DNA from: Fimbriimonadaceae bacterium
GTDB taxonomy: Bacteria > Armatimonadota > Fimbriimonadia > Fimbriimonadales > Fimbriimonadaceae
Direction of reading: 5' to 3'
Assembly (NCBI GenBank): GCA_026129685.1
Contig: JAHCHO010000007.1
Location: 186,001 to 250,000 of the forward strand
Length of the DNA: 64,000 nt
Position numbers and translations under genes: made by a program. The notes beneath the pieces are model-generated. The model did not search any database and had not been told where the DNA came from. It worked only from the letters and a program-made list of their open reading frames with translations. Positions 1-64,000 of this stretch are shown here, piece after piece (within the stretch, counting starts at the first letter, position 1; each line of letters starts with the position of its first letter).

Positions 1-718
1 GCTCCCCGTCCATGCAGGGCTTGGTGGGAGTGCGCGCGTAGTCCTTCGCCACCATTTCGTCGTTGGGAGCCAGTGGGACGCAGTGGCCGCTCTGAAGCAT
101 GTGGAAGTCGAGCCAACGCTCGTTCGGCCAGTAGTCCCCCGAACTGCTGCCGCCCCGGGGGTGGAACGAGATCGGCGACTTCCCGCTCTTGCCTGCCCGA
201 AGTCCCTTCGCCATCGCGCGCAGGACCGCCCGGTGTTCCACCGTGCGTACCGCCCGATCGCCGCCCAGAATCCAGACGATCGGCTTGCCCGCGTAGCGGT
301 CGGACAGGAACCGGCCGTAGACCTCCGCGTTCTGCTGGCTGAACACCACCGGCCCACCGCCCGCCTCGTCGGTCCACTTGTCGCCCCAGGTCGGGAGCAT
401 TCCGACGGTCAGGCCGAGCAGCGCCGCGCGGGCCACCGCGTGGTCCACCAGTTGGAAGTAGGCGTCGTTCGGTCGGGTCGGGTCCATGTCGTGGAGGGGA
501 AGATGGCCCTCGGCGTTGGGTGTGCGGAGACCGTCGAACTCGGCGAGGCAGACCGCCTGAATCACGGTGAACCCCTGCGCGGCCCGGGTCGCAACGTAAT
601 GCTCGATCTCGTCGCGGGTCAAGCGATGAAACAACTCCCAAGCAGTGTCGCCCAGGTAGAAGAAGGGCTTGCCGTCCGCTCGCGCAAGGTAGCGACGGTT
701 GTCGGAAACGCGAATCAT
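1..718 (-). CDS. DUF4038 apiosidase-like glycoside hydrolase (partial, C-terminus off the window)
   Basis: The first 239 codons are visible; the frame stays open to the left edge. The N-terminus carries the typical DUF4038 opening (FFYLGDTAWELFHRL), then MLPTWGDKW, FSQQNAEVYGRFLSDRY and VWILGGDR, as in the catalytic TIM barrel of apiosidase-like (GH140-related) enzymes. These act on plant pectin side chains or related glycans. No signal peptide is visible at the ATG at 718, so the enzyme is cytoplasmic or the start lies elsewhere; no better start was found upstream. Family call is good; substrate is unknown. Confidence 0.8.
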   Translation of the reverse strand, partial: MIRVSDNRRYLARADGKPFFYLGDTAWELFHRLTRDEIEHYVATRAAQGFTVIQAVCLAEFDGLRTPNAEGHLPLHDMDPTRPNDAYFQLVDHAVARAALLGLTVGMLPTWGDKWTDEAGGGPVVFSQQNAEVYGRFLSDRYAGKPIVWILGGDRAVRTVEHRAVLRAMAKGLRAGKSGKSPISFHPRGGSSSGDYWPNERWLDFHMLQSGHCVPLAPNDEMVAKDYARTPTKPCMDGE

Positions 719-811
719 GGGGTCGGGTTCTGGTGGCGGCGGGTCGTTCCTTCCCCGGTGGGCCGGAAGGCAGGGTCTCCGGCCGTCGCTCTCAAACGCG
801 AGGAACGCGCG

Positions 812-843
812 TCATGAGGGATCATGATTTGTCATGCTACAAT
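812..843 (+). promoter_or_regulatory. Promoter and probable operator of the antitoxin/Doc operon
   Basis: TCATG occurs three times at exact 10-bp spacing (812-816, 822-826, 832-836), immediately before a TACAAT -10 box (838-843). Boxes one helical turn apart over a promoter are what an autoregulating ribbon-helix-helix antitoxin would bind. Promoter and binding are inferred. Confidence 0.5.
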
Positions 844-862
844 CGCCAAGAGGATTCCCACC

Positions 863-1087
863 GTGGCCACCAAGCAGAAGTTCGCGACCCAAGTTGACGC
901 CGACCTCCTCGCGATGACGCGCCAGATCGCCGAGTCCGAGGGGCGGCAGCTCCAGTCCATCGTCGAAGAGGCGCTGTTGGACTTGGTCGAAAAGCGCAAA
1001 CGAGACAGGCCTCGCGCCAACGTGCTCGCGCACTACGAAGCGAGCTTGGCCCAGTTTGGGTCCCTCTACGAGCGTCTGGCCCGGTGA
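863..1087 (+). CDS. Antitoxin-like small protein (RHH type) of a Doc toxin pair
   Basis: A 74-residue protein. The GTG at 863 is preferred over an upstream ATG at 824 because AGAGG lies about 9 nt upstream and the earlier start would precede the -10 box at 838-843. It begins VATKQKFATQVDADLLAM, a beta strand followed by helices typical of ribbon-helix-helix antitoxins (sequence-specific DNA binding by the strand), and ends in a basic C-terminal tail likely to mask the toxin. Its stop overlaps the toxin start by GTGA. The family call rests on pattern and context. Confidence 0.65.
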   Translation: MATKQKFATQVDADLLAMTRQIAESEGRQLQSIVEEALLDLVEKRKRDRPRANVLAHYEASLAQFGSLYERLAR

Positions 1088-1461
1088 CCGAACACCTGAC
1101 GCTCGTCGAAGTCCTGGCGATCCACGCCGATCAGATCGAGCGGTTTGGCGGGGCTCCGAGTGTCCGCGACCTGGGACTCGTCGAAGCGGCGCTGTTCCGA
1201 CCTCAGTCCGGCTACTACTCGGACGTGATTCAGCAGGCGGCCGCCCTGTGGGAGAGCCTCGCGCAGAACCACGCATTCGTGGACGGCAACAAGCGCGTCG
1301 CGTTCGCCTCCACCGATGTGTTCCTTCGGCTCAACGGGGTCTCGGTTACGGCGACCCCCGAGCAAGCGTACGCCTTCATCTCGATCTTGTACCGCGACGG
1401 CCGTTTCGTGTTCGAGGAACTCGAACGTTGGCTTCGCGACAACACCCGCTCGGTGCGGTAG
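1084..1461 (+). CDS. doc: Death-on-curing (Doc/Fic fold) toxin
   Basis: A 125-residue protein with the Fic/Doc core motif HAFVDGNKRVAF (family pattern HxFx[D/N]xNKR), whose His is the catalytic base and whose Asn-Lys-Arg binds the phosphate. Phage P1 Doc phosphorylates EF-Tu and halts translation; this protein probably does the same. The N-terminus LTLVEVLAIHADQI and the segment around GGAPSVRDLGLVEAAL are also characteristic. It starts with GTG inside the antitoxin stop codon, so the two are translationally coupled. Confidence 0.88.
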   Translation: MTEHLTLVEVLAIHADQIERFGGAPSVRDLGLVEAALFRPQSGYYSDVIQQAAALWESLAQNHAFVDGNKRVAFASTDVFLRLNGVSVTATPEQAYAFISILYRDGRFVFEELERWLRDNTRSVR

Positions 1462-1531
1462 GGAGCGGCCACAAAAATTCGGGCGTTGCCGACCAGGTTG
1501 CGATTGCGGTTGCCGGGGGGACGATGGAATC

Positions 1532-1606
1532 TGGAGCGGGTGACGGGACTCGAACCCGCAACATTCAGCTTGGGAAGCTGACGCTCTACCGTTGAACTAC
1601 ACCCGC
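1532..1606 (-). tRNA. tRNA-Gly (anticodon CCC)
   Basis: A cloverleaf folds from 1606 down to 1532, with acceptor GCGGGTG/CACCCGC, D-loop AGTTCAACGGTAGA, anticodon stem TCAGC/GCTGA around loop TTCCCAA and T-loop GTTCGAG. The 3' CCA is encoded. The anticodon CCC reads GGG glycine codons. Confidence 0.93.
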
Positions 1607-1639
1607 TCGACGGCTACCGGAACCATACCCCAAGCGCCG

Positions 1640-2332
1640 TCACCCCGGAAAGTCCGCCCCGCCGTCCTGTCCGTGGTCGCACTCCGCCAACATCGTGCGT
1701 CCCTTCTTGCCGGGGGTCGCCGAGAACTGGGCGGCCATCACGCGAAGGACCCGTCCCTCCACCGGCGGCACGCTCCCCAGTTCGCCCTCGACGGATAGGA
1801 GGGTCCCCGAAGTCCGATCGACGACCGCGGTGTAGCGCGCCAGCGTGGGAAGCCTGCCGCCGAAGTCAAGGTCGAAGGAACCGGACAATCGGACGCGATC
1901 CGGGTCGAGAGAGAGGACCCTCACGATTCCCGTGAGCCCCGGTCCGGTGACGAAGCCCGACTCGCCCGCTCCCAGCGGCCCGTCCGGGTAGAGCGAGAGT
2001 GCGGCCAGCCACGCTTCGGCGGCGGTCTTCACGCTGAAGGGGGTCTCCGGCGTTCGAGTCGGGAGTCCGCGCGCGTCCACCGGCTGCGCCGTTCCCGGCG
2101 CGTCGGGCAGATGAAGGGGATGGCAGGTCAGCTTCACGTCGAAACTGCTGAGGGAAAGGGTGCGGGTCCCGTCCCCGAAGGCTCGTTCCGCGTCGAAGGC
2201 CACGCGCATTTCGCCCACGTTCGTCCGCATCGCGCCTTCGACGTGCATCGCGAACGTTCCGGGCGCGGGCGGAGTCCATCGGTCCGGCGGTGGCAGAATA
2301 GCTAGGGCGAGAATCGTCGCGGTGATGAGCAT
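1640..2332 (-). CDS. Exported protein of unknown function
   Basis: A 230-residue protein starting at the ATG at 2332, with ACGAGG five bases upstream. The ATG at 2350 is less likely because the chosen start gives a clean signal peptide (LITATILALAILPPPD). The mature part is rich in beta strands with alternating hydrophobic residues and one pair-capable Cys at each end (LTCHPLH, LAECDHG). No family was recognised. It stands alone between tRNA-Gly and a divergent ATPase. Confidence 0.6.
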   Translation of the reverse strand: MLITATILALAILPPPDRWTPPAPGTFAMHVEGAMRTNVGEMRVAFDAERAFGDGTRTLSLSSFDVKLTCHPLHLPDAPGTAQPVDARGLPTRTPETPFSVKTAAEAWLAALSLYPDGPLGAGESGFVTGPGLTGIVRVLSLDPDRVRLSGSFDLDFGGRLPTLARYTAVVDRTSGTLLSVEGELGSVPPVEGRVLRVMAAQFSATPGKKGRTMLAECDHGQDGGADFPG

Positions 2333-2585
2333 GGGCGCCTCGTTTCCCATTCAACGCCACCGACGCGACGTCGGAACGTCCCCCTTTCCATGCCGGTAAC
2401 GGCTCGTGAGGCGACCGCAACGGTGGGCGAGACGCGCACCGACGCCCGCCAACCGAGACGTGGAAACGGGAACCCCAGGTCTGCCCCATCCAAAGTTCCG
2501 GAATCCGGGGGCGGTCGTCGAGGGCTGCCATCGTGCCGCCAAATGGGCGATAATTCCCCACGCTGATGGGTATTATCCCGACACA

Positions 2586-3818
2586 ATGATCCCGCGACAG
2601 GCTTCCCGGCGGCTCGGCGAGGCCCTCGACGACACGCCCGTGGTGCTCGTCCAAGGGCCGCGCCAATGCGGCAAGTCCACCCTCGCCGAGACGGTGGCCG
2701 CTGAGAGGGGAATGAGACGGGTGACCCTCGACGATCCCCTCGCCCTCGACGCCGCCCTCCGGAACCCCACCGAGTTCCTCGCCGCCAACGGCCCCGCGCT
2801 GCTCGTGGACGAGGTCCAGCGCGCCCCGGATCTGTTCCTGGCCATCAAGCGCGCGGTGGACCGTGACCGTCGTCCCGGCCGCTTCCTGCTGACCGGCTCG
2901 GCGAACGTCCTCCTCCTGCCCAAGATCGCCGATTCGCTCGCCGGCCGGATGGAGATCGTGCCCCTCTGGCCGTTTTCCGAAGCGGAGATCGAGGGGACCG
3001 ACGGCGATCTTGTCGAGTCGCTCTTTTCGGTAGGCCCGCTCGCCGCCCCCCCGACGCCGCCGAACCTCGACGAACGCCTGCTTCGAGGCGGGTTTCCCGA
3101 ACCCGTCTCGCGGAGTGGCCCTTCGCGCCGACAAGCCTGGTTTGCCGCCTACGCCAAAACCCTCGTCGAGCGGGACGTGCGGGACCTCGCGAACATCGAG
3201 GGTCTCAACGCGTTGCCGCGTCTCCTTCGGCTGATCGCCGCCCGCTCCGGCGAGACCCTCAATCTGAGTTCGCTGAGCCGGGAGACGGGGGTCCCGCACA
3301 CCACCCTCACCCGCTACGTCTCGCTCCTCGAAGCGGCGTTCCTGATCGTCCAGGTGCCGCCCTTCTCGTTCGACGGCGGCCAACGCCTCATCAAGACCCC
3401 GCGCGCGTACCTGAGCGACTCCGGGTTGCTCGGCCACTTCCTCGGCGCCGACCCGAGGCGACTCGCCCAAGACGAGCCGCTGCGCGCACGGCTCCTCGGC
3501 ACCTTCGTGGCGATGACCCTCCGCAAGGCGTTGGACGCCTCCGATACCGGGGCGGCCCTTCACCACCTTCGCACCGTCAAGACCCACGAGGTCGAGTTCG
3601 TCCTCGAGCACCCCGATGGGCGCATGGTCGGACTCACTGTTGTTCCTGTCGCCCACCCCGCGCCGCGCGACCTGCGCGGTCTCGAGTTCCTGCGCGAACT
3701 GGCGGGCGACCGCTTCCATCGCGGCGTCCTGCTCCACCTCGGCGAGGCTGCCACCTCGGTCGCGCCGGGGATCGCGGCCCTGCCCATCGGCTCCCTCTGG
3801 ACCCCGCCGGCGGTATAA
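2586..3818 (+). CDS. AAA+ family ATPase with C-terminal DUF4143 domain
   Basis: A 410-residue protein of the COG1373 type. It has Walker A GPRQCGKST near residue 26, Walker B ALLVDEVQ, the sensor-like FLLTGSAN, and a C-terminal DUF4143 region with a winged-helix segment (SLSRETGVPHTTLTRYVSLLEAAFLI) and a nuclease-like end (VEFVLEHPDGR). The role of these ATPases is poorly known; many genomes carry scattered copies, often near mobile or toxin genes. A TATTAT box at 2571-2576 lies 9 nt before the ATG, so the leader is very short. Confidence 0.88.
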   Translation: MIPRQASRRLGEALDDTPVVLVQGPRQCGKSTLAETVAAERGMRRVTLDDPLALDAALRNPTEFLAANGPALLVDEVQRAPDLFLAIKRAVDRDRRPGRFLLTGSANVLLLPKIADSLAGRMEIVPLWPFSEAEIEGTDGDLVESLFSVGPLAAPPTPPNLDERLLRGGFPEPVSRSGPSRRQAWFAAYAKTLVERDVRDLANIEGLNALPRLLRLIAARSGETLNLSSLSRETGVPHTTLTRYVSLLEAAFLIVQVPPFSFDGGQRLIKTPRAYLSDSGLLGHFLGADPRRLAQDEPLRARLLGTFVAMTLRKALDASDTGAALHHLRTVKTHEVEFVLEHPDGRMVGLTVVPVAHPAPRDLRGLEFLRELAGDRFHRGVLLHLGEAATSVAPGIAALPIGSLWTPPAV

Positions 3819-3819
3819 T
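3814..3819 (+). promoter_or_regulatory. -10 box (TATAAT) for tRNA-Met
   Basis: A consensus TATAAT ends 14 nt before the mature tRNA 5' end. It overlaps the last codons of the ATPase gene. No good -35 hexamer is visible. Confidence 0.7.
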
Positions 3820-3833
3820 GGGCGTCTGCTCGT

Positions 3834-3910
3834 GGCGGAGTAGCTCAGTTGGTTAGAGCAAACGGTTCATACCCGTTAGGTCGTCAGTTCGAGTCTGACC
3901 TCCGCTACCA
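3834..3910 (+). tRNA. tRNA-Met (anticodon CAT)
   Basis: The 77-nt cloverleaf has acceptor GGCGGAG/CTCCGCT with a G-T first pair, anticodon stem AACGG/CCGTT around TTCATAC, T-arm GTCAG/CTGAC, and encoded CCA. It lacks the three G-C pairs of initiator anticodon stems, so it is elongator Met; a CAT-reading tRNA-Ile2 cannot be excluded by eye. Confidence 0.9.
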
Positions 3911-3934
3911 AGTCGCTTCCGTCTACAATCGGAC

Positions 3935-4693
3935 GTGCCTACGCGTTCGCGGCTAGCCTACGAGTCCGGCGGGGTCCGCCTCCCCTTCGACCTCTTTCGC
4001 CCCGAAACCGACGACGTTCGACCTCTCGTCGTGTGCCTTCACGGGGGCGGCTGGATCTCCGGCGACCCGAGCGACATGCGCGAGGTGGCGCTCGGTCTGG
4101 CCGCGGCAGGATACGTCGCCGCCGCACCGGCTTACCGCCTCGCGCCCCTCCATCCGTTTCCGGCGGCGGTCCAAGACGTTCACACCTTCCTCGCGACGAT
4201 TCGGCACATGGCCGACGAACTGCGCTTCGACCCGAACAAGGTCGCGACCCTTGGCAACAGCGCGGGCGGACACCTGAGCGCGATGTGCGGGGCGACCACC
4301 GTCGAGCCCGCGTACCGCGCGAACGCGGTTGTCGCGATCTGCCCGATCACCGACGTCTGCGACCCGCGCGCGAGCCACTATCCCATCTGCTGGTCCTTCC
4401 TCGAGCAGTTCATGGCACGGCCCTTCGAGGGAAACCAGGACTTCTATCGTTCCGCGAGCCCGGTCTACCAGGTCGGCCCCGATTCGCCGCCCTACCTCAT
4501 CGTTCACGGCGAGGCAGACGACGTCGTGCCTCCCGAGCAGTCCGAACGGCTTGAAGCGGCGTTGAAGCGCGTAGGGGTCTGCGCGCATCGCGTCTCCCTG
4601 CCGGGCGAGGGTCATTCGTTCACCTACGGCGGATGGGCCGCCATCGAGCGCGGCTACCTCGCGTTCCTGAAGGAGGTGTTCGGCGATGCCTGA
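3935..4693 (+). CDS. Alpha/beta hydrolase, esterase/lipase (HSL-like)
   Basis: A 252-residue enzyme with the oxyanion-hole motif HGGGW, the nucleophile elbow GNSAGG (Ser109), an Asp in HGEADDVVPP and a His in GEGHSF. This matches acetyl esterases of the BD-FAE/HSL group, which hydrolyse short acyl or feruloyl esters. No signal peptide. The GTG at 3935 lies 5 nt after a TACAAT box (3924-3929), so the mRNA is probably leaderless. It overlaps the next gene by 8 nt and is likely co-transcribed with it. Confidence 0.85.
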   Translation: MPTRSRLAYESGGVRLPFDLFRPETDDVRPLVVCLHGGGWISGDPSDMREVALGLAAAGYVAAAPAYRLAPLHPFPAAVQDVHTFLATIRHMADELRFDPNKVATLGNSAGGHLSAMCGATTVEPAYRANAVVAICPITDVCDPRASHYPICWSFLEQFMARPFEGNQDFYRSASPVYQVGPDSPPYLIVHGEADDVVPPEQSERLEAALKRVGVCAHRVSLPGEGHSFTYGGWAAIERGYLAFLKEVFGDA

Positions 4694-5747
4694 GCGAGGC
4701 TTTCCCGAAGGTCACGAACGATTCGTGGACCTGCGCAGCGACACCGTGACCCGGCCCACCAAGGCGATGTACGACGCCATGCGGGACGCCGTTCTCGGCG
4801 ACGACGTTCTCGGCGACGAACCGACCGTCGCGCGTCTCGAAGCCCTGGCCGCCGAAAAGACGGGGAAGGAGGCGGCGGTCTTCGTCCCCTCGGGCACGAT
4901 GGGCAACCAGATCGCCCTTGCCTGCCACACCCAGCCCGGGGACGCCGTCATCTTCGAGGAGGAGGCGCACATGCTGTACTACGAGGTCGGCGCGCCGGGG
5001 GTCCTCTCCGGCGTCGTCTCGTGGACCCTCCCCAGCGAACGCGGCGCCCCCGATCCCGATGAGGTCGAGAAGCGCGTTTTGCGGGCCTCCCTCCACACCC
5101 CGGGCACGCGCGTGGTCTGCCTCGAAAACTCCCACAACCGCAAGGGCGGAGCGGTCATTCCCCTCGAGACGCACCGCGCCTACCGGCGGATGGCCGACCG
5201 TCACGGCATCGCGCTGCACCTGGACGGGGCGCGGGTGTTCAACGGGGCGGTCGCGCTGGGCGTCCCCGTGCGCGCCATCGCCGAGACGGTGGACTCGATC
5301 AACTTCTGCCTGAGCAAGGGTCTGCGCTCGCCCATCGGTTCGGTCCTTTGCGGGTGCGGGGCGTTCATCGAGAAGGCCCGGGTTTGGCGCAAGCGGCTCG
5401 GCGGCGGCATGCGCCAGGCGGGGTTGCTCGCCGCCTGCGGCATCGTCTCGCTGACCCAAGAGGTGGAGCGGCTCGCCGAGGACCACCGACGCGCCAAGGC
5501 GATCGCCGTCGCGCTCGACCAACTCCCAGGGATCTCGGTGGACGTGGCCGGGGTCGAGACGAACATCGTGCGGGTGAACGTGGACCGAGCCCCGGAATGG
5601 TCCCGGCAACTCGAACGGAGGGGAGTCCTGTGTCTGCCGTTCTCGGCGACCGTGCTGCGCCTGGTGTTGCACGCCGACGTGGACGACGAGCAGGCGTCTC
5701 GCGCCATCGCCGCCTTCGCCGAAGTCGCCGCTCAGACGGCCCGGTAG
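4686..5747 (+). CDS. ltaE: Low-specificity L-threonine aldolase
   Basis: A 353-residue PLP enzyme that cleaves L-threonine or L-allo-threonine to glycine and acetaldehyde. Hallmarks are LRSDTVTRPT at the N-terminus, GDDVLGDEPTV, the PLP-contacting VPSGTMGNQIAL, HLDGARVFN (Asp contacting the pyridine nitrogen) and the Schiff-base lysine in FCLSKGL (Lys211). Length fits the family. It starts inside the end of the hydrolase gene, with AAGGAGG upstream. Confidence 0.93.
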   Translation: MPERGFPEGHERFVDLRSDTVTRPTKAMYDAMRDAVLGDDVLGDEPTVARLEALAAEKTGKEAAVFVPSGTMGNQIALACHTQPGDAVIFEEEAHMLYYEVGAPGVLSGVVSWTLPSERGAPDPDEVEKRVLRASLHTPGTRVVCLENSHNRKGGAVIPLETHRAYRRMADRHGIALHLDGARVFNGAVALGVPVRAIAETVDSINFCLSKGLRSPIGSVLCGCGAFIEKARVWRKRLGGGMRQAGLLAACGIVSLTQEVERLAEDHRRAKAIAVALDQLPGISVDVAGVETNIVRVNVDRAPEWSRQLERRGVLCLPFSATVLRLVLHADVDDEQASRAIAAFAEVAAQTAR

Positions 5748-7264
5748 AGGTCGCGCAAGCCTCGAGGCGAAAGGTACGCCTGGGGCCTGCCCGCCAAAGC
5801 CATCCCGACGACCGCGAGATGAACCAGGGGCAGCGTCGTCGCCCCGACGACCGTCAGCGGCACGTCGCCCAGCGGAGCCAGGCTTAGTCCGAACGCCAGC
5901 GCACAGGTCGCCAACGAGGCGAGCGCCGCCTTGCCCGTCCGGCTTCGGGAGTCGGCATCGCTCGGGAACACCCGCGCGGCCCAAACGAGCGATGCGCCGT
6001 ACACGACGACCGCCCCGACCGCCAGCCATGCCGCGAACAGGCCGGTGCCGAGGTGCGAGGGACCCTTCCCCACCTCGAGCGCCGTCGGTCCCCAAACCCC
6101 GCCCGGTCCGCCGAACAGCCGAACCGCCCCCTCGTTGAACGCTTCGCGCCCCCAGGTGCCCGCGATGCCGCCCACGACGACCACGATCGCGCCCAGCCAG
6201 CACCACGCCGGCGCGTAACCCCGTCCGCTCGCCGTCAAGGCGTACCCCGCCAGGGTCCCGAGGGATCGCAACCCAAAGAAAACGCAGAGGCACGCAAAGG
6301 GCACGACGCTCCCAAGAAACTTGTCGCCCAGCAACGTCAGCACGATCGGCTTTGCCAGGAAGAACAGCCCCCCGTACACCGGAACCGCGAACAGCAGCGC
6401 CGCCGCGAGCGAGCGTCGGTAGACGTGCGCGAACCGGGCGGCGTCCTCCGTCTGCTTGCTGTACGCGACGTACAGAGTCCGGCTGAGGGGGTTGCTGAAG
6501 AAGTCGAACGGCTTCTGAGCCCAACTCTTCGCCAGGCCGTACCATCCGTTCGCCACCGTTCCGAACACCTTCGTGACGAACAGCCCGTCCACCAGGTGGA
6601 AGACCGTGCCGAGGAGGTTCGTCGCCATAACCCCTCGTGCTTTCTTCGAGAGTTCGGCCATCGCCCGGAGCCGAAACACCGGTCGGGGTGGTGGCGCCAT
6701 CCGGAACGCGAACGGCACGTAGAAGACCGCCCGGCACACCATCTGCGCGATCAGTCCCGCGTAACCGTGCCCCAAGAGGACCATCGTCAGGCCCACGAGA
6801 TACGAGAGGAAGGTCGGCACCACTTCCGCGATGCCCGAATCCCGAAACCGCTCCTGGCGCAACAGCTCCGCCTTCGGGATGGTCGTCAGACCGGTCACGA
6901 TCACGACCGCCGCCACGATGGGCACGCTCCAGGCCAGGTCCGGGATCTGGAAGAACGCCGCCAGCGGTTGGCGAAGCGCGATCAAGACCGTCGCCGCGAC
7001 CAGCGCCGAGACGATCGCGAGCCCGAAGTACGCCCCGCGCCGTTCCGGCGAACCGTCGGAATCGGCGATGTAGGTCAGGCTCAAACCCGCGTCGCGAAAC
7101 ACCTCCACGAAGGTCAGGATCTGGAGCAGCAACAGGTAGTGCCCCATCTGCCCCGGCCCCAAAATGCGCGCGATGACGAGACCGAGAATGGGGAAGACGG
7201 CTTGCGATACGAAGTTGAAGAGGAACGTCCAGGCGAAACCGACCGCCACCGAACGGCGGTTCAC
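5732..7264 (-). CDS. Polysaccharide flippase (Wzx/MATE-like membrane protein)
   Basis: A 510-residue polytopic membrane protein with about a dozen hydrophobic helices, starting [18 protein letters not shown]. The pattern [22 protein letters not shown] is characteristic of the polysaccharide-synthesis (oligosaccharidyl-lipid flippase) family, which moves lipid-linked sugar repeats across the inner membrane. The GTG at 7264 overlaps the stop of the upstream glycosyltransferase by GTGA. The gene is convergent with ltaE, overlapping it by 16 nt. Substrate is unknown. Confidence 0.85.
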
Positions 7265-8382
7265 GCGAATCTCCGCAGCGCGGCCAGCGTCTTCTCCGCC
7301 GTCGCCCGCCAACTGAACTCCGCCGCTCGCCGCAACCCGGCCTCCACGACGGATTGGCGCTGGTCGCCGAGATTCAGAACCCGTTCGAGCGCCGCCGCCA
7401 ACGCCTCCGGCGACCGGGGGTCGCACAGAATCGCCGCGTCTCCCCCGACTTCCGGCAAGGACGAAACGTTGGAGGTCACCACCGGTGCGCCGAGGCTCAT
7501 CGCTTCGAGAACGGGCAACCCGAACCCTTCGTACAGCGAGGGGTAGGCGAACGCTTCGCAGCAGGCCATCAGGCTGGGCACGTCCGCGTCGTCCACGAAC
7601 CCGAGAAACGTGATCCGGTCGGTCAAACCGAGTTCTTCCGCCGCGCGGAAGACCGGGGCGTCCTTCCACCCCTTCGCGCCCCCGACCACCAGGCCGACGT
7701 CCGCCCACTCCGGCTTCCTCGCGATGACCGAAAAGGCGCGGATCAGGCCCTCCACGTTCTTCCGAGGATTGATCCCGCCCAAGTTGAACAGGTACCTCGG
7801 CCAGGTCACCCCAAGGCCCCGGACCCGGTTCCACGCCGCGTCGTCGCGCGATACGACGCGACCCTCGGACCAAGACGCCAGCGGCGTCACGACCGCCTCC
7901 CGACGATAGAGCCGCTTGACGTCGGCCGCCGTCGCCTCGCTGTTCGCCAGCAGAAGGTCGGCACGTTTGCAGGCGTGACCGATCAGGAATCGCAGCCGTT
8001 GCGCCGCCCCGCTCTCGAACCACTCGGGGTAGAGCAAGGGGATGAGGTCGTGGACCATCGCCGCCTGGGCCGTCCGCTTCCAGATCGGGCAGGCGGTGTT
8101 GATGTTGAACAGCAGGTCCGCCCCTTCTCGCTTCGCCGCGATGGTGGAAAACAGCGAGAACCACGTCAGGCCTCGCCGCGTTTCCGCCTTTACCGTGCGC
8201 AGGTTCGGCATGCCCGCCCATTCGGGGGGTGGCTCGAACTCGCTTCGGTGGAAGATCACGAACTCGTCGTCCGGTGCGAGGGGGACCATCGCCTCGATCA
8301 GGCACCGCCCGTAACGCGCGGTTCCGTCCTGGCGGTAGTCCCGGGCGTTCGTCAGGTGGTAGGCGTCGATCGCGATGCGCAT
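7261..8382 (-). CDS. Glycosyltransferase, GT4 family (GT-B fold)
   Basis: A 373-residue retaining glycosyltransferase. The C-terminal donor domain has [11 protein letters not shown], the phosphate-contacting VVGGAKGW region, [20 protein letters not shown] and the GT4 signature [22 protein letters not shown]. It probably adds a sugar to a lipid-linked glycan exported by the adjacent flippase. A TACAAT box (plus-strand 8401-8406 reversed) lies 18 nt before the ATG. Confidence 0.9.
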
Positions 8383-8453
8383 GCCGGTGAGTCCGCGAGG
8401 ATTGTAGCCCCTGGGCGGCGAACGAAAGGGAGTCGAACTAGACTGGGACGCGT

Positions 8454-9503
8454 ATGAAGGTCATCGTCGTCGGAGCTGGAATCATGGGGGCGTGCGCCGC
8501 CCGGGAGTTGGCGCGCCGGGGTCACGCCGTCACGGTTTGGGACCAGTACGAGCCCGGCCACCGCATGGGGAGTTCGCACGGATACTCCCGCATCGTCCGC
8601 AAAGCCTATCCCGACCCTTTCTACACCGAGATCATGGCGGAGGGTTACCCTCTTTGGCGGGAGATCGCCGAGGGGTCGCCCGAACCGATCCTTCACGAAG
8701 TCGGTCTGCTCTACTTCGGCGCGGCCTCGTCCCCCACTCTGCGCGCCGTCGCCGAGGGACTGGCGAGTGTGGACGAGCCCTTCGAGCATCTCGTCGGCGG
8801 CGCCGCGCGCCGCGTCTTCCCGTCGCTTCGGCTGAACGACGACGAGATGGGAATCTGGACCCCCCGCGCGGGTTGGGTCCACGCCCAGCGCGCCGTGCGC
8901 TGGATCCTCGTCGACGCCGAGCGGCACGGAGCCGAGGTCGAGCGCAAGCGAGCCACCTCCCTCGCCGCCCTCGAGCAGAATCACGACTTCGTCCTCGTCT
9001 GCCCGGGTCCGTGGATTCGCGACTTCGTGAACCTCGAGGTGGAGGTGACCCTCCAGACCGTCGCTTACGTTCGTCAACACCTCGAGGGCCCCGTCTGGAT
9101 CGAGGACTCCCCCGACTTCGTCTACGGGTTCCCCTCGGAGCCGGGCCAAGGCTCGTTCAAGCTGGCGATGCACCGTCACGGCCACCTGTGCGATGCCCGC
9201 CTCGCCGGCCGCGAGCCGGACTACAGTGTCCTGAAGAGCCTCGCCGAAACCTGCGAGCGCCGCTTCGGACTCCGCGATATGGAGTTGGAGGACATTCAGG
9301 GCTGCCTCTACACGAACACCCCGGACGAGGACTTTCGCTTCGGGAGCCTGGGTCCGAACGCCGTCTGGCTCTCCGCCTGCAGCGGCCACGGCTTCAAGTT
9401 CGGCCCGTGGTTCGGTCGGCTTCTCGCCGACGTCGCCGAAGGAAAGCGCTCCCTGGACCAATACCCGCGGTTCCATCGCCATCCCGGGCGCGCGATGGCC
9501 TGA
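8454..9503 (+). CDS. FAD-dependent amine oxidoreductase, monomeric sarcosine oxidase type
   Basis: A 349-residue flavoenzyme. The N-terminus has the dinucleotide motif VVGAGIMGACAARELARRG, then GSSHGYSRIVRKAYPDP, which is diagnostic of monomeric sarcosine oxidase / N-methyltryptophan oxidase. The segment GCLYTNTPDEDF holds the Cys that carries covalent FAD in that family, followed by SACSGHGFKFGP. It probably oxidatively demethylates an N-methylated amino acid, releasing formaldehyde and peroxide. A TAGACT box at 8439-8444 precedes the start by 9 nt. Confidence 0.88.
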   Translation: MKVIVVGAGIMGACAARELARRGHAVTVWDQYEPGHRMGSSHGYSRIVRKAYPDPFYTEIMAEGYPLWREIAEGSPEPILHEVGLLYFGAASSPTLRAVAEGLASVDEPFEHLVGGAARRVFPSLRLNDDEMGIWTPRAGWVHAQRAVRWILVDAERHGAEVERKRATSLAALEQNHDFVLVCPGPWIRDFVNLEVEVTLQTVAYVRQHLEGPVWIEDSPDFVYGFPSEPGQGSFKLAMHRHGHLCDARLAGREPDYSVLKSLAETCERRFGLRDMELEDIQGCLYTNTPDEDFRFGSLGPNAVWLSACSGHGFKFGPWFGRLLADVAEGKRSLDQYPRFHRHPGRAMA

Positions 9504-9554
9504 TTCGGACGATGGTCCCCCCTCCCGTGCGGCTTTGGGCCACACTAAGGCACT

Positions 9555-10430
9555 TTGGCCAACCCGGCTCGACGTCGGCACTTTCCCAAACTGGGGGAGT
9601 TCCTGGAATACGCGCACAAACGTTCGCCGCTCAACCGGGCCGACGCGATGTTCGGCATTGTCGGCGTGTTCGGAACGTTGCTGACCGCCGCCATGTCCGT
9701 CGCGGTCGGCCTGAATTGGGGGTGGGACGCCGCCATCCCCGTCTTCCTGTTTGGTAGCGGCGCCGTCGCCTTTGCCATCGTTCGCCTGTACAAGGAAACC
9801 TATCGACCGGCGGACGAAGAACGCCGCATCGTTTCCGAAGCCTACAAGACCGCGCGCAAGATGTTGCCACACCTGCGCAAGCGTAGGCTCCATCGCCACT
9901 TCGACCTTTCGGTCGCCGAGGTCTTGGAGGCGTGCGCCTTCCACTGGGCCAGGGTGCGTCGGGCGCTCGAGGGTCCGCTTTGGAGTCGAGACGATCTCGA
10001 CGGGCACTGGTCGGCGGTGCGAGAGCAGGCCTCCCGTGCGGCCGATCAGGCGATGTTCGAGGCGATCTACCTCTCGCGGAACAGCTACCGCGAGGTGGCC
10101 AAGAAGACGGGCCGCGAGTGGATCGAATGGGCCGAGGACGCCTTCGACTTTGACGCCGATCAGGTGCTCGGCAAGATCGGTCTTCCGCCGCGCGCGGCCG
10201 AGGACGACGACCTCGATCCGACTCTCCTTCGCCCGCTCCATCAAATCGGCGCAAAGCTGCGGTCGCTGGCGGGCGAACTCGAAAATGCCCCTGTCCCCAG
10301 CCTCGCCGCGAACGCGGACCTCCTGACGGGCGGTGTCTCCGGCATCGACCTCGCCCTCAACGAGATCGGCGCCCTGCGCGTCGCGGAGCGTGAACTCAAC
10401 GACAGCGTCGAACAGCGCCTGGGCGGCTGA
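9555..10430 (+). CDS. Membrane protein of unknown function
   Basis: A 291-residue protein, apparently from a TTG start (CACACT box 8 nt upstream); a later start would remove basic residues before the first helix. Two hydrophobic segments (about residues 33-52 and 58-76) are followed by a long, charged, helix-rich cytoplasmic part containing EEVAKKTGREW-like and ERELNDSVEQR segments. No family recognised. It sits alone between the oxidase and a convergent exported protein. Confidence 0.6.
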   Translation: MANPARRRHFPKLGEFLEYAHKRSPLNRADAMFGIVGVFGTLLTAAMSVAVGLNWGWDAAIPVFLFGSGAVAFAIVRLYKETYRPADEERRIVSEAYKTARKMLPHLRKRRLHRHFDLSVAEVLEACAFHWARVRRALEGPLWSRDDLDGHWSAVREQASRAADQAMFEAIYLSRNSYREVAKKTGREWIEWAEDAFDFDADQVLGKIGLPPRAAEDDDLDPTLLRPLHQIGAKLRSLAGELENAPVPSLAANADLLTGGVSGIDLALNEIGALRVAERELNDSVEQRLGG

Positions 10431-10453
10431 GTCCGTCCTGCTCGGGCCGATCC

Positions 10454-11035
10454 TCAGGTCCGGACGATCGTGACCGTGCCGGACGTCTCGTACACGCCGG
10501 GACCGACGCCCGCGTCCAATTCGACCGTTTGGGTCAGTTCGACGCGCAGGGCGCCCCCGCTGTCGAGGGCGGGAAACGCCGGACCGCCGATGCCGAAATA
10601 GCCGTTCAGGTCGGTGGCGGGCGCGGTGGGGAAGCTGTTGAGAAGGGCGTTCGTCACGTTGTTGTAGACGCCCACCGAAGCGGTGACGGGCAGCACCGTC
10701 GTCCCCGTGTTCGGCCCGCTGACCTTCGTCGCGTCACCGAAGCTCTCAAAGTCCAGGTAAAGCGTCTCGTTATGGTAGATCGTCACCGTCTGGGTCTGGC
10801 TGCTGCTGCCCGAGCCGAACCCGTCGACCGACCATGAGCCTGCAAAGGTGCCGTTGACGTACAGGTATGCGCTCACCGTAACCTGCGATCCGAAGTTCAG
10901 AACCGGGTTCCCGGGGGCCGAGTAGTCGGCCGAAACGCTCCCAGCGGGAACGTAGTCGAACGTGCGGCCGCCCATCTGGCCGAGGCCGACGGACGCGAGC
11001 GCGACGAAAAGCGGGAGGGTGGCGTTGCGGATCAT
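10454..11035 (-). CDS. Exported protein with internal beta-rich domain, unknown function
   Basis: A 193-residue protein with a signal peptide (MIRNATLPLFVALASVGLGQ, cleavage after G-L-G or nearby). The mature part is Ser/Thr/Gly-rich and beta-rich (VTVSAYLYVNGTFAGSWSVDG) and looks like a small extracellular beta sandwich. It lacks a visible PEP-CTERM or sortase sorting signal. No family recognised. Confidence 0.6.
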   Translation of the reverse strand: MIRNATLPLFVALASVGLGQMGGRTFDYVPAGSVSADYSAPGNPVLNFGSQVTVSAYLYVNGTFAGSWSVDGFGSGSSSQTQTVTIYHNETLYLDFESFGDATKVSGPNTGTTVLPVTASVGVYNNVTNALLNSFPTAPATDLNGYFGIGGPAFPALDSGGALRVELTQTVELDAGVGPGVYETSGTVTIVRT

Positions 11036-11170
11036 GGGTGGTTCTCGCCGAGCCAATGGCTCTGCTATGGACATCGGTCCGTTGAACCGCGTCCCCCACC
11101 GCCAAACCTCGCAATCGTCTTGAGGGTTGGGCAATCCCGGTGGAAATGCCTCCCTTCCATAATCGGGAGC

Positions 11171-12259
11171 ATGACGCGCTACGCGGTGATCATGGCGGGC
11201 GGATCGGGCGAACGGTTTTGGCCGGTGTCCCGAAAGTCCCGCCCTAAGCAGTTCCTTCCCCTGGGGGCCAGGGGCAAGACGATGCTCGAAGAGGCGGTCG
11301 AGCGCATCGTGCCGCTCGTCGGCGCGGAGCGAACCGTCGTCGCCACCGTTCCCCACCTCACCATGAAGGCCGACGAAATCCTGGACGGCGCGGTCGAGGT
11401 GTTCGCCGAGCCCCTCAAGCGCAACACCGCCGGCGCCCTCGTATGGGCGGCCGCGCACATCGAGGCGAGGGTCGGGTCGCGCGAAGCGACGATGGCCGTG
11501 CTCACCTCCGACCACCGCATCGGCCCCGCCGAGAGGTTTCGGTCCTGCGTGGACGCGGCCTTCGCGCTGGCCGAACGGGATGCGACCCTGGTCACGATCG
11601 GCATCGAACCGACCCGCCCGGAGACTGGCTTCGGTTACATCGAGATCGACGGCGACACGATCGAGTCGGTCGGCGAGGAGAGCGTCTACCGGGTCCGCGC
11701 CTTCCGCGAAAAGCCGTCCCTCGAACGGGCCAAGGAGTTCCTCGGGCACGGCGACTTCTACTGGAACTCCGGCATGTTCTTCTGGACGCTCGCAACCTTC
11801 GCCGACGAGCTCGGGCGCGTCGCCCCCAAGCATCGGGACGTGCTCGACCGACTCGTGCCCCTCGTTCGAGCCGGAAACCGCGAGGACGCCGAACGCACCT
11901 TCGCCGAACTGCCCGATATCTCGATCGACTACGCGCTGATGGAGAAGGCCCGCCGCGTGAGCATGGTCCGCGCGTCGTTCGAGTGGGACGATCTCGGGTC
12001 CTGGGACGCCCTCGACCGCCACCTCGAGGGCGACGACCACGACAACCGCGCGATCGGAGAGGCCATCCTCCACTCCACCGAAGGCACCACCGTCTTCAAC
12101 GACGCCCCCGACATGACGGTCTGCGTCGCCGGAGTCAAGGACCTCGTGGTGGTCGCCACCGCCGACGCCGTTCTGGTCTGCGACAAGCATCGCGCCCAGC
12201 AGGTGCGCGACATCGTGCAGAAGCTCAAGACCCGGAACCGCGAAGACCTTCTGGAGTGA
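11171..12259 (+). CDS. manC: Mannose-1-phosphate guanylyltransferase
   Basis: A 362-residue nucleotidyltransferase that makes GDP-mannose from GTP and mannose-1-phosphate for surface glycans. It has the family start AVIMAGGSGERFWPVSR with KQFLPL, then TSDHRI, ETGFGYIEI, FREKPS, FYWNSGMFFW and ISIDYALMEKA. It is the short form without the C-terminal phosphomannose isomerase domain. The ATG at 11171 lies 7 nt after a CATAAT box (11158-11163), so it is probably leaderless; the upstream ATG at 11120 would precede the promoter. Confidence 0.94.
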   Translation: MTRYAVIMAGGSGERFWPVSRKSRPKQFLPLGARGKTMLEEAVERIVPLVGAERTVVATVPHLTMKADEILDGAVEVFAEPLKRNTAGALVWAAAHIEARVGSREATMAVLTSDHRIGPAERFRSCVDAAFALAERDATLVTIGIEPTRPETGFGYIEIDGDTIESVGEESVYRVRAFREKPSLERAKEFLGHGDFYWNSGMFFWTLATFADELGRVAPKHRDVLDRLVPLVRAGNREDAERTFAELPDISIDYALMEKARRVSMVRASFEWDDLGSWDALDRHLEGDDHDNRAIGEAILHSTEGTTVFNDAPDMTVCVAGVKDLVVVATADAVLVCDKHRAQQVRDIVQKLKTRNREDLLE

Positions 12260-12280
12260 CCTCGCCGACTCCTTGAAGGG

Positions 12281-13366
12281 TCAGCCCTTCTTCGTCAGCG
12301 CCGCCTTGACGATCGCCCCGAACGAGGGCGTTGGGGTGTAGTTCCAATCCGAGATCAGGCACGGACCCGCCGCCGGGTGCAGGTCCCACGCCGTCCAGTG
12401 GCACTTGCGCTTGTCCATCTCCTCGACCATGCGGGCGACCCACGGATCAGGCTTGGCCGCGTTCTCGCCGCGACCTTGGTTCCCGAACTCGCTCACGATC
12501 ACCGGGATCTTGGGCAGCGCCGCGTCCAACTTCGCCAGAAACTGGTCGATCGTGTCGCCCTTGAAGGGGTAGGCGTGGCAGGCGTAGAGGACGCCGTTGC
12601 CAGTCGGATCGTCGAGCGTTCGCCCCGCCAGGAAGCCCGCCAGGTCGTACGACCAGTCGAGTCCCCCGACCACGACGAGGTTCTTTGCCCCCGTCCCGCG
12701 CACCGTGGCCAGGAGGGCCTTCATGCCGGGGGTCTTGTAGGTGACCGGCTCGAATCGACCTTGCCGCGCGCCGACGCCGCGCGTCTCCTTGATCTCGCCG
12801 CCATCCATCCAGATGTCGTAGGTCGTATCGTGAGGTTCGTTATAGAGGTCGAAGAGCACCGCCGGGTGGTTCTTGTAGGCGGTGGCGCAGTCCTTCCAAA
12901 ACTCGACGGACAGCATATCGGGCATCACGTGCTGGCCGATGTGCTTGCCCCACTCGCCGGCGTTGTTCCAGTGGAGGTCGAGCATGACGTAGACGGCGTT
13001 CTCGGCGCAGAGGTCCACGACTTGCCTGACGAGGGCGCGGTAGGCCACCCCGCCGTCGGTCTGCTCCGGCGCCTTCCCGAACCAGCGGTCCTGGGAGAGG
13101 GGCAGGCGGATGTGGTTCACGTGCCAATCCTTGATCGCCACCCGGACGGTTTCCAGCAACTTGCCCTCGCCGTCGGCGGCCCACTCGAGGCAGGCGGTGT
13201 TCACGCCGCGCAGGGTGACGACCCGGCCGGTCTCGTCCACCACCTGGTTGCCTCGGATTTTGAGGGCAGGAATCTTGAGGGAGGCTTCGCGCACGGGAAG
13301 GGCGGTGGCGGCGGCAAGCGCGAAGGGCACGAGGGCGAGGGTGAGCGTTCGGAGAGTGTTCTGCAT
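12281..13366 (-). CDS. Exported glycoside hydrolase family 5 (cellulase-type)
   Basis: A 361-residue enzyme with a signal peptide (TLTLALVPFALAAATA). It shows the GH5 pattern: VVTLRGVNTACLEW, HIRLPLSQD, VMLDLHWNN, the acid/base Glu177 in FDLYNEPHD and the nucleophile Glu293 in VIVSEFGNQ. It should cleave a beta-linked glucan or mannan outside the cytoplasm. AAGAGG lies 7 nt before the ATG. It is convergent with manC. Confidence 0.9.
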   Translation of the reverse strand: MQNTLRTLTLALVPFALAAATALPVREASLKIPALKIRGNQVVDETGRVVTLRGVNTACLEWAADGEGKLLETVRVAIKDWHVNHIRLPLSQDRWFGKAPEQTDGGVAYRALVRQVVDLCAENAVYVMLDLHWNNAGEWGKHIGQHVMPDMLSVEFWKDCATAYKNHPAVLFDLYNEPHDTTYDIWMDGGEIKETRGVGARQGRFEPVTYKTPGMKALLATVRGTGAKNLVVVGGLDWSYDLAGFLAGRTLDDPTGNGVLYACHAYPFKGDTIDQFLAKLDAALPKIPVIVSEFGNQGRGENAAKPDPWVARMVEEMDKRKCHWTAWDLHPAAGPCLISDWNYTPTPSFGAIVKAALTKKG

Positions 13367-13476
13367 CGTTGCGCCTCTTGGGGCGGGGCTTCGGCGGACG
13401 ATGCGCGATCCCTTCCCGATCGGGCGTAACGACCCGACCTTCGGCGGCGTTCCCTCGCGGCGGCTACACTGCCGTG

Positions 13477-14427
13477 GTGGAACGCTCCTGGCAACGCGCC
13501 GACCCGGTCGAGCCCCTCTCGCCGGACGAGGTCGCCGACCTACTTGGGGGCTCGGGCCTCACGGCGGTGCGTTGCGAACCGATCGCCGAGGGCCTGGCGA
13601 ACGCGAACTACCGCCTCGAAGACGCGGACGGTGGGAGGTGGTTGTTGCGCCGCTACCGTCGCGACCCGGCGAGTCTGGGCCTGGAGACGACCCTCTTGCG
13701 AAAGATGGCGGGCCGGATACCCGTCTCCACCGTGCGCTTTGCCGACCCGGCCCGAGGCGTGGTGGTGCTCGAGTTCCTTCCGGGTCGAACGTTGCAGTCG
13801 GTGCTGGCGGAAGGAAACCCGGACGAGGCCCGCGCCGCCGCCCCAACCATCGGCACGACATTGGCGGAGATCGCGGCCCATCCCTATGGCTCCGCCGGTC
13901 TGCTGGATGCCAACGGACTCGTGGCCGACGCTTGGCCTTCGGTGTACGACGGGCTATCTGGGTTTCTCGAGCATGGTTCGACTCAGCCGACGGCCCTGGG
14001 GCGAGCAGGCGCCGGGCGCTTGGATCGTGTGCGCCGGTGTTGGCTCGCTCACGAAGCGGCCCTGCGGGCGGCCACGGCCTTTCCGTGCCTCTCGCACGGC
14101 GACTTCAAGCCTGCGAACCTGCTGATTCACGAGGGGAAGCTCACCGGTGTCCTGGACTGGGAGTTCGCCCACGCCGGAACCTGGTTGATGGACGCCGGAC
14201 AACTGCTTCGGTACCTGGGCCCGCTTCGCGCGGTCTTTGCCCAAGCCGTCGAACAGGCAAGACGGCGGCGGGGACTGCCCGTCCCCGACGCCTGGGAAGC
14301 TCTGGCGCGCCTGGTGGACACGGCCAGCCTCGTGGACTTCCTGGGTCGTCCCGAGACCGGCGAACGCCAGACCGCAGACGTACTCACCCTCTTGGACGAG
14401 TCGCTCGCGCTGCTCGAACGCGCCTAG
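13477..14427 (+). CDS. Aminoglycoside phosphotransferase / choline kinase-like kinase
   Basis: A 316-residue protein with the APH fold: LANANYRLEDADGGRWLLRRY (nucleotide loop and lysine-equivalent region), the Brenner motif LSHGDFKPANLL (catalytic Asp) and metal-binding VLDWEFAHAGTW. Such kinases phosphorylate small alcohols, sugars or aminoalcohols; the substrate cannot be read off. Tandem GTGs at 13474 and 13477; the second lies 6 nt after a TACACT box (13465-13470), typical of leaderless genes here. Its end overlaps the convergent esterase by 4 nt. Confidence 0.82.
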   Translation: MERSWQRADPVEPLSPDEVADLLGGSGLTAVRCEPIAEGLANANYRLEDADGGRWLLRRYRRDPASLGLETTLLRKMAGRIPVSTVRFADPARGVVVLEFLPGRTLQSVLAEGNPDEARAAAPTIGTTLAEIAAHPYGSAGLLDANGLVADAWPSVYDGLSGFLEHGSTQPTALGRAGAGRLDRVRRCWLAHEAALRAATAFPCLSHGDFKPANLLIHEGKLTGVLDWEFAHAGTWLMDAGQLLRYLGPLRAVFAQAVEQARRRRGLPVPDAWEALARLVDTASLVDFLGRPETGERQTADVLTLLDESLALLERA

Positions 14428-15530
14428 CGGAACAGCTTGGCCGCGAACTCGGCGAGGTTGCGCCGCCAAAGCCGCCATTCGTGGCCGCCAGGCGTCTCTT
14501 TCGTCTCGACCTTGACGCCCTTCTCTTTCAGCCACGACGCGAACCCTCGCTGAAAGCCGATCAAGGAGTCCTCCGTACCGCACGCCATCCAGAAAACCTT
14601 CAAGGTGTTCGCCTTCTTGACGTCCAGATGCGGGAACGCCTCTTCCGGTCGGTTCGCGGCCAGACCACCGGAACTGAACGCGCCGACGTAACCGAAGGTG
14701 TCGAGGTTGCCGAGACCCACGAACAGGCTCTCCGCGCCCCCCATCGAAAGCCCTGCGATCGCCCGGTCCTCCCGTTTGGCGGAGACGCGATAGTCGGCCT
14801 CGACCTGGACTCGAACTTCCTGCAGCAAGGCGTCGCGGAACTTGGTGTAGTTCTCCATCACCAAGCTACGATCCCCGAAGTTGCGCCCACCGGGAGTCGC
14901 GAAGTCGGGGACGCCGTAGCCGAGGGGCATGACCACGACCATCGGTTTAGCCTTGCCGTCGGCGATCAGATTGTCGAGGATGACGTGGGCGTTGCCGACC
15001 GCCGTCCAGCCGTTAGCCGTGTCGGAGAACCCGTGCAGGAGGTACAGAACCGGGAGCTTGGTCTTCCCCTGCCGGTAACCGGGCGGCGTGTAAACGAAGT
15101 AGTCGCGTCGGTCGCCGATGATCGCGGACCTATAGAACCGCTGGTGCACTTCGCCCCGGGGCACGTCGCGGGTTTCCCAGACCTCGGGCGGGTTGCCGGG
15201 AACCAGGATAAGGTTGCCGACCCAGATCAGGTTGGGCTTGATGCGCGGGTTGTTCGGGTCGAGGATCGCCACCCCGTCCACGCTGTACGTGTAGCCGTAC
15301 AGGTCGGGCGCGAGCGCCTTGGTCGTCGCCGTCCAGACGCCGTCGTCTCCCTTCACGAGGCTAAGGTTGCCCGTGCCCTCCAGGTTCACCTCGACCTTCC
15401 GAGCGTTCGGGGCGGCGAGGCGGAAAGTGACGGTCCGATCCGGGGCGACCTCCGGACGAACGGGGCGGGACTGAGGTTGCGGGGCCATACCCATGCTCGC
15501 GACGGCCAACACGATGCCGATCGTTACCAC
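14424..15530 (-). CDS. Exported esterase, enterochelin-esterase / CE1-like, with N-terminal E-set domain
   Basis: A 368-residue protein with a short signal peptide (VTIGIVLAVASMG), an N-terminal immunoglobulin-like E-set/CBM48 domain (VTFRLAAPNARKVEVNL ... LYGYTYSVDGV) and a C-terminal alpha/beta hydrolase. The latter has YLLHGFSD, the nucleophile elbow AGLSMGG and a His in GGHEWRLW. The layout is typical of extracellular carbohydrate esterases (feruloyl or acetyl) near glycoside hydrolases, consistent with the nearby GH5. Confidence 0.85.
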   Translation of the reverse strand: MVTIGIVLAVASMGMAPQPQSRPVRPEVAPDRTVTFRLAAPNARKVEVNLEGTGNLSLVKGDDGVWTATTKALAPDLYGYTYSVDGVAILDPNNPRIKPNLIWVGNLILVPGNPPEVWETRDVPRGEVHQRFYRSAIIGDRRDYFVYTPPGYRQGKTKLPVLYLLHGFSDTANGWTAVGNAHVILDNLIADGKAKPMVVVMPLGYGVPDFATPGGRNFGDRSLVMENYTKFRDALLQEVRVQVEADYRVSAKREDRAIAGLSMGGAESLFVGLGNLDTFGYVGAFSSGGLAANRPEEAFPHLDVKKANTLKVFWMACGTEDSLIGFQRGFASWLKEKGVKVETKETPGGHEWRLWRRNLAEFAAKLFR

Positions 15531-15585
15531 GCAACGAGTATAGCGAGGATCGCGGCAATGGCCCGGGCCGGTGCGGTTGGTAGAA

Positions 15586-15661
15586 TGGCTGCCGCAGTAG
15601 GACTCGAACCTACGACCCGCTGATTAACAGTCAGCTGCTCTACCAACTGAGCTATGCGGCA
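15586..15661 (-). tRNA. tRNA-Asn (anticodon GTT)
   Basis: A 76-nt cloverleaf from 15661 to 15586, with acceptor TGCCGCA/TGCGGCA, anticodon stem GCTGA/TCAGC around CTGTTAA, T-arm GTAGG/CCTAC and encoded CCA. A TATCCT -10 box lies upstream on the minus strand (15679-15674). Confidence 0.94.
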
Positions 15662-15942
15662 ACGCGAATCGTAAGGATACCTCGTTCGACCGGGCTCGCA
15701 ACCCTTGGACTCGACGAACCGCATCGGCGGGAGGACCTCGTTGACTGCCTGGGCCGGATTTGGCGCGGCGGGGTGCCTCTCGCTTCCTTGCCGAGAGCGA
15801 GGGTCGGGGCAAGGTCGATCGGGCCGCACGAGCTGGGCTAGACCCTCCACCCTCGTATCGTCCGCCGATCCTGCGTCACAATGCACTGTTCTCGGGCGGC
15901 GGCGACGACGGCGCCCCCCGACGCAACGGAGCGGACACGAAC

Positions 15943-16920
15943 ATGATCGGAAAAGAACACCTCGACTTTCTGCGAGTCACCGAAGCCGCCGCCCTCGCCT
16001 CCGCGCGATGGGTCGGCAAGGGCGATCGGAACTCCGCCGACCAGGCCGCCTGCGAGGGCATGCGCGAAATGCTCGGCCAGATCGAAATGGACGGCACCAT
16101 CGTCATCGGCGAGGGCGAGCGCGACGAGGCGCCGATGCTCTATATAGGCGAGAAGGTGGGAACCGGGGTCGGGCCCGCCGTCCAGATCGCGGTGGACCCC
16201 CTCGAGGGCACCAACCTGTGCGCCAACGGCACCCCGAACGCCCTGGCGGTCCTCGCGGCGGCGATCGAGGGCGAGGGGTTCCTGCTCCACGCGCCGGACT
16301 GCTACATGGAGAAGCTGGTCGTCGGCCCGGAGTGCAAAGGGATCGTGGACATCACCCTTCCGCCACGGGTCAACGTCCGGTTGATGTCCAAGGCCCTGGG
16401 AAAGGACACCGACGAACTCATCATAGGGGTCCTCGATCGGCCGCGGCACGCCCAGCTCATCCAGGAGCTTCGCGAGACGGGGTGCCGGGTTCACCTCATC
16501 TCGGACGGGGACGTGTCGGTCGCGATCGCCGTGCTCGATCCGGAAGCGGGCATCGACGGGCTGATGGGGATCGGGGGCGCGCCGGAGGGCGTGATCTCCG
16601 CTGCCGCCGTCGTCTGTTTCGGGGGCGAGATGCAGGCGCGGCTCGTGTTCAGCAAGGAGGGCGACCGCGAGCGCGCCCAGCGGATGACGGGCCACGCCGA
16701 CGTGGACCGCGTGTTCCAAACGGAGGAACTGGCCAACGGCAACGTGATGTTCGCGGCGACGGGCGTCACGACGGGCGACCTCCTCAAGGGGGTTCGCTAT
16801 GGGCGCGGTTACTCGCTGACCGAATCCATCGTGATGTATTCCGCGACCCGAACCGTCCGCCGCATCCAGACGATTCACCGGGCGCCCGAACGGACGAACG
16901 AGCGAGGCGGCTCAGGGTAG
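15943..16920 (+). CDS. glpX: Class II fructose-1,6-bisphosphatase
   Basis: A 325-residue enzyme that hydrolyses fructose-1,6-bisphosphate (and in some phyla sedoheptulose-1,7-bisphosphate) in gluconeogenesis. Metal and substrate motifs are clear: DGTIVIGEGERDEAPMLY, VDPLEGTNLCANG, CYMEKLVVGP, LISDGDVSVAI and GIGGAPEGVISAAA. The ATG at 15943 gives the usual MIGKEHLDFLRVTEAAA start; GGAG lies upstream. The 281-base gap before it also holds the tRNA-Asn promoter region and a possible CACAAT box at about 15886; nothing else was seen in it. Confidence 0.95.
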   Translation: MIGKEHLDFLRVTEAAALASARWVGKGDRNSADQAACEGMREMLGQIEMDGTIVIGEGERDEAPMLYIGEKVGTGVGPAVQIAVDPLEGTNLCANGTPNALAVLAAAIEGEGFLLHAPDCYMEKLVVGPECKGIVDITLPPRVNVRLMSKALGKDTDELIIGVLDRPRHAQLIQELRETGCRVHLISDGDVSVAIAVLDPEAGIDGLMGIGGAPEGVISAAAVVCFGGEMQARLVFSKEGDRERAQRMTGHADVDRVFQTEELANGNVMFAATGVTTGDLLKGVRYGRGYSLTESIVMYSATRTVRRIQTIHRAPERTNERGGSG

Positions 16921-17994
16921 ACGCGCGAGGGACGCGAGGCGCAGCGAGTCGCCCTGGCCCGCGAAGCGCGCCCGCAGACGCACGGTCAAGCGGCTGCTCT
17001 GCATGCGGGAGAACACCCAAGCGCCGCCCGTCTCCGGCGTGGCGAACCACATCGGGTACGGCTCGCCGAGGCCGGCGCCAAGGGCAACGGACACAAGGCT
17101 CGGGGACGCCCCCGTTGGCTCGTTTCGCTGGAGCGCCTCGCAGAACCGTTCCACGACGCCGAACTCGTTTGGCCTTGTCCGTACTCCCGTCGGCACGTAC
17201 CCGGTCCCTGTGCGACGGTACGTCTCTCGCGTCTGCAGTTTCTGCCCGCGAAAGGCCGCGAAAGTCATCCCGCGATCCCGGGACGACTCCACCACGATCT
17301 CGCCGCCGGGAAGCAGGTCGCATTCGCCGTTTCCATCGAAGGTCTTGCGTGCCGCGAGCGTCCACCTGGCGCCCGCCTGACGGTAGGCCAGGAACGCGGG
17401 CCGCATGGCGCCCTTCTTACCGTAGCCTCCCGCAAAAACGAGGTCGTTACCGATTCTGGCGGCCTTGCCGTAGAACCAGCCTCGGCCCGCCGGACTCAGG
17501 TCGGGAAGAGGCTGCGCAAGCGTCGCGGCGGGCTCTTTCCATAACAGGAAACTGCACCGGGCGGTGCGCGGGAATCGTTGGCCAACCGGACCGACCAGGT
17601 AGGCGGCGGTGACAGAGACGACGAGCATCGGCCGGTCGGCGGCCACGCTCCAGACTTCCATCGCCTGGATGTCGCGGGCGGGATCGCCGGAGAGGGTCGG
17701 CATGCCGGAGCGCAGCAACGCGGTGAGGGATCGGCGCAACTCGGTTTCGCGCCCACGCCACGTTCGGAAGGTTTCAAGGTAGGCCCGCGCGGCCTGGCCC
17801 ATCGGCTCCCAGGCGTGGGTCGCGGTGGCGGTCGTGTTGTAGCGGTCGAACTGGAGACGCCGCCAAGACTCCTCCATCAAGGCCGCTTGTCGCCGATAGC
17901 GGGCGATCGCATCGGGACCGTAGCCGGATTGGGCGGAGACGCCGGCCGAAAGGACCAGGGCTGGAAGAAGGGCGAAAGCGACGCGCGACCTCAC
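16912..17994 (-). CDS. Exported protein of unknown function, coupled to an S9 peptidase
   Basis: A 360-residue protein starting at the GTG at 17994, inside the stop of the upstream peptidase gene (GTGA). It has a signal peptide (RSRVAFALLPALVLSAGVSAQ), then a helical part and a beta-rich part with repeat-like blades (ARIGNDLVFAGGYGKKG, GECDLLPGGEIVVES). Possibly a partial beta propeller. Coupling suggests a role with the peptidase; no family recognised. It overlaps the end of glpX by 9 nt. Confidence 0.6.
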   Translation of the reverse strand: MRSRVAFALLPALVLSAGVSAQSGYGPDAIARYRRQAALMEESWRRLQFDRYNTTATATHAWEPMGQAARAYLETFRTWRGRETELRRSLTALLRSGMPTLSGDPARDIQAMEVWSVAADRPMLVVSVTAAYLVGPVGQRFPRTARCSFLLWKEPAATLAQPLPDLSPAGRGWFYGKAARIGNDLVFAGGYGKKGAMRPAFLAYRQAGARWTLAARKTFDGNGECDLLPGGEIVVESSRDRGMTFAAFRGQKLQTRETYRRTGTGYVPTGVRTRPNEFGVVERFCEALQRNEPTGASPSLVSVALGAGLGEPYPMWFATPETGGAWVFSRMQSSRLTVRLRARFAGQGDSLRLASLARLP

Positions 17995-20132
17995 CGGCGC
18001 TTGGCGATCTCCCTCTTTCGCGCGTTGTAGACCCGGGCCAAGGAGTTGGGCTTCGGCGCAAGCACGAGAGCGTCCACGAAGTACTCCCACATGCGGGTGG
18101 CGTTGATGCCCGAATGACCCTGATCGGGTCCCGCCATCATGTCGAAGCTCTTACCCGCCCTTTGGAGCGCTTGCGCGAGTTGATAGGTGTTCGCCGGGTG
18201 GACGTTGTTATCGGCGGTGCCGTAGAACAGCATGAGCCGTCCCTTGAGGTTCCTGGCGTACGGCATCGCGGAGCCCGCCTTGTAGCCCTCGGGGTTGTTC
18301 TGCGGGGTGTCCATGTACCGCTCGGTGTAGATGGAGTCGTAGTTCTCCCAGGCGGTGACGGGACTGCTCGCCACGGCCGCGTGAAACACGTCCGGATAGC
18401 GAAGGATCGCCATCACGGAGGCATACCCGCCGTAAGACGTGCCGAAGACGCCTACCCGCGAAGCGTCGACGTAGGGTCGCTTGGCGAGTTCGCGAACTCC
18501 GGCGGCCTGATCGTCGATTTCCACCACGCCGAGCTTACGGTAGACGGCGTGTCGGAAGGCGGCACCCCGACCGTTGGTCCCACGTCCGTCGAACCAAGCG
18601 ACGAGGAATCCCATTTCGGTGATCGCGTTGGGGGTGGCGAATCGCTCGACGGTTTGGCCGCTCTCCGGCCCGCCGTAGACGCTCACGAGGAGCGGGTACT
18701 TCTTGCTCGGGTCGAAGTCGCTGGGCTTCTCGAGGGTGCCGTAGCAGACCGTCACCCCGTCGGCGGCGGTGAAGGCGATACGCTCCACGGGCTGGAGTCC
18801 CAGCGCCTTGAACTTCGTGGCGTCCGCCTCGGCAAGCGTAGCGACCTCCTTTCCGTCTCCGTCGAACAGCTTCGTCACCGGCGGGCTGGACACCGATTCC
18901 GCCTGGTCCACGAAAAAGTCGCCCTTACTGGAGATCGTCGGACGATGGCTGAGGGTCGGGTCGGTAAGGCGGCGATCGCCCTTTCCGTCCAAGCCGACGC
19001 GGTGGAGTTGCAGAAGGTAGGGGTTCGGAGCGCTCCGCGCCGTGTACCACAGCCGACCGGACTTGGCGTCCACCTTGGTGATCCCGGCGATTTCGAACGG
19101 GTGCTGAGTGACCGGATTGATGAGCTTGCCGGTCATGTCGTAAAGGTAGAGGTTCCTGAACCCGGTGCGCTCGCTGGCCCAGAGGAACCGTCGTTTTGTG
19201 CCCGCCTCGGCTTCGTCCACGTACCGGATGAGGGGCGAGTTCTCAACCCACCCGGTCGCGCTCGTCTCCCGGATCACCACGCGGCAGGCACCCGTGTCCG
19301 GGTTGGCGGCGCAGAATTCCATCGCGTTCTGGGTCCGGTTCGTGCGGTTGAACAGCAGTTCGCTCGAGTCGTCCGCCCACCGAACGTCGTACACGTAGTG
19401 CCCCATGCCCTCGAAGGGCTCGTTGGCGGGATGGGTCTCGACCTTGGTGGCGGTCTTGGTGGCGAGGTCGTAGACGAGAATCTCCGCGACCGGGTTCTCG
19501 GCCCCCGCCTTCGGATAAGGCTCGACGTCCAACCCGTTCTGGACGCGCGTGACGTTCATCGCCAAGAAGTAATCCTTGACCTTCGCCTCGTCGAACCGGT
19601 AGAAGGCGACCTTCTTGCCGTCCGGTGACCACCAGATCGCGCTGTTGACGCCAAGCTCCTCGCCGTAAACCCAGCTCGCGATGCCGTACTTCACCCGGTT
19701 CGCCGAGTTCCCGTCGGTGGTGACGGGGGTCTCGTTCTTACCGTCGGCGTCGCTCAAGTAGAGGTTCCGATCACGGTGGAAGGCTTTCAGCTTGCCGTCG
19801 GGCGAGATCGCGCTGTCGAACTGCCGTCCACGGGCGGGCCCCCGGCCCCCGGGTCGGCGCCCGGTCGGCGCCGCGGCCGGCTCGTCGGACGTCTCTTCGA
19901 CCTTTTGGGTCCTCGCATCGTAACGCCATCGCTTCCCGTCCTTGGAGAAGGTGAACGTCGGCGCCCCGTCGTCCCAGACGACGTTCTGGGTGCCACCGGC
20001 GACCGACCCGGCGATCTCGCGGCGCAGTTTCTCGTACCGGTCGTAGCGGGGCATCGTGGAGAGTCGGTCCTGGCCCGCGACGAACACGGCCAGTCCGATG
20101 GCGATTATGACGGGGACGCTCCGGTGCATCAT
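17991..20132 (-). CDS. Exported S9 family prolyl oligopeptidase (DPP-IV type)
   Basis: A 713-residue peptidase with a signal peptide (SVPVIIAIGLAVFVAG), an N-terminal DPP-IV beta-propeller (EELGVNSAIWWSPDGKKVAFYRFDE) and a C-terminal hydrolase domain. Catalytic residues: Ser566 in GTSYGGYAS, Asp641 in GTADNNVH and His673 in DQGHSG. It would remove N-terminal X-Pro/X-Ala dipeptides from extracellular peptides. AGAGGG lies 5 nt before the ATG at 20132. Confidence 0.94.
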   Translation of the reverse strand: MMHRSVPVIIAIGLAVFVAGQDRLSTMPRYDRYEKLRREIAGSVAGGTQNVVWDDGAPTFTFSKDGKRWRYDARTQKVEETSDEPAAAPTGRRPGGRGPARGRQFDSAISPDGKLKAFHRDRNLYLSDADGKNETPVTTDGNSANRVKYGIASWVYGEELGVNSAIWWSPDGKKVAFYRFDEAKVKDYFLAMNVTRVQNGLDVEPYPKAGAENPVAEILVYDLATKTATKVETHPANEPFEGMGHYVYDVRWADDSSELLFNRTNRTQNAMEFCAANPDTGACRVVIRETSATGWVENSPLIRYVDEAEAGTKRRFLWASERTGFRNLYLYDMTGKLINPVTQHPFEIAGITKVDAKSGRLWYTARSAPNPYLLQLHRVGLDGKGDRRLTDPTLSHRPTISSKGDFFVDQAESVSSPPVTKLFDGDGKEVATLAEADATKFKALGLQPVERIAFTAADGVTVCYGTLEKPSDFDPSKKYPLLVSVYGGPESGQTVERFATPNAITEMGFLVAWFDGRGTNGRGAAFRHAVYRKLGVVEIDDQAAGVRELAKRPYVDASRVGVFGTSYGGYASVMAILRYPDVFHAAVASSPVTAWENYDSIYTERYMDTPQNNPEGYKAGSAMPYARNLKGRLMLFYGTADNNVHPANTYQLAQALQRAGKSFDMMAGPDQGHSGINATRMWEYFVDALVLAPKPNSLARVYNARKREIAKRR

Positions 20133-20261
20133 CGGGACCCTCTATTCTGCCCGACCCACTTCGGCAATGTGGCGTCCCCGTTCCGAACGGGTCCGGGGAC
20201 GCCTGTGGAAAACTCCGGTCGCCGATCGGGGAGCGGGAAGGTGGGTCGGTACAATCCGCCC

Positions 20262-22853
20262 ATGTCGCTCGCGGCCTTGATGCTGCCCCTGCTCCTCGCC
20301 CAGACGCGCACGATCGTGCTGGAGCGCGGCGCAACCCTCGAAGGACCCACGGGAGCGGGATTGCGCTACTGGTCGGTGGGCGACACCTTCCTCGCCTCGC
20401 AGAAGCCGGACGACAATTTCGGCGGCACCTCGACTCTGCAAGGCGGGCCTGGCAAACGCATCCTCCTTCGGTTCGGGGACCTTGCACGCGCGCTTGGCCC
20501 GAACGCCCGGGTCGCGAGCGCGAAACTCGTCCTGACGCAGTTCGCCCAGGGCGACTTGCGCTCGCCCGTCGTCTGGCGATTGGCGGCTCCTTGGGGCGAG
20601 GGGCCAAGCCTGTCGCTCGGAGCCGGTTCGACCGTCAACCCGGAGTGGGCCGCCACATGGCGCTATCGGCGAGCGGGTCGGAGCGCCATCGGTTGGCAAC
20701 TTCTCGGCGCCATGGGAAGCGGGGACCAAACGCGTATTGCGGAGGCCCGGGCCACGACCTCCAAAGACGGCGTGCTCACGATCGAGGGACTTGGGCCGAC
20801 GGTTCAGGCGATGCTCGACCGTGACGCCGATAACCACGGGTTCGCCCTCGACTTCGACGCGAACGTGGACTTCTTCAGCTCGGAGTCGCCGAGTGACCGT
20901 CCGCGCCTCGTCGTCGAGGTCGATTCGCGAGCGCCCCGGACCGGACCGGACCTGAGCGTCGTCGCCATCGAGCGCACGCCGGAGTACCCGCGCTACGACG
21001 ACCGGGGCTCCTTTTCCGCCAAGGAGTACCGTGGGGTTTCGGTCGGAATCCAGGATCGCGTCACCAACCGCGAAGCGAAGCACGGGCCCAGCGCCGACGA
21101 GAGTGTCACCTACACCGCCCGCGTTCGCAACGTCGGCGATGCCCCCAGTGCCGCCTTCGTCGCCCGTTGGGTTCGACGCGAGACCCCCCAATCCGCGATC
21201 CAGTTCGACAAGCCGCTCGGTCCCGGCGAAGAGACCACGTTCACGATCCAAGAGCCCTGGGGTAGCCGCCCCGACGATCCACGCACCCGACCGCTCGGAA
21301 TGCGCATCGAGCCGAGCGGAAACGACGCCAATCCGGGCAACGACACGCTCGAGATCGCGGAGGACGCGCTCTCGGTCGGCGTGACGGTCGACCCGGCGTT
21401 CCTCAGAGCGTTCGAGGCCAAGACCAACCTGGCAGGCTCAAGGGCCTTCGCCGACTGGATTCAGTACCAGTTACGGATTTGGAACGAGGTCTTCTGCGCT
21501 CGCTCGCGGTTCTCCTCGGCGCTCGACGGGGCGCTTTCCCGGGTCCGCCTTCAGTCGGTGCGGGTTCTTGGCGATGGGGCCGACGCCGCCGTCCCCAACC
21601 TGATGGTGGACGTCGACCTGGCCTTCGTAGGGCCCGAGGCGAGGCGCGACCTCGACGCCGTCCGCGACGGGGTCGATCGAAAGCTCATGAAGCGGCTGGC
21701 GTTGGGATTAGGGGTCCCGGACCTGTCCGCGATGAACGTTCCTGCCGGCTCGGGGCGGATTGAACTCAAGGAGGGTGGCGCGGTGGTGGATCGCGGTTCC
21801 GTGGACGCCTATCCGGGGATTACCGGAGGCGGCGACACCAGGAGCGAGGCTCTGATTCCCCCCCTCGTTTCGATCAACGCGGAGCCCACCTTCGATCCCC
21901 TGTTGCAGGCCTCGCGCCTCGAGGCGACCGACCTGCTCGCTCTGACCGAGGTCGCCGCCCTGAACGCGAACCTGGGCGAGCGAGCCGGCTACTTGGGCAA
22001 CGTTCTGTACGACGTTCCGGGCTTCGTTACGATGCGCGTGCTGAGCGCGAACGGTCGGACCCTGCCGAGCGCGGTGATCGGGATGTGGCAGATGCGGGGC
22101 GGCAAGGTGGCCCACGGCGAGGCCGACCATGTCATCGTGGCCGATACGGGCGGCATCGTCACGCTGCCGCGCAACCCCATCGGGGACGACAAGCCGGTCG
22201 CGATCGGCAAGCACACCCTTTCGCCAAACCTGTTCGGACGGATCGATCCCAACGGGGGGAACGGCGTCTACCTGGTCGCCGTCCGCTACGGCGGGGTCAC
22301 CGAGTGGGGCTTTCTGAAGCTTTGGCAACTGGTGGACAGCTTCCACCGCGGGAACCGAGGCGCGACGATTCTGGAGACTCGGTTCAACGTCCCGACCTCC
22401 GTGCTCGACGACAAGACGGCCTTGGCGGCGGGCAAGACCACTAAGTCGTCCAACGAATCCCTGAACCTGGCGGCACTGACCGACGGCAACCCGGCGACCG
22501 TGGCGAATCTGCCAACCGAGTCCGGAGCTTGGGTCGAGATCGACCTGGGAAAGGAGCGCCCCATCGGCGAGGTTCGGCTGGTGTTGCCCGACGCCACGTT
22601 CTGGCAGGACTTCGAGATTCGCGTTCGCCAAGCGGACGAGGACGACGCCGAGGCGTTCCCCTATGCGCGCGAGACGCGTTTCGATTGGTCGGCGGCGAAC
22701 CGCCGCGACCGCATTCCTGGCGGCATCGCCCTGAGCTACCGAAGCTTTCCGATGTCGGCCCGCTTTCTGCGCATCGTCAATCGGGGCCCCGCGCGAACGG
22801 CGCGACTGGCCGAAATCGAGGTCAAGACCCTGGTCAACATCCCCGGCGGCTAG
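20262..22853 (+). CDS. Large exported multidomain protein with CARDB-like and discoidin-like domains
   Basis: An 863-residue protein with a short signal peptide (SLAALMLPLLLAQ). The N-terminal part resembles DNRLRE/CBM96-type domains (GTSTLQGGPGKRILLRF ... VASAKLVLTQF). A CARDB-like segment follows (ESVTYTARVRNVGDAPS), then an unrecognised alpha/beta region, and a C-terminal discoidin-like (F5/8 type C) domain (LTDGNPATVANL ... WVEIDLGKERPIGEVRLV). It is probably a carbohydrate-binding surface protein. The ATG lies 6 nt after TACAAT (20250-20255), so it is likely leaderless. Confidence 0.7.
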   Translation: MSLAALMLPLLLAQTRTIVLERGATLEGPTGAGLRYWSVGDTFLASQKPDDNFGGTSTLQGGPGKRILLRFGDLARALGPNARVASAKLVLTQFAQGDLRSPVVWRLAAPWGEGPSLSLGAGSTVNPEWAATWRYRRAGRSAIGWQLLGAMGSGDQTRIAEARATTSKDGVLTIEGLGPTVQAMLDRDADNHGFALDFDANVDFFSSESPSDRPRLVVEVDSRAPRTGPDLSVVAIERTPEYPRYDDRGSFSAKEYRGVSVGIQDRVTNREAKHGPSADESVTYTARVRNVGDAPSAAFVARWVRRETPQSAIQFDKPLGPGEETTFTIQEPWGSRPDDPRTRPLGMRIEPSGNDANPGNDTLEIAEDALSVGVTVDPAFLRAFEAKTNLAGSRAFADWIQYQLRIWNEVFCARSRFSSALDGALSRVRLQSVRVLGDGADAAVPNLMVDVDLAFVGPEARRDLDAVRDGVDRKLMKRLALGLGVPDLSAMNVPAGSGRIELKEGGAVVDRGSVDAYPGITGGGDTRSEALIPPLVSINAEPTFDPLLQASRLEATDLLALTEVAALNANLGERAGYLGNVLYDVPGFVTMRVLSANGRTLPSAVIGMWQMRGGKVAHGEADHVIVADTGGIVTLPRNPIGDDKPVAIGKHTLSPNLFGRIDPNGGNGVYLVAVRYGGVTEWGFLKLWQLVDSFHRGNRGATILETRFNVPTSVLDDKTALAAGKTTKSSNESLNLAALTDGNPATVANLPTESGAWVEIDLGKERPIGEVRLVLPDATFWQDFEIRVRQADEDDAEAFPYARETRFDWSAANRRDRIPGGIALSYRSFPMSARFLRIVNRGPARTARLAEIEVKTLVNIPGG

Positions 22854-23629
22854 ACGAAGGTCGGCTCGTGGGCGTGCGCGAGCAACCCGTTGGCGACGAG
22901 TCTCTCCCCGAACAGCCGAAACGCCTCTCGGTGCGACGGGGTCAAGCGGTAGTTCATCGTCTCGGTCAGGTAGCGGCGGCATCGGTCGGGGTCCCATCCC
23001 GCCGCGAACGCGACCTCGTCCGAGAACCGCAAGGTGAACGCCTCGCCCCACGCGCGGGCGTGCCGAAGCGCCTCCGCGACCTCCGGCTGAGGCTCGTCGC
23101 GGCCGATCCAGAGCGCCCAAACGAAGGGTAATCCCGTCCACTCGTTCCAGGCTGCGCCGAGGTCGAGAACGCGGAGGTCGGCCTCGTCCGCGAGCATTCC
23201 CTTGTCACCGATCAGAAGGGCGGCGTCGTACTGGGCGAGCATGGCTTCCAGGTCGGGTGCCTCGGGACGAGCCTCGGGCCGAACGCCAAACCGTTCGGCG
23301 AGAAGTACCCGGACAAGGCCGTTGCTGGTGAGGGAACTCTGGTCGAGGGCCAGGGTCTCGATTCGCTCGAAGGGCACCTTGCTGAACAGCCGGACGCTCT
23401 CGGCCTCGCCCAGGCTGCTGATAGAGACTTCGTCGGCGACCCAGCGGCCGGGGGTCCTGAGCGCGTCGAAGCTCGACGCCATGACCGCCACCGCCTCCCC
23501 GGCATCGAGCATGGAAGGCAGGCGCGAAGGCACCTCGAACGCGACCTCCACTCCGGACAGGGCGTGGGTCTCGAACGCCCGGACCAGGGGCTTGGCGTTC
23601 ACGTAGGGCACGGCACCGATCCGGATCAC
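22850..23629 (-). CDS. mqnA: Chorismate dehydratase of the futalosine menaquinone pathway
   Basis: A 259-residue periplasmic-binding-fold enzyme that dehydrates chorismate to 3-enolpyruvylbenzoate. It opens IRIGAVPYVNAKPLV and has VPSRLPSMLDAGEAVAVMASSFD, SISSLGEAESVRLFS, LLIGDKGM and AAWNEWTGLPFVWALW, as in MqnA. It starts with GTG overlapping the stop of the methyltransferase gene (GTGA), so it is in the GT2-methyltransferase operon. No other mqn gene is in the window. Confidence 0.92.
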   Translation of the reverse strand: MIRIGAVPYVNAKPLVRAFETHALSGVEVAFEVPSRLPSMLDAGEAVAVMASSFDALRTPGRWVADEVSISSLGEAESVRLFSKVPFERIETLALDQSSLTSNGLVRVLLAERFGVRPEARPEAPDLEAMLAQYDAALLIGDKGMLADEADLRVLDLGAAWNEWTGLPFVWALWIGRDEPQPEVAEALRHARAWGEAFTLRFSDEVAFAAGWDPDRCRRYLTETMNYRLTPSHREAFRLFGERLVANGLLAHAHEPTFV

Positions 23630-24375
23630 CGGCTTCCCTCCGCCCACGGCTTGCGGGCGACCGCCACGACGCTGCTTCCCCAGGGCAGCGCCATCCGGGC
23701 GATCGACCAAGCCTCGAACCGCTGGAGACGGACGAGCAGACGGTTCGCCCACTCGGGAACGGGAATCAGGTTGGCGCGCGCCGGCCCCCGGCGGCGACGC
23801 TCGAAGAACCGCACGACCACCACCACCGGGAACAACAGGAACACGCTGTAGCTCAGCCTTTCGATCTTGAAACCCGCCGACCGCAACACGCCTTGCATCT
23901 CGCTCCGGGTGTACCTCCGAAAGTGCATCAAGGCCACGTCGTGTGGGCCCCAAAGGAACCGGAATGCGGGCACGCTCAACACGAGCACCCCGCCGGGACG
24001 CAACGTTCGAAAGGCCTCGCCGAAAGCCCCTTCGTGATCCTCGATGTGCTCGAAGACGTCGAGGGCGACGATCGCGTCCACGCTGTTGGCGACCAGCGGG
24101 AGATGGCTGCCGTCGCCGCGCACCAGGCCCGTCAGCCCGCGCTCTCGGCAAAACCCGAGGGCGAGGTCGCTGAAGTCCAGTCCGATCGGGTCGCCTCGCC
24201 GGCGCAACTCGTTCAGAACCACGCCCGTTCCACAACCCAAATCGAGGACGCGCAATCCCTCGGGTTTCGGAGCGGCGAAGCGATCGAGAAGACCGAGAGC
24301 GAGGATGCGGCGCCCGACAAACCACCAATAGCGGTCCTCGAGGCGGTACATCTTGGCGTACTCGTCAACCTGCAC
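23626..24375 (-). CDS. Class I SAM-dependent methyltransferase
   Basis: A 249-residue methyltransferase. Motif I VLDLGCGTGVVLNEL, then GLDFSDLAL, IVALDVFEHIEDHEGA and LRPGGVLVLSVPAF. The N-terminal MYRLEDRYWWFVGRR is typical of a subgroup linked to glycan or lipid synthesis. The GTG at 24375 is preferred over an upstream start because it places this motif at residue 9 and overlaps the GT2 gene by only 11 nt. A hydrophobic stretch (YSVFLLFPVVVVVRFF) suggests membrane association. Confidence 0.85.
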   Translation of the reverse strand: MQVDEYAKMYRLEDRYWWFVGRRILALGLLDRFAAPKPEGLRVLDLGCGTGVVLNELRRRGDPIGLDFSDLALGFCRERGLTGLVRGDGSHLPLVANSVDAIVALDVFEHIEDHEGAFGEAFRTLRPGGVLVLSVPAFRFLWGPHDVALMHFRRYTRSEMQGVLRSAGFKIERLSYSVFLLFPVVVVVRFFERRRRGPARANLIPVPEWANRLLVRLQRFEAWSIARMALPWGSSVVAVARKPWAEGSR

Positions 24376-25105
24376 GGGGCTCCAGCCGCTTCTTCTTGCC
24401 CATCGAACGGAGCCTGACGAGTTCACGAAGCATGCGCGGGCCGTCGCGCATCAGCACGACCTTCGAACCTTCTTGGTGGGACCAGCGGATCGGCACTTCG
24501 GCGATCGAATAGCCCAGGTCCTTCGCGATCATGAGCGACTCGAAGTCGAAACCGAAGCCGTCGAGTTTGCACCGCGAAAACACGTCGCGGGCGACGTCGC
24601 GGCGAAAGAGCTTGAAGCCGCACTGCGTGTCTTGGATGCCCCGAACCGCCAGCATTTGGACGGCTTTGTTGAACGCCCGCCCGAGCATCTCGCGGTACCA
24701 AGGTTGCCGTATCTCCAGCCGGCTCTCGCGCAGGGGCCGACTGCCGATGGCGATCGCCGCACCCGACTCCACGGACGGCCAGAGCTTTTCGATTTCTTCG
24801 ATCGGCGCGGCCAGGTCGGCATCGCTGAAGAGAAGGTAGTCCGCTTCGAGGGCCAGCATCCCGCGCCGAACGGCGTGCCCCTTGCCTCGGTTGGGGGTGT
24901 ACGCGTCCAGCGCGAAGTTCGGACGTCCGTCGGCGTAAGCCTCAACGATGCGGTTCGTGCCGTCCGCCGATCCGTCGCTCACGACGGTGACTCGCCAAGG
25001 GTACGGCTGCGCGGTGAGGTACTCGTCGATGCGGCGAAGAGTGGGACCGATGCGGGCTTCTTCGTTGTAGGCGGGGATGATCACCGCCAGCCGGGGCCGA
25101 TCCAA
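24365..25105 (-). CDS. Glycosyltransferase family 2 (dolichyl-phosphate-glucosyltransferase-like)
   Basis: A 246-residue inverting glycosyltransferase with the GT-A fold. Features are LAVIIPAYNEEARIGPTL, VVSDGSADGTN, NRGKGHAVRRGM, the metal-binding DXD equivalent FSDADLAAP, and DTQCGFKLFRRDVA, typical of polyprenyl-phosphate glucosyltransferases. It likely loads an undecaprenyl-phosphate sugar donor. First gene of the operon with the methyltransferase and mqnA. Confidence 0.9.
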   Translation of the reverse strand: MDRPRLAVIIPAYNEEARIGPTLRRIDEYLTAQPYPWRVTVVSDGSADGTNRIVEAYADGRPNFALDAYTPNRGKGHAVRRGMLALEADYLLFSDADLAAPIEEIEKLWPSVESGAAIAIGSRPLRESRLEIRQPWYREMLGRAFNKAVQMLAVRGIQDTQCGFKLFRRDVARDVFSRCKLDGFGFDFESLMIAKDLGYSIAEVPIRWSHQEGSKVVLMRDGPRMLRELVRLRSMGKKKRLEPRAG

Positions 25106-25127
25106 GGTGCCGGGATTGTACCTGTCG

Positions 25128-25277
25128 CTATCCCCGGGTCAGAAAACGCATCAGGAGGGGCGAACGGCCGATCAGCATGCCGACGAAGACGCACAGCAGG
25201 ATCAGGACCACCGCGAGGATGCGTTGCGCCCGATCCAGCTTTCGAATGAGCTCGGTCCTCGGCCCGTCGTCGTCCAC
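25128..25277 (-). CDS. Small single-pass membrane protein
   Basis: A 49-residue protein (GTG at 25277) with a charged N-terminus (DDDGPRTELIRKLDRAQR) and one transmembrane helix (ILAVVLILLCVFVGMLIG). The GTG lies 6 nt after TATAAC (minus strand 25289-25284), matching the leaderless pattern. This supports the short form over the longer frame from 25334. Function unknown; probably co-transcribed with the GT2 gene 22 nt downstream. Confidence 0.6.
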   Translation of the reverse strand: MDDDGPRTELIRKLDRAQRILAVVLILLCVFVGMLIGRSPLLMRFLTRG

Positions 25278-25326
25278 CGCCGAGTTATACCGGAGGGGTT
25301 CCTTTGCGAGCGGGTACGGTTGCCGA

Positions 25327-25548
25327 ATGGCCACTCCCGAGTTCGAGGTCCTCTACGAGGCGATGTCGCGACGCAGCGCGGAGTTCGACGGCGTCTTCTA
25401 CACGGCGGTGAAGACAACCGGCATCTTCTGCCGCCCAATCTGCCCCGCGCGAACCCCGCTCGCCAAGAACGTGACGTTCTTCGCCACCCCCGAGGAGGCC
25501 ATCGCCGCCGGTTATCGGGCCTGCAAGCGGTGCAAACCGACGGGTTGA
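25327..25548 (+). CDS. Stand-alone Ada N-terminal (methylphosphotriester) zinc domain
   Basis: A 73-residue protein that is only the N-terminal domain of Ada. It has FDGVFYTAVKTTGIFCRPIC, the four zinc Cys (35, 39, 66, 69) and YRACKRCKP at the end. In Ada, the first of these Cys takes the methyl group from DNA phosphotriesters and the protein becomes an activator. The AraC-type DNA-binding and alkyltransferase or AlkA domains normally following are absent; the frame stops cleanly after the fourth Cys motif. It could be a functional mini-protein or the remnant of a longer gene. Confidence 0.88.
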   Translation: MATPEFEVLYEAMSRRSAEFDGVFYTAVKTTGIFCRPICPARTPLAKNVTFFATPEEAIAAGYRACKRCKPTG

Positions 25549-25605
25549 GCGAAATCGCGATGGGTTGCGGCGAACTTCCGAATCTCGGGTAGCGTCGGGG
25601 CTACC

Positions 25606-26520
25606 ATGAAAGCCGTTGGCCTCATCGTCGGCGCGGTTGCCCTTGCCGCCGGCATCCAGTCCTTTCAAAGCGCCGGGCCCGCCGTGCCCGAGGGCGTTCG
25701 CAAGCACGTCGAGACGATGCGCGCCGCCAAAACCCTGCGCGCCAGGGTGCTCGTGACCGACGTTTCAGGCGGCAACCAGGAGATCTCCGTCGCCTTTGCG
25801 CGGCCCAATCGGTTCAAGATCGAGCGGGCGGACGGCTTCACCCTATCCGACGGCAAGACCGTCTACGAATACACCGGCGCGACCTCGAGCTACACCGAAC
25901 ACCCCTACGCCCCGGAAGACCTGACGAAAGCCGTTCGCGCGGACGAGTTGTTCGCCTGGACGGTGTTCTTCGAGGCGAACGCCTTGGCCAACGTCAGCGA
26001 TGCGACCGACGGCAAATCGCGCACCCTGAAGGGCATCAAGGTCCAGGAAGTGGCCCTTCGCACGCCAAACCGGGAGCGCACCGCCGGTCTCCTCGTGGAC
26101 GAACAAGGTGTGGCGCGCGGGTTCACGCTCGAAACGCCCAAGAAGAACCTGGTCGCGATCGCGACCGAATTCGAGGTCGGAGGCGACTTGCCGGAGTCGA
26201 CCTTCGCGTTCGTCGCCCCTCCCGGCGCGAAGAAGGTCGAGCCCGCCGCCGTGTCGCCCAAATACGCAGAGGTCCAGGCAATCTTCGACAAAGCGTGTCT
26301 GCCGTGCCACGGCGCCGGGTCGTCGAGCGGCGGGGTGGATCTTTCGAGCTACAACGCGGTCGTCGGGGGTCGGGGGTCGGTCGTGAAAGGCAATCCCGAC
26401 TCCAGCGCGATCGTCCGAGCGATTCGCAGCGGTCGGATGCCCAAGGGCCGTGGCAAGCTGCCCCAGACCGAAGTCGATACGATCGTGAACTGGATCAAGG
26501 CGGGCGCGAACCCCGACTAG
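25606..26520 (+). CDS. Exported LolA/DUF2092-like domain fused to a c-type cytochrome domain
   Basis: A 304-residue protein with a signal peptide (MKAVGLIVGAVALAAG). Residues about 28-205 resemble the LolA-like lipoprotein-carrier fold (VRKHVETMRAAKTLRARVLV ... ISVAFARPNRFKIE ... DGKTVYEYTG). Residues about 218-304 are a cytochrome c-like domain with haem motif CLPCH (Cys231, Cys234, His235) and a probable axial Met278 in GRMPKG, like the planctomycete-type c domains. It is probably periplasmic and either binds redox haem or anchors to a partner. It overlaps the convergent caspase gene by 4 nt. Confidence 0.8.
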   Translation: MKAVGLIVGAVALAAGIQSFQSAGPAVPEGVRKHVETMRAAKTLRARVLVTDVSGGNQEISVAFARPNRFKIERADGFTLSDGKTVYEYTGATSSYTEHPYAPEDLTKAVRADELFAWTVFFEANALANVSDATDGKSRTLKGIKVQEVALRTPNRERTAGLLVDEQGVARGFTLETPKKNLVAIATEFEVGGDLPESTFAFVAPPGAKKVEPAAVSPKYAEVQAIFDKACLPCHGAGSSSGGVDLSSYNAVVGGRGSVVKGNPDSSAIVRAIRSGRMPKGRGKLPQTEVDTIVNWIKAGANPD

Positions 26521-29500
26521 CCAACCGGAAAGTTCACCAATTCGTTCTCCTTGCGCACCATCGGTCGCTGGGTGCCGCCGGAGAGCCGCTCGACCTCGTT
26601 GACGACGTAGGTGCGAAGCTCGGACACGGTGACGACGCCGTCCTTGTTCGCGTCCGCCTGGGCGCGCTTGCCGCCCAGGGCCTGCAGGATCGCTTGCGTG
26701 AAGAACCCGTGGTCGCGTTCCTGCGCCTCCTTGCCGCCCGTCGCCGCCGCGATCACCGAGGATCCGGTGCCGCGTCCCAGGTCGGTGAAGGACTCGAGCA
26801 TCACGCTCAACTCTTCGCTGATGCCGGTGCCGACCGTCGGGTCCAGGTCGGCGGGCGGCAACGGGCCCGTACCGCCCCCCCTCCCTGAAACGGGCGGCGG
26901 AACGTACCGGTCGATCAAGCCGGATTGACACGAGTCGAGAAGGATGAGTTTGCGCCGCGAGGCGACGCCGTCCACCAAACTCTCGATCGCCTCGTAGGAC
27001 ACCGCCGTTCCCTCGAGATCGCTCTTGCGACCGTCGGCGGGGACGAAGTAGTACTGCAGAGACCGGTCCTCCAGTTGGCCGTGTCCGGCAAAGAAGAGGA
27101 TGACCACGTCGTCGGGTCCCGCTTGCTCAAGGAACTTCCGTGCCTGCAGAATGGCGAGCCGGGTTGCTTTGGGTCCTTTCAGGGCCAGAATCCGAACCTC
27201 GTCGTAGGTTCGTTTCGGCGTCGCCGGTTTTGGGGTGGGAACGGGAGCGGGCGCGCGTCGGCCACGGGCACGTTTCGCGGGCGCAGGCTTCGACGGCGCG
27301 ACGGCGGGCGCGATCGTCCCCGTCTTGAGAGCAAGGAGCGCCTTCTCCAGCGACTCCACGTCGCTCAACGGGGCGCGCAACGGACGGTAACCACTGGCCG
27401 GATCGTAGTCCTTCACACCGACGAGCAATGCGAACAACCTGGGTTTTGGGGGGGTCGCGGGAGCATACCGGACGTTCGCGGTCGCCTCGAGCGACATGCC
27501 CAGGTTCGCGTTGCGGACCGCCACCCGTATCTCGTTCGAGCCAACGGAAAGGGGGATCACGATCTCCTTGGCGGCGACGGTGCGGGTCTCCCCGTGCAAC
27601 GGCTTGAGGGCTTGCCCGCGAGTTCCGTAGAGAGGCACGTTGTTGACGAACACGTGCAGGCTCTCCAGGGAGTACCGTGCGTCGGAAAGCCGTACGGTCA
27701 GGCGGAGGACGCCCTGATTGGTCGTCGGTGGCGGCAGAGGCTGGAACACGGGCCGGTCCGGAACCCGGAAGTCGGCGGTGAGCGCGGACTCCGGAACGCC
27801 GAGGAACTCCAACCGCTTCAGGTAAGCGCCGTTGAGAACCCGAATTCGGTCGGCGGGTGCGATGCCGACGTCGCCGAGCACCAGGTCCGGCCGGTTCAGA
27901 CGAAGGTCGAACTGGTCGAACGGGTACAACTCGCCACCCGCCTCGAACCGGAGGGACTTCGCGGCGTCCTTGCTGGCCAAGTAGTGGTTGTCCCGCGTCT
28001 TGGCGAGGTAGCCGTAGTCACCAAAGGTCTGGATTTCGCAGAGCAGGCTGCCCGGCTTCAGGACGGGCCGGCCGGCGGTGGATCGGAAACGCGGGTGGCT
28101 CTTGACGGGCGAACCGTCTCGCGCCGCCTCCGTCGTGTCCCAGAGGCGTAGGTAGCCGTCCGTCCCGACCGTCGCGATCATGTCGGCGGTCGGGTGAATC
28201 GCCACGTCGAGCACGGAGGACCGATGCGCGTACGCGTGCAGGAGCTTCAGCCCTTGCTCGACGTCGAAGCTGTGGAGGTAAACCGTCCTTCGATCCGGAC
28301 TGAAGGCGATCAGACGCTTTCCGTCGGCCGAGAAACGTGGCGACCGGAGGTCGCGCGTCGGAAGCTCGACCGAACCGTTCGTGCGGACGTCGTACACCCG
28401 GACCTTGCCCTGTAACTCGACCGCAAGGCGCGTCCCCTCCGCGTTGAAGGCGGGTGAATAGCCGGGTACTTTTCCCAGTTCCCGGAGCGATCCGGCTTCA
28501 AGTTCGTAGACGGTGACGGTGCCGTTATCCTCGAAGGCGACCACCTCGCGCAGCATCGCAAAGGCCACACTGTCGTCTCGGAAGTCCTCCTCGCGAGTCT
28601 GCTCACCGAGCACTTTCGCCGCGAGGCCGTCGACCAGGCGCACGGTTCCGAATCGCTTGCCGTCCTTGAACCCGCCCACCGAAACCGCGAAATAGCGTCC
28701 GCTGGACGATGCGCGCAGGAACCGGATCGGGGTTACCGGTTCCTGGTAGAACGACTCGGGCACGATCCCTCCGGGCATCCAGATCTCGATCTTGCCGTCG
28801 TACCGTTGCACCAGGAATCGCCCCGCGTCGCCGCTCCACACGACTCGCGAGAGATTCTGCAAAGAGACCTCGGGGTAGGTCTGGCGGCTCGTTCCGTCCT
28901 GAGACCACAGCGTCAGACCACCGAGCGAGCCCCTGCCCAGAAGGTAGCGGATCAAGGGCCGGTTCTTGGACGCCTCATAGGGAAGACAAGGGGGCAGCTC
29001 GATGTTCCGGCCCGCTTGGAACGAGGGCGGCGTCGCCAGGCTGGGGTCCCAGACCCGAAAGCCTTGCTCGCTGACGGTGATCATCTGGCGGCCGCCCTGC
29101 GTGAACTCGACCCGCCGAATCTGACCTACGTCTCCGCGCAAAGATCCGAGACGCGCTCTTGTGCGCCCATCGAGGACGGTCAGCTTGTCCGGCACGGCTT
29201 CGAACGCGCCAAGCCCGACCACGATCTCGCGATCCTCCGGTGCGTAGGCCAAGGCGTTGACCGGCCAGCTGTAACCGGCGAAACCGGTTCGGCGATAGGT
29301 CGCGGGCGCCCTATCCGGCCTCGTCGGGTCCACGAACAGCACCGTTTCGTTCTCCGGGGAAAAGGCAAGTTCGGGCCTTCGGGACGCGAACGCGATCGGG
29401 ACCGGTCGTCCCGGCTGGGGCGGGCGGCCGTCTCTCGTCGCTCGTTTCGACACGAGCTTCACAAACGCCCCGTCGGCAAGTGTGTGGAGCCCGACGTTGC

Positions 29501-30680
29501 CGCGCACGGTCGAGTAGGCGAAGTACTTCGAGTCGCTCGAAACGTCGAGGTTGACGATGTCGTCTCCCACCGGAATCGGTTCCTTGTCAAGGAGGCGGTA
29601 GTCAAACCCGTCTTGCCGATAGAGTAGGGATCGGGCTTCGGCCGTGCCGCCCTCGGGCATGAAGCACAGGAGTTGGGTGCCGTCCCGCGTGAGCACGCAT
29701 CGGACGGGTCGCGGGAAGTTGAGGGCGCCCTTGGGCTTCGCGGGACCGACCGCCTGGCCGACGAAAACCCTCCCTCGCCGGTCGCTCACCACGATCCGGT
29801 CGAGTTCGCCGACGTAGTACGCCGAGAAGACCGGGTCGGGTGTCCGCATCACCGTTTCGATCCGGCCGGTGGCCCGGTCCACCATGAAGACCGTCCGGTC
29901 CCAGTAGATAACGATCCGATTGCCGTCGACGGACCAAGGCCGTTCTGCGAGAAAGCCGGTCGCCGAACGGAGCACCCGCCGCGCGCCCGTGTCCCATACG
30001 TTGACCAACCCGTCCAAATCGCCCGTTGCCACGAACTTGCCGTCGGGCGAGTAGCCGACGGTGCGAATCTCGCCCCGGTGGTCGGCGGTCTGCGCAAGGG
30101 CCGGCATCAGTGCGTCCCGACGGGCAAAAACCTTGATGCCGCCCGATTCGTCGGGCTCCCAGGTCAGGGGCGGATTCGCGCCCCCGACCACGATGTCCAC
30201 CGCGTCGGAGAGGGCCTTGTTCTGGAAGGCCCCGTGTCCGGCACGGACCGTCTCGTCGACCGCCCATTCGAGCTTGCGGGTCTTCCCGTCTCGTTGGTTC
30301 GCCTCGGAAAACAGGCGTTCGAGGGCGGAGCGGACATCCTCGCCCGCCTGGCCCGATACGATCGGTTCGAGGTAACGCAGGATGTAACGCGCACCGTCGA
30401 AATCGAAACCCAACTTGGGATCGCTGCTGCGCAGTACCGCCCGCAGCGCCGCCTGGGAGTCGGACCCCTTGCGAAAGAACCCGCCGCCGAACTCGCCCGC
30501 CACGATCAGGTCCTTGGGAACGACCAGTGGGAAGTCCGTGTACTTGCCGAGCCACTCGAGCGACTCGCGCATGGGCTTGCGCCCCATGTCGACGTCGGTG
30601 AGCATGCCCTTTCCGGGGGACTGGCCCCAGACGGCGCCCGCCGCCAAGACAACGCTCGCAAGGATCGGCCGAAGCGTCAT
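26517..30680 (-). CDS. Exported STN-like / WD40 / caspase-fold protease (C14 family)
   Basis: A 1387-residue protein. A signal peptide (LRPILASVVLAAGAVWG) is followed by two short STN/secretin-like segments (to about residue 190). A long WD40-type beta-propeller region (HRGEIRTVGYSPDGKFVATGDLDGLVNVWD and many variants) runs to about residue 900, then a linker. The caspase p20-like domain starts at about 1079 (LFALLVGVKDYD) with His1200 in FFAGHGQ and Cys1251 in LLDSCQSG, interrupted by a Pro/Ala/Lys-rich insert (about 1119-1158). A perfect EF-hand loop follows (DANKDGVVTVSE, 1343-1354). It lies 2 nt after the FecR gene. Confidence 0.88.
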   Translation of the reverse strand: MTLRPILASVVLAAGAVWGQSPGKGMLTDVDMGRKPMRESLEWLGKYTDFPLVVPKDLIVAGEFGGGFFRKGSDSQAALRAVLRSSDPKLGFDFDGARYILRYLEPIVSGQAGEDVRSALERLFSEANQRDGKTRKLEWAVDETVRAGHGAFQNKALSDAVDIVVGGANPPLTWEPDESGGIKVFARRDALMPALAQTADHRGEIRTVGYSPDGKFVATGDLDGLVNVWDTGARRVLRSATGFLAERPWSVDGNRIVIYWDRTVFMVDRATGRIETVMRTPDPVFSAYYVGELDRIVVSDRRGRVFVGQAVGPAKPKGALNFPRPVRCVLTRDGTQLLCFMPEGGTAEARSLLYRQDGFDYRLLDKEPIPVGDDIVNLDVSSDSKYFAYSTVRGNVGLHTLADGAFVKLVSKRATRDGRPPQPGRPVPIAFASRRPELAFSPENETVLFVDPTRPDRAPATYRRTGFAGYSWPVNALAYAPEDREIVVGLGAFEAVPDKLTVLDGRTRARLGSLRGDVGQIRRVEFTQGGRQMITVSEQGFRVWDPSLATPPSFQAGRNIELPPCLPYEASKNRPLIRYLLGRGSLGGLTLWSQDGTSRQTYPEVSLQNLSRVVWSGDAGRFLVQRYDGKIEIWMPGGIVPESFYQEPVTPIRFLRASSSGRYFAVSVGGFKDGKRFGTVRLVDGLAAKVLGEQTREEDFRDDSVAFAMLREVVAFEDNGTVTVYELEAGSLRELGKVPGYSPAFNAEGTRLAVELQGKVRVYDVRTNGSVELPTRDLRSPRFSADGKRLIAFSPDRRTVYLHSFDVEQGLKLLHAYAHRSSVLDVAIHPTADMIATVGTDGYLRLWDTTEAARDGSPVKSHPRFRSTAGRPVLKPGSLLCEIQTFGDYGYLAKTRDNHYLASKDAAKSLRFEAGGELYPFDQFDLRLNRPDLVLGDVGIAPADRIRVLNGAYLKRLEFLGVPESALTADFRVPDRPVFQPLPPPTTNQGVLRLTVRLSDARYSLESLHVFVNNVPLYGTRGQALKPLHGETRTVAAKEIVIPLSVGSNEIRVAVRNANLGMSLEATANVRYAPATPPKPRLFALLVGVKDYDPASGYRPLRAPLSDVESLEKALLALKTGTIAPAVAPSKPAPAKRARGRRAPAPVPTPKPATPKRTYDEVRILALKGPKATRLAILQARKFLEQAGPDDVVILFFAGHGQLEDRSLQYYFVPADGRKSDLEGTAVSYEAIESLVDGVASRRKLILLDSCQSGLIDRYVPPPVSGRGGGTGPLPPADLDPTVGTGISEELSVMLESFTDLGRGTGSSVIAAATGGKEAQERDHGFFTQAILQALGGKRAQADANKDGVVTVSELRTYVVNEVERLSGGTQRPMVRKENELVNFPVG

Positions 30681-30682
30681 CG

Positions 30683-31603
30683 CTACTCCCCCTCGAACGG
30701 GACGCCCCGTTCGACCAAATTCCGTACCCGCGTCTTCAGGTCGCGGACGTCCGCCGAGTCGGCCATCGCGTCGAGTTCGCGACTGGCTTCCGAGAGGAAA
30801 CCGAAGTACAGGTGCGCTTTGACGCGCACCAGACCCCGAAGCGGTTCGGCCAGTTCGTCCGCGAAGGCGAGTTGGCGACGGTAGTCGTCTTTGGCGTCCG
30901 CGCTGAGCACGGCGAACACCGCCCGTCCCTCGCGACGCCCGATCCCGGGTGCGGTGACGCTGACCGACCACGCGTACAGCCCTTCCGGAAGGTCGGGCAA
31001 ATCGTAGCGGATCGTCCCGAAAGGAAGGCGCCTTGCGACGAATCGGGTCCAGCCCGTCGCGTCCTTGACGCTGGCGACAAGCTCGATCGTGGGCGGGTCT
31101 TTAGGTTCGACTAGTTTGGTCGCATCGATCCCGCACTTCCACTCGAGCGCCGTCGGCGCCTCCCTAACCGCCTCTCGAGGGGTCAACTCAAAGAACCCGT
31201 CGGCCTCGCCCCCGCGATCGATTTTGGCGGCGAAATCCTGCGTGACCGGGCCACGACGCACGATGGGGGCGCCACGGTACTGCTCGAGGACGACGGGCGC
31301 TCGGCCAGTACGTACGCGCAACCCGTCCGCGCCGACATCGTACACGCCGCTCTCCGAAAGGGACACCGTTCGGCGCGAACCGTGCAGGTAGACCGTCACG
31401 ATCGATTTCTTGTCGGTCAGGATCACGTCGTTCGGGAACAGATCGACGAGAACGCGGACCGGCCGCGAGCGTCCGGCGCGCTTGAGGGTCGCGGTCCCTC
31501 CGACTTGGAGGACGTAACCGGGCGAAGACGGGCGCGTGTCCACCGCGAAGTCGTGCGAGGCCGCGTTGCCGACGACGAACAGGGTCAGGATGGTGAGGTT
31601 CAC
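30683..31603 (-). CDS. Exported FecR-domain protein
   Basis: A 306-residue protein with a signal peptide (VNLTILTLFVVGNAAS). The FecR-type segment is YVLQVGGTATLKRAGRSRPVRV followed by LFPNDVILTDKKSIVTVYLHGSRRTVSLSESG. An Ig-like middle and a helical C-terminus follow (DDYRRQLAFADELAEPLRGLV), perhaps TPR-like. The GTG at 31603 overlaps the cyclase stop (GTGA). Here it would be a periplasmic link between the CHASE2 sensor and the caspase protein; this role is inferred from the operon. Confidence 0.82.
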   Translation of the reverse strand: MNLTILTLFVVGNAASHDFAVDTRPSSPGYVLQVGGTATLKRAGRSRPVRVLVDLFPNDVILTDKKSIVTVYLHGSRRTVSLSESGVYDVGADGLRVRTGRAPVVLEQYRGAPIVRRGPVTQDFAAKIDRGGEADGFFELTPREAVREAPTALEWKCGIDATKLVEPKDPPTIELVASVKDATGWTRFVARRLPFGTIRYDLPDLPEGLYAWSVSVTAPGIGRREGRAVFAVLSADAKDDYRRQLAFADELAEPLRGLVRVKAHLYFGFLSEASRELDAMADSADVRDLKTRVRNLVERGVPFEGE

Positions 31604-33525
31604 GATGCTTCCTCCCGTACCGATTCGGCTTCGACGATCCCGTCGTGAGCGAATCGCACTCGGTGCAAAACGATGGGAGAGCGGCCCCGAATCGCGACCG
31701 GACCCAGATGGGCCGCGGGCGGAGCGGGGTCCAACCTCCCGTAAGTCGCGTCGGAGACGAGCAGTTCCGACCGGTAGTCCTGGTTTTTGCCTTCGATGCG
31801 GGCGGCGGTGTTGACGGCGTCCCCGATGACGGTGAAGTCCAGTCGTCCCCCGTGACCGACGAACCCGGCCGCGACGCGCCCGGTGTGGACTCCGCACCCG
31901 ATCCGTACGGACTCGAGGACCACCCGGCCCTCTTTCTCCATCGGAACCACGAGATCCAGGGCACGAACCGACAAAACCGCCCCGATCGCCGCGTCCACCG
32001 CGTCCTGGGCCGGGTTCTTCGAGGCTCCGTCCAGACCGAACAAAGCAAGGAATCCGTCACCCAGGAAGCGGTTGATCACCGCGTTGCGCTCCAAGAACGC
32101 CGGCACGGTGGCCTCGAACACCCGGTTCACGATGTCCATGACCTCGCGGGCGTTCGCGCCGTGGGCGATCGCCGTCGAATCGCGCATGTCCACGAACACG
32201 ATCGTCAACTCGGGCTCGGTCGGCTCCATCGAGATCGGCCCTTCCAGCGAGAGCAGCCGGTCGCGGACCTGGGGCGACATGAACGTCCCGAGTTGGTCCT
32301 CGCGCCTTCGGCGTGCCCACGCCTCGTGCGCCGCCCGTACCCACAACCCCGTCGAGGTTGCGGCGGTCGCCGCCAGCAGGGGACCGGCAAGCGGCAGCGC
32401 CGTGCCCGTCGCCATGAACACGGCTTGGGAACCAAACGCGTACACGGTTGCCGTCGCCACCCCGCCTGCAAGGACGGTGCCTTGTCTCCGGCCGGCGGCA
32501 AAGCCCGCCGCGCCCAATCCGACCAGCAAGGTCGCCAAGAACCCCCCGGCGCCCACGACCCGAGCCAAAGCAGTGCCGCCGAGCAAGGTCGAGACCGCCT
32601 CCGCATGGACCCATACGCCCGGCAGGTTCCGCCCTAACGGAACGCGATGAGCGTCCTTCGCCGCCACTTCCGTCGAGCCGATCAGGACGACCTTGCCCCG
32701 AACCTGGTCGGCCCACTGGGCAGGAGGATCGTCTAGAACTCGGCGCGCGTCGAGGGCGTTGACCCGGCCGCAAAAGTCGATCGCGAAGCGAGCGACCTGG
32801 TCGTCACGGGTTCGGTACCGAGCGAGATTCGCCAGCCCGTCGGCGGACCGTGGATCCAAGCCTCGGTGCCGCGCCGCGAGGAGAGCGGCGAACGATGGCT
32901 CGACCGGCTCGGACTCGACCCCGGTGTCCCTCGCGTACAGATACGCGTCGCGCACGGTACGATCCCGGCTCGGAACAACGTCGACGAATCCGATCGCATC
33001 GTTCTGGAGGCCGATCGAGCGCAATTTGTCGAAGGACGCGATCGGCCCCTCGGCGGTAAAGCGCGCCTCGGCCAGCACGAGTCGGGGTCCCAGAGCCATC
33101 GCCGCCGACGTCAGGTCGGCGTTCGGCGTCGGGCCATGGTCCACCCCCTGCTCTTCGAGCACTTGCGTGAGGAATTCGTCGGTCCGTGACTGGACGATCA
33201 CGTCCAGGCCGATCACGCTTGGACCGGCCGCCGACAGCCGCCCGAGCAACCGGGCGTACCGCGTCCCCCAAAACGCCTGCGGCTCCCACCAGTCGACCGT
33301 CGTGTCGCTCGAAATGGCGACGACGACGACCTCCGGATACGCGGGCCGCTCGCCACGGAGCGCGATTCGAGCGTCGTACAAGACGTCTTCCGGTTCTTCG
33401 AGCAGCGGCGTCGCCGCGAGCAACGCGACCGTGACCGCCAAACCCACCCCGACCGCCGGCGCGGGTAGGGGCCGCCCTTGGCGGGCGGATCGGGATCGGG
33501 GCCAGGGACGGAATCGCAAGTTCAC
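31600..33525 (-). CDS. CHASE2-domain adenylate/guanylate cyclase (class III)
   Basis: A 641-residue membrane receptor. An N-terminal transmembrane helix is followed by a periplasmic CHASE2 domain (EDVLYDARIALRGERP, VVVVAISSDTT, VIGLDVI, HRVPLGRNLPGVWVHAE), three transmembrane helices and a class III cyclase domain from about 439. The metal-binding Asp are 446 (FVDMRDST) and 490 (NRFLGDG); the transition-state residues are in VNTAARIE. The base-reading Lys of INKxxGD is Arg here, so whether it makes cAMP or cGMP is not certain. It starts with GTG at 33525. Confidence 0.92.
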   Translation of the reverse strand: MNLRFRPWPRSRSARQGRPLPAPAVGVGLAVTVALLAATPLLEEPEDVLYDARIALRGERPAYPEVVVVAISSDTTVDWWEPQAFWGTRYARLLGRLSAAGPSVIGLDVIVQSRTDEFLTQVLEEQGVDHGPTPNADLTSAAMALGPRLVLAEARFTAEGPIASFDKLRSIGLQNDAIGFVDVVPSRDRTVRDAYLYARDTGVESEPVEPSFAALLAARHRGLDPRSADGLANLARYRTRDDQVARFAIDFCGRVNALDARRVLDDPPAQWADQVRGKVVLIGSTEVAAKDAHRVPLGRNLPGVWVHAEAVSTLLGGTALARVVGAGGFLATLLVGLGAAGFAAGRRQGTVLAGGVATATVYAFGSQAVFMATGTALPLAGPLLAATAATSTGLWVRAAHEAWARRRREDQLGTFMSPQVRDRLLSLEGPISMEPTEPELTIVFVDMRDSTAIAHGANAREVMDIVNRVFEATVPAFLERNAVINRFLGDGFLALFGLDGASKNPAQDAVDAAIGAVLSVRALDLVVPMEKEGRVVLESVRIGCGVHTGRVAAGFVGHGGRLDFTVIGDAVNTAARIEGKNQDYRSELLVSDATYGRLDPAPPAAHLGPVAIRGRSPIVLHRVRFAHDGIVEAESVREEAS

Positions 33526-33574
33526 GGTCCTCGTTATCGCCGATCCGACTCCCCAAATATGTGATCAAGATCAC
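33526..33574 (-). promoter_or_regulatory. Cyclase-operon promoter with CRP-like palindrome
   Basis: A perfect dyad GTGAT-CAAG-ATCAC at 33561-33574, in context TGTGATCAAGATCACT, close to the CRP consensus TGTGA-N6-TCACA. Between it and the GTG lies GATAAC (minus strand 33538-33533), 7 nt before the start. If transcription starts at the GTG, the dyad is centred about 42 nt upstream, a class II activator position. The promoter is predicted, not shown. Confidence 0.55.
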
Positions 33575-33695
33575 TCAGATCGGGAAGACGGCGAATGAAC
33601 GATTGTAACCGGGTTCGGGCGTCGGACGGCGAACGTTTTCGTACCGAGGCGCACTGTGGTACCGGACCGCCCGCGTCGTGGCAAACTGACCCGCA

Positions 33696-36488
33696 ATGGT
33701 TTCGGCCGTCGTTCTCTTCACCAGCATGATCGCCCCCGCCGCCGCCGGGTCGGCGCGGGAGTTTCTACCGCCGCAGCCTTGGGCGCTTGGGTTTGCCGCG
33801 CCCCCTCGCCTGCCGTTCGTCGGCGACGTGGACGCGGACGGGTACGCGGACCTCATCGTCGTCTACCCGCCGGGCAATGCGATCGTGGACGTAAACCTCA
33901 GCGTGGACGGTCTGAAGACGGGCGGCGGGTTCCAGGGCCTGAACCCCTGGGGGAAGGACTGCCTCGCCGCGGCCGTCGGGGAGTTGGACGCGGCCCCCGG
34001 AACGGACGTCGTCGGTTTGTTCGGCGGGACCGAGGTTCGCCTTGCCGGGGCCTTCAAGGACGGACGATTCACGGACGACCCGAAGTGGGCGACCCTGCCG
34101 AAGCCTCTGCAAAGCGCGGCCATGGCGGTGGTCGGCAAGTCCGTGCTGCTGTTCAACACCCAAACCGGCGATGGCTACAGAATCACGGCCGACGCCCGCA
34201 ACGTCGAGGTCGTCAAAGTGCCGGCGGGCACGGTGTGGATCGGGGACGCCGGCGACACCCTTGCCATGCAGGACGCCAAGGGCCGGGTGTCGCTTCTCGA
34301 CCCGAACACGCTCAAACAGGGCAAAGCGCTTGGCACGATCTCGAAAGCCTCCCGGCCCGCCGCCGGTCCGGGCACGATCGCTTTCGGCGATCGAGTCTGG
34401 ACCCCGCACGGCGAACATGCGCTTCCTCCAAGCGCCCTGCCCAGGGCCGATACCGTGTTCGGCCTGGGAGACGTGGACAAGGACGGCGACCTCGACGTGG
34501 TGGCTTTCCGCTACGGGTCGGAGCACCACACCGCCAACAGCGTCTCGCTCTACCGCGCGAGGACGGAGGGAGAGACCGACCCCGATCATGACGGCCTGAC
34601 GGACGACGACGAGACGAAACTCGGCACCGACCCCCGGAACCCCGACACCGACAACGACGGCCTTCTCGACGGCTGGGAGGTCGGCATCTTCCGCGACTTG
34701 GATCTCAAGTCTCTCGGTTGCGATCCCCGGCGCGTGGACCTCCTCTGCCTCGTCTCACGGTTCGAGAAGGTGGCCGAGAAGCGAGTGCAGGACGAGATGG
34801 CGCGGGTGATCCGATTCTACGCCGACCTCGACGTTCCCAACCCCGACGGGAGCAAGGGCTTCGCCCTTCACCCGATATACCTCGACCCGGTCGGCGAGAA
34901 GGACGCCAACGATGGGTGGCCCGCCAACCGCGCCAAGTTCCGACCGGAAAAGTGGCGAGGCCTGGTCCACTGGATGCAGGTCACCCCGGGAGGCGGCGGT
35001 CAAGCCGACCAATTGGGCGACGGCGGAACCGTCGGCGAAGGTGCGCTCTGGGCGGTGTTCGTCCACGAGTTCGGTCACCAAATGGGCATGGACCACGAGG
35101 GCTTTTGGCCCAACTTCCTATGCCCGATCTACACCAGTTTGATGAACTACGCCTACAGCTATTCTTTCGAGGACGACGGCAATAAGATCCACTACTCGAA
35201 GGGCGAGTTCAAGGATTTCGTCCTGCGGGAAACCGACCTGGACGAGACGATTCCCTTGCCGTACGAGAAGGTGAAGTTCCTAGAGAAGGGACCCTATCGG
35301 TTTCGCCTGAAGGCCAACGGCGAGACCACGCTGATCGATTGGAACTGGAACGGCGTGTTCGGCGAGAAACACATCCGCGCCGACGTCAACTATTCCTACT
35401 CGACCAACGCCGGTCGTCGCGACGACGTGGGCAAGACGCACGGCTCACCCTGGCTGTTCGCGCACGAGAAGCGGGCGTTCGTCCTCTACGGGACCCACGA
35501 CCTGCCCGCCGACCCGAAGGTCGACCCCAGCCTGTCCGTCGATCGTCCCGGACGCCTTCTCCTGCGCCGGCTGAAGCAACCGTTCGCTTGGGACGATCCA
35601 TGGGTGATCGAAGCGGGCGGCGTCACCGGGGACCCCGTCGCCGCGAGCCTGGGCAACCACGTTTGGGCGTTCTACCCAACCGGTCAAGGCGTCGTCCGAC
35701 GGCGCCTCACGGTCTCGAAGGCCGACCTCGCCATGAGCGCACCGGAGGTGGTGTCCTCCGACCCAAGCGTCGTGCCCACGGTCGGGGTCCACGGAGGCTT
35801 GCTCTACCTGTTCCTGTGGAACCCGACGAGCCAAATCGTGACGTACCGAACGATGGCCGCCGACGGTCGGCTCGCCGATCCGCGCCCCCTCGACACGACG
35901 AGTACGAATCCCGTCGGTCTCTGCACCGACACCCTCACCGGCGAGGCGATTATCGGCCTTGCGAAAGACCAGGACGAGAAACGACCCAACCGCTGGCAGG
36001 TTCGGCGCTACCGCGCGTCGTCGGGCGTTCTCCAGTCTTCCGCCCCCGTCGAGTGGATCGAGGGGGAGGCGGGGCAGTCGCGCGGAACCGGGCGTCTCAC
36101 CGTGCTCTTCGACGACTCGAAGGACGGCGGGCCTAACGGACGGATCTACCTGTACGGTCGGGGGATGACCTCTCCCGAGTCGCCGTGGGCCTGCACGTAC
36201 GTTGCCCACCAACTGGCCGACAAGACGGTGAAAGGAGGCTGGCTGGTGAAGCGATTCTACGACGAGTGGACCCAGAGCCGGTCCGCCCCTGCCGCCGCCT
36301 GGTTCGGGGGGGATGTCCTCTGGGCGTACCGGTGGGTGGACGGGGGGCAGGGTCCCACCGACAACAACCTTCATGTCGGCTACCGGGCCCTCGGCATCGA
36401 GTCCGCCCCGATGGGCGACCACGACGATTTGACCTACTTCCGCACCTTCGGCATTCGGCACTCGATCCTCTCGCTCGGGAGGGGTTAG
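33696..36488 (+). CDS. Exported metzincin-like metalloprotease with FG-GAP and thrombospondin type 3 repeats
   Basis: A 930-residue protein with a signal peptide (SAVVLFTSMIAPAAAG). An N-terminal FG-GAP/VCBS beta-propeller (VGDVDADGYADLIVVY, LGDVDKDGDLDVVAF) is followed by calcium-binding thrombospondin type 3 motifs (DPDHDGLTDDDETKLGTDP, NPDTDNDGLLDGWE). Then comes a metalloprotease domain with the metzincin zinc motif HEFGHQMGMDH (His457, His461, His467) and a C-terminal beta-propeller-like part. It is likely extracellular and calcium-dependent. A Met-turn after the zinc motif could be SLMNYAYS. Confidence 0.82.
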   Translation: MVSAVVLFTSMIAPAAAGSAREFLPPQPWALGFAAPPRLPFVGDVDADGYADLIVVYPPGNAIVDVNLSVDGLKTGGGFQGLNPWGKDCLAAAVGELDAAPGTDVVGLFGGTEVRLAGAFKDGRFTDDPKWATLPKPLQSAAMAVVGKSVLLFNTQTGDGYRITADARNVEVVKVPAGTVWIGDAGDTLAMQDAKGRVSLLDPNTLKQGKALGTISKASRPAAGPGTIAFGDRVWTPHGEHALPPSALPRADTVFGLGDVDKDGDLDVVAFRYGSEHHTANSVSLYRARTEGETDPDHDGLTDDDETKLGTDPRNPDTDNDGLLDGWEVGIFRDLDLKSLGCDPRRVDLLCLVSRFEKVAEKRVQDEMARVIRFYADLDVPNPDGSKGFALHPIYLDPVGEKDANDGWPANRAKFRPEKWRGLVHWMQVTPGGGGQADQLGDGGTVGEGALWAVFVHEFGHQMGMDHEGFWPNFLCPIYTSLMNYAYSYSFEDDGNKIHYSKGEFKDFVLRETDLDETIPLPYEKVKFLEKGPYRFRLKANGETTLIDWNWNGVFGEKHIRADVNYSYSTNAGRRDDVGKTHGSPWLFAHEKRAFVLYGTHDLPADPKVDPSLSVDRPGRLLLRRLKQPFAWDDPWVIEAGGVTGDPVAASLGNHVWAFYPTGQGVVRRRLTVSKADLAMSAPEVVSSDPSVVPTVGVHGGLLYLFLWNPTSQIVTYRTMAADGRLADPRPLDTTSTNPVGLCTDTLTGEAIIGLAKDQDEKRPNRWQVRRYRASSGVLQSSAPVEWIEGEAGQSRGTGRLTVLFDDSKDGGPNGRIYLYGRGMTSPESPWACTYVAHQLADKTVKGGWLVKRFYDEWTQSRSAPAAAWFGGDVLWAYRWVDGGQGPTDNNLHVGYRALGIESAPMGDHDDLTYFRTFGIRHSILSLGRG

Positions 36489-36523
36489 CGCTCTGGCGAT
36501 TTCCCTACCCGTCCGCGTCCAGC

Positions 36524-37666
36524 CTATGGGCGCGGCGCAGCAAGCGTTGGGACGCGCACCGAACGCCCTGTCTCGAGGGATTCGACGATCGCGCCCATCA
36601 GGAGCACCGTCCCCAGGCCCTCCTCGAGGTCGGGCGAGTTGGGCTCGCCGGAGAGCAGACGCGAGGCAAAGTAGTCCAGGCAGTTGCAGAACTCGCCGTA
36701 GTGCATCCCCTTGAGTTCGTGGCGGTAGTAGTAGCCGGCCATCGAATGGTGGTAATCCTCTTCGACCTCGATCCCGTGCGCGTCGTGGAAGGTGTAGCGA
36801 AGGTCCGGGTACCGGGCGAGAGAGGTTCCCTTCGATCCCATCAGGAAGCACTCGATCAGCGCACGGGCCTTCGGCAGTTCGTGAAAGCCGAAGTTGCTCG
36901 CCACCCGCCCGATCCGTCCTGACTCCGCGAGGAGGTTCGCGACGATGGCATCGGGCGTCTTCATGCCGAACTCGCTCGCCAACGAGGTCACCGTCCCATA
37001 GGCGTGAACCTCGCGAATCGGACCGAGGTACCAGCGCGCCAGGTCCACCGGGTGGCTCATCCCAAGGTAAGCCCAGTGCGTCGTGTCCACCGCCCAGGGG
37101 CTCTTCTCGTAATACCAATCCATCCGGTGATGGTAGTGGGCGTCGAGCATCTCGACGTCGCCGAAGGCGCCCGCCTCGAACTGCTCCCGTTGGCGCTGAA
37201 AAGGCTCGCCGAACCGCGTGCTCTGACCGACCTGAAGGCGCTTCCCGCTGGCTCGGCCAACCTCTAGGAGCCCGGGTATGGCGGTCGGATCGTTGACGAG
37301 GGGCTTGGTGCAGATCACGTGCTTGCCCGCCCGAAACGCGCGCTCGATCTGATCCGCGTGGAGGGGATCCGGCGTGTAGACGGCGACAATGTCCACCTCG
37401 GGGCGCGCCAAGAGGGCGTCGTACTCGTCGGTCGTCCAGAGGCCCGGACACGCGTCTTCAGCCTGGGCACGCTTTTCAGAACTCAGATCGCATCCCGCCA
37501 CCGGCAGGCACAGGCCACTGGCCCGCATTGCGACGAGGAGCGTGTGCCCCTCGTGCAGACCGACCACCCCGACTCCGAAACGGCGTTCGAGGGGCAACTC
37601 GCCGTAGGATCGCCGGTGCCCCACCGTGGGGCGTCCGGTCGGGAGAAAATCGGGGTGGGAAGACAT
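36524..37666 (-). CDS. Gfo/Idh/MocA family NAD(P)-dependent oxidoreductase
   Basis: A 380-residue dehydrogenase with a Rossmann start (FGVGVVGLHEGHTLLVAM), VDIVAVYTPDPLHADQIERAF, the conserved Lys-containing GKHVICTKPLVND and a C-terminal GFO/IDH domain (MLDAHYHHRMDWYYEKSPW). These enzymes oxidise or epimerise sugars and inositols. About 30 residues precede the fold and could be part of a mis-set start; no better one was seen. Confidence 0.88.
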   Translation of the reverse strand: MSSHPDFLPTGRPTVGHRRSYGELPLERRFGVGVVGLHEGHTLLVAMRASGLCLPVAGCDLSSEKRAQAEDACPGLWTTDEYDALLARPEVDIVAVYTPDPLHADQIERAFRAGKHVICTKPLVNDPTAIPGLLEVGRASGKRLQVGQSTRFGEPFQRQREQFEAGAFGDVEMLDAHYHHRMDWYYEKSPWAVDTTHWAYLGMSHPVDLARWYLGPIREVHAYGTVTSLASEFGMKTPDAIVANLLAESGRIGRVASNFGFHELPKARALIECFLMGSKGTSLARYPDLRYTFHDAHGIEVEEDYHHSMAGYYYRHELKGMHYGEFCNCLDYFASRLLSGEPNSPDLEEGLGTVLLMGAIVESLETGRSVRVPTLAAPRP

Positions 37667-37759
37667 CGTCTTAGCTTGCCCGATGCCGTCCCGCCGGCGC
37701 CGGGTCCCGCCCCGAGCGAGGCTGCCGAGGGTCCCTCGAGCGGCACCCTCGGCGCCCGG

Positions 37760-38713
37760 TCAAGCCGGGAGGGGGATACGGGCGGCGTTCTTGGCGAGCC
37801 AGACGTCGAAGCTCTGAAGGGCGGGGTTCAGGCGACGCGTGGCCTCGACGTCTCTCGCGGCGCGAAACGAGTCGTTGAAATCGCGTTTGAACTGGAACAT
37901 GTTCCCCAAGTCGTCGGCGCCTGGGAACCCGAACCCACGGTAGACCTCGGGCGGCACGTCGCGGTACACGACTTCTCGGCCGAGGGTCCGGCTCAGGGAG
38001 TCCGCCATCTCGCGGCCGGTCCGGTGCTCCCCTGCGATCCCGACGGTTTTGCCGACCCAGCCTTCGCCCTCTTTGAGAATGCCGTACGCGCACCGACCAA
38101 TGTCCTCGGCGGCGATCCCGGGAAGGGGTCGGTCGCCCATGGGCATCGTGATCCCGAGTTTGCCGTCCGGTCCAAGAGCCGGCCCCATCCCGAAGTGGAT
38201 CAGGTTGTCCCAGTAGAACGAAGTCAGCAGGTAGGTGGTCGGAACCCCGGCGGCGGCAAAGAACGCGTCGGCCTCGCCCTTCGCGTCGAAGTGGGGCACC
38301 TTGTACTTGCCCTGTAGGGTGGGCATGCGGTCGTCGTCGAGGGGAACCCACAGACGGGTGTCCTCGAGAGTGGACCAGATCGCGTGGCGCACCCCCGCCT
38401 CCCGCGCCGCTTCCGCCATGGTCCGGGCTTGCTCCAGTTCTCGATCAGGCGACAGATGGTCCCAGAAGAAGGTGACGAAGTAGGCGGCATGAGCCCCTTC
38501 CAGGGCCGCGCGCACGTCGGCAGGGTCGTCCACGTTGGCCGCGACTACCTCGGCGCCCTGTTCGGCGAGCGACTTTGCCTTGTCGGACGACGGATAGCGG
38601 GTCAGGGCACGGACCGTGAAGCCGGAGGCGGGGTCTTCGAGGATGGCGCGGGCGAGGCCACCTCCTTGGGCGCCGGTGGCCCCGAAAACGGCGACGATCT
38701 TCGAGTCTTTCAT
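37760..38713 (-). CDS. NmrA-like / HSCARG-type NAD(P)-binding protein
   Basis: A 317-residue atypical short-chain dehydrogenase with the NmrA-type motif VFGATGAQGGGLARAI, then GAEVVAANVDDPADVRAAL, AYFVTFFWDH, GVRHAIWSTL and YKVPHFDAKGEAD. Relatives sense the NADPH/NADP ratio or act as redox regulators rather than catalysts. The ATG lies 6 nt after TAGAAC (minus strand 38725-38720), suggesting a leaderless message. Confidence 0.85.
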   Translation of the reverse strand: MKDSKIVAVFGATGAQGGGLARAILEDPASGFTVRALTRYPSSDKAKSLAEQGAEVVAANVDDPADVRAALEGAHAAYFVTFFWDHLSPDRELEQARTMAEAAREAGVRHAIWSTLEDTRLWVPLDDDRMPTLQGKYKVPHFDAKGEADAFFAAAGVPTTYLLTSFYWDNLIHFGMGPALGPDGKLGITMPMGDRPLPGIAAEDIGRCAYGILKEGEGWVGKTVGIAGEHRTGREMADSLSRTLGREVVYRDVPPEVYRGFGFPGADDLGNMFQFKRDFNDSFRAARDVEATRRLNPALQSFDVWLAKNAARIPLPA

Positions 38714-38797
38714 GTGGTGGTTCTACCGCTCGTCGACGAGAATGGTTGCGCGAATCGGTCCCGCGAGCCGCCTCCTCGACTCGACCATACTGGGCCG

Positions 38798-39511
38798 GTG
38801 TCATCGGTCGGCGCGTCTCGTGAGTGGACCTTGCGCGACGCGTTCGTGCCGGGGGTCGCAGCCGTGCGGGCGCACTGGCCACCGTTCCTGCTCATCCAAG
38901 GCGCGGCGGCGGCGCTGGCCTTCGCGTACTACGGCAGCCCCTTCCTCCAGAACATGGCCTCGGGCATCATGGCGTGGAAGGTGGCGGGCGGACTGCCGTT
39001 TGCGTTTCTTGTCGGCGTTATGGCGGGGGGAGTCGTCCCGGAGATCGCCAAAGCCCTGACGGGCCGCTTGCGCCGATTCGACGGCGCCTGGCTGAGCAAA
39101 GCGGGCTTCACGGGGATGGTCTACGGCATCGTGGCGACCGAGGTGGACGTCTTCTATCGGTTCCAGGCGATCTGGTTTGGCGACGGCCGCGACCCGCTCA
39201 CCCTGGGAATCAAGACGGCGGTGGACATGTTCGCCTTCTCGCCCCTCCTGTGCGTGCCGACGGCGGTGTTGCTGTTCCGTTGGAGGAAGCACGGATACGC
39301 GTTCCGGCACGGCAGCCGGGCCTTCTCGTGGCGCTTCTACCGAGCGCGGGTGCTACCGGCGATGATCCCTTGCTGGGCGTTCTGGATTCCGATTCTGCTC
39401 TGCGTCTATGCGATGCCGACGAACCTTCAGTTCGTGTTCTCGCAGTTGGCGGAAGCGGCCTGGAGCATCCTCTTCGTGTTCATTGCGACGGGCGAGCACG
39501 AGACCGATTAG
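38798..39511 (+). CDS. Polytopic membrane protein of unknown function
   Basis: A 237-residue protein with about six hydrophobic helices (FLLIQGAAAALAFAYYG, LPFAFLVGVMAGGVVPEI, ALRLC-like C-terminal helices). The GTG at 38798 lies 6 nt after CATACT (38786-38791), which fixes the start. It resembles Mpv17/PMP22-like layouts only loosely. It overlaps the convergent dienelactone hydrolase gene by 4 nt. Confidence 0.65.
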   Translation: MSSVGASREWTLRDAFVPGVAAVRAHWPPFLLIQGAAAALAFAYYGSPFLQNMASGIMAWKVAGGLPFAFLVGVMAGGVVPEIAKALTGRLRRFDGAWLSKAGFTGMVYGIVATEVDVFYRFQAIWFGDGRDPLTLGIKTAVDMFAFSPLLCVPTAVLLFRWRKHGYAFRHGSRAFSWRFYRARVLPAMIPCWAFWIPILLCVYAMPTNLQFVFSQLAEAAWSILFVFIATGEHETD

Positions 39512-40182
39512 CCGAGGTTCTCGCGGAACAGCCGAAGTGTGCGCTCCCAGGCGTCCTGCGCGGCCGCTGGGTTGTAGACGGTCGGACGATGGTCGTTGAA
39601 GAACGCGTGGTCGCAGTCGGGGTAGGTCACGAACTCGTGGGCCTTGCCAAGGGCGGTCAAGCGAGCGTCCAAATCGGACACCACGGCCGGCGTCGTCATG
39701 GGGTCGTTCGAGGCGAAAACCCCGAGAACCGGACCTTGCAGGCCCGATAGGTCCGGATCGACGTGGGGATGAATCCCGTAGAAGTTGGCGCAAGCGCCGA
39801 CGTTGGCGCTCAGAGTCGCCGCAAAGAGCGCGAGTTGGCCGCCCATGCAAAACCCGACCACGCCGACCCGGTCCCCCTTCGTCGTGGGCTCGGCCAACAG
39901 CGCGTCGATGGCGGCGAGCAGAATATCGGCCGCCTCCGGGACGCGCAGAGCCATCATGAGGGTGCCCGCCTCTTCGGGTTCCGTCGTGCTCTTTCCCCGA
40001 TAGATGTCGGGTGCCAACGCGTTGAACCCCGCCGCCGCGAACCGGTCGGCCACCTCCTTGATGTGCGGCACGAGGCCCCACCACTCTTGGATGACGACGA
40101 CGCCCGGTCCCCCGCCGTCGGCCTTCGCCAGGTAGCCCTCGTAGGTCTCTTCGCCGCTTCGGAAGGAGATCATCGCGCCCAT
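39508..40182 (-). CDS. Dienelactone hydrolase family protein
   Basis: A 224-residue alpha/beta hydrolase. The Glu of IQEWWGL, the Cys nucleophile in GFCMGGQLAL, an Asp in FASNDPMTTPA and the His in DCDHAFFND match the Cys-His-Asp triad of dienelactone hydrolases, which open lactones in aromatic breakdown; many homologues have other substrates. The ATG at 40182 lies 7 nt after CATACT (minus strand 40195-40190), ruling out the longer frame. Confidence 0.9.
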   Translation of the reverse strand: MGAMISFRSGEETYEGYLAKADGGGPGVVVIQEWWGLVPHIKEVADRFAAAGFNALAPDIYRGKSTTEPEEAGTLMMALRVPEAADILLAAIDALLAEPTTKGDRVGVVGFCMGGQLALFAATLSANVGACANFYGIHPHVDPDLSGLQGPVLGVFASNDPMTTPAVVSDLDARLTALGKAHEFVTYPDCDHAFFNDHRPTVYNPAAAQDAWERTLRLFRENLG

Positions 40183-40261
40183 GGTCCCCAGTATGCCCGA
40201 GGATGGGCCGGACCGGCTTTCCGGGGCGGGGCGAACCCCCGTAGGTACAATCCCCGAACCC

Positions 40262-43024
40262 ATGGATTTGCGCGAAACGCTCAATTTGCCCGACGCCGCG
40301 TTCACGATCCCGATGAAAGCGAATCTTCCTTCGCTCGAGCCGGAGATTCAGGCGCGTTGGGACGAGATTCGCGTCTACCACCTCATCCAGCAGGCGCGGA
40401 AGGACGCGCCCACCTTCGTACTGCACGACGGACCGCCCTACACGAACTCGCCCACCCATCTCGGCACGGCTCTCAACAAGATCCTCAAGGACATCGTCGT
40501 GAAGTCGCGAACCCTGATGGGCTACCGCGCCCCCTACGTTCCCGGCTACGACAACCACGGTCTGCCGATCGAGCAGGCGGTCATGAAGGAGTTCGAGAAG
40601 AAGGGTGTTCGGCCGGACGTGCCGACCTTGCGCGAGGCCTGCAGGTCCCACGCCAAGCGCTACCTCGACGTGCAAACCGAGCAGTTCAAGCGGCTCGGGG
40701 TGTTCGGGTTGTGGGAACGACCCTACGTCACGATGGACTTCCGGTTTGAAGCGGAGATCGTGCGCGTGTTCAAGCGCATGGTTGAACGAGGGTTCGTCTA
40801 CCGGGGCTTGAGAAGCGTCCAATGGAGCCCGACGAGTCGGACGGCGCTCGCCGACACCGAAATCGTCTACCGCGACCACGTGAGCAAAGCCGTCTACGTT
40901 CGGTTCCCGGTGATGCCGGGCGAGGCGGGCACCTTGGGTCGGTTCTCGAACCTGCACACGATCATCTGGACGACCACCCCGTGGACGATCCCGGCGAACG
41001 TGGCGGTCGCCCTCCATCCGCTCGCTCGCTATGTGGTCGCCCGCTTCGGCGAGGACCATTACCTTCTTGCCGAGGACCTGCTCGGCAAAGTCGCCGACGC
41101 CCTTGGGTGGGACGATTACGACATCTTGGCGGTCCTCTCCGGCGAGGACGTGGCGGCCAGCGGCGTGCGCTTTAAGCACCCCGTGTTCGACCGCGAGTCG
41201 GTCGTCGTGCTGGCGGAGTACGTCACGATGGAAGACGGCACGGGCGTCGTGCACACCGCCCCCGGCCACGGGCGCGAGGACTTCGAGACTGGGACCAAGT
41301 ACGGGCTGCCCGTGCTCTGCCCGGTCGACGAACGCGGATTCCTGACCGCCGAGGCGGGCGAGTTCGCCGGAACCTACTACCAGGACTGCGACCGGGTTGT
41401 GGTCGAGCGGTTGCGGGAGTTGGGGAACCTCCTCTTGGACTACGACTTCCCGCACCAGTACCCGTACGGCGAGCGAGACGGCCGGCCGATCATCTTCCGC
41501 GCCACCGAGCAATGGTTCGTGAGCATCGATCATCGGGATCTGCGAGACCAGATGCTCGAGGAGATTCCCAAGGTTGCCTGGTACCCCCCCTCCGGCGAAC
41601 AGCGCATCCGCGACATGATCGCCAAGCGCCCCGACTGGTGCATTTCGCGCCAGCGACCGTGGGGCGTCGGCATCCCGGTGTTCTACGGCAAGGAGTCCGG
41701 CAAGCCCGTGCTCGACCCGATGGCGATCGAGGCGGTCGCCCAACTGGTCGAGCGAGAGGGCTCGGACGCCTGGTTCGTGCGCGAACCCAAGGACATTCTG
41801 CCCGTGGGCTACACGGACCCCGAAACGGGAGAGACCGAGTTCACCAAGGAGACCGATGTGCTGGACGTTTGGTTCGACTCGGGTTCGACCAGCCTGGCGG
41901 TGCTGGAGGGCAACGTGGACCCGGCTTGGAAAGAGCCCTGGCCCGCCGATCTCTATCTAGAGGGTTCCGACCAGCATCGTGGCTGGTTCAACACCTCGCT
42001 CATCCTTGGTACCGCGATCCGCGAGGACGCTCCGTACCGCGCGGTCCTGACCCACGGTTTTGTCACCGACGAAAAGGGCTTCAAGATGTCCAAGAGGGGG
42101 GGCAATGCGGTGGATCCGGTCGAAGCTTCCGACAAGTTCGGGGCGGACATCCTCCGCTACTGGGTGGCGAGCGTGGACTACACGTTCGACGTGCCTTGCT
42201 CCGAGAACCTGCTGCGGCAGATCGGGGACGGCTACCGCCGCATCCGCAACACCCTGCGCTTCCTGCTGTCGAACCTGTACGATTTCGACCCCTCGGTCAG
42301 CGTCGAACTCCTGGACCTCGACCGTTGGGTGATCGAGCAGACCGACCTTCTGGTCGCCGACTGCCTCGACGCTTACCGGCGGTACGACTTTGGCAAAGTC
42401 ATCACGGGCGTCCACAACTTCTGCGCGGACGAGCTGTCCTCGTTCTACCTGGACGCGATCAAAGACCGGATGTACTGCGACGGTAAGGACTGGCCCTCGC
42501 GCCGAAGCGGCCAGATCGCGTGCCACTACGTGCTCGAGCGGATCACCAAACTGGTCGCTCCGATCCTTGCGCACACCGCCGAGGAGGTCTACGCGCGGAT
42601 TCCAGCGTCGAGCGAGTTCAAGTCCATCCACCTCGAAGTCCTGGACGCGCCCGACCCGGATCGGCTGGAGGCGATCGAGGGTTCCGAGTTTCAGACGCGG
42701 TTCGCCCGCATCCTGGAGGTTCGACGATTCGTGTTCAGCGCCTTCGAGGAGTACAAGGCGGGCGCCGAATCGAAAGACAGCCAGGACGCGGTTGCGGTGG
42801 TGACGGTCGAGCCGGAGGTCGCGGAGACGTTGCGCGGGTTTGGAGAAGACCTTGCGATCTACCTCAAAGTGAGCGAGGCGATCGTCCTGCACGGAGAGCG
42901 CAGCGCGACGTTTCGGCCCAGCGAGCACCCAAAGTGCGAGCGGAGCCGGCTCCGCCGACGGGACGTCACCGTTGTGAACGACGTCCCCTTGACCGCCCGC
43001 GACCGACGAGCCCTGGGATGGTGA
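40262..43024 (+). CDS. ileS: Isoleucyl-tRNA synthetase
   Basis: A 920-residue class I synthetase that charges tRNA-Ile. The HIGH-type motif is PTHLGTALNK, the editing (CP1) domain includes TTPWTIPANVAVA and HTAPGHGREDFETG, and KMSKS appears as KGFKMSKRGGNAVDP, followed by the helical anticodon-binding domain. The C-terminal zinc finger normally CxxC...CxxC is degenerate (KCERSR ... LTARDRRAL), keeping one of four Cys. The TACAAT box at 40246-40251 lies 10 nt before the ATG. The stop overlaps lspA. Confidence 0.96.
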   Translation: MDLRETLNLPDAAFTIPMKANLPSLEPEIQARWDEIRVYHLIQQARKDAPTFVLHDGPPYTNSPTHLGTALNKILKDIVVKSRTLMGYRAPYVPGYDNHGLPIEQAVMKEFEKKGVRPDVPTLREACRSHAKRYLDVQTEQFKRLGVFGLWERPYVTMDFRFEAEIVRVFKRMVERGFVYRGLRSVQWSPTSRTALADTEIVYRDHVSKAVYVRFPVMPGEAGTLGRFSNLHTIIWTTTPWTIPANVAVALHPLARYVVARFGEDHYLLAEDLLGKVADALGWDDYDILAVLSGEDVAASGVRFKHPVFDRESVVVLAEYVTMEDGTGVVHTAPGHGREDFETGTKYGLPVLCPVDERGFLTAEAGEFAGTYYQDCDRVVVERLRELGNLLLDYDFPHQYPYGERDGRPIIFRATEQWFVSIDHRDLRDQMLEEIPKVAWYPPSGEQRIRDMIAKRPDWCISRQRPWGVGIPVFYGKESGKPVLDPMAIEAVAQLVEREGSDAWFVREPKDILPVGYTDPETGETEFTKETDVLDVWFDSGSTSLAVLEGNVDPAWKEPWPADLYLEGSDQHRGWFNTSLILGTAIREDAPYRAVLTHGFVTDEKGFKMSKRGGNAVDPVEASDKFGADILRYWVASVDYTFDVPCSENLLRQIGDGYRRIRNTLRFLLSNLYDFDPSVSVELLDLDRWVIEQTDLLVADCLDAYRRYDFGKVITGVHNFCADELSSFYLDAIKDRMYCDGKDWPSRRSGQIACHYVLERITKLVAPILAHTAEEVYARIPASSEFKSIHLEVLDAPDPDRLEAIEGSEFQTRFARILEVRRFVFSAFEEYKAGAESKDSQDAVAVVTVEPEVAETLRGFGEDLAIYLKVSEAIVLHGERSATFRPSEHPKCERSRLRRRDVTVVNDVPLTARDRRALGW

Positions 43025-43587
43025 AACCCAGCGAAGCAAAACCACGCCCCGGGCTGTTCTGGGCGACGGTCCTGCTGATGCTCGCGACGGACCAAGCGAT
43101 CAAAGTCTGGACCCGGAGGACGTTTCACGAGGGGCAATCGCTCGCCGTACCGTGGCCGGGAGTGTTTGAACTGCGGCTGACCTACAACGAAGGGGTCGCG
43201 TTCGGCATGTTGCAGGGTTTGGGCGTGATGACGGCTCCGATCGCGGTCGCGATCGCCTTGGGCTGCGCCTACTACAGCCACCGCGGCCGAGAGCGGCGCA
43301 CGGTCCACCTTGCCCTCGGCCTGTTGGCGGCGGGCTCCCTCGGGAACCTGGTCGATCGCGTGTGGCTTGGGCGCGTCACCGACATGTTCTGGTTCCGGGC
43401 GATCAACTTTCCGGTGTTCAACTTCGCGGATTCGTGCATCACCGTCGCCGCGGTCCTGTTGGTATGGCGTTGGGGCCGCGAAGCGGTGACCCACGTGCCG
43501 CACCCTCACCCGGCGACGGAAGTCGAGACGGTCACGCCGACCGAGGACGTCGACCCGCCGATCCGGCCCGCCGATGAACCCACCTAG
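43021..43587 (+). CDS. lspA: Lipoprotein signal peptidase (signal peptidase II)
   Basis: A 188-residue membrane peptidase that removes signal peptides from diacylglyceryl-prolipoproteins. Catalytic Asp residues are in GNLVDRVW and FNFADSCI; the helix 1 motif TDQAIKVW and LTYNEGVAFGML are also present. It has four transmembrane helices and an extra hydrophilic C-terminal tail (about 30 residues, TEVETVTPTEDVDPP). The GTG at 43021 overlaps the ileS stop (GTGA); an in-frame ATG lies just before it at 43018. The ileS-lspA order is common in bacteria. Confidence 0.94.
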   Translation: MKPSEAKPRPGLFWATVLLMLATDQAIKVWTRRTFHEGQSLAVPWPGVFELRLTYNEGVAFGMLQGLGVMTAPIAVAIALGCAYYSHRGRERRTVHLALGLLAAGSLGNLVDRVWLGRVTDMFWFRAINFPVFNFADSCITVAAVLLVWRWGREAVTHVPHPHPATEVETVTPTEDVDPPIRPADEPT

Positions 43588-44027
43588 TCGGGCGGTGCGG
43601 CGTCCTGCTCCTCCAAAAGTCGGAAGAACGTCAGTCCCGCGGGCACAATGAAGAGGAGGTTCACGACGATCGTGCCCGCCAGGAAGGGCAGCATCGTCTG
43701 CCAGGTCGAACCGGGAGACGCCCATGCGGCGAGACTCCCCACCTCGGAAAGGGCGAGTCCGACCTGGGATCTGGCCTGGAACGCGGCGACGGTCGGTAGC
43801 TCGACGGCTCCCCCGACCTCGCCCTTCAGCCTTAGCCGGACCACGCTCCATACGACCGCCGCTCCCAGGGCCAAGGTCGCCAAGCCCTGGAACGTGGTCG
43901 TCCCCGTTGAATCGGCGGGGACGACGACAGGCGCCGTCGCGAACGCCTTGGTCAGGGCGAGGATGACGGGCAGAGCGGTGAAGGCGAACACGATCAGGAG
44001 CCAGATCAGACGTCTTTGCGGGACCAT
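43584..44027 (-). CDS. Small polytopic membrane protein of unknown function
   Basis: A 147-residue protein with four predicted transmembrane helices (LIWLLIVFAFTALPVILAL, FQGLATLALGAAVVWSVV, VGLALSEVGSLAAWAS and FLAGTIVVNLLFIVPAGLTFF). It resembles no family firmly; the helix pattern is like that of small ATP-synthase c-like or DUF-type membrane proteins. It is convergent with lspA, overlapping by 4 nt. Confidence 0.6.
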   Translation of the reverse strand: MVPQRRLIWLLIVFAFTALPVILALTKAFATAPVVVPADSTGTTTFQGLATLALGAAVVWSVVRLRLKGEVGGAVELPTVAAFQARSQVGLALSEVGSLAAWASPGSTWQTMLPFLAGTIVVNLLFIVPAGLTFFRLLEEQDAAPPD

Positions 44028-44059
44028 CGCGCACCTCGGTCGGTAACCTCAGGACGAAC

Positions 44060-44090
44060 GGAAAAGCCCCGCCGAAGCGGGGCCTTTGTC
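44060..44090 (-). terminator. Rho-independent terminator (minus-strand Spy-like gene)
   Basis: A perfect 7-bp stem GCCCCGC/GCGGGGC with a 4-nt loop at 44066-44083. On the minus strand it is followed by TTTT, placing it 38 nt after the Spy-like gene stop. On the plus strand the T-run is only three bases, so it could be weakly bidirectional. Confidence 0.8.
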
Positions 44091-44121
44091 GTCACTGCCA
44101 CTACGGAGAGAACAAACCGGG

Positions 44122-44658
44122 TTACGCGCCGCCGCCGCCCTTGGCGCCACCGGCTTTCGCCCCTCCCGGAGGAGGACCGCCCGGGCCACCGGGGCCGCGA
44201 CCGCCGCCGAACTGGGCGCGCATCTTGGCCATCTGCTCCTCACGGAGCTTCTTGAACTGCTCGGCCTGGGCCTTCGTGAGGATCTTCTCGATCTCCTTCT
44301 GGTGCGCGTCGCGAATCTCGCGCATCTTCGGACCCTTCGTCTGCCGGTCACCGGGAGCGGCGCGGAGGTCGTCCAGTTTCTTGGCGTAAGCCTTGTCGAC
44401 CGCCTCGATCTTCTTGGTCTGATCCGCGCTCAGCTTCAGCTTCGCGTAGATCTCCTTCTGCATCTTCTGCATGCGCTCGCGGAATCCACCGGGACCACCG
44501 GGGCCGCCGGGACCACCCGGACCGCGCTGCCCGGCCCGAACCTGACCACCCTGCCCCTTGGCCTGCCCCTTGCTCTGGCCTTGGGGACCGGCCGCCTGCG
44601 AAAAAGCCAACGCGGTCGCGAGGACCGTGCCGGCGAGAATCATAACGAGTCGCTTCAT
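44122..44658 (-). CDS. Exported Spy/CpxP-like protein with Gly-Pro-rich regions
   Basis: A 178-residue protein with a signal peptide (LVMILAGTVLATALAFS), a Gly/Pro/Gln-rich stretch (GPGGPGGPGGPGG), a charged amphipathic helical core with LKLSADQTKKIEAVDKAYAKKL and EKILTKAQAEQFKKL, and a second Gly-Pro-rich tail. The LT..Q..K pattern is like periplasmic Spy/CpxP chaperones and metal-resistance proteins. GGAGG lies upstream of the ATG. Confidence 0.7.
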   Translation of the reverse strand: MKRLVMILAGTVLATALAFSQAAGPQGQSKGQAKGQGGQVRAGQRGPGGPGGPGGPGGFRERMQKMQKEIYAKLKLSADQTKKIEAVDKAYAKKLDDLRAAPGDRQTKGPKMREIRDAHQKEIEKILTKAQAEQFKKLREEQMAKMRAQFGGGRGPGGPGGPPPGGAKAGGAKGGGGA

Positions 44659-44743
44659 GAGTTGTGGAGCCTCCGAATTACGGGCCTACCTGTTCAGGTA
44701 GTAACGCTCGCCAAACGCCCGGAGTTCACCGATCCGCGGTTGT

Positions 44744-45484
44744 TCACACCTTTTCGGCGTCGAACCTCTCCTCGCGCGACTTGCGCACCAGTTCGACGAT
44801 GGCTTCGTGCTCGGCCTTGCGAAAAGCCTCCGGCGTGCCGTCGAACACGATTCTGCCGGCGCTCAGGAAGGCGATCCGGTCGGCAACCCGGAACACCGAG
44901 GTCACGTCGTGGCTCACGATGAGACTGGCAACATCCTCCGATCGGCCCACCGAGACCATGAGTTGGTCCATCGCGTAGGTGGTCACGGGGTCCAGGCCCG
45001 TCGTGGGCTCGTCGTACAGCATGACGGCGGGACGCATCACGAGGGCTCGGGCGACGCCGACGCGCTTACGCATTCCCCCGCTCAGTTCGTTCGGCATGAG
45101 CCTCTCGTTCCCGGCAAGGCCGACCTTCTCGAGGATCTCCGTCGCGACCTTTCGCTCGTCCTGTCGGCTCCCGAGATGGCGTCGGCGGTAGCCGAAAAGC
45201 ACGTTGTCCAGCACGTTCATGTAGTCGAAGAGGGCGGAGGACTGAAACACGAGGCCCATGTGGAATCGGGCTTCTTCCGGCCGGGCGCCCACGTCGATGC
45301 CGTCCACCAGAATTCGGCCGGACGTGGGGCGGATTAGGCCCGCGATGCACTTGAGGAGCGTCGTCTTGCCACCCCCGCTGCTCCCCATGATGGCCACGAT
45401 CTGGCCCTTCCCGACCTCGATGGAAACGTTGTCCAGCACCGCGCGATCGCCATACCGCTTGGTGAGACCGGAGACCGAGATCAT
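44744..45484 (-). CDS. mlaF: ABC transporter ATP-binding protein, MlaF-like
   Basis: A 246-residue ATPase with Walker A GSSGGGKTTLL, Q-loop VFQSSALFDYMNVLDNV, signature LSGGMRKRVGVARAL, Walker B VMLYDEPTTGLDP and H-loop IVSHDVTS. The SSALFDYMNV sequence after the Q-loop is typical of MlaF/Mkl, the ATPase that moves phospholipids between membranes with MlaE and MlaD. No mlaE or mlaD is adjacent, so partners must be elsewhere. CATACT (minus strand 45499-45494) and GGAG precede the ATG. Confidence 0.88.
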   Translation of the reverse strand: MISVSGLTKRYGDRAVLDNVSIEVGKGQIVAIMGSSGGGKTTLLKCIAGLIRPTSGRILVDGIDVGARPEEARFHMGLVFQSSALFDYMNVLDNVLFGYRRRHLGSRQDERKVATEILEKVGLAGNERLMPNELSGGMRKRVGVARALVMRPAVMLYDEPTTGLDPVTTYAMDQLMVSVGRSEDVASLIVSHDVTSVFRVADRIAFLSAGRIVFDGTPEAFRKAEHEAIVELVRKSREERFDAEKV

Positions 45485-45604
45485 GGACTCTCCAGTATGT
45501 TCCGATTCAAGGCAGGAAACCGGGGCCGCGCGTCAAACGAGACCACGGTCGCCGTGCGAACGCCCGACGCGATGGCGTCGGGTCGGCGGCCGGAGGCGCC
45601 ACCA

Positions 45605-46873
45605 ATGAAGAGCGGACTCTTACCGGCGCTCGCGCTCGTCGCCATCTGCGGCGTCGGGTGCGGGGGCAAAAAGACGGACGAAACCGGCACGGCCAACGAC
45701 GCCGCGCCCACGACCCGCAAAGCCATGACTTACGCGCAAGACGTCGAATTCCTCAAGAAGCACACCGACGCGATCGTCCTCGGCGGCGAAACCGGCCCGA
45801 GCGTGTGCATCGTTCCGAAGTACCAGGCCCGCGTCATGACCAGTTCGACCGACGCGAAGGCGGGCGACGGCAACGGCTGGATCAACTACGAACTGATCGA
45901 GGGGGGCAAGACGATTCCCCACATCAACCCCTTCGGCGGCGAGGACCGCTTCTGGATGGGACCGGAAGGCGGCCAGTTCGCGATCTTCTTCAAGAAGGGC
46001 GACAAGTTCGACCTCGAGGCTTGGCAGACCCCGGCGTTCATCGATACGGAAGGCTACAAGCTCGTGTCGAAGTCCGACAAGGAAGCGGTGTTCGAGCACG
46101 AAGCGAAGTTCGACAACTACAGCGGAACCGCCTTCGACGCCAAGATCGGGCGCACCGTCCGATTGATGGGGCCCGAAGACGTCGAGAAGACGCTTGGCGT
46201 GAAGCCCGGCGAGGGCGTGTCGTCCGTCGCTTACGAGACGCGAAACACTGTAACGAACTCCGGGACGGCGGCTTGGACCAAGGAGTCCGGCCTGCTCTCG
46301 ATCTGGATTCTCGGGATGTTCAAACACTCGCCGACGACCCACGTCATGATCCCCTTCAAAACGGGACCGGAGGCGCAACTCGGCCCGGTGGTCAACGACG
46401 CCTACTTTGGCAAGGTGCCCGCCGATCGGCTCAAGGTGATGGACGACCTTATCGTGTTCAAGGGGGACGGCCAGTACCGCAGCAAGATCGGAGTGAGCCC
46501 GAAGCGGGTCAAGCCGATCCTCGGCAGCTACGACCCCGCGCGCGGGTTGCTGACGGTGGTGCAATTCACCCTGCCCGAAGGCGCGACCGATTACGTCAAC
46601 TCGATGTGGGAGATGCAGAAGGAGCCGTTTGCCGGCGACGTCGTGAACAGCTACAACGACGGCCCTCCCGGCGAGGGCAAGAAGCCGCTCGGCCCCTTCT
46701 ACGAACTGGAAACGTCGTCCCCGGCCCTCGCCTTGGCGCCCGGGGCCTCGGCGACCCACGTTCACCGCACCTTCCACTTCCGGGGCTCGGAAGCCGAACT
46801 GCAGAAGTTGGCCACCAAGCTCTTCGGAGCGGACCTCAAGAAGGTTGGCGCGGCTTTCGAGGCGGCCTCCTAG
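45605..46873 (+). CDS. Predicted lipoprotein of the DUF6786 type
   Basis: A 422-residue protein. The ATG at 45605, with GGAGG upstream, gives MKSGLLPALALVAICGVGC, a lipoprotein-like signal with Cys at residue 19; the lipobox is imperfect. The mature part has alternating beta motifs (WINYELIEGGKTIPHINPFGG, FWMGPEGGQFAIFF, WTKESGLLSIWILGMF) typical of DUF6786 or aldose-epimerase-like beta-sandwiches. The precise function is unknown; a longer frame from 45497 is not favoured. Confidence 0.7.
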   Translation: MKSGLLPALALVAICGVGCGGKKTDETGTANDAAPTTRKAMTYAQDVEFLKKHTDAIVLGGETGPSVCIVPKYQARVMTSSTDAKAGDGNGWINYELIEGGKTIPHINPFGGEDRFWMGPEGGQFAIFFKKGDKFDLEAWQTPAFIDTEGYKLVSKSDKEAVFEHEAKFDNYSGTAFDAKIGRTVRLMGPEDVEKTLGVKPGEGVSSVAYETRNTVTNSGTAAWTKESGLLSIWILGMFKHSPTTHVMIPFKTGPEAQLGPVVNDAYFGKVPADRLKVMDDLIVFKGDGQYRSKIGVSPKRVKPILGSYDPARGLLTVVQFTLPEGATDYVNSMWEMQKEPFAGDVVNSYNDGPPGEGKKPLGPFYELETSSPALALAPGASATHVHRTFHFRGSEAELQKLATKLFGADLKKVGAAFEAAS

Positions 46874-46890
46874 GTCGTTCGGCGACAACA

Positions 46891-46924
46891 AGAACGGAGT
46901 CCGACGAGCGTCGGACTCCGTTCT
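46891..46924. terminator. Perfect 15-bp inverted repeat downstream of the lipoprotein gene
   Basis: AGAACGGAGTCCGAC and its exact reverse complement are separated by GAGC, 18 nt after the stop codon. It is the most stable hairpin in the neighbourhood. It lacks a T-run, so it may be an mRNA 3'-stabilising hairpin or a factor-dependent terminator. The gap up to 47122 holds no gene and only weak promoter-like sequences. Confidence 0.6.
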
Positions 46925-47122
46925 GCTACTTGGCGACGAGGCACGTCGCAATCGAGTGGGGTTGGGGGGCCGACTCCCCTCGAGCGGCCCCGATTCCGGA
47001 CTCCCTTTTAGGTGGGACGTTTCCCTGACAATCTATAAAACACGCGACCGGGGCGTTTCCTTCGCGCGATTTGTGGCTTTTTCGTCTCGGCGGTCGGGGC
47101 TGAAGCCGCGTATCATCGAAGG

Positions 47123-47614
47123 ATGCGGCGCCTTGCGGTGTACCCCGGCTCCTTCGACCCCCCCACTCTCGGCCATCTGGACGTCGTGGAGCGGGCCGCG
47201 CGGCTGTTCGACGAGGTGATCGTCGCGGTCGGCGTGAACCGCTCCAAGGCGTCGTTCATGACCGTCGACGATCGGCAGGCGAGTCTGCGCGAAGCGTGCG
47301 CCCACCTTGATAACGTCCAAGTGGCCTCGTTCGAGGGCCTGCTTATCGAATACGCGACGCGGGCCGGGGCCACCGCCATCGTCCGGGGTCTGCGCGCGAC
47401 CGCCGACTTCGAATACGAGTTCCAGATGGCGATGGTCAACCGTCGCTTGCGGCCCGAGGTCGAGACGGTGTTCTTCATGACCCACTGGGAGAAGAGCTAC
47501 GTGAGCAGTTCGATCGTGCGGGAAGTGGCGCTTTTGGGCGGCGACTACTCGGGGCTGGTGCCGGACGCGGTCGGCGAGCGGATCGCGGCGATCGTTCGGG
47601 CGCGCACGTCCTAG
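47123..47614 (+). CDS. coaD: Phosphopantetheine adenylyltransferase
   Basis: A 163-residue enzyme of coenzyme A synthesis that adenylates 4'-phosphopantetheine. The nucleotidyltransferase motif YPGSFDPPTLGHLDVVERA, VGVNRSKASFMTVDDR, IVRGLRATADFEYEFQMAMVNRRL and the SSSIVREVALLGGD motif are all intact. TATCAT (47111-47116) lies 6 nt before the ATG; GAAGG is also adjacent, too close for a normal ribosome site. It is convergent with the Crp/Fnr gene. Confidence 0.95.
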   Translation: MRRLAVYPGSFDPPTLGHLDVVERAARLFDEVIVAVGVNRSKASFMTVDDRQASLREACAHLDNVQVASFEGLLIEYATRAGATAIVRGLRATADFEYEFQMAMVNRRLRPEVETVFFMTHWEKSYVSSSIVREVALLGGDYSGLVPDAVGERIAAIVRARTS

Positions 47615-48315
47615 GCGCCCAGGAACCCGAGGAGTCGCTCGGGGTCGCGAATTGTGATCTGTCGGTAGGTCGAGCCCAGGATTCCCATCTTCGTCCAGCG
47701 GCTCGTCACGCGAATCGTCGTCTCGACGGTGGTGCCGGCGAGTTCCGCGATATCCTGCCGACTCAGGGGGATGGTCAGGCGCACGCCGACATCGGTCTCG
47801 ACCCCGTACGACTCGGCCAGAACCAGAAGGACCGCCGCGACCCGCTGCTCCACCTTCCCCGACGCCATTCGGGCCATCATGTCGATCGCCCCGCGCAGAC
47901 GTAGGGTGGTCCGGCGCACGAGTTGGTCCTTGAGGGGGGCGTTCTGCCCGTAGATTGCGAGGAAAGCCGTCTTCGGAACGCGCAAGAAGGCGGTCGGGCA
48001 GACGGCGCGCGCCGAAAGCGGGCAGCCGGTGCCCTCGATCGCGCCGAGAAGGCCGAACACCTGGCCCGGGCCCATAATCTCGGCGGTCAGTTCTTGGCCG
48101 GAGGCCGAGGTCCGCACGATCTTCACGAAGCCGGTGCCGACGATGCCGAAGAAGCCCACCTCCGACCCGTCCATCCAGATCACGGCGCCACGGTCGGCCC
48201 GATCCACGCTACTGACGGCGGCGAGCGCCTCGACCTGCTCGTCGCTCAGCGCGTTCAGGAGCGAACTGGACCGCAGAATCGCGCGCACCGACGGCGCCTC
48301 GGGGGGATCGTGCAT
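47611..48315 (-). CDS. Crp/Fnr family transcriptional regulator
   Basis: A 234-residue regulator with an N-terminal cyclic-nucleotide-binding fold (VIWMDGSEVGFFGIVGTGFVKI, MGPGQVFGLLGAIEGTG) and a C-terminal winged helix (IPLSRQDIAELAGTTVETTIRVTSRW). No N-terminal four-Cys cluster as in Fnr, so the ligand may be cAMP, haem or none. It sits next to the cytochrome/nitrite reductase genes, so regulation of them is plausible. A TACAAT promoter (minus strand 48341-48336) lies 20 nt before the start. Confidence 0.9.
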   Translation of the reverse strand: MHDPPEAPSVRAILRSSSLLNALSDEQVEALAAVSSVDRADRGAVIWMDGSEVGFFGIVGTGFVKIVRTSASGQELTAEIMGPGQVFGLLGAIEGTGCPLSARAVCPTAFLRVPKTAFLAIYGQNAPLKDQLVRRTTLRLRGAIDMMARMASGKVEQRVAAVLLVLAESYGVETDVGVRLTIPLSRQDIAELAGTTVETTIRVTSRWTKMGILGSTYRQITIRDPERLLGFLGA

Positions 48316-48351
48316 ACAAGTCCTGACCGATCCCCATTGTAGACGGGCCGA

Positions 48352-49140
48352 TCAGTCGGTCTGCGAGTAGGTGTGAACGCTTTCGCGGGCGCTCGGCATG
48401 ACGTTCACCCCGAACCAGCAACCCATGAGGGCGGCGAAACCCACGACCAGCAGGACCAGGTTCAGCACGGGCCGCAACCCGTGCCGCCCGCGGACGTGCA
48501 GGTAGATCAGATACGCACCCCAGGTGATGAGCGCCCACGTCTCTTTGGGGTCCCAGGTCCAGTAATGACCCCATGCCTCCTTCGCCCAGATCGCGCCGAA
48601 CGCCAGACCGCAGGTGAGGAGCGGGAACCCGATGAGCACCAGACGATGCGGGAGTTCGGCCTCTTCGAACGTCACCGGCTTACGCCGGATCAGCGCGCCC
48701 GCCAGCGCCCAGCCGCCGATCAGGCTGCTCAGCCCGAGGGCCGAGTAGGCGACCATGTAGACGACCACGTGCGGGACGAACCAGGGGCTTTGGAGAGCCG
48801 GCATCAGCGTTCGGTCCATCGTTTCCGGGTGAGCCAGATTGATCGTCCCGAACACCGCGCCCATCAGACACGCGGGGATCGCCAGCACCCGCGTTCGGAA
48901 ACGCCAGCCGATCAGGAACCCAAGGGTCGGGACCAGCACCGCGTACCACCAGCGGGTTTCGCCAAGCGTCCGCATCGGAGGCCGACCAAGGCTCGACCAA
49001 AGGACCCCGAGGAACACGAGGCCCGCCACGATTCCTAGCATCGCCAGCGCGTCGCCGAGGGCACGACGCCGTCGACCCAAGCCGTAGGCCACCGTGGCGA
49101 GAAGCCAACCCCCGATTCCCACCTGGGCCAAAGCGATCAT
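48352..49140 (-). CDS. ccsA: Cytochrome c maturation protein CcsA/ResC-like
   Basis: A 262-residue membrane protein with eight or so helices and the haem-handling WWD motif WGHYWTWDPKETWALITW plus His residues around HPETMD and HVVVYMVAY. With ResB it forms the System II haem-transport and attachment machine. The ATG overlaps the resB stop (ATGA). In this operon it would deliver haem to NrfA and NrfH. Confidence 0.93.
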   Translation of the reverse strand: MIALAQVGIGGWLLATVAYGLGRRRRALGDALAMLGIVAGLVFLGVLWSSLGRPPMRTLGETRWWYAVLVPTLGFLIGWRFRTRVLAIPACLMGAVFGTINLAHPETMDRTLMPALQSPWFVPHVVVYMVAYSALGLSSLIGGWALAGALIRRKPVTFEEAELPHRLVLIGFPLLTCGLAFGAIWAKEAWGHYWTWDPKETWALITWGAYLIYLHVRGRHGLRPVLNLVLLVVGFAALMGCWFGVNVMPSARESVHTYSQTD

Positions 49141-50405
49141 CGCGACCCCTCCTTGCTTCGTTTCGTGCCCTCAAAGAGGTGCAGCGCGGCGCCCGCCAGA
49201 AGCAGGGCGATCCCTGCGTAGACGACCGGAACGCCCCGGTCCTCGACGACCTCGATCACGCTCGTTTCGGAGGCCGTCCCCATCCGTTCGTCGTATGACA
49301 ACTGATAGAGCTGAAGTCCGGCCACGTTCGCGGGCCGATTGACCTCGACCTCGACCTTCTCGGTGCGCCCCTGGCGCTCAACCTCGAGCACGGATCGAAA
49401 CCTCCTGGGATTGGGCGGCGGCATGGCGATCGCATCGTGTTCGCCCAACCGAAGGATCGCGCGGTTCGACTCCAGCCCGCCGCACGACACCCATCCCTCC
49501 GCTCGTCCGAACGAACCCTCGACGAGGATTCGCGCGGCAGGTACGGCCGTCTTCCAGGGAATTGGTCGCCACTCGCCGTCCACGTCCACCGCCTTGGGCA
49601 AGTACTCGAGCACCCGCACCCGGACGGGGCCGATCGCTTCGACCAAGTCGGTCTTGAGGAGAGCGGACCCGGCCGTCACGTCCAGATCCTCCTTGCCGGG
49701 TACGACCCGGACATAGGCCAGCGTCGGCGGGAAGTTCTCCAGGGTGAACTCGCGAAGCGTCGCGGCGAACGGCAGTTCGCGGAGCGAGCCGTCCTCGCCA
49801 ACGGCGATGCGGTTGGCGACCCCTTCCTGGAGGGTCAGACTCCGGCGATCGAGCAACACCGAACTCAGCGTGCCGCCGACCAAAACGACCAGCAAGCCAA
49901 GGTGCGAGCAGAGAAACAGGACGTTTCGGTAGGTCAGCGGAACGATCCGTCGCCCGATCGTCGCCGCTAGGTTCGTCGCGACGATCAGGCCGATCAGGGC
50001 GAAGGGCCACGAGCCCCAGAGGGAGGGTAGGCCGAAGCGATGAAAGGTCGCCGCCGGCAGCCATCCGCCGACGACGGCGAGGACGAGCATGGCGGTGGTG
50101 GAGGCGACCGCAAGGGGGACGCCGGAAAGCCACCGGGCGAGCCGGTCGCTTCGTCGGGCCGCCACGTAGATCGCGGCGACCAGGGGAACCAAGGCCAATG
50201 TGCCGAGGGTGGACAGCGAGTTCGGCACCGGCCCCGTGGCCCGGTGCAACGCCAACCCGATCACACCGGCCGTCACGAGGGCGACGAAGGCGTGGGGGTA
50301 AGCAAGCTCGGAGTCCCAGAACCCGGACGGCGGGTCACCCCCCGGAACCGGGGGGCGACTCGCTCGTGAGTTCGGATCAAGGCGAGGGGGCGATGCCGTC
50401 GTCAC
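49137..50405 (-). CDS. resB: ResB/Ccs1-like cytochrome c biogenesis protein
   Basis: A 422-residue membrane protein with transmembrane helices around AFVALVTAGVIGLAL, WPFALIGLIVATNLA and LFLCSHLGLLVVLVGGTL, and a periplasmic beta-rich domain (FTLENFPPTLAYVRVVPG, VNRPANVAGLQLYQLSYDERMG). GVPVVYAGIALLLAGAALH ends it. It lacks some N-terminal residues of classic ResB but is coupled to nrfA (GTGA) and ccsA. Confidence 0.88.
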   Translation of the reverse strand: MTTASPPRLDPNSRASRPPVPGGDPPSGFWDSELAYPHAFVALVTAGVIGLALHRATGPVPNSLSTLGTLALVPLVAAIYVAARRSDRLARWLSGVPLAVASTTAMLVLAVVGGWLPAATFHRFGLPSLWGSWPFALIGLIVATNLAATIGRRIVPLTYRNVLFLCSHLGLLVVLVGGTLSSVLLDRRSLTLQEGVANRIAVGEDGSLRELPFAATLREFTLENFPPTLAYVRVVPGKEDLDVTAGSALLKTDLVEAIGPVRVRVLEYLPKAVDVDGEWRPIPWKTAVPAARILVEGSFGRAEGWVSCGGLESNRAILRLGEHDAIAMPPPNPRRFRSVLEVERQGRTEKVEVEVNRPANVAGLQLYQLSYDERMGTASETSVIEVVEDRGVPVVYAGIALLLAGAALHLFEGTKRSKEGSR

Positions 50406-51841
50406 TTGGCGCCCGCCGGATGCGCCTGGACCTCGGCGGCGGCGGCTTTCGCCTTGGCAGCGTCCACGAAGGGCTTGATGTAGGCTTGCGCCTTCTCTTT
50501 GGTCGAGATGTCCGGCATCGCCAAGGGACCACCACCCTTCTTCGTTCGCAGAACGGCGACCTCGAGGCGGCACTGCTGGGCGAGGTCCACCGCCTTGCCG
50601 AGGACGCGGGCGCACTCCTGCGGAGCGTGGAATCCCATCCCGTTGTTCGCCGCCACGTAGTCCCAGTACATCTGGGCGCGACTCACCGCCTTGCGGGGTC
50701 CGTCGAGTTCGGCGTCCGTCGCCCCGAGCTTCATCGCGTCGCCGATCTCCAGGTGGGCGCGGGTGATCGCTTCCTGGGCGGCGCCGAGCATCTCGTGGTT
50801 CTTGTCCTGGATGCTCTCGACCCGTCCTTTGACCTCGCTCTCGCTCCACTTGTGGCAGACCTGGCACGAGTTCTGCATGTTGTAGAGGGGGCTTCGCACC
50901 TGGTGGTCGGTGAACTTGATGCCGCCCTCCGCCTTGTAGGGCATGTGGCAGTCCGCGCAGGAGACGCCACGGAAGGCGTGGATGCCCTGCATGTACACCT
51001 CGTAGTCGGGGTGCTGCATCTTGATCATCTTGGCCCCGCTGATCGCGTGCGTCCAGTCGACGTGGTCGCTCTTGGCGTAGTACTTGTCCATGTCCTCCGC
51101 CTTCAGGCCGTCGTCCCACGGAAAGGTCAGGTACTTCTCCTTCTTGCCCTTGAAGTAGTATTCGACGTGGCACTGGGCGCAAACGAGCGACCTCATTTCC
51201 TGGTGGCTCGCCTTGTCCACGTCCTTACCCATCCGCTGAAAGGCCTCGCGCAGAGCGGGGCGGCTCACGCGAAGGGTCATCGTCTTGTTGTCGTGGCAGT
51301 CGGCGCATCCGATCGGGTTTTTGACCTCGTTCTTGTAGTCGGCGAACTTCGCGGAGTAGAACTGGGCAACGCCGTCCTTGGCCATCAGCCGTGGAACGTC
51401 CGGGCTCTTGCACGTCCAGCAGGTGCCGGGGGTCTTCTCGTCGATCCGTTTGGTGCCCGTCACATCCTCGACGGCGTGGTAATGGCCGCGCGCCTGGTTG
51501 TAGTCCTTGGCGAACGCATAGCCCGCCCACATCACGACGAGGCGCGGGTCGGCCTGCAGGTAGTCGCGATGGCCCGAGCCACCGTACTTCGAGTTCTCGT
51601 CGGTGTTCTTCGTGGATTCCCACGAGTTGAACTCACGGGGAAAGCTCTGGCCCCACTTGGCATTGTCCGCCTCGAAGTCCGCGATCGGCTCCATGAACTG
51701 CAGGCGGGCGGGGAAGGACTGGGCGCGCCGCTCGGTGACCGAGGTGGCGAGCATGCCGAGCACGAACACGCCGATCGCGCCGACGCCAAAGATGAGCCAG
51801 CCGACGATCGGGGAACGGGGTTTGGACGGGGTCGAGGCCAT
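50402..51841 (-). CDS. nrfA: Ammonia-forming nitrite reductase, pentahaem cytochrome c
   Basis: A 479-residue periplasmic enzyme that reduces nitrite to ammonium with six electrons. An N-terminal membrane anchor (about residues 12-33) is followed by the catalytic haem site CWTCK (Cys141, Cys144, Lys145, the NrfA-specific lysine ligand). Four CxxCH motifs come next: CADCH 179, CAQCH 221, CADCH 295 and CQVCH 326. The calcium/active-site region YEVYMQGIHAF is also present. It follows nrfH by 13 nt. Confidence 0.97.
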   Translation of the reverse strand: MASTPSKPRSPIVGWLIFGVGAIGVFVLGMLATSVTERRAQSFPARLQFMEPIADFEADNAKWGQSFPREFNSWESTKNTDENSKYGGSGHRDYLQADPRLVVMWAGYAFAKDYNQARGHYHAVEDVTGTKRIDEKTPGTCWTCKSPDVPRLMAKDGVAQFYSAKFADYKNEVKNPIGCADCHDNKTMTLRVSRPALREAFQRMGKDVDKASHQEMRSLVCAQCHVEYYFKGKKEKYLTFPWDDGLKAEDMDKYYAKSDHVDWTHAISGAKMIKMQHPDYEVYMQGIHAFRGVSCADCHMPYKAEGGIKFTDHQVRSPLYNMQNSCQVCHKWSESEVKGRVESIQDKNHEMLGAAQEAITRAHLEIGDAMKLGATDAELDGPRKAVSRAQMYWDYVAANNGMGFHAPQECARVLGKAVDLAQQCRLEVAVLRTKKGGGPLAMPDISTKEKAQAYIKPFVDAAKAKAAAAEVQAHPAGAK

Positions 51842-51854
51842 GGTTTGTCGAATC

Positions 51855-52427
51855 CTAGGGTTGGGCGTCCTTCGGGCGAAGGAAGCCGGGAAGCACCGGG
51901 TCGAGCGGCGGGACCGCCGCGTTGGGGGTGGAGGAAAGGCTGTGGACGCGCCCGTGCGGCACCTCGCGGTGGCAGTCGGTGCAGGAACGGCCGCTCGCCG
52001 AGTGGATCGGCCGGGCCACGTCCCCGATGACGGTCGAGTGACAGCGCACGCAGTTGGCCTGAATCACCTCGCGGGACTCGGGATGCGCCTCGATCACTTG
52101 CGGCTCGAGGCCGAAGGTGAACATGAAGGAGTGGCGCGCCCCGTCCTTGGCCTTGAAGAAGTACTTTCGCACGAGGTTCTCGTGGGGCACGTGGCAGTCG
52201 TTGCAGTTCGCGACCCGAGCGTGGCTCGAGTGCTGCCACGTCGCGTACTCGGGGGTCATGATGTGGCAGTTGACGCACGCCTTCGGGTCGTCGCTGAGGT
52301 AGCTCGCCGCTTGCGAGATCGAAGCCACGTACGCCCCCATTCCCAAAAGTGCGCCCGTGCTGCCGAAGCAGGCCAGCCTCATGCCAGGCGAGAGGAACTC
52401 GAGACGAACGATTCGCCAAAGGCGCAT
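51855..52427 (-). CDS. nrfH: NrfH-type tetrahaem quinol dehydrogenase
   Basis: A 190-residue NapC/NirT family protein with one membrane helix (GSTGALLGMGAYVASI) and four haem motifs: CVNCH at 51, CNDCH at 75, CVRCH at 126 and CTDCH at 149. It takes electrons from menaquinol and feeds NrfA, completing dissimilatory nitrite reduction to ammonium. GGAGAGG lies just before the ATG. It is the first gene of the nrfH-nrfA-resB-ccsA operon. Confidence 0.95.
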   Translation of the reverse strand: MRLWRIVRLEFLSPGMRLACFGSTGALLGMGAYVASISQAASYLSDDPKACVNCHIMTPEYATWQHSSHARVANCNDCHVPHENLVRKYFFKAKDGARHSFMFTFGLEPQVIEAHPESREVIQANCVRCHSTVIGDVARPIHSASGRSCTDCHREVPHGRVHSLSSTPNAAVPPLDPVLPGFLRPKDAQP

Positions 52428-52462
52428 GTCCTCTCCACCTTGGCGGCAACGGCGGGTCCCGA

Positions 52463-52482
52463 ACTATGACGAAGGTCATAGT
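52463..52482. promoter_or_regulatory. Crp/Fnr-like dyad between nrfH and the porin gene
   Basis: Perfect inverted repeat ACTATGAC-GAAG-GTCATAGT with the 4-nt spacer of Crp/Fnr-type boxes, in the 126-nt gap between the divergent nrfH and porin genes, about 36-55 nt before the nrfH ATG. The sequence resembles the box upstream of the cyclase operon. The binding protein is not known. Confidence 0.55.
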
Positions 52483-52553
52483 CCTAGGACCATCGGCACG
52501 CCATCGTTGGAAGCCAGGCGAGCCGGTCGGCCCGCCACGGAGGCACGCGCAAC

Positions 52554-53714
52554 ATGGCCTATGACACGCCGATGGACGTTGGAGACGTCCGACTCACCCC
52601 GTTTCTGGAAACCCGCTACCGCTTCGAGCGACGGCTGGACCGCGATTTCGACGGAGCCAAAAGGGACGACCGAAACGACTCGTTCCTGCGCGTTCGCCCC
52701 GGCTTTGTCTTCGAAACGAAGGGAGGGATCAAGGGAAAGGTCACATTCCAGTTCCTGGACAATCGGACGTCGCTCGCGTCGGGGGCGGCGGGAAGCTCCT
52801 CGAACATGAAGGACCTGGCCGAGGCGTACGTGGACGCGCCGGTTTCGGGCGCGACGATGACCCTCGGACGACAGAAGGTGATCGTGGCCGATCAGCGTCT
52901 GATCGGCGCCCTCGAATGGGCGAACAGCTCTCGGGCGTGGGACGGCCTTCGCTATCGGCGCGGCGGTCTGGACGTGTTCGCGGGCCGGCTCGCGGTCAAC
53001 CCGGCGATGAATCAAGACGCCAAGTTCGGGTTCCTGTCCTACGCGCAGAAGGAAGGACAGACCGTGCTGTCCCTCAAGGCCGACTCCCGCCCGACCCCGG
53101 AGACCACGGTCTGGACGCTCAGCCACCGCTGGACCCAGAAGCACGACAAGGACGCCTACCAAGCATACGGCGCTCTTCAGCAAGGCAGTGTGGGCGGCAA
53201 GAAGCTCGAGGCCTTCGCCTTCGGAGCGGGGATTTCGAGGACCCTCGACGCGAAGACCTCTGTCTCGATCGAGGGCAACCTCGCCTCCGGCGGAGGTACC
53301 GCCGCCAAGACCCGCACTTTCGACCAGCTCTACCCAACCGGCCACCAGTTCATGGGCGCGATGGACATGCAGGGCCTGCGCAACACGGTTCACGTCGGGG
53401 CGTGGGTCGATCGAAAACTGAGCAGGGACGCGTCCGCTCGAGTGGAACTCCATCGGTTCTGGCTCTACGACGCCGGCGACGCTTGGTACTCTGCCGCCGG
53501 CGGCCCCAACGCCGGCTTCAAGGACGCCACCGGCAAGCGTGGCAAGGACGTGGGTTGGGAACTCGACCTGACGGGATCGTTGGTCCTCGGCAAGGATCGG
53601 ACCTTGGCGCTGGGCGTCGCCGCCTTCCTGCCGGGCGACTTCACGAAGTCCTTCGCCACGGGCGCTTCCAGGACCCAATACTGGGCTTACGCGATGGTCA
53701 GCGCGAGGTTCTAG
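52554..53714 (+). CDS. Alginate-export (AlgE)-like outer-membrane porin
   Basis: A 386-residue beta-barrel protein, divergent from nrfH. Alternating strands such as LTPFLETRYRFERRLDRDF, VFETKGGIKGKVTFQFLDN, MTLGRQKVIVADQRL and WELDLTGSLVLGKDR, ending in an aromatic (AMVSARF), match alginate-export porins. Unusually no signal peptide is encoded after the ATG at 52554 (GGAGG about 10 nt upstream), and the frame is closed by a TAG near 52485. The gene may have lost its 5' end, or a start was misassigned. Confidence 0.75.
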   Translation: MAYDTPMDVGDVRLTPFLETRYRFERRLDRDFDGAKRDDRNDSFLRVRPGFVFETKGGIKGKVTFQFLDNRTSLASGAAGSSSNMKDLAEAYVDAPVSGATMTLGRQKVIVADQRLIGALEWANSSRAWDGLRYRRGGLDVFAGRLAVNPAMNQDAKFGFLSYAQKEGQTVLSLKADSRPTPETTVWTLSHRWTQKHDKDAYQAYGALQQGSVGGKKLEAFAFGAGISRTLDAKTSVSIEGNLASGGGTAAKTRTFDQLYPTGHQFMGAMDMQGLRNTVHVGAWVDRKLSRDASARVELHRFWLYDAGDAWYSAAGGPNAGFKDATGKRGKDVGWELDLTGSLVLGKDRTLALGVAAFLPGDFTKSFATGASRTQYWAYAMVSARF

Positions 53715-54957
53715 CTTTCTCGGCCCGCGCTTCCTCGTAGAGACGCAGGTAATCGCGGGCCACCGCTTCCACCGTGCAATGCTCGCGGACGTAGGCGCGC
53801 CCCCGCTCCCCCATCGCGCGGCGCTCCTCGGGACTCATGTCGCGCAGTCGGCGCAGGGCGTTCGCCAGGGCCTCCGGGTCGGACGGTGGCACGACCAGCC
53901 CGCACTCGGCGCTGGAGGTGAGCGAGTGTGTCGCGTTCGTATAGAAGACCTGCGGGATCGCCGCCTGGGCGTAATCCACGAGCTTGTTCGGGCTCGTACC
54001 GTAGCGGTACAGCTTTATGTCGTGGAACCCCATGAGGCCCGCGTCCGCCAGTTCGAGCAAGGGGGCGACCGCCTGTTTCGGAATCTTGTCGAGGAACCGC
54101 ACGTTGTCCAAGTTCATCTCGAGGCACAGACTCTGGAGTTCAGGTCTGGTCGGCCCGTCGCCCACGAACACCACCGCGATTCCATCGCCCTTCACGAGCG
54201 CCGCCGCCTTCAGCAGGTTCGGAAAGTCGTAGACGGGACCGATCGAGCCGGCGTAGACCGCAACGAACGCGCCCGCCTCGCGCAACGCCGAAATCACGGC
54301 GCGATGCTCGGCCGGCAACTTCGAAGGGTCCGAACGTTCGGCCTCACTCGCCCCGAACTGGGGCGAGTAGTGCCAGCGCTCTTTCGGAAGGCCTCGCGTG
54401 CCCATGTAGGCGTAGGAAGCCTCCAGCGTGGAGACGACGCGGTCGGCGTACCGGAAGCCGTGGTCCTCCGCCCGCTGAATGAACCGAACCAGCGGGTGTC
54501 CCGGGCTCATCTTGCCGACCTCGAGCAAGGTCATCGGCCAAAGGTCGCGCGTTTCCCGAAAGAACACCCCCCCGTGCGCTTGGGCGAGGGCGTGGGCCGC
54601 GTAGTTATCCGTTTGGTAGACCGATCCCGCGATAACGAGGGCGGGGCTCTCGTCGTCCGCGATCAGCCGAGCGTGTCGCTTCGCCCCTCGCATCGCGGCC
54701 AGGAAGTTGAGCACCCGTTTCACGCCCGAGCCTCGGTACGTCGGCACCTTGAGGAGGACGTAGCGAACGCCGTTGACCGTCTCCACTTTGACGCTCCCAT
54801 CGAACTCGGCCGCCCGGTAAAGCAAGTGGGAGAAGGAGGATCCGACCACCGTCGCCTTGTGTCCCATCCGAACCCACTCCTCCGCCAGATGGTTCGTACG
54901 GTAGGGAGGTCCCAGTTCGGGCGTCGCGAGCGCGTAGTTGTAGGTGACGATGTGCAT
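53698..54957 (-). CDS. Glycosyltransferase, GT4 family (WcaI-like)
   Basis: A 419-residue glycosyltransferase for surface glycan synthesis. N-terminal acceptor domain MHIVTYNYALATPELGPPYRT with VVGSSFSHLLY; donor domain FVAVYAGSIGPVYDF, VFVGDGPTRPEL, FLDKIPKQAVAPLLELADAG, and LMGFHDIKLYRYGTSPNKLVDYAQAAIP, the family sequence around the donor Glu. It is divergent from the deacetylase gene, with a CATACT box (minus strand 54980-54975) between them. Confidence 0.9.
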   Translation of the reverse strand: MHIVTYNYALATPELGPPYRTNHLAEEWVRMGHKATVVGSSFSHLLYRAAEFDGSVKVETVNGVRYVLLKVPTYRGSGVKRVLNFLAAMRGAKRHARLIADDESPALVIAGSVYQTDNYAAHALAQAHGGVFFRETRDLWPMTLLEVGKMSPGHPLVRFIQRAEDHGFRYADRVVSTLEASYAYMGTRGLPKERWHYSPQFGASEAERSDPSKLPAEHRAVISALREAGAFVAVYAGSIGPVYDFPNLLKAAALVKGDGIAVVFVGDGPTRPELQSLCLEMNLDNVRFLDKIPKQAVAPLLELADAGLMGFHDIKLYRYGTSPNKLVDYAQAAIPQVFYTNATHSLTSSAECGLVVPPSDPEALANALRRLRDMSPEERRAMGERGRAYVREHCTVEAVARDYLRLYEEARAEKARTSR

Positions 54958-55011
54958 GGCCGGGATCGTCGGTAAGTATGACGCGATGCGGGTACCCTCC
55001 CAACGCCGCCG

Positions 55012-55785
55012 ATGGACGCCCCCCACGCCGCCGAACGCTTCACCCTGGCCGACTTCGTACGGTTCGTGCGCGCGTTCCTCGAGGCCGGTTACCGCTTCTC
55101 CGACTACGAAGAGGTCGCCCGCGAGCGCCCGACCGCAGGACGCATCGCGCTCATGCGGCACGACATCGACTTCGACGTTCTGGCGGCGGCGCGGATGGCC
55201 CGCGTCGAAGCGGACCTCGGTGTGCGCGCCGCCTACTTCTTCCTCCTCCGCACCCCCTTCTATAGCGTGTTCAACGAGGCCGAAACGGCGGCGATCCGGG
55301 AGATTCTCGCGATGGGCCACGAGGTGGGACTCCACTTCGACCGAGGGTCCTACCCGAAGGAGATGGCCACCGAAGACCTGGCGGCCGCGTGCCGGAAAGA
55401 GGCCTCCATCCTTGGCGAATGGCTCGACTCCCCCGTGCGGGTCTTGAGTTACCATCGGCCCGGACCCGTCGAGATCGAGGGACGCGCGGAGAACTCGCAC
55501 CCGCTTCTGAACACCTACATGCCCGCGTTCACCACCGCGATCGAATACCGATCGGATTCGGGGGGACGGTGGCGCTACGGCCATCCCTTCGAAAGCGACG
55601 CCTTCCGATCCGGAAACCCGATTCAGATTCTAATCCACCCGATCTGGTGGACCGACGAGCCTCTTGACCCGTACGAGGTGCTCGTTCGGTTTTCCGCGCG
55701 CCGGCGGGACGAGGTGGACCTCAACATCGCGAAGAACTGCAAGGTCTACCGAACCGGGCCGTTCGCCCATGTCACCGATTCATGA
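55012..55785 (+). CDS. Polysaccharide-deacetylase-like protein
   Basis: A 257-residue protein with the NodB-type metal motif start RHDIDFD (Asp pair), the internal AMGHEVGLHFDRG (HxxxH-like) and SYHRPGP, then ILIHPIWWT. It lacks a signal peptide, so it probably acts on a cytoplasmic sugar intermediate. Its ATG lies 19 nt after TACCCT; its stop overlaps the next start by ATGA. It is coupled to a formyltransferase, so the pair likely remodels an N-acyl group on a nucleotide sugar. Confidence 0.78.
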   Translation: MDAPHAAERFTLADFVRFVRAFLEAGYRFSDYEEVARERPTAGRIALMRHDIDFDVLAAARMARVEADLGVRAAYFFLLRTPFYSVFNEAETAAIREILAMGHEVGLHFDRGSYPKEMATEDLAAACRKEASILGEWLDSPVRVLSYHRPGPVEIEGRAENSHPLLNTYMPAFTTAIEYRSDSGGRWRYGHPFESDAFRSGNPIQILIHPIWWTDEPLDPYEVLVRFSARRRDEVDLNIAKNCKVYRTGPFAHVTDS

Positions 55786-56783
55786 AACACCCTTCCTTGC
55801 CCATCGAGAAGAAGGTCGCCGTCGTCGGGTGCAAGCACACCACGCTCGAACTGATCGACGGCCTGCGGCGCGCCGGACTGAACCCGGATCGCTTGATCAC
55901 GATCTCGCCGGAACAGGGCGCAAAACACGACGTGGCCGGGTACGAAGACCTTCGCGAGCCCGCCAAAGCGCGCGGGCTGGAGGTGTATTCCGCCAAGTAC
56001 TACTCCCTCAAGAGCGACGAGGACCAAGCGGCTCTCCTACCGATGGGCCTCGACCTCCTGCTCGTGATGGGTTGGCAACGTCTCATTCCCGACTGGTTCC
56101 TCGAAAGCCTGAGCATCGGGGCGTTCGGCATGCACGGATCGAGCAAGCACCTGCCCTGGGGCCGTGGTCGCAGCCCGATGAACTGGTCCCTGATCCAGAA
56201 CAAGACCGCCTTCTTCACGCACCTCTTTCGCTACAAGCCGGGCGTGGACGACGGCGACGTGGTCGGTTACCAGGCGTTCGACATCACCGAGCACGACACC
56301 GCCCTCACCCTTCACTACAAGAACACCGTCTCGATGATCAAACTCGCCGGGACGATGGTGCCCCGGCTAATGGAGGGCCGGGTCGCCTACGAGAGCCAGA
56401 AGGAGGAAGGAGCGACTTACTACCCGAAGCGCTCGCCCGAGGACGGCCTGATCTTCTGGGAGGACGCGACCATGGACGTCTACAACCACGTCCGAGCGGT
56501 GACGCGACCCTTTGCGGGCGCGTTCACGTTCGTGGACGACGACCCCGCCGCGCGAATCACGATCTGGCGAGCGATCCCCTTCGACGGCCAGATTCGGTAC
56601 GACGACGCCGCGCCGGGAGAGATCGTCGAGGTGTTCGCGGAGGGTCACTTTGTCGTCAAGACCGGCACCACCACCCTGCTGGTTCTGGACTCCGAGGGCG
56701 TCGCGCTGAGCGGCGCGGACATCGGGCGTCGCTTCGGAACCGGCGGCGCCGCCAGGAAGCTCTTCACCGAGTTCCCGATCTAG
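55782..56783 (+). CDS. Formyltransferase-fold protein, probable sugar N-formyltransferase
   Basis: A 333-residue protein with the methionyl-tRNA-formyltransferase-type core: LLLVMGWQRLIPDWFLESL, then AFGMHGSSKHLPWGRGRSPMNW (the His and RG of the family motif) and DDGDVVGYQAFDI with the catalytic Asp. The C-terminal domain resembles that of sugar formyltransferases such as ArnA or QdtF relatives. It probably adds a formyl group to an amino sugar in a surface polysaccharide. It is the last gene before tRNA-Ala. Confidence 0.82.
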   Translation: MKHPSLPIEKKVAVVGCKHTTLELIDGLRRAGLNPDRLITISPEQGAKHDVAGYEDLREPAKARGLEVYSAKYYSLKSDEDQAALLPMGLDLLLVMGWQRLIPDWFLESLSIGAFGMHGSSKHLPWGRGRSPMNWSLIQNKTAFFTHLFRYKPGVDDGDVVGYQAFDITEHDTALTLHYKNTVSMIKLAGTMVPRLMEGRVAYESQKEEGATYYPKRSPEDGLIFWEDATMDVYNHVRAVTRPFAGAFTFVDDDPAARITIWRAIPFDGQIRYDDAAPGEIVEVFAEGHFVVKTGTTTLLVLDSEGVALSGADIGRRFGTGGAARKLFTEFPI

Positions 56784-56810
56784 CGCCCGGTATACTCGCC
56801 GTGCCCTGGT

Positions 56811-56886
56811 GGGGGCATAGCTCAGCTGGGAGAGCACCTGCTTTGCAAGCAGGGGGTCGCGGGTTCGAGTCCCGCTGCCTCCACCA
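56811..56886 (+). tRNA. tRNA-Ala (anticodon TGC), integration target
   Basis: A 76-nt cloverleaf with acceptor GGGGGCA/TGCCTCC including the G3-T70 wobble that marks alanine tRNAs, anticodon stem CCTGC/GCAGG around TTTGCAA and encoded CCA. A TATACT box lies at 56791-56796. The integrase gene begins 71 nt beyond its 3' end, so its 3' part is the probable attachment site. Confidence 0.95.
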
Positions 56887-56957
56887 GGATTTTGAACCTA
56901 TTCCCGTCGTTTCGTCCCTTCCGCACGAAAGTCGTGCCGGTGGTAGGGCGGCGGTAA

Positions 56958-58082
56958 TCAGGTAGACGCCCGATCCGCGCGGACGGCCTCGAACGCGGTC
57001 CAGAGCTTCCCGAGCCATTCCCGCGCGATCTCTTCCCGGTACTTCGTGTAGTGGCGCTCGGTCACGCCTCGCTGCGAGTGCCCCATCATCTCCCGGCGCC
57101 ACTCGAGGGGGCAACCCAGGTCGGCCAGGGCGCTGTTGAACGAGGCGCGCAGCGCGTGGACGGTCAGGACGGGGACGCCCGCCCTCGCGGCCGTTTTGGG
57201 GAGCGCGTGGGTGAACCCGTTCGGTCGGATCAGGCAACCGCGCCAGGTCACGAGGTGGCCGGACTCCTCCCACGAGGCGACCTCGCGGGCCATGCCGTCG
57301 GGCAAGGGGAGCCAGCGGTCGCTCGAGAGGGTCTTGAGCGGTCCGGTGCGCGGTCCGTCCGGTCCGTCCTCCACGTCGCGCTGGACGTGCAGGGCGCCGT
57401 CGAAGAGGTCCTCGCGGCGGACGCCGAGGGCCTCTCCTCGGCGAAGGCCCAGAAGGGCGCAAAGGAAGATCGGACGGTGCCAGGTGGTGTCGCGCGAGGC
57501 TTCGAGGAGCCTCGCGATCTGGGCCAGGTCGTAGGTGGCGGTCTCGCGCCGAACGCGCTGGGGCGGCAGTTGGACGTGGGCGACGGGGTTCTTCAGAATC
57601 AGGTCGTCGGCGGAGGCGGTCTCGAAGACGGCGTGAAGCACCTTGCGCAGATGGCCGAGGCTGGACCTCGAGAGGGGCGGGTAGCGGCGGACGATCGGCT
57701 TGCCGCGCGTCGAGGTCGTGACGACGGTGCGCTCCTCGCGCCCCTTCGCGAGGAGGAACGCCTGGATCTGGTGTCGGCCGACGCGGTCGAGGGGCAGCTC
57801 GCCGAAGACGGGGAGGAAGTGGTCGGACGCCCAGGCGATCTGTTCTCGCCATTTGGCGGAGTGGTCGGCCACCTTGGGGGCGTAGACCCTGACGAAGTAC
57901 TCGGCGAGGCTGGGACGGACGGGGAGGGGGGCGCTTTCTCGGGCGATCGCGTCGCGGACGAGTTTGCGGGCGAGGTCGGCCTCCGCCTCGTCGGGGGTGC
58001 TACCCCAGCCCGAGAGCCTTCTTGACCCGCCGACGCGACGCGTTGCCTGCCAGCGGCCCGACGGTTTGTGGAAGCTCGCCAT
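56958..58082 (-). CDS. Tyrosine recombinase (integrase)
   Basis: A 374-residue site-specific recombinase. The N-terminal SAM-like domain (SLAEYFVRVYAPKVADHS) is followed by the catalytic domain with Arg214 (GLRRGEALG), Lys250, His309-x-x-Arg312 (VHALRASF), His335 (MMGHSQRGV) and nucleophile Tyr345 (ERHYTKY). The start MASFHKPSGRWQATRR is the usual integrase opening. It is the last gene of the operon, facing the tRNA. Its start overlaps the upstream excisionase-like gene by 83 nt. Confidence 0.94.
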   Translation of the reverse strand: MASFHKPSGRWQATRRVGGSRRLSGWGSTPDEAEADLARKLVRDAIARESAPLPVRPSLAEYFVRVYAPKVADHSAKWREQIAWASDHFLPVFGELPLDRVGRHQIQAFLLAKGREERTVVTTSTRGKPIVRRYPPLSRSSLGHLRKVLHAVFETASADDLILKNPVAHVQLPPQRVRRETATYDLAQIARLLEASRDTTWHRPIFLCALLGLRRGEALGVRREDLFDGALHVQRDVEDGPDGPRTGPLKTLSSDRWLPLPDGMAREVASWEESGHLVTWRGCLIRPNGFTHALPKTAARAGVPVLTVHALRASFNSALADLGCPLEWRREMMGHSQRGVTERHYTKYREEIAREWLGKLWTAFEAVRADRAST

Positions 58083-58281
58083 CTCGTTGTTGCCTGAGTT
58101 TCTCGACCAGGTCGTCGAGCTCCTTGACCAGATACGCTCCGGTGCCGGGGAGCGGAGCGATCATACCGGTCGAGACGAAGCGGTCCACGAAGCCCCGGTG
58201 CGTGATGCCCAGCATCTTGCCGGCGGTGGCGCCGCTGACGCAGATGGGAGCGATCTGAACGGGGGCGGCGACGCTCCTCAC
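58000..58281 (-). CDS. Excisionase-like helix-turn-helix protein
   Basis: A 93-residue protein starting at the GTG at 58281, overlapping the previous stop (GTGA). SGATAGKMLGITHRGFVDRFVSTGMIAPLPGTGAYLVKELDDLVEKL has the winged-helix layout of MerR/excisionase-type DNA-binding domains. Position immediately before the integrase supports a role in excision directionality. The last 83 nt are also the start of the integrase gene in another frame. Confidence 0.7.
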   Translation of the reverse strand: MRSVAAPVQIAPICVSGATAGKMLGITHRGFVDRFVSTGMIAPLPGTGAYLVKELDDLVEKLRQQRDGELPQTVGPLAGNASRRRVKKALGLG

Positions 58282-58748
58282 GGGGTCCCGGCCTCCCACG
58301 CTTCCCAGGCGTTCTCGATCGCTTTGCGCTTCGCCCTTCCTCGCGTCGTGGGTCGTTCCACCGCGCGTTGTCGTAGAACGACCAGTACGTCGTTCTGAGC
58401 GTCGCCCTGGTACGAGTCGATCTCCCTCGCCGTGCGCTCGATGACGGCGATCGCACCGGAAGGAGAGCCCCAGAGCCGCTCTGCGTTGTCGGCGGTGCGC
58501 GACGGGGATTCCCACACGCGCGGGACCTCGTGTTCGCCGCAGAGCGGGCTCTGCTCCGCCTTTCGCCGTTTAAGGGCGCACCCCTCGCAGAGGCAATGCT
58601 CGCACTCGTCGCAAGCGTATCGCTGGCACCATGGGCAGAGGTCTCTCCCGCAGTCGGCGCACTCGCCGAAGTATCGTTCGCCCGAACGCGGTTCCTTGCG
58701 CCACTTTTCGCGGCACGAATCGCAACGGTACACCTCGGTACGACTCAC
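58278..58748 (-). CDS. Cysteine-rich zinc-binding protein, unknown function
   Basis: A 156-residue protein beginning at the GTG at 58748. It has 12 Cys in the first 70 residues, mostly as CxxC pairs (CDSC, CADC, CPWC, CDEC, CEGC) and CGEH, so it likely forms a few zinc fingers (B-box- or rubredoxin-like). The C-terminal half is charged and helical (ARKRKAIENAWEAWEAG-like). It could bind nucleic acid or be an anti-defence adapter; nothing certain. Confidence 0.6.
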   Translation of the reverse strand: MSRTEVYRCDSCREKWRKEPRSGERYFGECADCGRDLCPWCQRYACDECEHCLCEGCALKRRKAEQSPLCGEHEVPRVWESPSRTADNAERLWGSPSGAIAVIERTAREIDSYQGDAQNDVLVVLRQRAVERPTTRGRAKRKAIENAWEAWEAGTP

Positions 58749-59224
58749 CGCGCCCTCGCCTCCTCGATGGCGTCGAGTGGCACGTCGAACAGGCCGAGTC
58801 GACCGGTGTACGAGATGGCTTCTTGCAGCGGTCGCGGATCTCGTACAAGCCAGCACCAGTAATCGGGGTCCGGCCCGGCCTTCCAGTCCGAGTCGCACGC
58901 GTGCGACGGTACGCAGTCGTAGATCTCGACCGTGCCGACGATCGCCGAGCGCACGTCCATCGGGCCCCCAAGCACGAACCCGCGTTCGGCGAACAGATCG
59001 GCCCAAGTCGCATCGTCGATGCCCACGTGAGGCACGTCGATCGGCGCGTCCGTTCTTTGCTCGGTGCTCAACCGACCCCACTCGTCTCGCGTGAAAGACA
59101 GCGCCTTTCCGGCGTGGATGGCGAGGATGCCCCGGTACGAGGTAGGCCAGTTGCGGTTCTCGACGTCTTTGCCGGCGTGAAGCAGAGCCCAGGCCCAGGG
59201 CTGGCGGACGCTGAGGCACTTCAT
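58745..59224 (-). CDS. ASCH domain protein
   Basis: A 159-residue protein with the ASCH fold, a PUA-like RNA-binding beta barrel: MKCLSVRQPWAWALLHAGKDVENR at the start, ILAIHAGKA, then IVGTVEIYDCV and YWCWLVRDPRPL. ASCH proteins often bind RNA or modified nucleosides (for example N4-acetylcytidine hydrolase) and are common in phages. The ATG overlaps the J-domain gene stop (ATGA). Confidence 0.85.
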   Translation of the reverse strand: MKCLSVRQPWAWALLHAGKDVENRNWPTSYRGILAIHAGKALSFTRDEWGRLSTEQRTDAPIDVPHVGIDDATWADLFAERGFVLGGPMDVRSAIVGTVEIYDCVPSHACDSDWKAGPDPDYWCWLVRDPRPLQEAISYTGRLGLFDVPLDAIEEARAR

Positions 59225-59778
59225 CGGGACCTGGCCTCCTCAATGGCTCGATTCAGCTCGGCCATGCGTTCGGAAGAGCCCCCCGCGTCGGGGTGGGCGG
59301 ACTTCGAGAGCGTCCGGTACACGGTCTCGCAGACCTCGACGGGCGCGGACGGAAACACTCCGAGGACCTCGTACCAGGGTCGTTCGGCCACCACGATGGT
59401 GGCGTTCGGCGGCGGGAGCGCGGAGAAGCCGGTCATGGCCTGCTCGAGCATTTCGCCCGTGCCCCAACGCTCGATGCCGCGCATGGCCTCGATCGTCAGT
59501 CCGATCGCCCGCACGTTGGCGTCCCGGCTCAGGTAGCGGTCGCAGGCGATCACCCGTTCCGCGCCGTTCCAGCCGAACCACAGCGCCGCCTCGGGCGCCC
59601 GCTTCTGCTCCGCGTAATTGAGCGTGAGCACGGCGCTCGTCGCGCCGAACAGGTTCAGTTCGCGCTCAAGCTCGGCCCCGGCCGTTTTGGAGGCGACCTT
59701 AAAGCGTCCCGCCTCCCGCTTTGCCTCGGGCGTTCGGGGTCGCGTCGCGGGCCAGCGACAGGGAAACTCGACGGTCAC
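59221..59778 (-). CDS. Protein with C-terminal J domain (DnaJ-like co-chaperone)
   Basis: A 185-residue protein starting at the GTG at 59778. The N-terminal 120 residues are unrecognised (FPCRWPATRPRTPEAKREAGRFKVAS). The C-terminus is a clear J domain (PWYEVLGVFPSAPVEV ... RMAELNRAIEEA) with the obligatory HPD tripeptide at residues 162-164 that stimulates Hsp70. It would recruit host DnaK to a phage- or element-specific task such as replication or assembly. Confidence 0.8.
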   Translation of the reverse strand: MTVEFPCRWPATRPRTPEAKREAGRFKVASKTAGAELERELNLFGATSAVLTLNYAEQKRAPEAALWFGWNGAERVIACDRYLSRDANVRAIGLTIEAMRGIERWGTGEMLEQAMTGFSALPPPNATIVVAERPWYEVLGVFPSAPVEVCETVYRTLSKSAHPDAGGSSERMAELNRAIEEARSR

Positions 59779-60005
59779 GAGCCGTCCTCCATAGCGACCG
59801 CCCGAGCGATGAACCAGCGGTGCGCATCCCACGAGAACCGAAACGCGGGGCTGACGGTGTCGCCGACGACGATCGTCCACGGGAGGTCCGACGCGCGGAC
59901 TTTGCGGCGCACTCGTTCGACGCCTTCGACGGACCCGTAGCGCAAGGTCCGCTCGTTCTGGGCGAACTCGTTCCAGCGACCGACGATCAGTTTGAGTTCG
60001 CTCAC
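59775..60005 (-). CDS. Small protein of unknown function
   Basis: A 76-residue protein with charged, helical and beta segments (VGRWNEFAQNERTLRYG ... PWTIVVGDTVSPAFRFSWDAHRWF). No family recognised. It overlaps both neighbours by GTGA, so it is translated with them. Confidence 0.5.
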   Translation of the reverse strand: MSELKLIVGRWNEFAQNERTLRYGSVEGVERVRRKVRASDLPWTIVVGDTVSPAFRFSWDAHRWFIARAVAMEDGS

Positions 60006-60247
60006 GAGCGCGCCTCCCATCGGGAGCGGCCACGGGCCGGCTTGGCCAGAATCGGGGGGACTTCGGCGAGCGCCTCGGCGTAGGCCCGGGCGTCCTCGTC
60101 CACCAGCCAATACTCGCCCTCGCGCGAGCGGAGCGTCGTGCCGTCGCGGTGGGTGACGCTCCAGGCGTGGCCGAGCGACGAGCGCCAGACCAACAGGTAG
60201 GCGCCGCACGGCAGGCGGCGGGCGATCACGAGTTCAGCGGCGGTCAT
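60002..60247 (-). CDS. Small protein of unknown function
   Basis: An 81-residue protein, MTAAELVIARRLPCGAYLLV, with a beta-rich start and an acidic helical middle (WLVDEDARAYAEALAEV) and a basic end (AKPARGRSRWEARS). No family recognised. It overlaps the upstream gene by 14 nt and the downstream by GTGA. Confidence 0.5.
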   Translation of the reverse strand: MTAAELVIARRLPCGAYLLVWRSSLGHAWSVTHRDGTTLRSREGEYWLVDEDARAYAEALAEVPPILAKPARGRSRWEARS

Positions 60248-60650
60248 CGTCGATACCTCCGGTGACGGCGAGCTCGCTCAGCCGGGCGTCGGCCTCCTCG
60301 TCGGTGCCGAGGAACCCCTCCTCGTGGCGGAGTTCGCCCAGGTCGAGCTCGAGGAGAAAGCCTCCGTGGTCGTAAGCCGTCTTGCGGTAGGCGCGGCCGT
60401 GGATCGTGCCGCGCTCGATGGCGACGATCCGCGCCACCTGGGCGGAAAGCGCCTCGCGCAAACGTCGGCTCAGGTCGGCGACGGCCGGGTCATGCCGGCC
60501 GTGCTCGGCCAGGATCGCGCGGCGAATCCGGCATTCGGCCTCGAAGACGCGCAGGGCGACGTCGGCGGCGGAGTCCTTGAGGAGCCGCTTGGCGACCATG
60601 AGCGCGCGCAAGGCGGCGTTCAGCTCGTCGAGGACGGTTTGCCCGCTCAT
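60234..60650 (-). CDS. Helical protein of unknown function
   Basis: A 138-residue protein, mostly amphipathic helix (LNAALRALMVAKRLLKDSAADVALRVFEAECRIRRAI) with an acidic C-terminus. The ATG at 60650 sits in the stop of the upstream gene (ATGA). No family recognised. Confidence 0.5.
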   Translation of the reverse strand: MSGQTVLDELNAALRALMVAKRLLKDSAADVALRVFEAECRIRRAILAEHGRHDPAVADLSRRLREALSAQVARIVAIERGTIHGRAYRKTAYDHGGFLLELDLGELRHEEGFLGTDEEADARLSELAVTGGIDDDRR

Positions 60651-61036
60651 TCGGTCACCCATCCAGGCTCGAAACATTCACGAACGTCTCGCCTCGGGCA
60701 CGAGCGGGAGGCGAGCGTCATGTGACACTCGATCGTCTCGCCGAGCTCGTCTGGCGCGAAAAAGAGAGCCCAGCTCTCCATCTCGCGTCCGACCTCGTCG
60801 AACGGATGCGTGTAGGACGTGTCGAATTCCCTTCCGGTGAACCCGGGATTGTGAGTCCGCGCCGAGATGAGCGCTTCGGCGGCTTCGCGCCAATCGCGGG
60901 TCCCGCGCCGATTCGGCCAGTCGGAGCAATTGAACGAGAACTCGGCGTCCGCGACGATCGTCGCGGCGCGAAGCTTGACGTCGAGTTCAGGAGAGCTCGG
61001 GCTCTCCCAGCCGTTGGGCGGATAGACGTAAGCCAT
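60647..61036 (-). CDS. Protein of unknown function
   Basis: A 129-residue protein beginning MAYVYPPNGWESPS, with aromatic and Cys residues (FNCSDWPNRRGTRDW, IECHMTLASRSCPRRD) and no clear family. The ATG overlaps the previous stop by one nucleotide (TAATG). Confidence 0.5.
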   Translation of the reverse strand: MAYVYPPNGWESPSSPELDVKLRAATIVADAEFSFNCSDWPNRRGTRDWREAAEALISARTHNPGFTGREFDTSYTHPFDEVGREMESWALFFAPDELGETIECHMTLASRSCPRRDVRECFEPGWVTE

Positions 61037-61233
61037 TATCGGTTTCCTCCCTTGCGCATCACCAGCGCAATGGCCTCGTAGGCGGACGCCTGCGGCCAGA
61101 CGCGGTTGCGCAGTTCATGGGCGATCCGTTCCTGCTCGGCGAGCAGGCGACGGCCCTCCTCGCGCAGGGCCCGGGCGCGGGCCTCGCACTCGGCGGGAGT
61201 GAGGCCGGTCTCGACGAGAGCGGGGCCGATCAC
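61036..61233 (-). CDS. Small helical protein of unknown function
   Basis: A 65-residue protein (GTG at 61233), one long amphipathic helix (ECEARARALREEGRRLLAEQERI). It is coupled on both sides. No family recognised. Confidence 0.48.
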   Translation of the reverse strand: MIGPALVETGLTPAECEARARALREEGRRLLAEQERIAHELRNRVWPQASAYEAIALVMRKGGNR

Positions 61234-61691
61234 GCCGCCACCCCCGATCGGTTCCGGTCGCGGGCGATCAGTTCGAGCGCCCAGGTCTCGGCGTGGTCGG
61301 TGTCGAGCCCCTCGAAGATTCGGCGGACGATCTTCTTGTCGCGGTTCCGCATCACGAGCGCCTTGACGGCGTTCCTGGACTCGCGCACGACCTGCAGGGT
61401 GTAGTGCTCGTCGCGCGTCTCCAGGAGGACGCGCGGGACCTCGAGGAGACTCATGTTCTCGGCGCAGTAGATCGTGCAGGTGTCCCGCTCCTCGGTCGGC
61501 TCGCCGATCCAGAGGTTGCGGGTCACGATCTCGTCGCCGCCCGAGAGCCGGACGAGAAACTCGCGCCCGCCGAAGCCTCGCTCGGCGTAGCGAGCGTAGG
61601 GGGAAGGCTCGGGTTCGATCGTGAAGCGGGTCCCCGCGTGGACCACGCGGAGTTCCCGGGCCAGCGGGGTGGGAACGCCGATGGTCCTCAT
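61230..61691 (-). CDS. Protein of unknown function
   Basis: A 153-residue protein starting at the ATG at 61691 (ATGA with the first operon gene). It is beta-rich with VVHAGTRFTIEPEPSPYARYAERG and a charged helical end (NRDKKIVRRIFEGLDTDHAE). No family recognised. Confidence 0.5.
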   Translation of the reverse strand: MRTIGVPTPLARELRVVHAGTRFTIEPEPSPYARYAERGFGGREFLVRLSGGDEIVTRNLWIGEPTEERDTCTIYCAENMSLLEVPRVLLETRDEHYTLQVVRESRNAVKALVMRNRDKKIVRRIFEGLDTDHAETWALELIARDRNRSGVAA

Positions 61692-62017
61692 CGCGTCGCC
61701 TCGCGGAGGACCTCGGTGCGGAAGTCGCGCATCAGGTAGACGGTGCCGCCGTTGTCGAAGCGGCGGACGAGCTCCCGGACGGCGTCCATGGGATCGCCCT
61801 CGGCCTCGAGGACGACCAGCCCCTGGCCGGGAACGGCGATCGAGGCGCGGTTCCCGACGAGGAAGAGGTCCATGGACGGGGTCACGGGCCGAGGGGCGGC
61901 CTTCGGGCGGTCCTCGGCGCACCCGAGTTCGGCGCGGACCTCGGCGAGGGGACGGTTGTAGATCGGGCGGCGTTTCCAGGCTTGCCTGCAGCCGGGGCCG
62001 GTGGTGTTTCGTTCCAT
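61688..62017 (-). CDS. First gene of the element operon, unknown function
   Basis: A 109-residue protein beginning MERNTTGPGCRQAW, with LFLVGNRASIAVPGQG and AVRELVRRFDNGGTVYLM segments resembling a small beta-alpha fold. A TATCAT-like box lies 8 nt before the ATG on the minus strand, next to an inverted repeat. No family recognised. Confidence 0.5.
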   Translation of the reverse strand: MERNTTGPGCRQAWKRRPIYNRPLAEVRAELGCAEDRPKAAPRPVTPSMDLFLVGNRASIAVPGQGLVVLEAEGDPMDAVRELVRRFDNGGTVYLMRDFRTEVLREATR

Positions 62018-62106
62018 CGAACACTATGATACACCATTTTCTTTCCATGGTGGATAGTAATTGGAAAGAAACTTTGCGAATGCCGTGGCCGCGCTAGAAT
62101 GGGGGC
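62018..62106. promoter_or_regulatory. Divergent promoter region with inverted-repeat operator
   Basis: An AT-rich segment (62018-62075) between the leftward operon and rightward small genes. It contains an inverted repeat TTTCTTTCCA (62038-62047) / TGGAAAGAAA (62062-62071) with a 14-nt spacer. A leftward TATCAT box and a rightward TAGAAT box (62095-62100, 6 nt before a GTG) flank it. This is the layout of a phage-like genetic switch; no repressor gene is recognised beside it. Confidence 0.55.
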
Positions 62107-62199
62107 GTGAGCATCGTTCCCCCTCCGTTACCGGTTCGTCGGCGTTGGCTCGCGGTGGCCGCGACGGTCGTCGGGCTCGCGCCCTGGGGGATCGAGTGA
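62107..62199 (+). CDS. Small hydrophobic protein (possible)
   Basis: A 30-residue reading frame from the GTG at 62107, with a short hydrophobic helix (WLAVAATVVGLAPWG). It begins exactly 6 nt after TAGAAT, as other leaderless starts here, and overlaps the next frame by GTGA. It is too short for certainty. Confidence 0.35.
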   Translation: MSIVPPPLPVRRRWLAVAATVVGLAPWGIE

Positions 62200-62420
62200 A
62201 CGTCGAGTACGAGCCGGGTCCGTCGGGGACGACGGTGATCGCGATGCTCGCGCTGCCGTGGGCGATGCTGATCGGCGCGCTGGGTTGGAGAAGCGGCGGC
62301 GCTAGCCTTACTGGAATCTATGGGTGCGCCAGGATCTCTCGCTTGAGTCGCGGGCGTCGAACTGGCTCATCACGAAGCGATCGTAGAGCTCGTTCAGCTC
62401 GCGATCGAGATCGGTCGTGA
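62196..62420 (+). CDS. Small hydrophobic protein (possible)
   Basis: A 74-residue frame from a GTG at 62196, with a hydrophobic segment (TTVIAMLALPWAMLIGALGW) then a basic tail. It overlaps the convergent DUF3037 gene by about 113 nt, which lowers confidence. Translational coupling to the previous frame is its main support. Confidence 0.3.
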   Translation: MNVEYEPGPSGTTVIAMLALPWAMLIGALGWRSGGASLTGIYGCARISRLSRGRRTGSSRSDRRARSARDRDRS

Positions 62421-62772
62421 ACCCGCCCGATACGGAGCCGGTGAAGTAGCTCAGTCCCTGATCGGGCCACGCCGCCCGGAGGAGCGCGGACACGTCCGAG
62501 AATCGCCCCCGTTCCTCCAACTCGAAGAGGTTGCCCGCCATGGTCCCTCCGAGGCGCTCGAGGGCCGACGTCAAACCACCCAGAACCCGTTTGTACGCCT
62601 CTCCGTCGAAGCGAGCGAACGCTTGGCTGAGGCGACGGTATCGGTGGTCGAACAGAACGCCCACTTGTCCCGTTTCCCGGCAGAAAAGGGCGACGCCGAT
62701 GTTCATCACCTCCCCGGCCACGGCGTCGGGGCGATACTTCAGGATCGTGTAGCTGTATTCGTGTTCGCTCAT
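62308..62772 (-). CDS. DUF3037 family protein
   Basis: A 154-residue protein starting at the ATG at 62772. It opens YSYTILKYRPDAVAGEVMNIGVALFC, the DUF3037 signature, and ends in a helical C-terminus (LNELYDRFVMSQFDARDSS). These proteins are often next to HipA-like kinases; their role is unknown. The ATG overlaps the stop of a truncated upstream frame (ATGA). Confidence 0.85.
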   Translation of the reverse strand: MSEHEYSYTILKYRPDAVAGEVMNIGVALFCRETGQVGVLFDHRYRRLSQAFARFDGEAYKRVLGGLTSALERLGGTMAGNLFELEERGRFSDVSALLRAAWPDQGLSYFTGSVSGGFTTDLDRELNELYDRFVMSQFDARDSSERSWRTHRFQ

Positions 62773-62900
62773 ATCAAGCACCGGTTCACAATATCTTTGA
62801 CGAGCGCGTCGGCGTGCCCGTGTATCGAGAGCAGCACGCCTCCGATCTCGTCGGCGTGGCCCCGCCATACCTGGGCAAAGGCCGACCTGACCGTGGCCCA
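62769..62900 (-). pseudogene. Possible 5'-truncated gene upstream of DUF3037
   Basis: A 43-codon frame ending in a stop that overlaps the DUF3037 start (ATGA), as normal upstream partners do. It is closed upstream by TAG (62903-62901) and has no start codon in its first 20 codons. Content (FAQVWRGHADEIGGVLLSIHG) was not recognised. HipA-like genes are typical neighbours of DUF3037, but the match here is not convincing. Confidence 0.35.
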
Positions 62901-62905
62901 CTAAT

Positions 62906-63298
62906 TCATGGGAGGGGGCGCGGGTACTCGGCGAAGTAACTCAGCGACACGAACCGTCCAGACAGGTCACCTTCGAAAACCTCAATGGCGTTGCAGACGG
63001 CGTGGGCCACCCGATAGTCGGCGACGATGGGCGGACAGTGCGCGAGAATTCCCGGGTGAACCGGGTTCGCGTCGTGGAGGTCCTTGAAGTCGGCGTAGTT
63101 TCGCGTGATCACGATTCTCTCGTGTTCGACGGCATGGGCGAGGACCTCGTAATCTGGCCGATCCTGCAAGCCGACGTCCACGGCGCGCACGACGTCCAAG
63201 TCGGCGGTCGCGCCCGATACGGCGACGGTTCGGGACTCCAAATCCCGGAGCAACCGGTGAGAACCGGAGTCCTCGTCAAGGAGGATGCGGATCGTCAC
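62906..63298 (-). CDS. DUF5615 (PIN-like) family protein, probable toxin or nuclease
   Basis: A 130-residue protein from the GTG at 63298. It shows the DUF5615 pattern: IRILLDEDSGSHRLLRDLES (acidic start), VGLQDRPDYEVLAHAVEHERIVITRNYADF and HPGILAHCPP. DUF5615 is a PIN-like nuclease fold commonly paired with DUF433. The GTG overlaps the DUF433 stop, a typical toxin-antitoxin arrangement. Confidence 0.85.
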   Translation of the reverse strand: MTIRILLDEDSGSHRLLRDLESRTVAVSGATADLDVVRAVDVGLQDRPDYEVLAHAVEHERIVITRNYADFKDLHDANPVHPGILAHCPPIVADYRVAHAVCNAIEVFEGDLSGRFVSLSYFAEYPRPLP

Positions 63299-63540
63299 GC
63301 GGAGGCCAGCCTCGCCGTTTCGCGCTCTTCGCGCTCGATCAGTTCTCGGTTGGCGTCGCACCATTCGATGGCCTCGCGCACGGCTTCGGGCGAAACGCCG
63401 TGATCCTGGGCGATCTCCTCGACCGTCATTCCCTGTAGGCGCATCAAAGCGACCACTGTCCACGCGCGCTTGCGGGTGCCCTTGAAGAACATCTGGACCG
63501 TTCGCTCTCCCGCCCTTGGCGCGATGTGCTCGAGACTCAT
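63295..63540 (-). CDS. DUF433 family protein, probable antitoxin
   Basis: An 81-residue protein with a C-terminal helix-turn-helix (LMRLQGMTVEEIAQDHGVSPEAVREAI), typical of DUF433. It starts at the ATG at 63540, in the stop of the upstream gene (ATGA). Pairing with DUF5615 suggests a type II toxin-antitoxin-like module. Confidence 0.82.
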   Translation of the reverse strand: MSLEHIAPRAGERTVQMFFKGTRKRAWTVVALMRLQGMTVEEIAQDHGVSPEAVREAIEWCDANRELIEREERETARLASA

Positions 63541-63908
63541 GGCTCTTCCGGGGTTCGGATTTCGATCCCCTGCAACGCTTCGTCCAAGATGCCTTTGGAT
63601 TTCCCCACCACCGGCGCGCACTGGCTCAGCAGGAGCTTGCCGACGCGAATCGCGTGCGGGACGCCGAGAACGATCGTGACGATCGGATCGGCGGAGACGA
63701 CGGCCTGGCCGCTCGGTCCGACCGCCTCGAAGTCCACGCAGTGAGCCTTGCGGAGGTGAAAGGTCAGAAACACCTCTTCGGCCGACACCCGTGTGGTGAC
63801 GTGGTTGGCGAAGTGAACGGGGGACGCGGCGAGAGCGTCGGCGTCCACCACGATCTTCAGAGTCAGTTCCTTTTCCAATTCGCTCGACCTCGATGTCTCG
63901 ATGTACAT
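63537..63908 (-). CDS. DUF3467-like small protein
   Basis: A 123-residue protein. The core FANHVTTRVSAEEVFLTFHL and HAIRVGKLLLSQ resembles DUF3467, a small bacterial and phage family of unknown role. It is coupled to DUF433 by ATGA. The 92 bases from 63909 to the edge contain no clear gene start. Confidence 0.55.
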   Translation of the reverse strand: MYIETSRSSELEKELTLKIVVDADALAASPVHFANHVTTRVSAEEVFLTFHLRKAHCVDFEAVGPSGQAVVSADPIVTIVLGVPHAIRVGKLLLSQCAPVVGKSKGILDEALQGIEIRTPEEP

Positions 63909-64000
63909 TGTGAACGGCTCTCGTCAGGGCGTCCAAGACATCGGTTGTCCACCTATAGTCGGTTTGCCGCTCCGAAAGTTCCACCCATCGGCCGGTCGCC

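Follow-up and report, generated by a model that had tools for sequence, protein, structure and literature searches.

A CHASE2 receptor cyclase operon with a FecR-like protein and a probably exported caspase-superfamily peptidase in a Fimbriimonadaceae bacterium

The stretch of 64,000 nucleotides analysed here, hereafter the window, originates from a Fimbriimonadaceae bacterium and carries a three-gene operon for a CHASE2 receptor cyclase, a FecR-like protein and a caspase-superfamily protein with WD40 repeats. The operon was interpreted as a CHASE2-cyclase/FecR-type signalling unit with an additional, probably exported peptidase that may act as an envelope input, a reading to which we gave an even chance. 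In bacteria, homologues of caspases tend to be treated as cytoplasmic enzymes of death or defence, and for most of them no function is known. The present findings suggest a place for such proteases outside the cytoplasm, in envelope sensing, and not among the enzymes of cell death. If the linkage is real, many caspase homologues would gain a testable job in envelope signalling, and CHASE2, a widespread sensor domain with largely unknown ligands, would gain a candidate mechanism. The features of the region were:

26517..30680, minus strand: WD40-caspase protein, 1387 aa, ATG start 2 nt past the middle gene, predicted export
30683..31603, minus strand: middle gene, 306 aa, putative envelope partner; its GTG start and the CHASE2 stop overlap as GTGA
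31600..33525, minus strand: CHASE2 receptor nucleotide cyclase, 641 aa, GTG start, from Pfam and hydropathy
33526..33695, no strand: intergenic region between the operon and a divergent gene, likely site of the operon promoter judging from gene positions

The three genes were contiguous on the minus strand from 33525 to 26517, in the order receptor, middle gene and WD40-caspase gene. Position, strand and contiguity agreed with the preliminary description, which had regarded the genes as one coupled unit. The GTGA overlap it reported was present at 31600-31603, where the GTG start of the middle gene lies over the stop of the CHASE2 gene, and so was the 2-nt gap between the TAG of the middle gene and the ATG of the WD40-caspase gene at 30680. 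With overlapping and abutting genes, the coupled unit was correctly recognised. Each of the three start codons was preceded by a purine-rich sequence resembling a ribosome-binding site. A divergent gene begins at 33696 and a convergent gene ends at 26520, and the transcription unit is therefore confined to these three genes. A consensus search of 33526..33695 gave no sigma-70-like site, such a consensus being uninformative in this organism. The divergent gene (33696-36488), with which the operon has the 170-bp intergenic region in common, encodes a probably exported protein of 930 aa with FG-GAP and TSP3 repeats. This protein also contains a stretch resembling matrixin-type (M10) metallopeptidases, with a score below the cut-off.

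The receptor was assigned as a CHASE2 cyclase, as first described, by Pfam matches to CHASE2 at residues 31-333 (E 4.2e-34) and to Guanylate_cyc, the class III cyclase domain, at residues 438-620 (E 4.4e-14). Hydropathy analysis placed an N-terminal transmembrane segment at about 24-42 and a hydrophobic stretch or transmembrane segment at 319-337, with CHASE2 in between. The cyclase domain comprised D446, D490, N572 and R576, with T565 at the base-selecting site, and the usual purine-contacting substrate lysine was replaced by R486. In line with the residue roles known for this class of cyclases, we take D446 and D490 to be the metal-binding aspartates, N572 and R576 the transition-state residues, T565 the base-selecting residue and R486 the occupant of the lysine site. 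In a sequence search of solved structures, the closest relatives were bacterial adenylate cyclases, with CyaB first at 1.3e-17. Because the catalytic residues are kept and the nearest solved relatives are adenylate cyclases, an active cyclase with cAMP as the probable product is a fair reading, and we infer that cAMP is more likely than cGMP.

The middle protein showed a short N-terminal hydrophobic stretch, a FecR-like beta part, an Ig-like part and C-terminal TPR-like helices. The FecR-like neighbours of CHASE2 genes in relatives had this layout of hydrophobic start, beta part, Ig-like part and C-terminal helices in common, and the middle protein aligned with them. In a leave-one-out test, a profile built from eight proteins encoded next to CHASE2, that of the window excluded, matched the middle protein at E 1.9e-14 among the 277 ORFs of the window, and the second-best ORF scored just 1.2. 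A profile built from the N-termini alone of FecR-TPR-CHAT proteins also matched it, at E 2.7e-6. By this sequence comparison, the middle protein is a homologue of the N-terminus in FecR-TPR-CHAT fusions beside other CHASE2 cyclases. The label FecR, as used in the preliminary description, is weak when taken alone: the homology to divergent FecR-like CHASE2 neighbours speaks for it, but Pfam FecR (PF04773) did not match the protein at E<=1. Profile comparison of the FecR-like and canonical FecR families gave a weak relation with E 0.06, and AlphaFold modelling of the middle protein with one relative reached a pLDDT of 32. Features of the FecIRA type, namely a cytoplasmic anti-sigma N-terminus and an adjacent ECF sigma factor gene, were absent; the protein begins with its hydrophobic stretch and the operon holds three genes. 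No basic residue was found in the N-terminus, a point against export. Export of the middle protein is supported by the hydrophobic N-terminus and by hydropathy, which gave no other transmembrane segment.

The WD40-caspase protein comprised a signal-peptide-like sequence at 1-20, one or more undefined domains at 21-190, WD40 repeats at about 195-851, an Ig-like part at about 985-1075 and Peptidase_C14 at 1083-1377, the latter interrupted by an insert, about 40 residues long and rich in Pro and Ala. Pfam matches were 1e-16 for WD40 and 5.7e-11 for Peptidase_C14, with 43 bits against a curated cut-off of 21.4. The NCBIfam model caspase_w_EACC1 matched at 3.8e-20, yet below its cut-off. The His/Cys dyad, H1200 and C1251, was intact. 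Its conservation, on which the caspase reading had been made to depend, extended to all 17 aligned C14 rows, consisting of the window protein and 16 others. The protein is thus a member of the C14 family and a predicted peptidase. A search of solved structures with the C14 part returned no relative. It is probably exported, judging from a hydrophobic N-terminus and the lack of any other transmembrane segment in hydropathy. For both the middle and the last protein, the export put forward in the preliminary description is supported by these N-termini as a hydropathy-based prediction. The two proposed N-terminal STN domains were not confirmed. No Pfam match was obtained, a genome search with PF07660 did not return this gene and a home-made STN profile scored no better than with shuffled sequences. 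An AlphaFold model made for this question had a pLDDT of 38 and was unusable, and the likeness of the N-terminus to STN was seen by eye only.

A full-length orthologue of the 1387-aa protein was not present among 60 relatives, including two genomes of the same genus. In these two genomes, CHASE2 was paired instead with a single protein that combines FecR and a beta-propeller. The best relative in the 60 nearby genomes, at locus L049, had 34% identity over the C14 part and no CHASE2 alongside. L049 (1-15230), from a genome of the same order, comprises several consecutive caspase-domain genes. In the C14 tree, which was poorly resolved, the CHASE2-linked C14 domains did not form one group. This pattern would fit a history in which receptors of a single type acquired differing peptidases on several occasions.

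CHASE2 was present in about a quarter of 113 genomes of the class to which the window belongs. A caspase-superfamily gene, C14 or CHAT, was located within 3 kb (<=3 kb) of 10 of the 35 CHASE2 loci, distributed over seven genera. The six CHAT and four C14 genes compare with 0.42 expected from gene density, with a Poisson P of 3e-11 that treats the loci as independent; four of the CHAT loci, in G016, G099 and G004, are close kin, and independence is overstated accordingly. In other classes of the same phylum, surveyed at 60 CHASE2 loci with home-made profiles at E<1e-4, a FecR gene was nearby at 38 and CHAT or C14 at none. The CHASE2-FecR pair is therefore general in the phylum, with the peptidase added to it in some lineages.

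The arrangement of the linked genes varied within the class. L058 and L065, from two genomes, encoded FecR-TPR-CHAT as one chain upstream of the CHASE2-cyclase, and L053 and L055 had it split over two ORFs. The order at L076 was CHAT, CHASE2 and FecR-like, and L054 showed a CHASE2-FecR pair with a convergent CHAT gene. At L070, CHASE2 and FecR-like genes were accompanied by a gene for a TPR protein, truncated where the contig ends. The C14 proteins near CHASE2 came in four builds, represented by the window, L078, L081 and L083. A FecR-C14 fusion was considered in G061 and rejected, as the N-terminal likeness was not significant (E 0.095), and the protein was counted just as a CHASE2-adjacent C14 protein. 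The splits in G004 and at one G016 locus lie at differing places (L053 11598-11620 and L055 4292-4308) and may be frameshifts, sequencing errors or true splits. The CHASE2 proteins of L078 (7338-12642) and L081 (4449-8399), with 477 and 490 aa, were without a recognised cyclase or kinase domain. Each adjoins a protein of 304-313 aa of unknown family, with a C14 protein close by. L068 and L069 were near-identical CHASE2 regions in two genera (G097 and G099), indicating either cross-contamination of bins or recent transfer.

Similar arrangements were present in other phyla. A scan of named genomes covered 80 loci with a three-row CHASE2 alignment as query. Among these loci, Pyrinomonadaceae bacterium MAG19_C2-C3 of the Acidobacteriota (L127) had genes for a CHASE2-cyclase, a DUF928 protein and TPR-CHAT in line on one strand, in the same order as in the window. 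The family profile of the middle protein also reached this DUF928 protein. A genome from the class of MAG19_C2-C3 (L239) encoded an exported-looking WD40-C14 protein of 1159 aa divergently from a CHASE2-cyclase, 198 bp apart. The Oscillatoriales genome of L109 contributed two loci: CHAT, DUF928 and CHASE2 were consecutive at a contig end at L252, and L249 encoded a CHAT-CHASE2 fusion. Most CHASE2-linked peptidases had hydrophobic, signal-peptide-like N-termini in hydropathy. On sequence evidence, the pairing of a CHASE2 receptor with a similar protease exists in at least two further phyla. The adjacent set of CHASE2, FecR or DUF928 and a clan-CD peptidase was present in the window operon, L127, L252, G016, G099 and G004. 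The system suspected in the preliminary description hence recurs as C14 or CHAT by CHASE2 in seven genera, in Acidobacteriota and in a cyanobacterium, but the exact WD40/C14 protein was limited to this genome.

This distribution bears on the question of whether the WD40-caspase gene merely chances to follow a working CHASE2-FecR pair and has only the promoter in common with it. Such a loose operon would account for the missing orthologue in the 60 relatives, same genus included, and for the position of the nearest caspase relative (L049, with its 34% in the C14 part) in a caspase cluster without CHASE2. For the closest CHASE2-FecR pair, in G011, no gene followed immediately on the same strand, but a CHAT gene was located about 2 kb away. 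The enrichment of C14 and CHAT near CHASE2 in the class, repeated in two other phyla, makes a chance neighbourhood unlikely.

The proposed input mechanism starts from the observed operon layout, the domains, the intact catalytic residues and the recurrent C14/CHAT linkage. From these we infer that two of the proteins are exported, which way the signal runs, that proteolysis is the switch and which nucleotide is made. The middle protein and the WD40-caspase protein would act at the outer side of the inner membrane, where both would detect an envelope condition and alter the state of the CHASE2 sensor domain. The most likely switch would be a cut by the caspase domain in the CHASE2 ectodomain or the FecR-like partner, with docking without cutting as the alternative. 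Proteolysis as the switch is a narrower claim, to which we gave about half the probability of the input model. The freed cytoplasmic cyclase would then produce the cyclic nucleotide, to be read by one or more CRP-type regulators of the cell. Physical contact among receptor, FecR-like part and peptidase is suggested by the chains in which CHAT is joined to the FecR-like part or to CHASE2. In Sinorhizobium meliloti, CyaD1 without CHASE2 produced cAMP constitutively, and the ectodomain thus restrains the cyclase (PMC5498481). Cutting or displacing the ectodomain would for this reason be a ready on-switch. A generalisation, that C14 and CHAT peptidases outside the inner membrane are CHASE2 input proteases that turn on cyclic nucleotide signalling by cutting the ectodomain or a FecR, Ig or DUF928 partner, is tentative and rather improbable as it stands. 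If true, bacteria of at least three phyla would possess a protease-activated receptor system, one that the literature searched does not describe as such.

Against an input role, CHASE2-FecR pairs manage without a peptidase, with CHAT or C14 at 0 of the 60 CHASE2 loci sampled in other classes of the phylum. The restriction of the exact WD40-C14 partner to this genome, and the lack of a single group of linked C14 domains in the poorly resolved tree, also count against it. The main counter-evidence comes from S. meliloti, where the CHASE2 adenylate cyclase gene cyaD1 is located near a FecR-domain gene (SMc02177), a gene for a periplasmic protein (SMc02178) and the Crp-type regulator gene clr (PMC5498481). 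Both neighbours, smc02177 and smc02178, are targets of Clr, which reads cAMP, and are dispensable for signal perception (PMC5498481). Transferred to the window, the receptor cyclase would sense unaided, and cAMP with a CRP-type regulator would switch on the operon. The middle and caspase proteins would then be regulated envelope effectors in protein quality control, remodelling or processing of surface proteins. We regard this as possible, with a minority share of our confidence. The genome encodes eight cNMP-binding proteins in total that could read the signal, in line with such an output and also with the input model, and one of them is a CRP-type regulator within the window. The FecR-like-CHAT fusions in relatives and the CHAT-CHASE2 fusion in a cyanobacterium, on the other hand, point to a physical linkage beyond a purely regulatory one. 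The S. meliloti set resembles the window in its CHASE2 cyclase near a FecR-domain gene, FecR-like in the window, but lacks a peptidase, and its neighbours are regulated targets. No CRP gene was present inside the window operon, and the sole cNMP-binding gene of the window was 14 kb away. This gene (47611-48315) encodes a CRP-type regulator with cNMP-binding and HTH_Crp domains, which may be what reads the nucleotide made by the cyclase.

A death or defence module, as raised in the preliminary description, would have the cyclase product or envelope damage trigger the caspase and kill the cell. The caspase domain and PADLOC matches to the Pycsar cyclase and to 'caspase' models would suit it, but these matches are generic and span just the common cyclase or C14 domain. 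The class III cyclase domain is what the operon has in common with Pycsar (PADLOC PycC match 7e-19). The window cyclase is instead a membrane receptor, and a Pycsar effector search of the operon proteins gave no cNMP-sensing effector. In Pfam, none of the three operon proteins had a cyclic-nucleotide-binding domain, and no gasdermin-like or TIR gene was present in the operon. The neighbours examined were not defence genes. As the cyclase product is cytoplasmic, neither the middle protein nor the peptidase, predicted outside the cytoplasm, would be its direct target. With a cytoplasmic product and no cNMP-binding gene in the operon, the peptidase fits an upstream input, or an envelope product under regulation, better than it fits an effector of death, and the death or defence reading is very unlikely.

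Among known systems, the combination of CHASE2 and FecR is already described (PMC5498481; PMC5192318). New is the probably exported caspase-superfamily peptidase joined to CHASE2-receptor/FecR signalling, which does not amount to a new category. The Burkholderia BiofilmReg operon consists of a response regulator, a LysM-FecR protein, a CHASE2 histidine kinase and DUF4136 (PMC5192318). It resembles the window in having a FecR-domain envelope protein, FecR-like in the window, and a CHASE2 receptor in one operon, but differs in the kinase output, the LysM domain and the lack of a caspase. In Magnetospirillum, MtxA, with a structure available as PDB 4Z29, is encoded beside a CHASE2 adenylate cyclase (PMC4439547). 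MtxA is exported, has about 310 aa and combines Ig-like and TPR parts, the same layout as in the middle protein of the window. The likeness is one of layout alone: MtxA was not among the matches when solved structures were searched by sequence, and its operon has no peptidase. In cyanobacteria, too, CHASE2 and DUF928 are known in association with caspase-superfamily or WD40 proteins, as a CHASE2-metacaspase fusion in Trichodesmium (PMC2853523, PMC3501461) and as a cluster of WD40, CHASE2 and DUF928 genes in Nostoc punctiforme (PMC5587647). The caspase of the Trichodesmium fusion is, however, predicted to be cytoplasmic, and the cyanobacterial cases have no cyclase and have not been presented as a system. 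Like the window protein, prokaryotic WD40-metacaspases (orthocaspases) combine WD40 repeats with a C14 domain that carries the His/Cys dyad. Unlike the usual members, the window protein is probably exported, and its gene shares an operon with that of a CHASE2 receptor cyclase. The parts seen of a survey of metacaspase operons made no mention of CHASE2 neighbours or cyclases. In the literature searched, with subscription journals mostly outside it, neither FecR with CHAT nor DUF928 with CHAT was found together.

A further recurrent pair was observed in the family. Genes for a small (319-339 aa) and a large (1320-1380 aa) C14 protein, separated by about 3-4 kb, were present at G011:C2, G097:C56, G084:C58, G104:C3 and G023:C1, possibly representing a second conserved caspase system. 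The genome of the window held similar small and large C14 genes on separate contigs (C14:392041 and C13:453157).
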